From the IMG/VR virus record IMGVR_UViG_3300031669_000139, positions 1 to 33,685 of that record: 33,685 bases of DNA. One strand, given 5' to 3'. The notes under the pieces were generated by a model that did no database searches, was not told the origin of the DNA, and was given only the letters and a program-made list of their open reading frames with translations. The position numbers and the translations under genes are program-made. Every line of letters starts with the position of its first letter. The first letter of the stretch is position 1. The DNA is from a virus. Positions 1 to 33,685 of the stretch are shown here, piece by piece.

Positions 1-1118
1 CTATTGAAGATCCATCTATTAATGCAGCATATAAAATGCTTAAGTTAAGTGGTCTTTCAATTAGAAATAGACACACTCCAGGATTTGATGCTGATGGAGC
101 AAGAAATGCCGAAGCTGGTGTTTCTAAGATTTATGAAATGCTCTTAGAACCAGGAATTTTAAGAGGATTAACAAATCCCGATATGATTAACTACCGTTAC
201 ATTGTTGATACAATGGCTTATGGATTACAATCAAATATGGGAGGCAAATCTTATCTTTCATCTCTTGCTAAACGAAGAGGTAAATGTACTGCTATTCTTA
301 ATGCACCATCAATTAAGCAGTTTGCTGCTTCACAAAATCCATATTTTGTTGATACATTCGTAAAAGGTGTTGATCCAACTCCTATTTTCAATACACAATA
401 TATTCCTGAAGGTGGTAACCCAGATATGCCAAGATCATTTAAATTCACTCTTCCTAATGAAGAACTTGGATCTAAATTCTGCGGTGTATTCGGTCCATTC
501 TTAAGATATAATGAAAATGGAAAACTTATAGATGTTCCACCTGCCGCTGACGTTGCTAATGCATACGCTAGAAAATTCTTAGGCGGTAATCCTTATGCAA
601 TTGTTGCAAACAGAAACGGTATTCTTTCAAATCCTGTATTATCAGGAGTTGAATATATGATAGACAAGCAAGATAGAGATTATTTAGAGCCATTTGGTTA
701 TAACTCTATTATTGAAAGACCTGCTACTGGCCAAATAATGATATATGCAAACGTAACTGCATTCCAGAATGTTAAGAGTGATTTAAACAACTTAAATGTT
801 AGAGAACTTCTTAATACTCTTGAAATTCAAATTGATGAAGCTTTACAAAGATTCGTATTTGATTTCAACAATCCTGTTACAAGATTGAATATTATTAATT
901 CAGTTGCTCCTATACTTGAAACAGTTAAGGATGCTGGAGCTATTTCACGTTATGAATTAGTGATGGATGAAACCAATAACACTGCGGATATTATTGCAGA
1001 CGGATTCGGTATTGTCGATATTGGACTTTGGATTACTGGAGCTCTTACTAAAATTATTGCAAGATATACAGTTAACTCAGAAGGTTCAGTTAGTTCAGGT
1101 GGATTTGCTGCAAATTAA
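1..1118 (+). CDS. Tail sheath protein, C-terminal part (T4 gp18-like), partial at left edge
   Basis: The reading frame is open from the first base, so the gene begins outside the window; the ATG at 36 is internal. About 370 residues are visible. The end of the protein has the conserved sheath C-terminal domain: a block around NPYAIVANRNG, then LNVRELLNTLEIQIDEAL, a FDFNNP turn, and a final segment with GAISRYELVMDETNN followed by GLWITGALTKIIARY. In the family these strands interlock neighbouring sheath subunits round the tail tube, and the sheath contracts on infection. The tail tube gene follows after 31 nt with its own promoter-like element, the T4 gp18-gp19 order. Assignment is by remembered family pattern; I am confident of sheath, not of the closest relative. 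Confidence 0.88.
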   Translation, partial: IEDPSINAAYKMLKLSGLSIRNRHTPGFDADGARNAEAGVSKIYEMLLEPGILRGLTNPDMINYRYIVDTMAYGLQSNMGGKSYLSSLAKRRGKCTAILNAPSIKQFAASQNPYFVDTFVKGVDPTPIFNTQYIPEGGNPDMPRSFKFTLPNEELGSKFCGVFGPFLRYNENGKLIDVPPAADVANAYARKFLGGNPYAIVANRNGILSNPVLSGVEYMIDKQDRDYLEPFGYNSIIERPATGQIMIYANVTAFQNVKSDLNNLNVRELLNTLEIQIDEALQRFVFDFNNPVTRLNIINSVAPILETVKDAGAISRYELVMDETNNTADIIADGFGIVDIGLWITGALTKIIARYTVNSEGSVSSGGFAAN

Positions 1119-1121
1119 TAA

Positions 1122-1140
1122 GAATATATAATAAAAATAA
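1122..1140 (+). promoter_or_regulatory. Promoter-like TATATAATAAAAATAA element before tail tube gene
   Basis: GAATATATAATAAAAATAA lies 10 nt before the tail tube ATG. It is a variant of the TATATAAAATAAA element found before other operons in the window, which resembles the T4 late promoter TATAAATA. There is no SD sequence between it and the ATG. Confidence 0.5.
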
Positions 1141-1149
1141 CGAAAAACT

Positions 1150-1746
1150 ATGCCAGATTTTACAAGTCAAGGATTATTCGGCTTATCGCATTTTAGAAGT
1201 TCTAGGGCGGCTCAGCAACTATATGAACCAGTATATCAAAATTTATTTACTGTTCAGCTTCAGTTACCTGCGGGTGTTGGCGCTACTGAGCAGCAAACCA
1301 ATTTAATGTTAGAAGGAATTACAAATATATCTGGACTTCAATCTCACTCATTCCCTACTAATCTAGCGGAACAGAAATTTAAGTGGGCTTCTAGGAGATT
1401 CGCTGGTGCAAAGCCAGAAAAAACCACAATGGATGTTGCATTTGATTTCGAAGTGAACGTTGATACAACCCCTAGCGCATATACTGTAAAAACTTTAAGA
1501 AAATGGTGTGATCTTGTTTATGATCCACTTACAGGTAGGACCGGATTAAAAGCAGATTATGTTGCTGAATGGGCACTTATTACTTTATATGACAGAGGTT
1601 CAAGACCATTCTGGCAATGGAAACTTTATTATGTATTCCCAATGACTGGAATTCCTGAAGTTCCATTGGATTATAACAATGAAGAAGTGTTCAAAGTAAC
1701 TGGATTTACTTTAGCATGCGATTTCTGGGACGAAACAATAGTTTAA
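1150..1746 (+). CDS. Tail tube protein (T4 gp19-like)
   Basis: 198 residues, close to T4 gp19 (163) and other myovirus tube proteins. It would polymerise as stacked hexameric rings to form the inner tube through which DNA passes. The central part (SGLQSHSFPTNLAEQKFKWA, then TTMDVAFDFEVNVD) and the end (FKVTGFTLACDFWD) follow the tube beta-sandwich pattern, and it directly follows the sheath gene. ATG chosen because it is the first in frame, 10 nt after a promoter-like element; leader is A-rich without SD. A strong hairpin terminator follows 43 nt after the stop, so sheath and tube appear to end a transcription unit. Confidence 0.82.
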   Translation: MPDFTSQGLFGLSHFRSSRAAQQLYEPVYQNLFTVQLQLPAGVGATEQQTNLMLEGITNISGLQSHSFPTNLAEQKFKWASRRFAGAKPEKTTMDVAFDFEVNVDTTPSAYTVKTLRKWCDLVYDPLTGRTGLKADYVAEWALITLYDRGSRPFWQWKLYYVFPMTGIPEVPLDYNNEEVFKVTGFTLACDFWDETIV

Positions 1747-1788
1747 AAAATATTACAAGTACCCAATCAATCACAATTGGATTATTTT

Positions 1789-1820
1789 AAAGGAGATAAA
1801 GAAATTTATCTCCTTTTTTA
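1789..1820 (+). terminator. Rho-independent terminator after tail tube gene
   Basis: A perfect 12-bp stem (aaaggagataaa 1789-1800 with tttatctccttt 1805-1816) closes a GAAA tetraloop at 1801-1804 and runs into a T-rich tail. Placed between tail tube gene and the next promoter. Confidence 0.88.
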
Positions 1821-1861
1821 TTAAGTTTTTGTTAAAACCTGCCACTTTTCAAGCATATAAA

Positions 1862-1879
1862 GATATATAAATTGAATAA
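1862..1879 (+). promoter_or_regulatory. Promoter-like GATATATAAATTGAATAA element
   Basis: Matches the phage-wide GATATATAAAATAAA element over its first ten bases. It lies 22 nt before the ATG at 1902 and overlaps an alternative TTG at 1872, which argues that TTG is not the start. Confidence 0.55.
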
Positions 1880-1901
1880 TAACGTTTTAAATCATAAAAA
1901 T

Positions 1902-2846
1902 ATGCCAGACGAAAAGACTGAAGAACAATTACAAAAATTTGTTGAAGAACAAGAAAGTGGTGAAACTCCACAAGTAGGTCCAAAAATTACCGCAGCACCA
2001 GCTCCTAAGTTTCCTCATACACGAGGTGACGATCAGATTAGTATGGGCAATCAAGTGGGGTGGCAGAAACTTCCGATGAATGATCTACCTACTCAAGGTA
2101 TCTTTTATCCAGAGGGCACCGAGGTGACTATCAGGGCTGCTACCGCTGGAGAGATTCGACACTGGTCGACCATTCAAGAGGATAATGTTTATGCATTGGA
2201 TGATATGTTAAATTACATATTAGAAAGATGTGCCAAAATTAAATACCCTAACAATCAATTATCTTCATGGAAAGACATTAAAGAAGTTGATAGATTTTAC
2301 ATTATTTTAGCAATTAGAGAATATACATTTGTTAAAGGGGAAAATCAACTTCAAGTTAAAACATCAGAAACAACTACAGTTAATGTATCTAAGGAAATGA
2401 TAGATTACATTACTATAGATGAAAGATTAATGAAGTACTATAATGATGAAAAAAGATGTTTTGTTTTAAAATTCAAAACTGGTGGCGAAATAGAGGTAAC
2501 TATTCCAAGTATTGGAGTAACTAATTACCTTAAAAATTACATTAACAGAAAAGAACAATTAAATCAAGGATTTGATCATGATTTTATATCGTATGCTTCT
2601 TTTGTTATTAAAGACTGGAGAGGATTATCTGACAGTACTTATGAAAAAATGGTATTAGAATCTAATTCTTGGTCAATACCTCAAATTTCTGTTTTGACAC
2701 ATTTAAAAGAAATCTTTCTCGATGCAGTTGAGCCTGTTGTTAAATATGTAGATGAAGGGGGTGCGGAGCGTGTAGCTCCATTGAACTTTCAAGGAGGGAT
2801 CAAGTCTATTTTCCTTATTTCAGATCCATTTGGAGAATTGGTTTAA
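1902..2846 (+). CDS. Baseplate hub/tail assembly chaperone-like protein (T4 gp26-like)
   Basis: 314 residues from ATG 1902; an upstream TTG at 1872 in the same frame would add ten residues but overlaps the promoter element. After a Pro/Glu-rich N-terminus, residues about 60-110 carry the family-type start LPMNDLPTQGIFYPEGTEV followed by IRAATAGEI. In T4-like phages this pattern belongs to gp26-like baseplate hub proteins, whose members probably act in hub or tape-measure assembly. The next large gene is the tape measure, as expected. The stop TAA (2844-2846) is overlapped by another open frame (2785-3093), so the full product may be a frameshift fusion. Codons in 2040-2180 are more GC-rich than around them. 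Confidence 0.6.
   Translation: MPDEKTEEQLQKFVEEQESGETPQVGPKITAAPAPKFPHTRGDDQISMGNQVGWQKLPMNDLPTQGIFYPEGTEVTIRAATAGEIRHWSTIQEDNVYALDDMLNYILERCAKIKYPNNQLSSWKDIKEVDRFYIILAIREYTFVKGENQLQVKTSETTTVNVSKEMIDYITIDERLMKYYNDEKRCFVLKFKTGGEIEVTIPSIGVTNYLKNYINRKEQLNQGFDHDFISYASFVIKDWRGLSDSTYEKMVLESNSWSIPQISVLTHLKEIFLDAVEPVVKYVDEGGAERVAPLNFQGGIKSIFLISDPFGELV
2785..2846 (+). other. Candidate recoding window (+1 or -2 frameshift)
   Basis: In this 62-nt overlap both frames are open. Two possible slip points are visible: GGA GAA (2832-2837), where tRNA-Glu could move back two bases from GAA to GAG, and GTT TAA G (2841-2847), a +1 slip at the stop codon. An SD-like AAGGAGG lies upstream at 2791-2797; such sequences stimulate some bacterial frameshifts. 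No slip site is proven. Confidence 0.4.
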
Positions 2847-3093
2847 GATTGAATTTATTTTTACAAAAAATCTTCATATAACTCCATTAGAATTAGATCA
2901 AATGGAGTTTTACCGTGTGGAATATATGGTACAAAATTATGAGGAATTTATAGAGGAAGAAAATAAGCAATATGAAAAGAGTAAAAAGGAAAATCAAGTT
3001 TCTATGTCTAAAACTAAAATTCCTAATATGAACCCTGGGCAGTTCAAACCACCTAAGATGAATATCCCAAAAATACAGGTTCCAAAATTTTAA
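2785..3093 (+). CDS. Overlapping +1-frame ORF, likely expressed as frameshift extension of the gp26-like gene
   Basis: This frame is open from 2785 (after a TGA at 2782) to TAA at 3093. It has no ATG before 2902; only TTG 2830 could start it in the overlap. From 2830 it gives 87 residues: a segment ITPLELDQMEFYRVEYMVQ, then acidic NYEEFIEEENKQYEKSKKE, and a Pro/Lys-rich tail. The acidic helical segment looks like the C-terminal part of gp26-like and tail-chaperone proteins, and it precedes the tape measure where such overlapping chaperone genes usually sit. A +1 or -2 shift in 2785-2846 would fuse it to the upstream protein (about 400 residues). Separate coupled translation from TTG is the alternative. 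Confidence 0.55.
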   Translation, partial: TFKEGSSLFSLFQIHLENWFKIEFIFTKNLHITPLELDQMEFYRVEYMVQNYEEFIEEENKQYEKSKKENQVSMSKTKIPNMNPGQFKPPKMNIPKIQVPKF

Positions 3094-3120
3094 AGTGTCT
3101 ACGGACACTTTTTCTTTTTT
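3092..3120 (+). terminator. Terminator with C(UACG)G tetraloop
   Basis: aaagtgtc (3092-3099), loop tacg (3100-3103), gacacttt (3104-3111), then tttctttttt. The stem begins at the stop of the overlapping-frame ORF; the cUACGg loop is of the unusually stable UNCG class. Confidence 0.87.
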
Positions 3121-3124
3121 AAGG

Positions 3125-3140
3125 GATATATAAAATAAAG
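3125..3140 (+). promoter_or_regulatory. Promoter-like GATATATAAAATAAAG element before tape measure
   Basis: This 16-mer is identical to the one on the other strand at 18040-18055. It follows a terminator and lies 10 nt before the tape measure ATG. Confidence 0.65.
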
Positions 3141-3150
3141 AATTTCCTAA

Positions 3151-5697
3151 ATGGCTCAAGATAACAATGCTATACTAAAGCAAATACTCGGTGTTTGTGT
3201 TCAGATTAATAGAAAGATGGACAGTCCTAAAAAAGGATCTGATGCAGGAACAGGACCTTTATCTGGAAAATTTGCAACAGGGAAAAAAGCTAGAGATTTA
3301 AAAGAAGGAACAAAATTAATTGACGATTTGTACAAATCTCTTTCTAATTTTGCTAAATTAAAAGTTAATCCAAGAAGAATAAATACAACCTCAAAAGCTA
3401 TACGAGGTTTATTTGATACCGTAATTTATATTGGAAAAAGTAGGAAAGTTGTAACTAATGCAATGAAGTTATTTGATATGCTTGCGAAAAGTTTAAGCAC
3501 AATGACTAAATTTGCAAAAGCGATGTCAACTCTTTTATTATCTGTAGGTCTTTCTATTGTCGGATTAGCAGTTTCTATTGCGATCGCCGGAGTGCTGATG
3601 GGCACAAGAGGAAAACCTGCTCTTACTATGTTGGCAATAGTTGGAGTATTAGTAGGTTTAACAGGAGCAATGGTTCTTATGGGATTAGCTGAAAGACAAA
3701 TAGATAGAGGATCCAAAGTGTCTAAGGGAATGGGTGTCGGCTTAATGTTTTTAGCTGGTGGATTATTCTTATTTGTGAGCACAATAGCTCATATTGGAAA
3801 AATATTAGGTGCTCAAGGTGGAGCTAAGGGATTAGTAATAGGATTATTAGGGGCTATTGGAATTATTGCTGTAATGGGTCTAGTATTTGCTGGACTTGGA
3901 CAATTCTTTGTTCCTATCATATTAGGATCGATTGCGGCAGCAGCTATGGGTATTGGAATGGCTTCATTAGCATTAGGACTTACTGCGATTGCGAAAACAG
4001 CAGGAATGATGACAGCCATGGGCAAAGGTGGTACAGCAACAAATAGAAAGGGAGAACAAAGAGGAGAATTTGGACAAATGATGGCATCTATTGGGCCCGG
4101 ATTAGGTGCAATGGGAATTATGCTTGTTTCTGCCGGATTATTATTTGCTGGATTAGGAGTTTTATCTCTTCTTATTATACCAGGAACTGTTACTGCTATA
4201 GCGATGTCAGTTGCTTTATTAGCATTAGCTGGAGCAACTGCTGCTATAATGGGTATAGCTAAAACTATTGATACACCTCAAATAGAAAACACTATTCAAG
4301 AAATGGTTGGAGGTGTTCTTACTGGATTAATCAAAGGTGTTGGTGGTGCATTAGCTGGTGGTGAAAAGGGAATAAAAGGATTTGCAAATGGCATTAAAAA
4401 TACTGCAATATTAACAACTGGAATTGGTTTGTTAATGGGTGTTTCAGTTGCATTATCAATGTTTGCATTGGCTATGACAGCTTTTGCTAATATTGATAAT
4501 ATGAGAGTTATTGAAAGCTACGATGAAAAAACCGGGAAACCGAAATTTGGTCAAACTGTAGATATTAAAGGAGTTGGCCAGACTATAACAGATACATTAA
4601 CTACATTCTTAACCGGTTTATTAGCATCTACTAAGGACTTATCTACACAACACGCGGGTGCTATAAAACAAATGGGAAAATCTTTAACTGGAAGAAGAGG
4701 TATTCTTACTGCGGTTATTCAATTTGCTGATGTATTAAAAGTATTTGCGCAATTTGGTCCGGAAGGAAAAATAGGATATGCTGTTCCAAAATTAGATGCA
4801 GCCGGTAATCCAGTATTAGATGCAGCCGGTAATCCAATAATGATACAAGATTCTGTAAAAATTACAGATGTTACAAAAAATATAACTGATTCATTTAGTC
4901 AATTTACTAAGGGAATATCAGAAGGAGTAGAAGGAATATCCAGAAGAGATAAGAACAAAATATTAAATATGTCTAAGGCTTTAATTGGTAAGCGTTTTGG
5001 AGAAAAATCAAGAAGAGCTGATAAGCCTGGTTTACTTGAACCAATCAACGCATTTTCTGAAACTTTAATGATTTATTCTAAGTTTGGTGCTGACGGAAGT
5101 ATTCCAGAATTAGATGCCGATGGTAAACCAACAGGAAAAAGCATTCCAATAACATCTATTGTTGGAAATATTGTAACTGCTATATCATCCTTTTCAACAG
5201 AATTATCAAGACAATTACAAACTCCTGGAGAAACTGTAAAACAAGCTCAAAAGAAAATGGAAGGATATATGGGTCTAATTGGGCAAATTGGAACTCTTGG
5301 AGATGCTGCGGATGGTTTAGATAAAACTGCAACATCTATTATGTCATTAGCGACTAGTATGAGTTCTCTTGCTGATTCTGTAAATAAATTTGAACTTGAT
5401 AAATTAAAAGTCTTTGGAGAAATTGTTAAAGAAAATAAAACCTTTGGGGGCTTATTATCAAATATTCAACAAGGTGGAGAAGCCAGAAGAGAATCAAGAG
5501 CAGAAGCGAAAGAAGCAAAATCTGAAGCAAAAGTAGCTAAAACTGCAGCAGCTTCTGAATCTAAAACTATTGTTGAAAAACAAGATCTTTCCGGATTAGC
5601 TGATGCCATTGGATTATCTGTAGCTGCCGCCTTTAAAAATGGTCAATTTACTTTTGATTTTCAAGGAGAAAACAAAGGTGTTCTAGTATTTGAATAA
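3151..5697 (+). CDS. Tail tape measure protein
   Basis: 848 residues, far longer than T4 gp29 (590), so a longer tail is implied. A basic N-terminal third is followed at about residues 125-460 by many hydrophobic Gly/Ala/Ile segments that look membrane-inserting, typical of tape measures. About residues 470-750 hold two to three diverged copies of a unit of roughly 100 residues, each beginning with a V(G/K)xxITD-like stretch and ending near a xFGxxGxI(P) turn. Position after the gp26-like gene fits. ATG 3151 lies just after a promoter element. The C-terminus is Ala/Lys/Glu-rich coiled coil (about 775-805). No peptidase motif was seen. Confidence 0.85.
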   Translation: MAQDNNAILKQILGVCVQINRKMDSPKKGSDAGTGPLSGKFATGKKARDLKEGTKLIDDLYKSLSNFAKLKVNPRRINTTSKAIRGLFDTVIYIGKSRKVVTNAMKLFDMLAKSLSTMTKFAKAMSTLLLSVGLSIVGLAVSIAIAGVLMGTRGKPALTMLAIVGVLVGLTGAMVLMGLAERQIDRGSKVSKGMGVGLMFLAGGLFLFVSTIAHIGKILGAQGGAKGLVIGLLGAIGIIAVMGLVFAGLGQFFVPIILGSIAAAAMGIGMASLALGLTAIAKTAGMMTAMGKGGTATNRKGEQRGEFGQMMASIGPGLGAMGIMLVSAGLLFAGLGVLSLLIIPGTVTAIAMSVALLALAGATAAIMGIAKTIDTPQIENTIQEMVGGVLTGLIKGVGGALAGGEKGIKGFANGIKNTAILTTGIGLLMGVSVALSMFALAMTAFANIDNMRVIESYDEKTGKPKFGQTVDIKGVGQTITDTLTTFLTGLLASTKDLSTQHAGAIKQMGKSLTGRRGILTAVIQFADVLKVFAQFGPEGKIGYAVPKLDAAGNPVLDAAGNPIMIQDSVKITDVTKNITDSFSQFTKGISEGVEGISRRDKNKILNMSKALIGKRFGEKSRRADKPGLLEPINAFSETLMIYSKFGADGSIPELDADGKPTGKSIPITSIVGNIVTAISSFSTELSRQLQTPGETVKQAQKKMEGYMGLIGQIGTLGDAADGLDKTATSIMSLATSMSSLADSVNKFELDKLKVFGEIVKENKTFGGLLSNIQQGGEARRESRAEAKEAKSEAKVAKTAAASESKTIVEKQDLSGLADAIGLSVAAAFKNGQFTFDFQGENKGVLVFE
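4791..4838 (+). repeat. 24-bp tandem repeat inside tape measure gene
   Basis: attagatgcagccggtaatc is the start of a 24-bp unit present at 4791-4814 and again at 4815-4838 (last bases diverged). It encodes LDAAGNPV then LDAAGNPI. A related LDADGKPTGK occurs again near residue 655, at the end of the next large internal unit. Confidence 0.9.
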
Positions 5698-5720
5698 TTC
5701 ATAAACTTTTTTGATATTTT

Positions 5721-5737
5721 ACATATAAACAATAAAC
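5721..5737 (+). promoter_or_regulatory. Weak promoter-like ACATATAAACAATAAAC element
   Basis: A diverged version of the TATATAAAATAAA element 7 nt before the thymidylate synthase ATG. There is no clear terminator between the tape measure stop and this point, so read-through is also possible. Confidence 0.35.
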
Positions 5738-5744
5738 ATACATT

Positions 5745-6764
5745 ATGATTAAAAACAAATGGACCGGAGAAGAATTTCCTGTGAATAAATGTAATCCTGC
5801 CCAAACAAGAGCAGGGGAGTTTAAATCAAATGGCTCAATTTTAAATCCAGTGGATTATGAATATCATTCTTTAATTGAAAAAATTTTAGAAGAAGGATTA
5901 TGGAAAGAAAATAGAACAGGAACTAAAACTCTTTCTATATTTGGTCCACAAGTCACATTTAAACATATCGGAACAGATTTTCCATTACTTACTACTAAAA
6001 ATATCCACTTAAAATCTATTATTGGAGAATTATTATGGTTCCTTTCTGGATCCACTAATAAACATGTGTTAAAAGAAAAATACGGAGTTTCTATTTGGGA
6101 TGAATGGGGAGATGATGAAACAGGAGAACTTGGACCAGTCTATGGACACCAATGGGTAAATTGGGAATATTTTGGTATTGAAGGTTTAGCACATTATGGA
6201 ATTGATGCTAATAAGGTTCGTGAACCTTTATGTGATGGTCTTCTTTATGGTCAAAGACATATTAAAAAATCTATTAATCAAATTCAAAACCTTATTGATA
6301 CTCTTAGAAACAATCCAGATGATAGGAGAATGATTGTATCTGCATGGCATGTTGATCAAATTCCATTAATGGCACTTCCTCCTTGTCATTGGAGTTTTCA
6401 GTGTGATACAAGAAAATATCCAAATAATGATAGAAGAACTTTGAATCTAAAGATGAATATTCGTTCATGGGACATTTTCTTAGGAGGACCATTTAATATA
6501 GCTTCTTATGCTATTTTATTATTAATGTTAGCACATGAAGTTGGAATGAATCCCGGAGATTTAACTATTTCTGCGGGGGATGTTCATATATATGAAAATC
6601 ATTTAGAATACATATACAAACAATTGAATAGAAATTCAAAATTTCGTCCTCCACTTATGAATGTGAATCCATATAAAAAGTTTTGGGATTATGAACCAGA
6701 TGATTTTACATTAGATAATTATGATCCTCACCCTAATTGGAAAAATGTACCAGTGGCAATTTAA
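5745..6764 (+). CDS. thyA: Thymidylate synthase (ThyA type)
   Basis: 339 residues against 264 in E. coli; the excess is a 35-residue N-terminal extension and insertions near 140-170. It would methylate dUMP to dTMP with methylene-tetrahydrofolate. Visible family signatures: RTGTKTLSIFG (57-67), ELLWFLSGSTN (95-105), DDRRMIVSAW (192-201), nucleophile Cys214 in ALPPCHW, FLGGPFNIASYA (245-256) and DVHIYENH (279-286); the C-terminus ends PVAI as in E. coli. Asn251 is kept, which argues for a uridylate rather than cytidylate substrate. Odd: the usual QRSCD is here IRSWD (239-243). A thymidylate kinase lies at 16563-17258. A dUMP hydroxymethylase is a less likely alternative. Confidence 0.93.
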   Translation: MIKNKWTGEEFPVNKCNPAQTRAGEFKSNGSILNPVDYEYHSLIEKILEEGLWKENRTGTKTLSIFGPQVTFKHIGTDFPLLTTKNIHLKSIIGELLWFLSGSTNKHVLKEKYGVSIWDEWGDDETGELGPVYGHQWVNWEYFGIEGLAHYGIDANKVREPLCDGLLYGQRHIKKSINQIQNLIDTLRNNPDDRRMIVSAWHVDQIPLMALPPCHWSFQCDTRKYPNNDRRTLNLKMNIRSWDIFLGGPFNIASYAILLLMLAHEVGMNPGDLTISAGDVHIYENHLEYIYKQLNRNSKFRPPLMNVNPYKKFWDYEPDDFTLDNYDPHPNWKNVPVAI

Positions 6765-6778
6765 AATAAGTTTAATGA

Positions 6779-6982
6779 ATGTTTTTAAAAATTTTTGATT
6801 TAAGTTGGGTAAATAATCATCTTTTATACTTTTCATATCTTGGAGGAATAGTAATATTTGTTCTTTTATTTTTAATAATTAAAAGAATTAATATAGATAT
6901 AAAAAAAATAAATAGAAGATCAAGAAATTCTGCAATTGATTACATTAGAAAAACTTCAAAATATAATAAAGGAACTAAATAA
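6779..6982 (+). CDS. Small single-pass membrane protein
   Basis: 67 residues; unrecognised. One strongly hydrophobic helix (about residues 16-36, YFSYLGGIVIFVLLFLIIK) is followed by a Lys/Arg-rich tail, so the tail probably faces the cytoplasm. It starts 14 nt after the thyA stop, with no SD and an A/T-rich leader. An ATG at 6775 in another frame gives only seven codons. Lies in the same transcription direction as thyA and the glycosyltransferase-like gene. Confidence 0.6.
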   Translation: MFLKIFDLSWVNNHLLYFSYLGGIVIFVLLFLIIKRINIDIKKINRRSRNSAIDYIRKTSKYNKGTK

Positions 6983-6994
6983 AAATTTAAAGAT

Positions 6995-7168
6995 ATGGTA
7001 ATTACATTAAGAAACGAAGAAAGAAAATTAAAAGATCAGATAATTAAACAAAAAAATGAAGAAGGTTATACTTTGATAAATATAAGCGAAGCATTTGATT
7101 CTATGTATTCTGGTCCTGAGGGAATGCAAAGTACTCCTTCAATAGTTTTGGAATTTAAAAAAATATAA
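6995..7168 (+). CDS. Small hypothetical protein, 57 aa
   Basis: ATG GTA ATT ACA at 6995 opens a 57-residue frame ending TAA at 7166-7168. The product begins MVITLRNEERKLKDQIIKQK, a charged helix, then GYTLINISEAFDSMYSG and a C-terminal VLEFKKI. It is packed tightly: 12 nt after the previous stop and one base before the next ATG, which supports it as a real gene. Not recognised; the helix followed by a short beta-like end could be a small binding module. No SD. Confidence 0.6.
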   Translation: MVITLRNEERKLKDQIIKQKNEEGYTLINISEAFDSMYSGPEGMQSTPSIVLEFKKI

Positions 7169-7169
7169 A

Positions 7170-7997
7170 ATGGCTATAAAAAAATTAGCGCTTACTATCA
7201 ATGCCTTTGATGCATCTGAATTATTAGAAGATTTGATAAGTGAGATTAGAGATCAAGTTGATCATGTTGCAGCAATATATCAAAAAAAGTCTTATTGGAA
7301 TAACCCAATGGCTGAAGAAGATATGGAAGAGTTGCTAAGATTACAAAAACTTGATTTGATAGATGAATTAATAGAATTCAAACCGAATTTCACAAAATAT
7401 TCTAGAGAACAGGAATGTGATAAAAGAAATATGGGTATTGATCTCATGAAGCAAAATGGTTCCAGCCATATTTTAAATATCGATGCAGATGAATTTTATG
7501 ATGCTGATCAATTTGAGTATGCTATTGATGTAATTGAAAAAAGGGGGTACACTATCACATATTGGTCTTATGTTAATTATTACAGAGATTTTAGCCATTA
7601 TTTAGTTTATCCATTTAGACCATTAGTTCCAGGAATTCATTCTACCTTCTTTAAATATACTTACCAGGGGCCGGCTCCGGGGCCCACAGATCCCACTAGA
7701 AGGATTAACAACCCTCATAATTTAGGTACCTATGTCTTTGAGGATAATGAGATCAGAATGGGTCATGCTGCATGGATTAGAAGAGATATCAGGAAAAAAT
7801 TAGTGAATTGGAGTGCTAAAAATCACTTCAAACCAGAATTAATTGATGAAGCAGTTAATAGGTGGGAAAATTGGAAAGAGGGGGATAAAGCAATTATGTT
7901 ATTTAATACACCAGAAAATCAAGTAAGAGTTAATAAGCTAGAAACGAAAATCCACAAGTTCGATGTACCTTGGCTGAAAGAAAAAGGAGATCTTTAA
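7170..7997 (+). CDS. Glycosyltransferase-like protein (GT-A fold, family 2-like)
   Basis: 275 residues. N-terminal KKLALTINAFDASELLEDLI resembles the first strand and helix of nucleotide-sugar transferases, and RNMGIDLMKQNGSSHILNIDADEFY (about 86-110) is the usual arrangement of a helix followed by a DxD-type metal/nucleotide-binding motif (DADE, 105-108). The acceptor is unknown: phage DNA, a virion protein or host surface sugar are all possible. Residues about 165-175 (QGPAPGPTDPT) are encoded by an unusually GC-rich stretch. It ends in a terminator whose loop contains the stop codon and closes the + strand block. Confidence 0.68.
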   Translation: MAIKKLALTINAFDASELLEDLISEIRDQVDHVAAIYQKKSYWNNPMAEEDMEELLRLQKLDLIDELIEFKPNFTKYSREQECDKRNMGIDLMKQNGSSHILNIDADEFYDADQFEYAIDVIEKRGYTITYWSYVNYYRDFSHYLVYPFRPLVPGIHSTFFKYTYQGPAPGPTDPTRRINNPHNLGTYVFEDNEIRMGHAAWIRRDIRKKLVNWSAKNHFKPELIDEAVNRWENWKEGDKAIMLFNTPENQVRVNKLETKIHKFDVPWLKEKGDL

Positions 7998-8008
7998 GAT
8001 CTCCTTTT
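7982..8008. terminator. Bidirectional terminator between convergent blocks
   Basis: aaaaggagatc (7982-7992) pairs with gatctcctttt (7998-8008) round a five-base loop that includes the glycosyltransferase stop codon. T-runs follow on the + side and (as A5 on +) on the - side, so it can stop transcription from both directions. Confidence 0.85.
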
Positions 8009-8012
8009 GTTT

Positions 8013-8822
8013 TTAAAAATCATCTACATCTGAAAATGCTTGGACTCCAGATTGTAATGAATATTCATCACCATCTAATTCAAAAGATAAATCCCAATCA
8101 CCAGGTCTAAATCTAGATTGTTCAATAGTTATAGGAGAATCTTTAGCTGCAGATAATTTTGATAAATGAGTCATTCCGTCACTCCCATCATATTGAGCAT
8201 GAACTCCATTAACTTCCATAGTATTTGTTGTTTGCCAGTCATCATACCAACCAGGTGTTGCAGTATACCAAGTTAGGAATTCATCAACTGTACTTTGTAC
8301 AGGTTTTGTCATTGATTCGTTTACAAATTTTGCTTTCATAGTTTCTTGCATTTGACCTGCCCTTTCTAAATCAGCTTCATCTTTTCCTGGCTCTATATTT
8401 CTAGGATCGACAAATGTTTCACCACTAAGTAAAACTGCTGTAGTAGGGTCAATTTTCATTTTTTGAGATGTTTCATCACATATAATAACATAATAATTTA
8501 TTGATCCATCTCCAGATTTTACAGTTCTTAAAACTGATCCTCTATGAAGTTTGCCATCTTTCTTATTTAATTCTGCTCCTTCAATAAAATGGCCATCATG
8601 TATTGTTTCTTCAATTTCTTCAAAATCAGATGCTTCAGGTTGGAGAGTTCTATTAAGAGGCTTAATTTCATAAGTGTACATCATGTTAGGACCACCTAAG
8701 TTAGATGCACCTCCAAAACCACCTCTATTCATTTGGCCACCACGGTTTACTGGAAAGATAGATGAACCACCTCCAAAACTAAAACCTGCGCCCATATATT
8801 CTTTTACTAATTTAGCTTTCAT
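8013..8822 (-). CDS. Gly-rich protein with N-terminal and internal KxxV(N/K)E motif; putative virion/internal protein
   Basis: 269 residues, unrecognised. It begins MKAKLVKEY and carries a second copy, MKAKFVNES, at 162-170. Residues 11-46 are Gly/Asn/Arg-rich (GAGFSFGGG, NRGGFGGAS). The middle (about 75-125) looks like a small beta-barrel domain. The paired motifs resemble T4 capsid-targeting peptides cleaved after hydrophobic-x-Glu, so the protein might be packaged in the head and cut; that is inference. Its ATG overlaps the stop of the 703-residue gene by 11 nt, implying coupled translation. The downstream bidirectional terminator ends this unit. Confidence 0.55.
   Translation of the reverse strand: MKAKLVKEYMGAGFSFGGGSSIFPVNRGGQMNRGGFGGASNLGGPNMMYTYEIKPLNRTLQPEASDFEEIEETIHDGHFIEGAELNKKDGKLHRGSVLRTVKSGDGSINYYVIICDETSQKMKIDPTTAVLLSGETFVDPRNIEPGKDEADLERAGQMQETMKAKFVNESMTKPVQSTVDEFLTWYTATPGWYDDWQTTNTMEVNGVHAQYDGSDGMTHLSKLSAAKDSPITIEQSRFRPGDWDLSFELDGDEYSLQSGVQAFSDVDDF
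8320..8339 (-). repeat. 20-bp exact repeat, copy 1 (encodes MKAKFVN)
   Basis: tttacaaattttgctttcat here is identical to 30549-30568, over 22 kb away, in a different gene. Both encode the same peptide in the same frame. The start of the host gene (8803-8822) carries a diverged third copy. Confidence 0.9.
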
Positions 8823-10923
8823 TATAATTTATTAACATATATTCAACTTGAACAGGGAATGTTTGAGGATTGAATAAATAAAATCCACCAATCAAGTTCT
8901 TTTCTGCTGAGTTTAACACATCAGGTGCACTTATTCTTGATGCAAATGGTCCAACTTTGAACCAAAGGTCATGAGTATTAATATAATCTAAATAATCTGC
9001 ACCACTTAATGTAGTTGTATCACCAGTACCATTCATTCCAACTGCAATATCCTTTGTATATTTTTGATAGAATGTAGAAGTATCTAATGTCCATGTAACA
9101 CCTGTACTACAATCCGAATCAACTTTAAATGTTGATGAATCGGTAACTGTTACAGAATCTGGAATTTGAGAATTATAAATTTCACATCCTATTAATGATG
9201 AGTCGTATATATTAGATGTATAAATTATCGAATTATAAACTGTTGCGTTATAAATAGAAGTATCTAAAATAACTGATTCGTGTATTTCAATAACTCCGGG
9301 ATCTACATCATCTGTCCATATTCCTGGGGCTACAACGTAAGCATTTAACCAAGAATTTTGTATAGTAGAACTATAGATTGATGTATCTCTTTGAATAGGA
9401 GAATCAATTATAGAAGAATCTGTTATATAAGAATTAAATAATATTGTATTTTTTAAATATGAATCTGAAATAGTTCCAACACTCACATCTGAATTTTCTA
9501 TAAATGTTGTTTGAACTGTAGAAGAAACTATTGAAGAATCCAATACAGAAGAATCATAAATTCCATGTGATGTCAATGTTACATTTTCAATTCCTGATTC
9601 ATAAAAATCATTTTCAGTACTATATAAATTTTTAATTGTAGATCTAAACACAGATGAATCTTCAATTAATTCTAAACAAACAACATCTGCATTTTCTATT
9701 AATGATAATCTTACATAAGATTTTTGTATGAATCCTCCAGATACATCTACTTGTGTTAAAGAAGAATCAGAAATAAAACAATTTATTGCATAAGATTCTG
9801 GAGTAATAGCACCCACGTTATTGTCATATAAATCTGATCCATAAACTGAAGAATCTTCTATTCTATATTGTGAAGCATCCGCAAGTCTGAAATCAAAAAC
9901 ACCACTATATTCTATAATAGAATTAGTTATAACTGATTCTCCATAAAGTGCATAAGTTAAAATTGAATTATCAACTAAGGCATTGTAAGTTATAGGTAAT
10001 CCATAGCTTGGATCATAAGTATAACCAGTATCAACACATGAAACATCTTTTACATTTATGCTTATATCATCCACAAAAGGACCCCATTGTATTGAAGGAT
10101 CAAATATAGTTGATTGATAAGTACTTATGTCTATAACATAATTAGTTATAGTTTCTGGAATATAAACATCAAATGGGCTAACAACATGGTTCATATAAAT
10201 CCAACATGATCTATAGCATTCATCTGGTGGAAAATTAGTCTTAAGAAGATATCCTAGCATTGCGCCATTAGGATATTTCATTGCCGGCAAATATAATGAT
10301 ATATCTTCTTCTAATGTATATGACGGTAATAAAGGCGGGTAAACAAACGGAGAAGAAGTATTAGTTGAATTATCAATTAACGTTAAAACGAAATTAGATA
10401 TTCTAAAATCATATCCGACCTGAGTTCCTGAAAATGTAAATGTGCTAGGATCGTAAACTGCTTCAGCTTTTATATTATTATTTGCTAGCGCTAAATTTAA
10501 AGCGTCATCTATGTCAATATTTAAAGCATAGTTCGAACTTGCTTCAAGATTAATATTATAGTGTCTAAAATTATTATAGTAACTTATTGATAGATCTACT
10601 ATCATAAAATATTTTGATAAATCTCCTTCATATCCATCCGGAAGTATGTCAAAAACTTGTCTTTCATTTAATAAACCTTTATCTGGACCTGGGATATAAA
10701 TTACTTCACCACTTTGAAGAGTTATTTTTTGATTAATCCAAGAATTTACTAACACAGAAATATTAGACAGATCCATAAATTGAAGTATATTACTTCCACT
10801 TATTATACCTGCCCCATTATCTACAAATTCAAATGTAGCATCACCATCTCCTGCACCTGCACATGGCGCCAAACCTGGGTTTACATAATCATTACTAGGG
10901 TTATTGAATACATCGGTTGCCAT
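8812..10923 (-). CDS. Large structural protein with Ser-rich pentapeptide-repeat beta-helix; putative fibre/appendage
   Basis: 703 residues. After an ordinary N-terminal region, residues about 316-592 carry a period-5 repeat: hydrophobic I/V/L at every fifth position (for example 460, 465, 470 up to 510, and 552 to 587) with Ser/Thr/Gly two residues before and often Asp/Asn two after. This matches the geometry of a pentapeptide-repeat quadrilateral beta-helix, though the sequence is S-x-(I/V/L)-x-(D/N) rather than A(D/N)LXX. A final domain of about 100 residues follows. A tail fibre, baseplate spike or head decoration is likely; I cannot tell which. The leader has AATAAATAAATAAAATAA and no SD. 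It is coupled to the following Gly-rich gene. Confidence 0.6.
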   Translation of the reverse strand: MATDVFNNPSNDYVNPGLAPCAGAGDGDATFEFVDNGAGIISGSNILQFMDLSNISVLVNSWINQKITLQSGEVIYIPGPDKGLLNERQVFDILPDGYEGDLSKYFMIVDLSISYYNNFRHYNINLEASSNYALNIDIDDALNLALANNNIKAEAVYDPSTFTFSGTQVGYDFRISNFVLTLIDNSTNTSSPFVYPPLLPSYTLEEDISLYLPAMKYPNGAMLGYLLKTNFPPDECYRSCWIYMNHVVSPFDVYIPETITNYVIDISTYQSTIFDPSIQWGPFVDDISINVKDVSCVDTGYTYDPSYGLPITYNALVDNSILTYALYGESVITNSIIEYSGVFDFRLADASQYRIEDSSVYGSDLYDNNVGAITPESYAINCFISDSSLTQVDVSGGFIQKSYVRLSLIENADVVCLELIEDSSVFRSTIKNLYSTENDFYESGIENVTLTSHGIYDSSVLDSSIVSSTVQTTFIENSDVSVGTISDSYLKNTILFNSYITDSSIIDSPIQRDTSIYSSTIQNSWLNAYVVAPGIWTDDVDPGVIEIHESVILDTSIYNATVYNSIIYTSNIYDSSLIGCEIYNSQIPDSVTVTDSSTFKVDSDCSTGVTWTLDTSTFYQKYTKDIAVGMNGTGDTTTLSGADYLDYINTHDLWFKVGPFASRISAPDVLNSAEKNLIGGFYLFNPQTFPVQVEYMLINYNES

Positions 10924-11050
10924 ATTCTAACACGATTATTTTATTTATTTATTCATTATAAAAGCTGGTATAATTCTTTTATAGGAAAGAAACTCAAATC
11001 GAATACAAAGTGAGTTTTCATAACTTTAGAATTTATTTTATTTATCCAAA

Positions 11051-11073
11051 TAAAAAAGAGGCTTTCGCCTCTT
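11051..11073 (-). terminator. Terminator after the frameshift ORF
   Basis: Read on the - strand: AAGAGGC, GAAA loop, GCCTCTT, then T5. Arms at 11056-11062 and 11067-11073, starting two bases past the stop at 11075-11077. The remaining 10924-11050 holds only the A-rich leader of the 703-residue gene and no other feature I can support. Confidence 0.88.
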
Positions 11074-11074
11074 C

Positions 11075-11473
11075 TTATATTCTATCAAAGTTTTTATGTT
11101 CTCCTGGTTGTATTGGAATTCCGAATTTATCTACATTACCTTTTTTCTTTTCTATTGCTTTTACATCAACAACTTCAACTCCATCTCGTATAAAACTGGC
11201 ATAGTCTTTAGTAGGGGTCCTCGTTGGTTCCTCGGGTTCTTCAGGGACACTCTCTTCAATTTTAGGTGGCTGGACATATGTAATTACCTCTTCAACCTTG
11301 GGTGTCTCTGGGAGCTTCAGAAGTAACTTTTCTCCTTTGGATGGTTTACTCAATTCGTCAACACTTTTAATCACTGGTGTCTTAGGAGATTTCTTCTTAA
11401 GAGGATGTTTTTTCTTTCGAGGTTTTCTTGGGGTAGGGGGTTTTTCCTCAGGTTTTTCCTCTACCCCTATGCT
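11075..11473 (-). CDS. -1 frame extension of the four-helix membrane protein (about 132 residues)
   Basis: From the slippery heptamer at 11473-11479 the -1 frame is open to TAA at 11075. It reads SIGVEEKPEEKPPTPRKPRK, then Lys-rich sequence, then the segment beginning VIKSVDELSKPSKGEKLLLK. No ATG, GTG or TTG occurs in the first 33 codons; GTG 11374 is the only plausible independent start (99 residues). Composition (Pro, Glu, Lys) continues that of the upstream protein's tail, EIKPEEPKK. The frameshifted product would be about 499 residues instead of 368. The C-terminal end (DYASFIRDGVEVVDVKAIEK) looks folded. Function unknown. A terminator follows at once. Confidence 0.7.
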   Translation of the reverse strand, partial: SIGVEEKPEEKPPTPRKPRKKKHPLKKKSPKTPVIKSVDELSKPSKGEKLLLKLPETPKVEEVITYVQPPKIEESVPEEPEEPTRTPTKDYASFIRDGVEVVDVKAIEKKKGNVDKFGIPIQPGEHKNFDRI

Positions 11474-11479
11474 TTTTTT
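11430..11479 (-). other. Programmed -1 ribosomal frameshift signal (A_AAA_AAA plus stem)
   Basis: On the - strand the zero frame reads CCA AAA AAA GCA TAG, giving an in-phase A_AAA_AAA heptamer (11479-11473). Five bases later a 7-bp perfect stem begins: GGGGTAG (11467-11461) with CTACCCC (11436-11430), enclosing 24 nt. Heptamer, short spacer, stem, and zero-frame stop right after the heptamer are the standard parts of a bacterial/phage -1 frameshift signal. Confidence 0.75.
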
Positions 11480-12573
11480 GGTTCTTCTGGTTTAATTTCT
11501 GGAGGAATTTCTGCGTGTTCGTCAGGACTAAATATTCCATAATGATAAACATCACCATTGTCATCTACATATAATTTTTTAAGATGCCATCCTCTAGAGG
11601 TTACATTTGGCTTCTTTTCTATTTTTCTTCCTCTTGGATTATTTGCTACTTCTTCAAGTGTAGGTTCTTCTTTTTCTAATTGATCTTGAAGATCAAGAAG
11701 ATCCATCCATTCATCTTCAGTTTTATAATCTCCATCTTCAAATAAATTTTTGGTAGGTATATCCACAACAAATGGAGCTTCAACTTCTAATACTCCTCCT
11801 TCTCCTTCTTTTACTTTAGATTCGGAAGGATCACTCTTAAGTTGATTTTCTAATAAATGTTTAGCTAATTCACTTAAATGCTCTTCTTTATTTATAACTG
11901 GTTTAGGTTCTTCTGGCTTTATTTCAACATTTTCGATAATGTGATTTGTCCCTCGTTCATTTACTATATCTTGTATGATTTCTTTATCAATATCTTTTGC
12001 TAATTGTTCAGCGGCTTTGTCATAAAATTTATCTTCAGATGATGGCTCAGGAGTGATTGGAGGTTCAACCTTAACTAATTCTGGTTCTTTTTCTTTATCT
12101 TGTTCATCTTTCAACTTTAAGTTTTCTGCAACTAAAGCTGTCATTCCTAACGCTACAATTGGAAGTAATGCACCGGTAATCCATGAAATCACTACTTTGA
12201 ACATCTCTGGCCCGTCTGCTTCGAGCCAAAACAATATAGATCGTTGCCAATAAGTCCAATCATTTGACCCACTTCCATCCATAAATTTAAATGATGCGTA
12301 TACGTTAGCAGTGATCTGTAATGCTGTGAGTAAAAACATCAATAGCCAGGGTAATAACTTTTTGTTATTATCTGACATTAATATAGAGAATAAAACTGCT
12401 GCTTGTCCAACTTCATAAGTAATACCCAATAACACAGCCATCCATACAACATTAGCTAATTGGAAAAATGTGATTGAGTGAAGAGTAGATACAAAACCTA
12501 CTAAGAAGTATAGGATGAAGAATGTTATAATAAGACCCCAATAGAGACCCTTACTGTTTCTTATACTTTTCAT
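11467..12573 (-). CDS. Four-helix membrane protein with long acidic cytoplasmic tail; zero-frame product of frameshift gene
   Basis: 368 residues, not recognised. Four hydrophobic segments at about 11-30, 38-66, 73-95 and 123-148 are followed by a charged, Glu/Lys/Pro-rich tail of over 200 residues that contains a small possible domain (about 315-350, SRGWHLKKLYVDDNGDVYHY). The zero frame stops at TAG immediately after A_AAA_AAA, and the -1 frame continues for about 132 codons. A membrane-anchored phage protein with two C-terminal forms could act at the host membrane during takeover, assembly or superinfection exclusion; none of these is shown. ATG 12573 is preceded by an A-rich leader, 7 nt after the previous gene. 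Confidence 0.75.
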   Translation of the reverse strand: MKSIRNSKGLYWGLIITFFILYFLVGFVSTLHSITFFQLANVVWMAVLLGITYEVGQAAVLFSILMSDNNKKLLPWLLMFLLTALQITANVYASFKFMDGSGSNDWTYWQRSILFWLEADGPEMFKVVISWITGALLPIVALGMTALVAENLKLKDEQDKEKEPELVKVEPPITPEPSSEDKFYDKAAEQLAKDIDKEIIQDIVNERGTNHIIENVEIKPEEPKPVINKEEHLSELAKHLLENQLKSDPSESKVKEGEGGVLEVEAPFVVDIPTKNLFEDGDYKTEDEWMDLLDLQDQLEKEEPTLEEVANNPRGRKIEKKPNVTSRGWHLKKLYVDDNGDVYHYGIFSPDEHAEIPPEIKPEEPKKA

Positions 12574-12580
12574 AAATTAT

Positions 12581-12961
12581 TTATTTTTTATTATCTATTG
12601 AAACCGTATCTTTATCAGATTTGTTTTCTATTTTAATTGTTGTGTTATCTCTTATTTTTTCTGCAGTAGATTGAACAGCATCTGCTCTTCTATTTGCAGC
12701 ATCTCTTTCAGAATTAGCTAATTTAACTTCATATTCTAATCTCTGTATATCATCTTCACAATCCATTAATCGTAGAACTAATGTTTCTTTTTCAGTTCCA
12801 AACATTGTGCTTAATGAGTCGTTGAGGTGAACAATTTCTTTGTCCATTTTTTTAATTGTCATATTTCTATTACAACTCTGAAATGATTTAATAAAGAATA
12901 ATGCTACAACTATAAGAGTAATCCACTTTAGGTTTTTGCTAAAAAAAGTTGGTACATCCAT
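12581..12961 (-). CDS. Small N-anchored membrane protein with coiled coil
   Basis: 126 residues: one membrane helix (about 12-28) and then a charged, heptad-like helical region to about residue 110 (EIVHLNDSLSTMF, RLEYEVKLANSERDAANRRA). This build is like inner-membrane spanins or tail-associated coiled-coil proteins, but no family is recognised and no partner outer-membrane lipoprotein was found beside it. It starts the operon with the four-helix membrane protein, after a clear promoter element, and its own stop lies 7 nt before that gene. Confidence 0.7.
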   Translation of the reverse strand: MDVPTFFSKNLKWITLIVVALFFIKSFQSCNRNMTIKKMDKEIVHLNDSLSTMFGTEKETLVLRLMDCEDDIQRLEYEVKLANSERDAANRRADAVQSTAEKIRDNTTIKIENKSDKDTVSIDNKK

Positions 12962-12964
12962 CTG

Positions 12965-12985
12965 TTTAGTTTGTTTTATATATTC
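12965..12985 (-). promoter_or_regulatory. Promoter-like GAATATATAAAACAAACTAAA element
   Basis: Just upstream of the ATG at 12961 on the - strand, downstream of the terminator of the preceding unit. Good match to the recurrent ATATATAAAA core. Confidence 0.6.
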
Positions 12986-13004
12986 GTGTATCTATCTTTT
13001 TATG

Positions 13005-13032
13005 ATAAAAAAAGGCTTGAGTTTCAAGCCTT
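13005..13032 (-). terminator. Terminator of the 13060-18032 block
   Basis: AAGGCTTGA/TCAAGCCTT (arms 13012-13020 and 13024-13032), loop of three, followed on the - strand by T7. It sits 28 nt past the stop at 13060. Confidence 0.87.
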
Positions 13033-13059
13033 AATTAATTCTACGTGAAATTTTTCTTA

Positions 13060-13683
13060 TTATTTTTTACTTAAAAGATCATCAGTCGATGGAGTTTTAA
13101 ATGATTGTTCTGGTTCTTCTCCTTCTTCAAGTACTCCATCTTCTTTTTCAAGATAAAATCCTTGCTGCATTGCAGTTACTTTATCTTGAAGCCATTGTAT
13201 ATTTTTTAATTCTGCTCTAGCCGCTTCCAATGCTTTACCAGCGAATTCAATAATTGCTGCATAAAGTTCGGCAACTTTTTCAATAGCTTTTGCAGTTTTT
13301 AATCCGCTTCCTCCTGGATTTGTTAAAGCGTAAAACATAAATTCTAATGCTTGATATCCAACTACAAATGAATCACCTTCTTTATGAACTTTTTTAGCAG
13401 CAGTTAATTCTTCATGCATTTTTAAAACACCCATCCAACCTTGTTTAGTCCAATAAACATGTTTATTCATAAAGTCTAACATGAAATCATAAATTTCTAA
13501 TGCTTTTTCTGGGGGTCCAATACCCCATTGCTTAACATTGTATTCTGCAGCTTTTTCATTAAATACTTTTGTTGCTTCATTAATTTCAGCTTCAGTTGGT
13601 TTATTTAATGAACCATCTTTGTTTAATTCAGCTATTTTAGCTTGCGCTTCTTGAATATCTTTTACTTCAATTTCTTTTCCCAT
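13060..13683 (-). CDS. Hypothetical helical protein, 207 aa
   Basis: Unrecognised, predicted almost entirely helical. Begins MGKEIEVKDIQEAQAKIAEL; the middle is aromatic-rich (EIYDFMLDFMNKHVYWTKQGW, about 63-83, and FVVGYQALEFMFYALTN), suggesting a helical bundle, and the end is acidic and flexible. No membrane helix or catalytic motif seen. Last gene of its operon, with a terminator behind it and an A-rich leader (AAATTAAAAATAAAATAAAAA) in front of the ATG. Being highly soluble and helical, it could be structural or a small accessory factor. Confidence 0.72.
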   Translation of the reverse strand: MGKEIEVKDIQEAQAKIAELNKDGSLNKPTEAEINEATKVFNEKAAEYNVKQWGIGPPEKALEIYDFMLDFMNKHVYWTKQGWMGVLKMHEELTAAKKVHKEGDSFVVGYQALEFMFYALTNPGGSGLKTAKAIEKVAELYAAIIEFAGKALEAARAELKNIQWLQDKVTAMQQGFYLEKEDGVLEEGEEPEQSFKTPSTDDLLSKK

Positions 13684-13710
13684 TTTAGTTTTTATTTTAT
13701 TTTTAATTTA

Positions 13711-14487
13711 TTAGGCAACTAAATACCCTTGGTTATTTTTTATATGCCATTCTTTTGCAAGAGTTTTAAATTTTTCTTTATACTCTTCTAACTCTTTTCC
13801 TTCACAAACAACTTCTTGTAATCCTTCAGTTTTTGTGTTAACACATAATATTGATGAACGTTTAATTAGAAGACCTTTGTCTTTATACATTTCATCAAGA
13901 GCATTTGCATATGCGCCTAATTGATATTTGTATTTTAATTCTTTAACTGTTCCTTTTTTAATGTAGCCATTACTGGTTTTAAAATCTGTAACTGATGGTC
14001 CATATACTCTATGTTGAAAAAATACATCTGCTTTTCCTCTATAAAATAAAGAAGGAGAGAAAATTCCTAATTCTGCAGCAATTAATCCCATATAGGCATT
14101 AGAAAATTCAGAATAATAGAATTTATAAAAAAGTTCTCTTCCTTCATCTATTTTGTATTGAGGTACCTTTTCCTCATTTAATAAGATTGGCGGAGTATTT
14201 GTCTGGGTTATTCTAAGGGCTTCTGAAGGATCTTTGGTCTTAGATAATATGGTTATAAAATTTTCAATAAAAAGGTGCATAGCAGTCCCTCTATAACCTG
14301 CATTTGTTAGGATCTCATCTACTTTTGCTTGCCCAACTTTACGAACCCATTCTTCCATTTCTGGATCTGGAATCATTTCATTGATAATAGACGTAACACC
14401 CGGAGTTTTAACTTTAACATAACACTCCGGGAGTCCTTTCCATCCAGTGATCCATTTAATGTCTCTTATATCAGGCCTTGTAACCAT
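13711..14487 (-). CDS. RecB/Cas4-like PD-(D/E)XK nuclease
   Basis: 258 residues. Motifs appear in the family order: RGTAMHLFIENF with His71 and Glu75, YRGKADVFF with Asp154, the core VTDFKTS with Asp168 and Lys170, and YQLGAYANAL with Gln189 and Tyr193. These match the RecB-type exonuclease core (metal-binding D...DxK plus the QxxxY motif). It would degrade or trim DNA, probably in phage replication or recombination together with gp46. No Cys cluster, so not an iron-sulfur Cas4. ATG 14487 has the only good SD in the window (AAAGGAGG, 14493-14501) and overlaps the previous gene by 22 nt. Confidence 0.82.
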   Translation of the reverse strand: MVTRPDIRDIKWITGWKGLPECYVKVKTPGVTSIINEMIPDPEMEEWVRKVGQAKVDEILTNAGYRGTAMHLFIENFITILSKTKDPSEALRITQTNTPPILLNEEKVPQYKIDEGRELFYKFYYSEFSNAYMGLIAAELGIFSPSLFYRGKADVFFQHRVYGPSVTDFKTSNGYIKKGTVKELKYKYQLGAYANALDEMYKDKGLLIKRSSILCVNTKTEGLQEVVCEGKELEEYKEKFKTLAKEWHIKNNQGYLVA

Positions 14488-14945
14488 GCCAATCCTCCTT
14501 TATTAATGAATAAAGAAATTGCTGTTATAACTACTGCCCATTTAAATAAGAATTTTAAACCCCATACTAACGATAACTTATTAAAAACAAATCTATATGC
14601 AATTAAATAAGTTAGGGTAGGTTCATTATTATCATCATAAAATTGATTAAATTCAGGAGTTAAACATTCTGCAAAACCTAATTCTTCATCCAAATATCTA
14701 TGAAGAGGAGCAAATGATTCAACCATCCTTAATCTCATAATTTTATCTGGAAGTTGTGTTTCAGTTTCCTCTACAGTATGAGTAAAATAAATAGTGTAAA
14801 ATTTATTGTGATTTAATTTCCACTGATTGAATTTTGAATTCGGATCTTTTCTTTCTTGTTTTATAACTCTTATAAAATCCCTATAGTTTTCAATGTCTCT
14901 CCAAACTTTGGAAACGCCCCATGATGATGGTTTAAATAGTGCCAT
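14466..14945 (-). CDS. Hypothetical protein with C-terminal membrane helix, 159 aa
   Basis: Unrecognised. The first 130 residues are charged and look soluble (SSWGVSKVWRDIENYRDFIR; HRYLDEELGFAECLTPEFNQ); a single hydrophobic helix near 132-150 (LKFLFKWAVVITAISLFI) is followed by a short tail, so it is probably tail-anchored with its bulk in the cytoplasm. It overlaps the nuclease start by 22 nt and follows a 46-residue gene by 8 nt, so it belongs to an operon running from the sigma gene to the nuclease. A-rich leader GATAAATAAAATAAAAC precedes the ATG. Confidence 0.72.
   Translation of the reverse strand: MALFKPSSWGVSKVWRDIENYRDFIRVIKQERKDPNSKFNQWKLNHNKFYTIYFTHTVEETETQLPDKIMRLRMVESFAPLHRYLDEELGFAECLTPEFNQFYDDNNEPTLTYLIAYRFVFNKLSLVWGLKFLFKWAVVITAISLFINKGGLAWLQGLI
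14493..14501 (-). promoter_or_regulatory. Consensus Shine-Dalgarno before the RecB-like nuclease
   Basis: AAAGGAGGA on the - strand, 5-6 nt from ATG 14487, inside the end of the previous gene. Unique among the genes here, which otherwise have A-rich leaders; it fixes the start. Confidence 0.65.
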
Positions 14946-14953
14946 GTTTTATT

Positions 14954-15094
14954 TTATTTATCTTCTATCCTTCTTTCTAAGGCTTCTAAGGCCATTTGTG
15001 CTTCAGAAATTAAACTCTTGATGTACTTTATATCCATCTTGAGTTCTGTTTCTTTGTCCACTTTTCTATAGGCTTCTGTGATTCCGTCGCTCAT
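14954..15094 (-). CDS. Small helical protein, 46 aa
   Basis: ATG at 15094 overlaps the sigma gene stop (TAATG), and TAA is at 14954-14956. The product is a single amphipathic charged helix: MSDGITEAYRKVDKETELKM, then a heptad-like stretch ending LERRIEDK. The stop-start overlap with the sigma factor gene strongly implies coupled translation, which raises the chance that it modifies sigma function, for instance as a co-factor or anti-sigma; that is inference. No known family recognised. Confidence 0.62.
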   Translation of the reverse strand: MSDGITEAYRKVDKETELKMDIKYIKSLISEAQMALEALERRIEDK

Positions 15095-15717
15095 TAGTCC
15101 TCTTCATTATATGCACTAACTAAATCAGGATAATGCTTTTTAATATTTTCAGCAATTACTCTTCTTGCTTTACGTAATCTGGTTTTTACTGTTGAAGTAT
15201 TCCAGCCTAATTCATCTGCAATTGTTTGAAGTTGTTTTCTATTAACTTCTCTTTCAATCATCACAGTTTTATAGGGTTCATTTAAATTATAAATTGCACT
15301 TACTGAAGCATCATATAATTTTTGTACTAATTCTTCTCCTGTTGGTCCAATAACTTCTATTTGAAATTCTTCTAATGGAGAATTATTTCTAAGTGCTTTA
15401 GAATGATTTTCCGTTAATTGTTCGTGTGATAAAGTTTTGTTCTTTATACGTATTTGACCTAATGCTTCATTTTTTGCGATAGCATAAACCCAAGTTGAAA
15501 AATTATATTTAGAATTGTATTGATCTATCTTTTCCCAGATAGATATGAAAGTTTGTGATAACACATCATTTATTAAATCCTTATCTTGGACATATCTATA
15601 AACGAATGATACCAATCCTGGCTTCAACCTATCTATTAAATTTGAGAAAGTTTCATTATCTTTCTTTTCTATAAAATCTAAAGCGATTGATTGAATTGAC
15701 CTGTTTTGTTTACTCAT
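15094..15717 (-). CDS. ECF-like sigma-70 family factor
   Basis: 207 residues with both sigma domains. Region 2 (about 25-95) has DVLSQTFISIWEKIDQYNSK followed by FSTWVYAIAKNEALGQIR, the ECF pattern for core binding and -10 recognition. Region 4 (about 135-195) has NEPYKTVMIEREVNRKQLQ and a helix-turn-helix, IADELGWNTSTVKTRLRKAR (167-186). It should direct host RNA polymerase to phage promoters. T4 itself uses the divergent gp55; gp55-like genes are also present here (21915-22601), so this is an extra factor. A perfect 11-bp inverted repeat lies in its upstream region. No SD; leader is A-rich. Confidence 0.88.
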   Translation of the reverse strand: MSKQNRSIQSIALDFIEKKDNETFSNLIDRLKPGLVSFVYRYVQDKDLINDVLSQTFISIWEKIDQYNSKYNFSTWVYAIAKNEALGQIRIKNKTLSHEQLTENHSKALRNNSPLEEFQIEVIGPTGEELVQKLYDASVSAIYNLNEPYKTVMIEREVNRKQLQTIADELGWNTSTVKTRLRKARRVIAENIKKHYPDLVSAYNEED

Positions 15718-15747
15718 TAGCTGTTTTGTTTTATTTGGTATGATGAA

Positions 15748-15780
15748 TCGTAGTCGACACTACTTAGGCGTCGACTACGA
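15748..15780. repeat. Perfect 11-bp inverted repeat upstream of sigma gene
   Basis: tcgtagtcgac (15748-15758) and gtcgactacga (15770-15780) are separated by 11 nt. It lies 31 nt before the sigma ATG and 25 nt after the previous stop. There is no T-run on either side, so it is less likely a simple terminator and more likely an operator or leader RNA hairpin. Confidence 0.85.
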
Positions 15781-15804
15781 ACTAATTTGTTAAAAAATTC
15801 TCTC

Positions 15805-16161
15805 TTAATCTTCAGGAATAACTTGCTCGACGTAAGCATTGATGTTTGTTAAAAGCTTTTCAACCCTTACGAAAGGGAATTGGCCAATAACCTTAATCAC
15901 CTGATCCAAAGTGTTATGATCCATAGTTGGAACATTGATAGCATTGATAAGTCCAGCAATTTCATTAAAAGGGCGATCACCAATTGCTTGGAGAACAGCT
16001 TGCTTAAATTCTGGCTTGATCTTATATGTTGGAACATATGCATCTTGTTCTACTTTTTGGGTAGCATCAACTTTAGGAGCTGCATCAGTTTGAGGAACTT
16101 CAGTTTGAGGAACTTCACTTTGAGGAACCTGAGTTTCTTCTACTTTTTCTTTTTCCGGCAT
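15805..16161 (-). CDS. Hypothetical protein with Pro/Gln/Glu repeat N-terminus, 118 aa
   Basis: Residues 8-28 form a short repeat (QVPQSEVPQTEVPQTDA), likely flexible; the rest (about 42-118) is a compact predicted helical domain: KIKPEFKQAVLQAIGDRPFN, EIAGLINAINVPTMDHNTLD, QVIKVIGQFPFVRVEKLL. Unrecognised. Preceded by promoter-like elements and a 145-nt intergenic region, and followed by the inverted repeat and the sigma gene, so it may share transcription with the sigma operon. Moderate GC and stronger codon bias than neighbours suggest high expression. Confidence 0.7.
   Translation of the reverse strand: MPEKEKVEETQVPQSEVPQTEVPQTDAAPKVDATQKVEQDAYVPTYKIKPEFKQAVLQAIGDRPFNEIAGLINAINVPTMDHNTLDQVIKVIGQFPFVRVEKLLTNINAYVEQVIPED
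16086..16130 (-). repeat. Three 15-bp tandem units in the 118-aa gene
   Basis: cagtttgaggaactt occurs at 16086-16100 and 16101-16115 exactly and at 16116-16130 with two changes; it encodes the VPQTE-type repeats. Confidence 0.88.
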
Positions 16162-16190
16162 AATTGTAATTATTTTAGTTTAAAATTGTA

Positions 16191-16250
16191 ATTCTATTAT
16201 TTTATACATAAGTAGGCAAAAGGTTTTAAGATCTTATTATATATTACGAA
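16191..16250 (-). promoter_or_regulatory. Two promoter-like elements before the 118-aa gene
   Basis: On the - strand TATGTATAAAATAATAGAAT (16191-16210) and, further upstream, GTAATATATAATAAG (16234-16248). Both are variants of the recurrent ATATAAAATAA element. The rest of the 16162-16306 intergenic space shows nothing I can name. Confidence 0.4.
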
Positions 16251-16306
16251 TAATTAAATATAATACATTTTGGGCGTTATGGTTTGTTAAGATTGTTAAG
16301 CAGAGG

Positions 16307-16570
16307 TTATTTTTCCTGTTCAATCCATCCTAACCTTTTATACCATTCGGTCCATTGCTTAACATCTCTTTCTGTGATCCATCCTTCTTCGTCCATGACT
16401 TGTCCTGTTTTGGTTTGTATTTCCATTACATCAATAAACCAACCATCTGGATCTCCACACGCAAACATTCTAGTTCTTGGTGATCTTGGTTTATTAAATT
16501 TCTTGATAAGTTTAAATCCCGGATAATCTTTCGGGAAATACTTTTTAGTTGTATATTTCTTTTTAGCCAT
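16307..16570 (-). CDS. Hypothetical basic protein, 87 aa
   Basis: Very basic start (MAKKKYTTKKYFPKDYPGFK), a CGDPDGWFIDVMEI stretch (38-51) with two aromatic/acid turns, then a Trp-rich amphipathic helix (VKQWTEWYKRLGWIEQE). Unrecognised; no catalytic motif evident. Its ATG overlaps the thymidylate kinase stop by 8 nt (ATGGCTAA), so translation is coupled and it is probably made with Tmk. It could be a nucleic-acid-binding protein from its charge, but this is not shown. Confidence 0.72.
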   Translation of the reverse strand: MAKKKYTTKKYFPKDYPGFKLIKKFNKPRSPRTRMFACGDPDGWFIDVMEIQTKTGQVMDEEGWITERDVKQWTEWYKRLGWIEQEK

Positions 16571-17258
16571 TATCTATTATGTTATCTATGTAAAATTTGT
16601 ATGAATTAAATAAATCTTCCGGAGAAAGTAAAACTCCATTTACCATGCATGGAACTATTTCATAATCTTCGTAATCTTTTAGATTTTTTATATAAGCATC
16701 TCTTACTCTACTTTGAAATTCTAAATCTTGTTCATGAATATCTTGTTTTCCTTGTAAATATTCTCTATCAGCACCATCTCTTTGATTTTCTAATCTTTCT
16801 TTTACAACGTTCATTGGAACATCTAAAAATAATGTTAGATCTGGATAAGGAAGATCTAAAAATTCAAATTCAAATTGATCTATCCAGTCAATAATTCTTT
16901 GAGCTCCTTCTGCATTTTTATATTTACCTGCCTGAAATGCCATACCCGAAAAAACATAACGATCTAATATGACAACGTCATTTTCTTCTAGCATTTCATT
17001 CAATTCTGGTAAAAATAAGAATCTATCCATTGCATAGATATTTGCAACGAAATAAGGGTTTACCTCATCAGCTTTTCCATATTCTCCTCTTAAAAAAGCT
17101 GCAATAACTTTACTAAATTCATTATGACCATATTTTGGAAAATGAAGAAAGTCAAAAGTTAATTTATGTTTGTAGAGATGTTGTTTAATAAGTTCTAATT
17201 GAGTACTTTTTCCAGCACCATCGGTTCCTTCAAGTACAATAAGTTTTCCTTTTGCCAT
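16563..17258 (-). CDS. tmk: Thymidylate kinase
   Basis: 231 residues, usual size about 210. It phosphorylates dTMP to dTDP with ATP. P-loop GTDGAGKST at 11-19; the DRYVFSGMAFQAGK block at 99-112 carries the conserved DRY/S of thymidylate kinases; LFLDVP at 143-148; LID region ENQRDGADREYL (157-168) with Arg160 and Arg165. The first residues KLIVLEGTDGAGKS are textbook for the family. With the phage thymidylate synthase it gives a dTTP supply route. Sits in an operon of small proteins, overlapping the following gene and starting two bases after the preceding stop. Alternative: another deoxynucleotide kinase of the same fold. Confidence 0.9.
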   Translation of the reverse strand: MAKGKLIVLEGTDGAGKSTQLELIKQHLYKHKLTFDFLHFPKYGHNEFSKVIAAFLRGEYGKADEVNPYFVANIYAMDRFLFLPELNEMLEENDVVILDRYVFSGMAFQAGKYKNAEGAQRIIDWIDQFEFEFLDLPYPDLTLFLDVPMNVVKERLENQRDGADREYLQGKQDIHEQDLEFQSRVRDAYIKNLKDYEDYEIVPCMVNGVLLSPEDLFNSYKFYIDNIIDNG

Positions 17259-17260
17259 TT

Positions 17261-17563
17261 TTATTTATTTTTTGTAAATATGTCTGTTATTGTATTTAAT
17301 ATTAAATCTAAAGAAAAACCGACTGCTAAAAAAGCTATAAATTTCCAATCAGTAGCGAAGATAGTTTTAGCTGCAAAACCATATCCTAATGATTTTAGAA
17401 ATACCATGCTAAAATTTATGATTAATGTTATAAACGAAGAAAAGAGAGTATTTCCACCGACATACTCTCGTTCAAGTGTTTCATCAAAATTGTCTGGTTC
17501 TGGAATTGGTTCTCCGTTCCTAAATGCGTTTAATCTTTCTGCCAATAAATTATTATTGATCAT
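17261..17563 (-). CDS. Small two-helix membrane protein, 100 aa
   Basis: ATG 17563 chosen over an upstream TTG (17587) because ATG overlaps the previous stop by 11 nt (coupled) and gives MINNNLLAERLNAF. Two hydrophobic segments, about 40-60 (TLFSSFITLIINFSMVFLKS) and 73-92 (FIAFLAVGFSLDLILNTI), with an acidic N-terminal part. Unrecognised. A two-helix membrane protein in a phage operon could be a holin, but holin identity cannot be shown from this sequence and no endolysin is adjacent. Confidence 0.68.
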   Translation of the reverse strand: MINNNLLAERLNAFRNGEPIPEPDNFDETLEREYVGGNTLFSSFITLIINFSMVFLKSLGYGFAAKTIFATDWKFIAFLAVGFSLDLILNTITDIFTKNK

Positions 17564-18032
17564 TCTTATTTTTGCTTTTGACGTCAATCTTCATTTGTTG
17601 AGACTTAGGATCCTTTTTTGGAGTTTTTTCTGAAGCTTGAACTTCTACTTTTTCGCTAGTCTCTTCTTTTTTCTCTGCAGGAGTTTCCTCCTTTTTGTTT
17701 TTAGGAGATTTAGGTTCAGGAGTTTCATTATCTGATGTTTTTACATCACCAAACATTCCAGGTTTGAAATCTTTTACAGATTTAAGATCGGTTTGTAAAT
17801 CATAACCAGGTTTAAAAGATGATCCCTCACCTTTAATTTCAACCTTAACCTCAGTTTTACCTTTTTGGTATTCGGACTTCAACCAATCAAAACTTTTCTT
17901 AGTAGCACCATCATCAGGCATAAGAATTCCATCTTGAGCTGATCCAACAGTGAACCCCTTTTGAGTATTTGCTTCAGCTTGTTCGTGAAGTTTTTCTAAG
18001 TAATCGTTAAAATTAAAACTACCTGTTTCCAT
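17553..18032 (-). CDS. Hypothetical low-complexity hydrophilic protein, 159 aa
   Basis: N-terminal part METGSFNFNDYLEKLHEQAE seems helical; the middle (about 55-95) has EVKVEIKGEGSSFKPGYDLQ; the last 60 residues are Lys/Glu/Pro-rich and disordered (PKSPKNKKEETPAEKKEETS). Unrecognised. First gene of an operon running through thymidylate kinase, with the best promoter match of the window directly upstream and a tandem second copy. Possibly a virion or scaffold-associated protein from its composition; this is a guess. Confidence 0.68.
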   Translation of the reverse strand: METGSFNFNDYLEKLHEQAEANTQKGFTVGSAQDGILMPDDGATKKSFDWLKSEYQKGKTEVKVEIKGEGSSFKPGYDLQTDLKSVKDFKPGMFGDVKTSDNETPEPKSPKNKKEETPAEKKEETSEKVEVQASEKTPKKDPKSQQMKIDVKSKNKNDQ

Positions 18033-18039
18033 AATAATG

Positions 18040-18070
18040 CTTTATTTTATATATCTTTTTTTATATATTC
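18040..18070 (-). promoter_or_regulatory. Tandem promoter-like elements
   Basis: On the - strand GAATATATAAAAAAAG (18070-18055) is directly followed by GATATATAAAATAAAG (18055-18040). The second is identical to the element before the tape measure. They lie between the tmRNA terminator and the 159-residue gene. Confidence 0.65.
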
Positions 18071-18100
18071 AAAAAAGAAGCCCACACTTTGGCAGTGGGC
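18071..18100 (-). terminator. Terminator at end of tmRNA locus
   Basis: GCCCAC (18100-18095) pairs with GTGGGC (18085-18080) on the - strand, followed by TTCTTTTTT. It ends the tmRNA transcript. Confidence 0.8.
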
Positions 18101-18226
18101 AAGTCTCCTGACTGTGAGTGCCTTCTTAGGCAGCCATAGCCATTTCATTTTTATTTACGCCGTTTATTGCGTTCCTGAGACCTACTCATCGCTACTTTCA
18201 TATGCAATCAAATCCATGTCAGCCCC
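18101..18226 (-). ncRNA. ssrA: tmRNA, coding piece of circularly permuted two-piece tmRNA
   Basis: Read on the - strand from 18226: GGGGCTGACATGG, the 5' end of bacterial tmRNA, whose GGGGCTG pairs with CAGCTCC of the acceptor piece (7 bp with one G-U). TTGCATA (18207-18201) pairs with TATGTAA of the acceptor piece, like helix H2. A reading frame ends GGC GTA AAT AAA AAT GAA ATG GCT ATG GCT GCC TAA (18161-18126): tag ...GVNKNEMAMAA, with a hydrophobic/Ala end like the bacterial ALAA tag. The stop lies in a 5-bp hairpin (18119-18132), as in known tmRNA. The resume codon is either GCA (18170) or GGC (18161). A bacterial tmRNA releases stalled ribosomes and tags the product for proteolysis. Confidence 0.85.
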
Positions 18227-18393
18227 TTTCGCCGAACTGTTCTCGGCGGTCAGGTTATTTATCCATGGCTTATAACCAAAGCACTATTGGATATAAAAAT
18301 TTCTACCGGCCCTATCGTTACTCATTTATGTGTTTTTGTCTTGCTTCTCTGCAACGGTCACCATTTAGGTCGTAACCCGAGGTAGAAATTTAG
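18227..18393 (-). other. Intervening sequence of permuted tmRNA precursor
   Basis: The 167 nt between acceptor and coding pieces would be removed on maturation. It is structured: AAATTTCTACC (18391-18381) pairs perfectly with GGTAGAAATTT (18307-18297), enclosing 73 nt with further pairing (GTTAC/GTAAC); and CGCCGA/TCGGCG (18248-18243, 18235-18230) forms a hairpin right before the RNase P-type 5' end GGGGCTG. No group I intron or hammerhead core seen. Confidence 0.6.
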
Positions 18394-18463
18394 TGGAGCT
18401 GCGGGGACTCGAACCCCGGTCTTACATACTAACCTCACGACTAGACACTTTTGGTGTCGAGTC
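18394..18463 (-). ncRNA. ssrA: tmRNA, acceptor piece of circularly permuted two-piece tmRNA
   Basis: On the - strand: hairpin GACT-C-GACAC/GTGTC-T-AGTC (18463-18439), then TATGTAA (18428-18422, H2 partner), T-arm CGGGG TTCGAGT CCCCG (18418-18402) with a canonical T-loop, then CAGCTCC and discriminator A at 18394. CCA is not encoded. No tRNA 5' half lies at the expected distance upstream, and the matching GGGGCTG is 168 nt downstream, so the order is 3' half, intervening sequence, 5' half, as in permuted tmRNA genes. The 5' end given is the end of the hairpin and is approximate. Confidence 0.85.
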
Positions 18464-18575
18464 TCATTATTTTTAATTTTTTTAGAACCTCAAGATTATT
18501 TTTTATTCTTTTTGCGTCTTTTAACGCAGAAGAACGACTTTTAGCTTTCGGAATTCTTTTTTTAGCTTTTCCCAT
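18441..18575 (-). CDS. Small very basic protein, 44 aa, overlapping tmRNA acceptor piece
   Basis: ATG at 18575 and TAG at 18441 give MGKAKKRIPKAKSRSSALKD, then AKRIKNNLEVLKKLKI and MRLDTKSV. More than a third of residues are Lys or Arg, suggesting nucleic-acid binding. Its last codons run into the first hairpin of the tmRNA acceptor piece, so mRNA and tmRNA precursor could be one transcript. A TATA-rich stretch (18580-18600) lies upstream. It could also be a chance frame in an A-rich leader, hence moderate confidence. Confidence 0.45.
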   Translation of the reverse strand: MGKAKKRIPKAKSRSSALKDAKRIKNNLEVLKKLKIMRLDTKSV

Positions 18576-18650
18576 TTGTGTAAGTATAATATAATACAAA
18601 AATAAAAAATTGGTACTATAAAAATGTTAAATTTTTGTTATATTTCCCGT

Positions 18651-18812
18651 TTACTTTTTTGCTATTTTGTAAACTACCCATCCAAGAGCTGGTAGAAATA
18701 TAGCTGCCCAAGCTAACCATAGTGGAGCAACTTCAACTGAAATTAAGAAACATACAAGTGTAAGTTCCGCTGCATACCAATTTTTCTTTAAAAAATCAAC
18801 TACTTTTTTCAT
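18651..18812 (-). CDS. Small membrane protein, 53 aa
   Basis: ATG 18812 to TAA 18651. Short basic start (MKKVVDFLKKNWYA) then two closely spaced hydrophobic stretches (about 14-26 and 29-48, ending LGWVVYKIAKK). Leader AATAAATAAAATAAAT with ATATATT before the ATG, as for other real genes of this phage, and it lies 22 nt after the portal gene. Unrecognised; holin-like size and shape but no direct evidence. 18576-18650 between it and the basic ORF is AT-rich with no clear signal. Confidence 0.6.
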   Translation of the reverse strand: MKKVVDFLKKNWYAAELTLVCFLISVEVAPLWLAWAAIFLPALGWVVYKIAKK

Positions 18813-18834
18813 AATATATCATTTATTTTATTTA

Positions 18835-20604
18835 TTAAAATTCTAATTCGGTACCTTCCTCACCCCCGCCAAGATCTTCACCTCCACCGAGTTCACCTCC
18901 GCCTCCGAATTCTCCACCACCAAATCCACCACCAGCTTCACCACCAGCAGCTTCTCCGGATCCATTAGCAGCATTTAATCTAGCATAAGCAGATATAAGT
19001 TTTCTAACTTCTTCATTAGTTTCTGCTATATATTTACTATTTAATTTAAGATCAATATCTGATAATTGCATATATTTTTCTACTAAAAATTTAGGAGCAA
19101 AGAAAGGAACATCAACAGGTGATCCATCAGGACCAACACTCGGATGGGTTATACCCATTAATTTAGATACTAAATCTGCTCCGGCAGATGCAACTTGTCT
19201 TTCTTTAGCAACAGTAAATAAATTTTCTTCTATAAATAAAAGACCTATTGCTCCCTTTAGATTTTTATCATTTTCAAATTCGGGATGTTTAAGAACAAAT
19301 TGATACCAAGTAGGTTTAAGAAGTATTTCTTTAAATATTGATCTAATACGATTAATGAAATATGAGAATCTAACTTCTTCTCTTGCAATACTATCATTGC
19401 CAACAGACCAATTAGGTCCTTCTCCACCACCGCCACCACCACCGGATTCAAAACTTGAACCGAATCTACTTTCTGGAACCTTTGATTCCACAATGAATCT
19501 CATCCAGAAATATTTAAGAGCTTCAGTATCTCCTAAATTATAACCTTCTGGTTTAAATGAATCTACTTCTGTTTGTGTTCCATCCTTAGATGGGAATATG
19601 TATGTTTTTGCAAATGAAAAGTTTGGTTGCCCATTAACTGTAATTTCACCAGATTCGTCAGCAATGTTAATATCTTCTTTGTACATACCACGAAGTTCTG
19701 CTAATCTTGTTCTTGCTTTTGCTTCTGATTGAGTTCCAATAGGAACAACAATTTTCATTCTATATTGAGCATTGATAACGTTCCAAATAATTCTGGAATT
19801 TTCAAGAGTTCTAAGCATATTAAAAGAACGAACTAATCTCTCAACATAAGAAAGTCTGGAGATGAAGTTCGTTCTTGCCCATGACATGTAAATTAAGTTG
19901 GCATCTAATAATTCCCTTTGTCTTTCTGAATCACCTCTATATTGAATCCAAACTTTATAGTCATTTCCTTCTTCATCTTTCTTTAATTCTGGTTCTAATG
20001 AAACTGGATCAAGTTCTTTAAAGCCAATTACATTTTGGGCATCATCTTTAGCATCTACATCATAAATAATTTCGAATGCTAAAAATCCATCAATCAATAA
20101 TTTTTTACAATAGTGCCATGCATCATGGCCATTGTTAAATCCAAATGCATAATAAATCTTTTTATAAGCAGCATTTAAATCATCTATAATTTCTTTAGCC
20201 TTATCTTGTTTTAAAACAGATTTTAAAACTCGAGTATTTGGATATGCAAAATAATTATTATCGTCTAAAATAATAGCTTCATCAGCAATTATTTCTAAAA
20301 CGTGTTCAATTTCACCATTCATTGCAAATCTTCTAAGGAAATCTCTTCTTGTGGGATATTCCTTATCATAATAAGCTATAAATTCCTTTTGATTAATGTC
20401 ACCACCTGAAAATATCTGAGATTGGCCATAAAGGTTATACATGTTATCCTCTATAGCTTCAGTAATACCTATAGCCTTTGACTGTTTAATTATTCTGTCA
20501 TCCCATTTCATGCCTAATGCAGAAAGATAACGAAGGTTTCTCTGTATATTAGCTATGAATCCAGATGGTCTTCCATCAATATTTCTAAGCGTAAATCCCG
20601 CCAT
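18835..20604 (-). CDS. Portal protein (T4 gp20-like)
   Basis: 589 residues (T4 gp20 is 524). Forms the dodecameric portal at one head vertex, for DNA packaging and tail attachment. Seen: N-terminal region with YPTRRDFLRRFAMNGEIEHV, ADEAIILDDNNYFAYPNT, then wing and stem segments including LVRSFNMLRTLENSRIIWNV (about 260-280), typical of gp20-type portals. Two oddities: an ESGGGGGGGEG insert near residue 395, and a Gly/Glu-rich low-complexity C-terminus of about 45 residues (GGGFGGGEFGGGGELGGGED). A promoter-like element lies before the ATG. Capsid genes are not in the window. Confidence 0.88.
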   Translation of the reverse strand: MAGFTLRNIDGRPSGFIANIQRNLRYLSALGMKWDDRIIKQSKAIGITEAIEDNMYNLYGQSQIFSGGDINQKEFIAYYDKEYPTRRDFLRRFAMNGEIEHVLEIIADEAIILDDNNYFAYPNTRVLKSVLKQDKAKEIIDDLNAAYKKIYYAFGFNNGHDAWHYCKKLLIDGFLAFEIIYDVDAKDDAQNVIGFKELDPVSLEPELKKDEEGNDYKVWIQYRGDSERQRELLDANLIYMSWARTNFISRLSYVERLVRSFNMLRTLENSRIIWNVINAQYRMKIVVPIGTQSEAKARTRLAELRGMYKEDINIADESGEITVNGQPNFSFAKTYIFPSKDGTQTEVDSFKPEGYNLGDTEALKYFWMRFIVESKVPESRFGSSFESGGGGGGGEGPNWSVGNDSIAREEVRFSYFINRIRSIFKEILLKPTWYQFVLKHPEFENDKNLKGAIGLLFIEENLFTVAKERQVASAGADLVSKLMGITHPSVGPDGSPVDVPFFAPKFLVEKYMQLSDIDLKLNSKYIAETNEEVRKLISAYARLNAANGSGEAAGGEAGGGFGGGEFGGGGELGGGEDLGGGEEGTELEF

Positions 20605-20611
20605 AGTCTAT

Positions 20612-20634
20612 GTTTTATTTAATTTATATATTTA
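20612..20634 (-). promoter_or_regulatory. Promoter-like element before portal gene
   Basis: AAATATATAAATTAAATAAAAC on the - strand, 8 nt before the portal ATG and overlapping the end of the upstream gene. Confidence 0.55.
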
Positions 20635-21312
20635 TCTTTTATCCCAGTACAAGCTCTGTATTTGTTTTTGGTTCATTCCTGTAAATGCATTTCTTGAATC
20701 ATAAAAAGGAATATAGTTCCATTCACAATATTCTACCATCCTGAGATTTCTTATTTTCTTTGTTTTATACTTCCTAAATCCATATTTAAAATTAGCGTTT
20801 GCTGCTTTAGAAAAAATATCTATGATTGTTTTTCCTTCTGGAGTGCCGGCAAAATTTATGAATTTCTTATTTAATGCTAATTTATTAAAATCGGTTGTTT
20901 TTTCTAAATTTTTAAAAAATGCTTCATAACTTCTGTAATATCCTTCTAAAAATTTTACCCTTTCTAAGTTAGGTAAAAAGTTAAAATTTATTCCAGAAAA
21001 TGTATCTTTATCTATGCCTAAACAAAACACTATAGGAATATGATCAACATATTCTTTTTCTTTAGAACCAACTTTTATTTTGTCTTTCCCTAATTCTGGA
21101 GGATAAATGAATGTATAAATAAATCCAGGTAAAGGAAATCCTCCATTTTTTGCTATCATCAAACTTTCTTGATCAGTTGATTCAATTTCCCATAATTTTT
21201 TATCACCTCTTAGGTCTTCTACAATATATTTAGTAAATAACGTATCATACGCTATATCTTTTATATTGTTGATATTCAATAATGTTTTATATTTTTCAAT
21301 AGGAGGTTCCAT
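20632..21312 (-). CDS. Hypothetical protein between gp4-like and portal genes, 226 aa
   Basis: Not confidently recognised. Contains GFPLPGFIYTFIYPPELGKD (about 58-77), a buried-looking beta segment HIPIVFCLGIDKDTFSGINF (about 91-110) and FLPNLERVKFLEGYYRSYEA. The segment with GINFNFLP resembles a motif I associate with hypothetical virion proteins of T4-like phages. T4 has gene 53 (baseplate wedge) after gene 4, but this sequence does not look like gp53. It starts 5 nt after the gp4-like stop, and probably shares its promoter. Structural or head/tail completion role is inferred only from position. Confidence 0.72.
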   Translation of the reverse strand: MEPPIEKYKTLLNINNIKDIAYDTLFTKYIVEDLRGDKKLWEIESTDQESLMIAKNGGFPLPGFIYTFIYPPELGKDKIKVGSKEKEYVDHIPIVFCLGIDKDTFSGINFNFLPNLERVKFLEGYYRSYEAFFKNLEKTTDFNKLALNKKFINFAGTPEGKTIIDIFSKAANANFKYGFRKYKTKKIRNLRMVEYCEWNYIPFYDSRNAFTGMNQKQIQSLYWDKR

Positions 21313-21317
21313 TGGAA

Positions 21318-21905
21318 TTACTTATTTTCATGCCAGAATCTTCCTAAGATTCTTTCTAGGGTATGTTCTGTAAACACATAGAATTTACAGCCATTACGTT
21401 CTGACCATTCTTTCATTGCTGCAAATTTTGCTTCATTTATAAGAAATTCTCTAGCTGCTTTATTGAATTTTCGTTGTTCTGCTAAAGGAGCATCTCTATC
21501 TGGTGGGAGCGGCTTTTTTAATTTGTACGATGGTTTGATTTCTACAAAAATCTTTTCCTTTTCATCTTCACCTCTATCTAATTCAAACCAAAAATCTGTA
21601 TTGTAATTTTTAACTTCCCAATTTCTTGGATCGTTTGGATCTAAACCTAATTTAGCACATTCTTCTAATTTCGAAACTCTATCATAATAAGGAATGGTAA
21701 CAGGTTCGGATGACCATCTTGTTACAGATGGAGACATGTCACAAAATTTACAAAAACCATATTCCCAAGAACTTCTATAAATTACTAACTCAGGATCACC
21801 TATATATTTGTCTAAATTTTTAGGTTTATAATATCCTTGTTTAGTTTTTGCAGTTGGTTTTTGATCAGGTTTATGCCATTGTTTGTATGAATTGTTATAA
21901 GCCAT
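21318..21905 (-). CDS. Head completion nuclease (T4 gp4-like, TnsA/PD-(D/E)XK fold)
   Basis: 195 residues (T4 gp4 is about 150). Signature VIYRSSWEYGFCKFCDMSPS (41-60) with Glu48, then VTRWSSEPVTIPYYD, NTDFW with Asp104 and the catalytic-type VEIKPS with Glu122 and Lys124. T4 gp4 finishes filled heads so that tails can attach, and its family resembles TnsA endonucleases; whether it cuts DNA in vivo is not settled here. Placed two genes before the portal. ATG 21905 follows a TATATAATC-type element inside the previous gene's end. Confidence 0.82.
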   Translation of the reverse strand: MAYNNSYKQWHKPDQKPTAKTKQGYYKPKNLDKYIGDPELVIYRSSWEYGFCKFCDMSPSVTRWSSEPVTIPYYDRVSKLEECAKLGLDPNDPRNWEVKNYNTDFWFELDRGEDEKEKIFVEIKPSYKLKKPLPPDRDAPLAEQRKFNKAAREFLINEAKFAAMKEWSERNGCKFYVFTEHTLERILGRFWHENK

Positions 21906-21914
21906 ATAAGTCTT

Positions 21915-22262
21915 TTATAGATTATATATCTGGTGTTGACTTATAGAAACTTTTGAGGATTTTGGCATATTGCCGTAGAGTTTTCTCCAACCTTTAGCAA
22001 AACCATTTTTAATTATTTGAGTATAATAAGCAAAAGCATTTTGAGATTTTTCAGGATCATATCCTCTCCAATACATATAACAATCCATTATAGCAAATTG
22101 AATACAATCTTCTTTATCTTCTGTGTAAATATAATTTAATTTATTTGCAAATTTTTGGGCCATCAATATTAACATATCTAATGCTTCTGCAGACAATTCC
22201 CCCTTCTCTTTTGAAGCTATAATAGCTTCTCTTAGATCTTTGTTTTTAACGTGGTGTGCCAT
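21915..22262 (-). CDS. gp55-like late sigma protein, copy B (region 2 only)
   Basis: 115 residues; T4 gp55 is 185. HVKNKDLREAIIASKEKGEL (4-23) matches T4 gp55 YVNNKELLQAIIDWK, and DCIQFAIMDCYMYWRGYDPE (52-71) followed by NAFAYYTQIIKNGFAKGWRKL matches its region with [20 protein letters not shown] and PHAYITQACFNAFVQRIKK. This is sigma region 2, for polymerase and -10 binding. It has no region 4, as in T4. Its C-terminus QHQIYNL might be a short clamp-binding peptide, since T4 gp55 ends with a sliding-clamp-binding tail; speculative. Adjacent to a paralogue, 3 nt apart. Confidence 0.75.
   Translation of the reverse strand: MAHHVKNKDLREAIIASKEKGELSAEALDMLILMAQKFANKLNYIYTEDKEDCIQFAIMDCYMYWRGYDPEKSQNAFAYYTQIIKNGFAKGWRKLYGNMPKSSKVSISQHQIYNL
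21920..21930 (-). promoter_or_regulatory. Promoter-like GATATATAATC before gp4-like gene
   Basis: Inside the end of the preceding sigma-like gene, 15 nt before the gp4-like ATG. Followed by TATAAAAG. Weaker match than others. Confidence 0.4.
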
Positions 22263-22265
22263 ATT

Positions 22266-22601
22266 TTATGTTTCTTTTATTTTCTTTTTAAATTTTGATA
22301 CTGATTGGGCAAATGAACACCTTATCACTTGAGACATATAAGCAAAAGCGTTTTCAGATACTTCTGGATTATATTTAGTGAAATGTTTACCACAGGATAC
22401 GAAAGCTAAAACTTCTGCTAATATAGATTGATCTATTGCCTCTGCGACTTCCATTTCTTTTAACCATGGCCATACATATCTGTGCGATAACGATGTTATC
22501 ATTTTTGATACCATTTCCACGGCATTTTCTGTAAGCTTTCCTATTTCTTTAGATTTGATAAGTTCTTCTCTTAATTCATCATTACGAACGTATTTCTCCA
22601 T
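22266..22601 (-). CDS. gp55-like late sigma protein, copy A (region 2 only)
   Basis: 111 residues from ATG 22601. An upstream TTG (22673) in frame would add 24 residues, but that stretch does not look protein-like and overlaps AT-rich leader. YVRNDELREELIKSKEIGKL (4-23) and the later NAFAYMSQVIRCSFAQSVSKFKK align with copy B and T4 gp55 region 2. It lacks the C-terminal extension of copy B. Two tandem copies suggest duplication with divergence; one may have become a co-activator or inhibitor. First gene of the late-type head operon. Confidence 0.72.
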   Translation of the reverse strand: MEKYVRNDELREELIKSKEIGKLTENAVEMVSKMITSLSHRYVWPWLKEMEVAEAIDQSILAEVLAFVSCGKHFTKYNPEVSENAFAYMSQVIRCSFAQSVSKFKKKIKET

Positions 22602-22713
22602 ACTTAATTGTTTTTTAACAATAATTAGTGTTTTATGTGAAAAATTTTTATTAATTTTTATGTGAGTACACAAGCAAAATCACTTAAAAATTAAAGTATA
22701 CCTATTTTATAAA

Positions 22714-22741
22714 GAAAAGCGGAAATAGTTTTATCTCCGCT
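22714..22741 (-). terminator. Terminator after the 95-aa membrane protein gene
   Basis: On the - strand AGCGGAGATA, loop AAAC, TATTTCCGCT (arms 22741-22732 and 22727-22718, one G-U pair), then TTTTC. The remaining 22602-22713 is AT-rich leader/promoter for the sigma pair with TATAAAATAG at about 22700-22712; no better promoter can be fixed. Confidence 0.82.
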
Positions 22742-22766
22742 AAAGTATTTTAAGAAATTGTTAAAA

Positions 22767-23054
22767 TTAATTTTCTGCTAAGGTTCCGGTGAGTTTGTTT
22801 AATTTCTCTAATTGCTCATTTTGTTTTTCTATTTGTTCTGTATGAACAATAATAGCTGATTCCATTTCTGGTAATTTTTTATCTAAATAAGTTTTTAAAC
22901 TATCAAATTCTGTTGTCACATAATCAACTTTTTCTTGAAATTTAGGTTTACAAATAGTAGCATCTATTATAGCATATCCAAATAAAATTGCTAGAATCAT
23001 GGCTATAAGAAATGATGACCATGTTATTTTAATAGATTTTTTGGTTTTTTGCAT
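22767..23054 (-). CDS. Small N-anchored coiled-coil membrane protein, 95 aa
   Basis: Basic start MQKTKKSIKI, one membrane helix (about 11-31, TWSSFLIAMILAILFGYAII), then a helical region with heptad spacing (LKTYLDKKLPEMESAIIVHT; EQIEKQNEQLEKLNKLTG). Unrecognised. It follows a larger protein of the same design by 8 nt and ends in a terminator. The pair could form a heteromer in the inner membrane, for example for lysis or membrane penetration; not demonstrated. Confidence 0.72.
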   Translation of the reverse strand: MQKTKKSIKITWSSFLIAMILAILFGYAIIDATICKPKFQEKVDYVTTEFDSLKTYLDKKLPEMESAIIVHTEQIEKQNEQLEKLNKLTGTLAEN

Positions 23055-23062
23055 TTTATTGA

Positions 23063-23602
23063 TTATTTTATAATTGGCTTAGCTTTTATACTAAATTTTG
23101 ATGAATCAATAGATTCTGGATTTCCAAATTCATCTAATGGAATAAATTCTACTTCTCCTTTATATGTGCTTGGATTTTCGAATTCTTTAGGAGTATATGC
23201 TTTTTGTAATTTCTCATAAGATTCATTTAATAATGTTAATCTTTCAAGAATTTCTGATGTATTTTCTCCTCCTTGTGAAATAATCAAATCTAATTTTTTG
23301 TTAGTATTTTCATTTAGTTCTTCAACTAAAGTATAAATGTTTTCTAAATAATCTAATATTTCAGAGTTATACGCATATTGTGCTTTTCTGAAATCATCAA
23401 ATCTATCTATTAAAGTATAAGTGGTTTCTATTGTTTGCTCTATTTTAGCTAATTCCTTATCCTGACCATTAGACACTTTTTTAGAGAATAAGAAATAACT
23501 CCCAAGAATTATTAATGACATAACCAGAATGTACTTCAGTACAGTCGGAGTTTTCTCATAAAATTGATTAAAATTGAATTTTTCAAATTGAACAATTGCC
23601 AT
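23063..23602 (-). CDS. N-anchored coiled-coil membrane protein, 179 aa
   Basis: One membrane helix at about 22-40 (VLKYILVMSLIILGSYFLFS), then a long charged helical region (about 50-140) and a C-terminal segment with EFENPSTYKGEVEFIPLDEF and basic end. Unrecognised; the layout resembles i-spanins and some tail-injection proteins. Same operon as the 95-residue membrane protein. Start ATG 23602 has a poor, AT-rich leader without SD. No partner lipoprotein is evident. Confidence 0.72.
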   Translation of the reverse strand: MAIVQFEKFNFNQFYEKTPTVLKYILVMSLIILGSYFLFSKKVSNGQDKELAKIEQTIETTYTLIDRFDDFRKAQYAYNSEILDYLENIYTLVEELNENTNKKLDLIISQGGENTSEILERLTLLNESYEKLQKAYTPKEFENPSTYKGEVEFIPLDEFGNPESIDSSKFSIKAKPIIK

Positions 23603-23651
23603 GTTTTAATTAATGACGTTTCATAGTGCACCTAAGTGCATTATTTTAATT

Positions 23652-23678
23652 TAGAACTCTTATACAGAAAGAGTTCTA
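23652..23678 (-). terminator. Possible hairpin terminator at the end of the 931-aa gene
   Basis: TAGAACTCT (23678 side 23670-23678 as agagttcta) pairs over 9 bp with 23652-23660; the stop codon is inside. It lacks a clear T-run afterwards, so it may be a weak terminator or just mRNA end structure. Confidence 0.4.
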
Positions 23679-26455
23679 AGTAGAGCCACCGGAGCAGATG
23701 AAACCTCTTGGGTTCCATTTGCATTTTTAACAATTCTTACTTCGTCAGTATCTCCTACTGCTTGAGTAAAATCTGTAACATTAATTAAAACATTTTCAAG
23801 AGCCTCACCAGAGGTTTCATCAATTAAAACACCTTCAACAAAATTATCTGGATTTGCAAAGTCATTGATGTTTTCTAGAATCCTAATTTGTGATTTTGGT
23901 AAAATTGATGTTCTTCCTTCAACTAATACGTTGACAGGTTTTTCATCTTCGGCATCATTCCACTCATTAAACTTAACAAAACAATTACTTACTTTTACAG
24001 GTGTGTTACCCATAAAAATGCCACATTTAACATATTGTTCAAATAATGACTTAGTAGTTAAGTTTTGAAGTGTTACTTTATCGAATTTATATGGAGGTTT
24101 TGTTATTTCAACTTGTTTTTCTCCAACAACTTTTACTTTGTTAGGAGCAACTTGTTTGGTAGAATATTGTATTTGAACAAGTAAGTCACCATTACTCATT
24201 ATTCCAACAACATTACCTTTTTTACCATCAACTGTTACCTCGTCAAGAATTTGAGCATCTTCGTTTAAACTCTTAAACTTTTTTTTTACGTTTTTGGATT
24301 CAGTAACTTTCTTTTTAAGAAATACTCTTGGAACATTTGCCGGTCTTTCTTTAACATCAACATCTTCAACTTCAACTTCATCTTCACTTTCCATATCGGT
24401 TTGTTCTAATTCCTCAGGTGCTACTTCAGCAGGTTCTGCTCCCATTTCAATTTCTTCAGCTGTTTCATCTTCTCCTTCTTCAGAAATATCCTTCTTGGGA
24501 TCGTATTCTTCATCTTCATCTTCTTCAGCTGGCAATTCTTCCTCTTCTTCATCGCCTAATTCGATTTCTTCTTCTCCACCTTCTTCTTCAGCTCCGATTT
24601 CTTCTTCTCCACCTTCTTCTCCACCTAATTCTCCTTCTTCGCCTTCAACTTCTCCAGCTTCTTCTTCGCCTTCAATTTCTTCCTCTTCTTCTCCAGCTTC
24701 AGCAGCATCTGCAGCAGCTTCAACATTGTCAACACCTAAGTCAACTTCGTCATCTTGAATTGATGGTGAGTCGCCAAGAAGTTCTGTTTGATCGTCCTGG
24801 AATGTTATTTCAGAAGCGGGAGAGTCTTCCATGTGCTCAGCACCTACAACGACACCTGCAGTTTGGTCAACTTCTTCTCCTTTTGCAGTAGAAGTTGGTT
24901 CAGGAATTGGAACAGTATACTTTTCTCCGTCAACGTCAATACTAACTGTAACACCTTCTGCTACACTAGTATATTTTTCAATTTCGTTAACATAATCTTT
25001 ATACTCTTCTTTAACTTCTTTAAGTTCTTCCTGTAAAGCTTCTAATACTTGTGAAGTAACTTCATTTATAGGTTGATTATTAAATTTTTCTATTTTTTGA
25101 TTGAGATCAGTTATATAATCTCTATATGCTTTCTTAGCTTCATTTATTTGAGCTAAAATCTTTTCTTTATTCGGTAAAATATCAGCAAATGTCTTAGATA
25201 CATCAAATCTCATATGTTCCATCATTACCTTCTCAGCTTGGATTGGGTTAATGTTTCTATAGAACGTAGTTTTGTTATTTGTAGGATCATAAGTAGTGAT
25301 ATAGATATTGTTTCTTAATTTAATGATATCAGCCGCATGGCCTTCATCTTCCTTAAGATAAACTCTTTTAGCAAAATCTATTTCAACTATTTCATCATAG
25401 TTTTTCATAAGAGCCTCTGCTAACATAAAGAAATGAGTGTTTCCAGTCCATTGAGAAACTTGTGCAGCATCTTTAAGCTCTTGTTCATTCATTGAATGAG
25501 TATTAATAGTAACAACACCTTCACTAATAATAGCTTTGTCACTTCCAACATAAAGTGTTATTTCTTTCTTTCCAATTTCTACATTAGGAAGGTTAACAGC
25601 TTCACATAATCTTTTAAAGCTTTCATCTATTTTTTCAACTTCGGCTTTCTTAAGTTTATTAACGTTATTTCCTTTTTTAACATAAAAACTGCCTTTGATA
25701 TTAAATAAAACTTCATTTTCTCCTAAATACATAAGAGGTGAATAAACTTTATCAATATCGGCTTGACCATTCGCATATTCTAATTGAAGATCAGTTGCAT
25801 CTACCATTACGATATTAATAATATCTCTTATAAATGGATCATAACTAAACTTAACAAGAGTTTCCTTTAAGAAACTTTTTGTTTGCTCAGTTTTATTTGC
25901 AAGATAATTGTTAACCACATCTTCAATAAGAGGCAATAAATAATTGCTCTTAGTTGCCTTCATAGTTTCAATAATCTTAGTGATATCAATATCATTTCTG
26001 TACTGAGAAACTCTCTGAGATAATGCATCTAATTGAGTAGTAACGCCAGATACCCAATTGTATTCGCCAGCCAAAGCAGAAATGAAATCTTCATAAATAA
26101 GAACCTCTGGATATTGATTTATCTTTTCTTCAAAATGCTCTAATATTCCCATGAGGGTTTGATCATCCTTTGCTTCTGTTTCTTTAAGAATATTTATAGC
26201 CTTTCTAACACCAATATTCTTGATGGAGAAAAGTCTTTTCTCATTCGTTAACCACTCTGCAATTAATTCATTTTCAGGATGTTTTTCTAATCCTTCAAAT
26301 AAATTTTCCATGGCCACTCTTTCTATTTCGAATCTAGCTTCTGGAGTTACACCATTGTAAATTGCAGAACTCATTGCTGCGATTGTTGTTTCGCATAATG
26401 ATTTAACCTCTGGCAAGGTAGTAGTTCTCTTAAGTTCGTTAATCTTTGCTATCAT
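23660..26455 (-). CDS. Large acidic protein with poly-Glu middle, 931 aa; putative virion/core protein
   Basis: Three parts. Residues 1-545 look folded and mostly helical, with a beta-containing section near 225-420 (PLMYLGENEVLFNIKGSFYV). Residues about 558-690 are extremely Glu/Gly-rich (for example EGEEGELGGEEGGEEEIGAE). The C-terminal 215 residues begin with a basic stretch KKKVTESKNVKKKFKSLNED and continue as beta-rich. Between them KVTES resembles the KFVNES motif of other proteins here. No known family. The size, its strong promoter element and acidity would suit a head scaffold or core component, or a DNA mimic; both are inference. No enzyme motif found. Confidence 0.78.
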   Translation of the reverse strand: MIAKINELKRTTTLPEVKSLCETTIAAMSSAIYNGVTPEARFEIERVAMENLFEGLEKHPENELIAEWLTNEKRLFSIKNIGVRKAINILKETEAKDDQTLMGILEHFEEKINQYPEVLIYEDFISALAGEYNWVSGVTTQLDALSQRVSQYRNDIDITKIIETMKATKSNYLLPLIEDVVNNYLANKTEQTKSFLKETLVKFSYDPFIRDIINIVMVDATDLQLEYANGQADIDKVYSPLMYLGENEVLFNIKGSFYVKKGNNVNKLKKAEVEKIDESFKRLCEAVNLPNVEIGKKEITLYVGSDKAIISEGVVTINTHSMNEQELKDAAQVSQWTGNTHFFMLAEALMKNYDEIVEIDFAKRVYLKEDEGHAADIIKLRNNIYITTYDPTNNKTTFYRNINPIQAEKVMMEHMRFDVSKTFADILPNKEKILAQINEAKKAYRDYITDLNQKIEKFNNQPINEVTSQVLEALQEELKEVKEEYKDYVNEIEKYTSVAEGVTVSIDVDGEKYTVPIPEPTSTAKGEEVDQTAGVVVGAEHMEDSPASEITFQDDQTELLGDSPSIQDDEVDLGVDNVEAAADAAEAGEEEEEIEGEEEAGEVEGEEGELGGEEGGEEEIGAEEEGGEEEIELGDEEEEELPAEEDEDEEYDPKKDISEEGEDETAEEIEMGAEPAEVAPEELEQTDMESEDEVEVEDVDVKERPANVPRVFLKKKVTESKNVKKKFKSLNEDAQILDEVTVDGKKGNVVGIMSNGDLLVQIQYSTKQVAPNKVKVVGEKQVEITKPPYKFDKVTLQNLTTKSLFEQYVKCGIFMGNTPVKVSNCFVKFNEWNDAEDEKPVNVLVEGRTSILPKSQIRILENINDFANPDNFVEGVLIDETSGEALENVLINVTDFTQAVGDTDEVRIVKNANGTQEVSSAPVALLRTLSV

Positions 26456-26483
26456 AGCTTTTGCGTTATTTAAATTATGAAGA

Positions 26484-26499
26484 TTTTATTTTATATATT
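26484..26499 (-). promoter_or_regulatory. Promoter-like AATATATAAAATAAAA element
   Basis: On the - strand 28 nt before ATG 26455; near-identical to the best elements at 3125, 18040 and 31983. Confidence 0.62.
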
Positions 26500-26537
26500 T
26501 ATTGTTTACATACAAATTCTTTCTTTTTCCTAATAAG

Positions 26538-27884
26538 TTAGATGATTTTTAATTCCTTGACAACCCCGAACACATCATTATTAACACTGTTGGCTATGTG
26601 GAGATCTATTACCTTGTAATCTACCGTGCCTGGGAATACAATGCTGGCATCAGGAGCCACCCACACAGGGTTAATAGAATCAATTTTGTAATGATTTATA
26701 TTCAAGAAAATATCTCCCGGTTCAGTATATTTAGTTTCCCCGGTATCATATTTCATTTCCAAAATTATTCCTATGCTTGTATCAGAAGATGAAGCCATAA
26801 AATACCCTTCATTTATAATATAGAATGAAGATTCATTTATAATTTTTGTATCTGTGTTTGGAAGTATTGCAATTATAGGTTCTCTGTATACAGAAATGCT
26901 ACCATCTATTTCTTCATAAGTGATAGTTGGTTGCTTATAATTTGTGAAAGTTTCCGGAATATTCCAATACCAATATTCGTGGTTTTCAATTCCCTTTTCT
27001 AGTAAATTCCATTCATTATCACCGCTTATTAGCCAGTATGCATCTACTTTATTTAAAATAAATAATTCTTTATTGTATGACCATTCTACTAATAATGGAT
27101 AGCCCTTTGGAATAACTGTTAGAGTTTGTGGAGTTATTAGTTCAATAGTTCCGTCATCTTTTTCAATATCTCCATTATCCCTTTCTCCATACATTCTAAG
27201 ACCTATTCCTCTCATATAATTATTTGCATCCATTTCGGTTGTTGGATCAAATACTGGTTGATATGTTTCTACTTCTATAGTGAATTTTAATTTTGGCCTG
27301 CTTGTATCACCTTGTTCAAATGAATATTCTATCATTTTCTCCATTGTATTATCTTCTGAGAATCCGGAAGTTGCTCCTAATCTCATTCCTTTGTAATAAA
27401 CATAGAATGTTTTTGTTTTATAGAAAGCTTCCCTGATTGCTTGTTCTACTTTAAGAGCAGTTACTTGTGTGTCAAGCCATAATTCACATTCAAAATTTAC
27501 CGTAAGTGGAATTGAATAAAGAAAAGATACAAATGATTGAAGTTTTCCATCAACTTCTTTGACATAACGTCCTTGTACAAATCGATTTGTAATTCTATTT
27601 GCATCTATTGTAGATCCAGTATAAGTGAGTATTCCTCTTGGAATTCTATCAAAATTACCATCTACTGGTTTTGGGAAATTACAATCGGCATAATGGGTGT
27701 AAAAATCCTGCATGAATCTTTCATCGCCTGATTGATTATAAAACCAAGGAACATCTACTTCCTCAATTTCTTCATTAGACCATACTTGATTGTATTTGAT
27801 ACCATTATTAAGCACATCAAGCATACCTGCTATAATAGCCCTTGAAATAATATCCTCATTGTTATAAGTATTGTATAGACTCAT
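26538..27884 (-). CDS. Putative virion structural protein, 448 aa
   Basis: Unrecognised with certainty. N-terminal block (MSLYNTYNNEDIISRAIIAG, then VPWFYNQSGDERFMQDFYTH around 45-65) seems conserved-looking; the rest is beta-rich with many aromatic/acid segments, and the section FYKTKTFYVYYKGMRLGATS (about 152-171) is tail-protein-like. It could be a neck, baseplate or tail completion protein. It follows a promoter-like element and stands alone between the 109-residue membrane gene and the acidic gene. Codons at 26560-26680 are GC-richer than around. Confidence 0.72.
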   Translation of the reverse strand: MSLYNTYNNEDIISRAIIAGMLDVLNNGIKYNQVWSNEEIEEVDVPWFYNQSGDERFMQDFYTHYADCNFPKPVDGNFDRIPRGILTYTGSTIDANRITNRFVQGRYVKEVDGKLQSFVSFLYSIPLTVNFECELWLDTQVTALKVEQAIREAFYKTKTFYVYYKGMRLGATSGFSEDNTMEKMIEYSFEQGDTSRPKLKFTIEVETYQPVFDPTTEMDANNYMRGIGLRMYGERDNGDIEKDDGTIELITPQTLTVIPKGYPLLVEWSYNKELFILNKVDAYWLISGDNEWNLLEKGIENHEYWYWNIPETFTNYKQPTITYEEIDGSISVYREPIIAILPNTDTKIINESSFYIINEGYFMASSSDTSIGIILEMKYDTGETKYTEPGDIFLNINHYKIDSINPVWVAPDASIVFPGTVDYKVIDLHIANSVNNDVFGVVKELKII

Positions 27885-27890
27885 TTAATC

Positions 27891-27910
27891 GATTGTTTTT
27901 TTATATATTC
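27891..27910 (-). promoter_or_regulatory. Promoter-like GAATATATAAAAAAACAATC element
   Basis: 6 nt before ATG 27884 on the - strand. It lies between 9-nt arms ATTGTTTTT and AAAAACAAT, so it may be presented in or hidden by a weak hairpin. Confidence 0.55.
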
Positions 27911-27936
27911 TTTGAAAAACAATGAGTCTCAGAAAA

Positions 27937-28266
27937 TTACACGTCAAAAGTCATCCCTTTGGTATACGAATTCCATTGTTTTAAAGTCATTCCATATTTT
28001 TTGGCATATCTTTTAGTATAATAATGTTTAACTAAGAAGGAAGAAAATGCCCACATTACTAATCCGAATAATCCAAAGAACATTCCTTTAACAACATCGA
28101 ATATAGCATCGTTGAATATGATCATTAAAGCACCTATGGTTATTATACCAAAGAATATAAAATTGCCTATCCATTTAGTATAAAATTTATAAAACCATTT
28201 ATAATATTTTGGTGGGTCAAAATTATTTATTGCTTCTAATTGTTCTGGTGTTGGTGGAGGGTACAT
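27937..28266 (-). CDS. Two-helix membrane protein, 109 aa
   Basis: Cytoplasmic-looking N-terminus (MYPPPTPEQLEAINNFDPPK, aromatic KWFYKFYTKW), then hydrophobic segments at about 33-50 (IGNFIFFGIITIGALMII) and 60-80 (GMFFGLFGLVMWAFSSFLV), and a basic tail HYYTKRYAKKYG. Unrecognised. Leader AATAAATAAAATAAAAA before ATG without SD; 17 nt from the stop of the helicase gene, so possibly transcribed with it. Confidence 0.72.
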   Translation of the reverse strand: MYPPPTPEQLEAINNFDPPKYYKWFYKFYTKWIGNFIFFGIITIGALMIIFNDAIFDVVKGMFFGLFGLVMWAFSSFLVKHYYTKRYAKKYGMTLKQWNSYTKGMTFDV

Positions 28267-28283
28267 GGCTATTTTTATTTTAT

Positions 28284-29999
28284 TTATTCGCGTATTTTTA
28301 TTCTACTCATGAATTCTGGTGGAAAAGCCTTTCTATTTTTATGAATTAAATCTGCAAGTGATCCATCTAACATATAAGTTGTTGCATAATCATCTTCACT
28401 TCTTACACTTCTTCCGGTTCCTTGAAGTATATTTATAATGGCTTTCCATTGATACCAAGAAGGATTTATGCTTAATTTTGTTTTTACGAATCTATCAGCA
28501 AGTGATAAATAAGGCACCTTAGCGAATATCTGAAAGCGGCTCCATTCGTCTTTAAGGTCCAATCCTTCCAACAAACTGGGGCCCATCAGGACCTTCGAGT
28601 GATCCCTCTTGAGCATCTCAAGTACCTTCCTCTTCTCTTCGGTCCCTTCATACACTAAAATCCTTCTTTTATTTTTTGCAGAAAGATTGTTATGAATTTT
28701 CATTGTGAGATTATAAGAAGCACTATGGATTATTCCATTTTCATTTGGATGTTCATCAAGAATATCATTTATTTTTTCACATAACCAAGGGAGATTAGCT
28801 TCTATTTGATTATATGTCATCCTTCTTTTATTCCAAAAATAAATAGGTGAATTAGAATAATCAAAATTAGAATCCATTTTTATATAGCTAGCTTCACTTA
28901 ATGCAATACTTTTTAAATAATCAGATGGATTAGCAAATGTAGCAGACATTAAAAGACGAAATCCTGTGTGAGCATGAAAATATTTTTTCATCATATAATT
29001 TTCTTCCAAACAATTGAAAACTAATTCTTCATCATTAGAAGGATTTTTTACAATATTTCTTGTAGAAGTTTTATCTATGATGTAAACATAATCTTCTACT
29101 TTACAATGAAAGTCTTTTAACCAATCACATAATCTTAGGGCTTCTCTCCATTCTTTTGGCGGATCATCCTTTGGGTACTCTTCTTTTACCGTGTCTTTAA
29201 GTAATTCAATTGAAGGTTTATAATTTTCTAAATAAATTTCTACTTTCCTTAAAGTTTTAAACAACTCATCTTGATTTTCAAAATCGAATAAAGCTTTAGT
29301 TAAAACTTTAAGTGATTGGAAATCTTTTTCATGATCTTTTATTTTATATGTCCCAAAGAAATTTGTTAATTTTTCTAATTTGTCAAGTGTTTTAGAATCA
29401 AATCTTGGGGAATAATGATTTTGGACAATATCAAGAATTTTATGGCCTTCATCACATATTGTAAAATCTCTTGGTGGAAATAATTGTTCATCTTCATCCA
29501 TGTGATTATTTACATAGTTTTGCATTATAAGCCAATAGGCATAATTAAGAAGAGCTGTTTTTGATTCTGATGCAAAATCCCTAGCATTAAAATAAGGGCA
29601 TTCTGTGTAACAATGCATTCCTCTTGGTTTTTTATTTCTTATTCGACAAGTACCAAGGGAATTTTTCTCCATATTATCAATACACAGATAATTGTCAATT
29701 CCTTTCACAGATCCCCATCTTAGGTGATATTTTCTAAAGTCATTTTCATATTGTTCTTGTAACGAAATATCAGAAGCTAATATGTACCCTTTCTTTCCAT
29801 TTTCATTTAAAATAAAGGCAACAGCCATTCCAATAATAGATTTTCCAGATCCAACAGGAGCATCTAAAATTACAGTTTTTGATCCTTTTTCATAAGCATT
29901 GATTATTTGTTCAATTGCTTCCTTTTGTCCCTTACGCCATACAAAATCTTCAGGCATAAATGTTTCTACAAATTCTTCTAAAAGATTGTTTATTTTCAT
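28284..29999 (-). CDS. XPD/DinG-like superfamily 2 helicase with iron-sulfur Cys cluster
   Basis: 571 residues. Q-like start FVWRKGQKEAIEQII, Walker A DAPVGSGKS (46-54), then Cys106, Cys118, Cys130 and Cys134 in the arrangement C-x11-C-x11-C-x3-C, matching the 4Fe-4S domain of XPD/DinG. Walker B is DEGH (183-186). Later: LLMSATF (motif III), GPSLLEGLDLKDEW (motif V) and QGTGRSVRSEDD (motif VI). Such enzymes unwind DNA 5' to 3' and remove R-loops or structures; in this phage it may aid replication, recombination or repair. T4 uses other helicases (Dda, UvsW). Codon usage from about 28510 to 28650 is markedly GC-richer than the rest. Confidence 0.88.
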   Translation of the reverse strand: MKINNLLEEFVETFMPEDFVWRKGQKEAIEQIINAYEKGSKTVILDAPVGSGKSIIGMAVAFILNENGKKGYILASDISLQEQYENDFRKYHLRWGSVKGIDNYLCIDNMEKNSLGTCRIRNKKPRGMHCYTECPYFNARDFASESKTALLNYAYWLIMQNYVNNHMDEDEQLFPPRDFTICDEGHKILDIVQNHYSPRFDSKTLDKLEKLTNFFGTYKIKDHEKDFQSLKVLTKALFDFENQDELFKTLRKVEIYLENYKPSIELLKDTVKEEYPKDDPPKEWREALRLCDWLKDFHCKVEDYVYIIDKTSTRNIVKNPSNDEELVFNCLEENYMMKKYFHAHTGFRLLMSATFANPSDYLKSIALSEASYIKMDSNFDYSNSPIYFWNKRRMTYNQIEANLPWLCEKINDILDEHPNENGIIHSASYNLTMKIHNNLSAKNKRRILVYEGTEEKRKVLEMLKRDHSKVLMGPSLLEGLDLKDEWSRFQIFAKVPYLSLADRFVKTKLSINPSWYQWKAIINILQGTGRSVRSEDDYATTYMLDGSLADLIHKNRKAFPPEFMSRIKIRE

Positions 30000-30011
30000 G
30001 TAGTTTTTATG

Positions 30012-30042
30012 ACAAAAAAAGACCTAAGTTTCCTTAGGTCTT
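30012..30042 (-). terminator. Terminator after the 269-aa GxxVNE protein
   Basis: AAGACCTAAG, GAAA loop, CTTAGGTCTT, then T-run (arms 30019-30028 and 30033-30042). Located 22 nt after the stop at 30065 on the - strand and before the helicase gene start. Confidence 0.88.
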
Positions 30043-30064
30043 GTTAAATATTTTTATATAATTT

Positions 30065-30874
30065 TTACCATCTTCTACCATATCCACCCATCATCATTCC
30101 ACCTCCACCTCCGCCAGGTCTTACTACTCTACTTCCATTAGGACTTTCTGTTGGAACTTCTCTTTCTCCTGAATCATCAACTCCCATTCCACCTGGATTA
30201 GAGAAATTGTTATCTAAATATTTTTCAACGGCTTCTTCGGAATTGAAAGGTCCATAAGTAGTTGCGTCGTCCCATTCTCCATATTCGTTGGATGCTAAAT
30301 CCATGTACCATTTTCCATCTTTAGTTTTATAAAAATCACAATATCTTGACATTGATTCATTTAATGATTCTAATATTCTGCCATTTTCATAAGAAGCAAC
30401 AGTTTGATCAGAATCATACCAATCTTCTATTCTATAAACTCCAGGACGAATTTCATTCACATGTTGAACCACACCTTCTTCTTTGCTAATTCTTTCAGCT
30501 TCCATTTTTACTTTGGATAACTCATCTGATTCTGAATCAAAATATTCATTTACAAATTTTGCTTTCATTGGTTCTTTTTTATTTTCATTAGCTAATTTTT
30601 TTCCACCTACTTTACTCCAATAATCTGGATCTGCCATTTCATCTCTTCTGATATTATAGAAAAAAGTTAAAGCTTTTTTAGCTCTTTTATCTAGTTTAGA
30701 ACTATGCATATAGAAATTATACAATTTTTCTAGTCTTTCTTCATCATCTATTTTTTTAAATAACCTTTCATAGAATGATGTAGCATAAAGTGCCCAAAAC
30801 ATTGTATAATCAGGAACTGTTGAAGGATCAACTCCATAATATTCAAATAAAGTATTAAGTAATTTTCTATTCAT
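30065..30874 (-). CDS. Protein with internal MKAKFVNEY motif and Gly-rich tail, 269 aa
   Basis: Residues 1-100 form a helical domain (LFEYYGVDPSTVPDYTMFWA; ERLEKLYNFYMHSSKLDKRA). MKAKFVNEY sits at 103-111, then a region with VQHVNEIRPGVYRIEDWYDS (about 137-156) and KWYMDLASNEYGEWDDATTY (about 188-207), and a tail GGGGGGMMMGGYGRRW. It shares with the Gly-rich 269-residue protein at 8013-8822 both the motif and the Gly-rich character. Possibly a packaged head protein cut after Glu110; inference. ATG overlaps the preceding stop by 8 nt. Unrecognised otherwise. Confidence 0.62.
   Translation of the reverse strand: MNRKLLNTLFEYYGVDPSTVPDYTMFWALYATSFYERLFKKIDDEERLEKLYNFYMHSSKLDKRAKKALTFFYNIRRDEMADPDYWSKVGGKKLANENKKEPMKAKFVNEYFDSESDELSKVKMEAERISKEEGVVQHVNEIRPGVYRIEDWYDSDQTVASYENGRILESLNESMSRYCDFYKTKDGKWYMDLASNEYGEWDDATTYGPFNSEEAVEKYLDNNFSNPGGMGVDDSGEREVPTESPNGSRVVRPGGGGGGMMMGGYGRRW
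30549..30568 (-). repeat. 20-bp exact repeat, copy 2 (encodes MKAKFVN)
   Basis: Identical to 8320-8339, same frame. See the motif finding. Confidence 0.9.
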
Positions 30875-31313
30875 AATCTTTTACTGATTCAGATACGAAT
30901 TTTACAGGACCTTTAAATGTCTCAACAATCATATCATCTACTCTGATTTTCTTCATTCCATTTTGAGTTTTAAACAAATAAGCTTCTCCTCCACTTAATT
31001 TAGCCATTGGACTGCCTTTAATTTTTTCTCCTGATGATCTTACTTTAAATTTTAAAATACCTCTACTAAATTCTGGAATCTGAAGTTCATTATCTAATGT
31101 TTTAGTAATTTTTTTAACTAAAGCTGCATCAGTAACTTCATCTTCTAACTCAACATCCTCTATTTGTTCTGGACCAGTTGGTTCATCGGCATCAAATTCA
31201 TCCTCGGACTCATACCAATTATCTGTTTCTTCTGGATCTACGTTTTTAATCTTACGAGGTCTACCCCTTTTGCCAAATTCATTTAAAGATTCGTCTACAA
31301 ACATTTTTTTCAT
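30867..31313 (-). CDS. Putative internal DNA-binding protein with AT-hook and FVxES motifs, 148 aa
   Basis: N-terminus MKKMFVDES, then an AT-hook-like GKRGRPRKI at 14-22 with the central GRP that reads the minor groove of AT-rich DNA. An acidic stretch (26-62) follows, then a small beta-rich domain (about 83-137, LKFKVRSSGEKIKG; YLFKTQNGMKKIRVDDMIVE) and a second motif KFVSES at 138-143 near the end. A T4-type capsid-targeting peptide plus a DNA-binding element would suit a packaged internal protein. Unrecognised otherwise. Coupled to the next gene by an 8-nt overlap. Start ATG 31313 has an A-rich leader. Confidence 0.6.
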   Translation of the reverse strand: MKKMFVDESLNEFGKRGRPRKIKNVDPEETDNWYESEDEFDADEPTGPEQIEDVELEDEVTDAALVKKITKTLDNELQIPEFSRGILKFKVRSSGEKIKGSPMAKLSGGEAYLFKTQNGMKKIRVDDMIVETFKGPVKFVSESVKDYE

Positions 31314-31335
31314 AGCGCATTTTTATTTTTAAAAT

Positions 31336-31971
31336 TTATCCTAAAGTATTAGGGTGAATATCATATTTTTGTGTTACTAATTCCATAACTTTATTTCTAA
31401 CAGCAGTCGGTTCATCATCTGTATTTATTATTAACCAAGATTCGATTTCAGATAACTCTTCGTCTTCATCATATATTTGTTGTTTTTTTAACCACTCTTC
31501 TAATTCTTCTAATATTTCTTGAGCAACTCTTTCTGGTGTTTCTCCTTCTTCGTATTGTGGTTTACTCATTGGATATTCCCCCCATTTTTGATACATATTT
31601 TCCGATAAAGATTCTGCTACTATTTTTTCTCCAGCATAAACTGATGTAGATAACCCGGCGGTGGAATCTTCAGTACTTGAAAATGGAACAAATGAAAGTT
31701 TATGTCCTCCTTCTAAATCAATATTTAAATGATCAAACTCACCATCAAACTCTTCAGTAAATTTAAGAATCTTTTTTCCTAAAATATCTGATGGTTGTAA
31801 TCCATTTGTGTCTACATCTAATTGAGCAACTCCCTCATCACCATTAAGATAAGAAGTGATGTTTAATTTGCCACCATCTTTAAATTTAATAATGAAATAT
31901 GAGTTAACCCCGTCCGTATCTTCGTGAACAGAATCAATGATTTTTCCTTCCAATCTTTTAAGATCATCCAT
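31336..31971 (-). CDS. Hypothetical protein with KIVAES motif, 211 aa
   Basis: A beta-rich first half (KRLEGKIIDSVHEDTDGVNS; YFIIKFKDGGKLNITSYLNG) with a repeated SH3-like/small barrel look (residues 1-55 and 62-97 seem related: GKIIDS...FIIKFKDGGKLNIT and GKKILKFTEEFDGEFDHLNI). Motif KIVAES at 116-121, then ENMYQKWGEYPMSKPQY, and an acidic helical tail (ERVAQEILEELEEWLKKQQ). Unrecognised. First gene of the operon with the AT-hook and MKAKFVNEY proteins; a clear promoter element lies upstream. Confidence 0.65.
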   Translation of the reverse strand: MDDLKRLEGKIIDSVHEDTDGVNSYFIIKFKDGGKLNITSYLNGDEGVAQLDVDTNGLQPSDILGKKILKFTEEFDGEFDHLNIDLEGGHKLSFVPFSSTEDSTAGLSTSVYAGEKIVAESLSENMYQKWGEYPMSKPQYEEGETPERVAQEILEELEEWLKKQQIYDEDEELSEIESWLIINTDDEPTAVRNKVMELVTQKYDIHPNTLG

Positions 31972-31982
31972 ATTAAAGACAA

Positions 31983-31997
31983 TTTATTTTATATATC
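31983..31997 (-). promoter_or_regulatory. Promoter-like GATATATAAAATAAA element
   Basis: On the - strand, between the gp46 terminator and ATG 31971; 15 bases identical to the elements at 3125 and 18040. Confidence 0.65.
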
Positions 31998-32004
31998 TAA
32001 AACC

Positions 32005-32028
32005 AAAAAGGAGATTGTTAATCTCCTT
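32005..32028 (-). terminator. Terminator at end of gp46 gene
   Basis: AAGGAGATT, 3-nt loop, AATCTCCTT then TTT on the - strand (arms 32028-32020 and 32016-32008). The gp46 stop codon TAA (32020-32018) is in the stem/loop, so termination follows directly after translation ends. Confidence 0.82.
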
Positions 32029-33685
32029 CTCTTTCTAATTCTTCAACTTCAATATCAGAGAAGCCTGCATTTTTAGATATTTGTATCTTAAAATCGAAAT
32101 GTTCAATTGGTAATGGTGAGTGGTTAATGATGAAAATATTTATGTTCATTTCCTTAGATATGCTTTGTAACAATCCAATGATATCATAAATTCCATCTCC
32201 ATCAATAGATGAAAGAACTTCATCTAACATGAAAATATTTAATGAGGGGTATTTTCTTTTTAACATCCTAATAATAGAAATCAATACAGCTAAATCAACT
32301 CTTTTCTTTTCTCCTGTTGATAAAGTATCAACACTTATTTCTAATCCAAGTTGATATAATTCCGGTTCAAAATCAGAATTAAATGTTAAAGAATATGGAA
32401 AATGAAGTTCATGTAATGTAAATTCAATTTCTTTATTTAATGTTGGAAGATAGCTTTCAAGAATTTTCTTTTTAACACCTGCGTCAGAATAAAGTTCTTC
32501 TAACATTGCAAGATATTTAAAGTCATCATCATATTTTACTTTTTCTCCTTCTTTTTCTTGTAATTGTCTAGAATTCTTATTAATAATGTTTCTTATACTA
32601 ACAAATTCTTGTGGTTTATGCGCTTTAAGCCTATTGAGTTCTCCTTCTAAAGTTTTATATGCAGATTCATATTGAATAATAAAATCATTAATTTTGTTTA
32701 TTCCATCATCTAATTTATCAAAAGCGATTTTATATGTGTCTTCACTTTTGGAAATATTTTCTAAGGAATTTTTCTTTTGATCAATATCATTATGCAATTT
32801 TTCTTTAATTAACTCAAATCTAGCTTCAGAAAAAGGAGTTTCACATGTTGGACATTTATCTTGATCATATAAATCAATCTGTCGTTGGATATCTCGTATT
32901 TCTTGATTTAATTTAGATTTTTGTTGGAGAAAAATATTATAAGATGTTGTTATTTCTTGTTTTTTAGAAAGGTATTCATTTCTCTTAGCATATCCTTCTT
33001 TAAGTTTTGGTTTATAAGCGGTTAATTGGGTTGTTATTTCACTAATTCTAACTGTGTTATCTTTGGTAACTTGCTCTTCTAATTTTGCTAATTCTTTTAC
33101 AGCTGAATTAATGTTATTTTTAAGAGAAATTATTTCTCTATCAAACAACGACATATTCATTTTTATGTCCCTTAAATCAGACTTAACGAGATCATTCATT
33201 TTATTGATGACCTCCATAGCAAATAACTTATCAATAATGATACGTTTGTCATGGGGAGTCATTGAAATAAATGACTTAAAATCATTAACGGATAATGAAA
33301 TAATATTGGAAAAGATGTGGTATGGCAGTCCGGTAACTTCAGCATCTATATAAGCCTGATAGTTTGCTATACCACTTTTTCCAATATCGTTGTCATCATT
33401 AGGTTCTTCCCCAGGAGCATATTTGTAAACAATTAAATCTGATGGTGATATTTTTCTTTCAATTGTAACATCAGTTGTTGGATTAACAGAAATTTCTCCT
33501 TTAATCCAACCATGTTTATTCATTCTATTAGCAATTTCATCCTTCTTGAATTTATCTAACTTACCATAATACAATATCTTAGGTAAATTAACAAAGAAAG
33601 ATTTTCCATGGCCATTTTTTCCAAGAACCATCCAAAGACCTCCTGATTCAGAAAATTCTACAGTTTGTAATTTATTTCCAAATGG
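32018..33685 (-). CDS. Recombination nuclease ATPase subunit (T4 gp46-like, Rad50/SbcC family), partial at right edge
   Basis: The frame is open to the right edge; ATG 33631 is internal, preceded by PFGNKLQTVEFSESGGLW, the usual strand before the P-loop. Walker A GKNGHGKS lies just inside. Long coiled-coil arms flank a zinc-hook CPTC (CPTCETPF, about 256-263 from ATG 33631). The ABC signature LSTGEKKRVDLAV (about 432-444) and Walker B NIFMLDEVLSSID (about 460-472) then a H-loop INHSP complete the ATPase. With gp47 it resects DNA ends for recombination-dependent replication. About 555 residues are visible against 560 in T4, so only few residues should be missing. Gene gp47 is not in the window. 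Confidence 0.93.
   Translation of the reverse strand, partial: PFGNKLQTVEFSESGGLWMVLGKNGHGKSFFVNLPKILYYGKLDKFKKDEIANRMNKHGWIKGEISVNPTTDVTIERKISPSDLIVYKYAPGEEPNDDNDIGKSGIANYQAYIDAEVTGLPYHIFSNIISLSVNDFKSFISMTPHDKRIIIDKLFAMEVINKMNDLVKSDLRDIKMNMSLFDREIISLKNNINSAVKELAKLEEQVTKDNTVRISEITTQLTAYKPKLKEGYAKRNEYLSKKQEITTSYNIFLQQKSKLNQEIRDIQRQIDLYDQDKCPTCETPFSEARFELIKEKLHNDIDQKKNSLENISKSEDTYKIAFDKLDDGINKINDFIIQYESAYKTLEGELNRLKAHKPQEFVSIRNIINKNSRQLQEKEGEKVKYDDDFKYLAMLEELYSDAGVKKKILESYLPTLNKEIEFTLHELHFPYSLTFNSDFEPELYQLGLEISVDTLSTGEKKRVDLAVLISIIRMLKRKYPSLNIFMLDEVLSSIDGDGIYDIIGLLQSISKEMNINIFIINHSPLPIEHFDFKIQISKNAGFSDIEVEELEREGD

Follow-up and report, generated by a model that had tools for sequence, protein, structure and literature searches.

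A circularly permuted tmRNA gene with Bacteroidota-type features beside the portal gene of a phage from a huge-phage clade

A circularly permuted tmRNA gene was identified at 18458-18071 on the minus strand of the window (the whole stretch of viral DNA analyzed, an IMG/VR fragment of 33.7 kb) by reading of the sequence, by Rfam cmscan, and by ARAGORN. The gene, its structure, its conservation, its synteny, and its Bacteroidota-type features are well supported by computation. Judging from sequence, it is likely that the gene specifies a working two-piece tmRNA of a huge phage of the T4 superfamily, and that it represents a phage-borne, Bacteroidota-derived permuted lineage apart from the alphaproteobacterial, betaproteobacterial, and cyanobacterial lineages (alpha, beta, and cyano below).

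Only three origins of permuted tmRNA have been described, all of them bacterial (PMC11915505, PMC9004378). Permuted tmRNA in phages is already known. The Methylophilales phage Melnitz (MZ577097) was reported in 2022 to have a permuted tmRNA of alphaproteobacterial affinity, and 53 two-piece tmRNA calls were made in a census covering 18,146 phage genomes (PMC9004378). The first-pass annotation of this DNA, which named ordinary tmRNA as known in some phages, is corrected by these reports. What appears to be new is the Bacteroidota-type variant in Bacteroidota phages and huge phages. Permuted tmRNA in either of these was found in no paper of the open-access library searched, where absence is not proof.

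The permuted tmRNA gene and its parts

A covariance-model scan, which the first-pass annotation had recommended, matched the Rfam family tmRNA_permuted (RF04321) at 18442-18126 from the first to the last model position with 67.2 bits (E 4.8e-11), above the cut-off of 47 bits. ARAGORN independently called a tmRNA* with the tag GVNKNEMAMAA. The standard one-piece model RF00023 scored 24.6 bits, below its cut-off of 47, and this is the best among the matches listed for the window in clan CL00001, to which beta_tmRNA is assigned. No gathering cut-off was reached in the window by the permuted models for alpha, beta, and cyano (RF01849, RF01850, and RF01851). The fold of the whole gene has a z of -4.1.

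The T-arm and the acceptor 3' strand are encoded ahead of the tmRNA 5' end, with an intervening segment between them (Table 1). Direct reading confirmed the order proposed earlier, in which the T-arm and CAGCTCC come first and GGGGCTG comes 168 nt later on the minus strand. The P2 strands TTGCATA and TATGTAA were located as claimed, and the tag frame, which had been described as ending in NEMAMAA and a stop, reads GVNKNEMAMAA followed by TAA. CCA is not encoded in the gene; ACTA follows instead.

Table 1. Parts of the permuted tmRNA gene and its conserved neighbors in the window
Feature	Position	Strand	Basis
5' hairpin of acceptor piece, GACAC-CAAAA-GTGTC, then TAG	18444..18458	-	sequence reading
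P2 3' strand TATGTAA	18422..18428	-	sequence, Rfam; 6/7 pairs with two-sided changes among homologues
T-arm CGGGG-TTCGAGT-CCCCG	18402..18418	-	sequence, Rfam; 96% of cells paired
Acceptor 3' strand CAGCTCC (18401-18395), discriminator A, and first C	18393..18401	-	sequence, ARAGORN
Intervening segment, 166 nt, with 11-bp AAATTTCTACC/GGTAGAAATTT helix; removal expected	18227..18392	-	fold z = -2.3
Acceptor 5' strand GGGGCTG, mature 5' end of coding piece, expected RNase P site	18220..18226	-	sequence, Rfam
P2 5' strand TTGCATA	18201..18207	-	sequence
Tag frame GGC GTA AAT AAA AAT GAA ATG GCT ATG GCT GCC TAA = GVNKNEMAMAA	18126..18161	-	sequence, ARAGORN
Terminator-like hairpin GCCCACTGCCAAAGTGTGGGC and T-run, likely precursor 3' end	18071..18100	-	sequence, fold; same site in most homologues
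159-aa protein of unknown function, conserved downstream neighbor of tmRNA	17553..18032	-	synteny
Portal protein, T4 gp20 family, conserved upstream neighbor	18835..20604	-	phrog_213, 9.9e-50; synteny

Two candidates at this locus were rejected. For the intervening segment, a known riboswitch or other RNA like that claimed in Melnitz was represented only by an Rfam match to rox2 with an E of 4.5, which is not credible; the fold z of just -2.3 and the variable length likewise speak against one. The tmRNA gene is overlapped at its 5' end by a basic ORF of 44 codons (MGKAKKRIPKAKSRSS...) at 18441-18575 on the minus strand; as a part of the system it was discarded, a homologue being absent from the relatives' loci that were searched.

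Conservation and the carrier phage

A permuted tmRNA gene lies just downstream of the portal gene in 33 other contigs, whose portal proteins are 60-100% identical and whose gene order is conserved. A search for the same arrangement in other phages, also recommended earlier, was thus positive. The tmRNA is absent from a few close relatives (L008, L203, L028/L224, L225, and L230), indicating that it is dispensable.

Covariation was tested on 16 aligned homologues and 19 pairs of the acceptor stem, T-stem, and P2. Two-sided changes were observed in 14 of the 19 pairs, and the covariation score was 0.497, compared with 0.146 in shuffles, none of which came as high (0/500), and with 0.06-0.14 in slid controls. 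Pairing of the acceptor stem is complete (100% of cells, 16/16 aligned copies), and the proposed pairing of GGGGCTG with CAGCTCC is borne out by compensatory changes among homologues. The third acceptor pair is U-G (columns 109/293) in 16/16, so that G3-U70 is invariant, and the discriminator A (column 112) is present in all alignment rows. A G-U at acceptor position 3 is read by alanyl-tRNA synthetase (AlaRS) as the alanine identity rule.

Almost every one of the 16 homologues begins its acceptor piece with a hairpin whose stem sequence differs between copies and which precedes TAG or TAA, as judged partly by eye. Among homologues, intervening segments range in length between 14 and 166 nt. 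Therefore, the hairpin in the segment of the window is not considered a conserved part. Long segments are found in the crAss-like phages cr50_1 (L418, 213 nt) and cr125_1 (L419, 165 nt) and in the window, while some relatives have 14-20 nt.

The gene content of the window includes gp2-like, head-closure, gp46-like, and UvsW-like helicase genes, two gp55-like late sigma factors, thymidylate kinase, and a sigma factor. Two adjacent minus-strand genes (21915-22262 and 22266-22673) both belong to phrog_234, the T4 late sigma factor family, and look duplicated. The best portal relatives among named phages are Lak (540-552 kb, 43% identity) and LR756500 (462 kb, 39%), both of which place in or near the Mahaphage clade. 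Close relatives of the window are on contigs of 405, 323, and 260 kb. The label "T4-like" in the first-pass annotation thus holds for gene content, but by these sequence comparisons the carrier is placed among huge phages, in a clade allied with Lak. Bacteroidetes are the predicted hosts of Mahaphage members over 634 kb, as they are of Lak (PMC7162821). The host of the window is probably a member of Bacteroidota; a Bacteroidota-promoter motif, tried as a host clue, was not enriched.

SmpB was found neither beside the tmRNA nor elsewhere on the contigs of the clade, which are up to 405 kb long. It is present in Lak and other megaphages. Otherwise intact portal genes contain in-frame TAG codons in L245, L246, and L260 (one each) and in L261 (five), which suggests TAG recoding as in Lak phages.

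Affinity and origin of the permuted form

Viral contigs, and no bacterial chromosomes, supplied the reference for other permuted genes, class A. It comprises genes with tags like ANDxxxALAA or ANSNQYALAA, D-region TTCGA, and encoded CCA. The alpha, beta, and cyano lineages have tags of this type, and an alanine resume codon (GCN) is usual in them. Because class A was separated from a second group, class B, partly by tag and CCA, only comparisons with the portal-defined clade, as below, are free of circularity.

In the window, the resume codon is GGC (glycine) and the D-region is TTTGA. GGC is the resume codon in 14/18 of the clade, 83/88 one-piece genes of Bacteroidota, and 4/4 one-piece phage genes, but in 2/53 of class A (Fisher 1.3e-9 for clade versus class A). 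TTGA in the D-region is seen in 17/18 of the clade versus 5/54 of class A. CCA is encoded in 0/18 versus 36/54; since the clade genes never encode it, the host must add it. The final residues are MAA, IAA, or MVA in all 18 tags of the clade, while MAA is found in 2/63 Bacteroidota. The glycine resume codon, the TTTGA D-region, and the lack of CCA, as read from these sequences, match one-piece tmRNA of Bacteroidota (tag GENNYALAA, usually without CCA), not the permuted genes of the alpha, beta, and cyano kind. The Bacteroidota genes differ from the window in their standard order, their ALAA tag end, and the longer distance between the 5' end and the resume codon (96 nt versus 65 nt). This short interval suggests that the first pseudoknot (PK1) has probably been lost in the window.

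The sequence does not appear to be of the alpha, beta, or cyano types, which the first-pass annotation had named as the known bacterial ones. RF04321 matches it over the full model, but the seeds of this family come from the alpha, beta, and cyano clades (PMC11915505), and no clade-specific model reaches its cut-off. Melnitz resembles the window in being a large T4-like myophage with a circularly permuted, phage-encoded tmRNA, but its tag is ANDNYVPVDYALAA, its resume codon is GCA, and its CCA is encoded, as against GGC, no CCA, and an -MAA tag. Melnitz falls with class A.

In Bacteroidota loci, ARAGORN called one-piece tmRNA in 69/69 cases. Among 395 Bacteroidota genomes, searched with strict filters that weak cases could escape, a single permuted gene was above the cut-off; its surroundings are phage-like, and the host has a normal copy as well. 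This gene (L278/L282; G289:C1:986035-986308, minus strand) has the tag GKVIQMNNAPVRLAA and adjoins tRNA-Met and tRNA-Ile. The region carries genes for phage-type DNA polymerase, helicase, and exonuclease, and the genome retains a one-piece tmRNA with the tag GEDNYALAA.

Permuted tmRNA was also found in Maribacter phage Panino (L415), Chryseobacterium phage MA9V-3 (L417), and the crAss-like phages cr50_1, cr125_1, and cr10_1 (L420), whose records label the gene just tmRNA. They share with the window the permuted order, glycine-first tags, no CCA, and a tRNA-like domain of Bacteroidota type (51.6-63.6 bits with the Bacteroidota profile versus 23-41 with class A), but they belong to other phage groups and have other tag families (GNNFVTDYT.. 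and GKVMNVSF..). Because the type is seen here in phages of Bacteroidota and not in the Bacteroidota searched, it is suggested that the rearrangement arose once more, in viruses.

A strict DNA pattern for permuted tmRNA gave zero matches. A looser pattern in IMG/VR gave 120 stretches, most of the class A type. Class B is a marine large-phage group (L371, L299, L321, L369, and similar loci) with permuted tmRNA and very uniform tags, GEQVEMAMAA and GEQVEYAMAA. By the proteins compared, class B phages are unrelated to the window. Their protein relatives are Flavobacterium phage immuto and Microcystis phage Mel-JY01, in which permuted tmRNA is absent by RF04321.

One-piece tmRNA genes are found in related huge phages, namely LR756500 (tag GNNAEMRMAA), Lak-A1, Lak-B4, L236, L237, L245, and L246. 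In L245/L246, the gene immediately precedes the portal gene, and the tag, GEYNEYRMAA, is nearly identical to the permuted tags GEQFNEYRIAA (L020) and GENVYNEYRIAA (L009). In Lak-A1 and Lak-B4 (L055/L056), it is just upstream of the portal gene with a tag end read by eye as FRMAA; Rfam scores are 54 and 47.3 bits, and ARAGORN misses both. These megaphage genes (Lak, LR756500, L245/L246) are like that of the window in their -RMAA or -EMRMAA tags and, in Lak and L245/L246, in the portal neighborhood. They are unlike it in their standard order and their position upstream of the portal gene; in addition, Lak and some other megaphages encode SmpB. The switch between one-piece and permuted forms occurred once on one portal tree and twice on another whose forks among these groups lack resolution. 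In this huge-phage group, permutation of the one-piece gene most likely took place within the phages. The contig of L236, a sister huge phage, also contains a GOLLD-like RNA (L264, 2537-2963) close to the one-piece tmRNA and a tRNA cluster; its score of 73 bits is under the curated cut-off of 150.

The tRNA-like domain gives conflicting signals on origin. With its 60 columns it is too short, and AU tests reject every grouping tried, favorable and unfavorable to a Bacteroidota origin. In a nearest-neighbor test, 13/18 of the clade grouped with Bacteroidota. In a profile test, which is clear for the isolate phages and ambiguous for the clade of the window, 5/18 were nearer to the Bacteroidota profile, and the window scored 41.3 bits with it versus 49.3 with class A. 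Due to the conflict among trees, AU tests, and profiles, the case for an independent origin rests on the discrete features, the tags, the one-piece genes that related phages carry, and the isolate phages. Taken by itself, an independent origin of the permuted lineage is fairly probable. We lean, a little less firmly, to the wider view that Bacteroidota phages hold a fourth, virus-born two-piece lineage, in which a one-piece gene was taken up and permuted in phages once or more, acquiring -MAA tags of its own, while the hosts stayed one-piece.

It is possible, if on the unlikely side, that a permuted tmRNA of Bacteroidota type was born in other Bacteroidota phages, such as crAss-like phages or flavophages, and was swapped into the huge-phage clade rather than permuted in place. 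The crAss-like, Maribacter, and Chryseobacterium phages own permuted genes, class B genes with -EMAMAA tags are found in unrelated marine phages, and the permuted gene is downstream of the portal gene while the one-piece gene of L245/L246 and Lak is upstream. The match between permuted and one-piece tags within huge phages (NEYRIAA and NEYRMAA) argues for permutation in place.

Horizontal gain of a real two-piece tmRNA from bacteria of the alpha, beta, or cyano groups or from phages infecting them, the case of Melnitz, with later drift of the tag and D-region to the Bacteroidota type, is doubtful. Permuted tmRNAs of these kinds are common in viral contigs, and the slight preference of the tRNA-like domain of the window for class A points the same way. 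Against this, the resume codon, D-region, missing CCA, and tag all fit Bacteroidota and the one-piece phage genes, the clade-specific Rfam models remain below cut-off, and related huge phages own one-piece genes of the same tag type.

It is improbable that the gene is a decayed tmRNA or a decoy that has lost trans-translation and might, like the RNA of phage DS6A, compete with the tmRNA of the host. The absence of SmpB from the clade contigs, the short 5' interval with the probable loss of PK1, and the tag end MAA instead of the usual LAA would be in line with a decoy. However, the tag frame with its stop, the resume codon, the alanine identity pair, and the stems are retained across many divergent copies, and decoys of the DS6A kind have no tag (PMC11915505, PMC4131195). 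The agreement of two independent programs, the same synteny in 33 other contigs, and the strong covariation uphold the original proposal of a phage-encoded permuted tmRNA with an -MAMAA tag, and chance resemblance or an assembly artifact can be dismissed.

Predicted working and implications

Under the preferred reading of a working two-piece tmRNA, general tmRNA biology predicts that the gene would be transcribed as a single transcript, and that RNase P would cleave ahead of GGGGCTG. The acceptor piece would be trimmed by tRNA 3'-end enzymes and given CCA by the CCA-adding enzyme of the host, and the intervening segment would be discarded. The products, an acceptor piece of ~73 nt and a coding piece of ~120-155 nt, would be held together by the acceptor stem and P2.

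With G3-U70 and A73 kept, host AlaRS would charge the tmRNA, and host SmpB would deliver it to stalled ribosomes. GVNKNEMAMAA would then be added and read to the stop codon, leading to the recycling of ribosomes, and the nascent protein would probably pass to host proteases. The terminal Ala-Ala of the tag is read by ClpX. The replacement of LAA by MAA is a mild change adjoining the terminal Ala-Ala, and degradation may stay, weaken, or be redirected. The purposes offered in the first-pass annotation, targeting of particular host proteases or service during degradation of host mRNA, are speculative.

Panino and MA9V-3 are testable systems with laboratory hosts. Since these hosts are expected to have one-piece tmRNA, size and tag should distinguish the host RNA from that of the phage. 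If the proposed history is true, a phage-borne fourth origin, together with the presence of both forms among related huge phages, would make the step from one piece to two pieces reconstructable and would mean that this rearrangement recurs.
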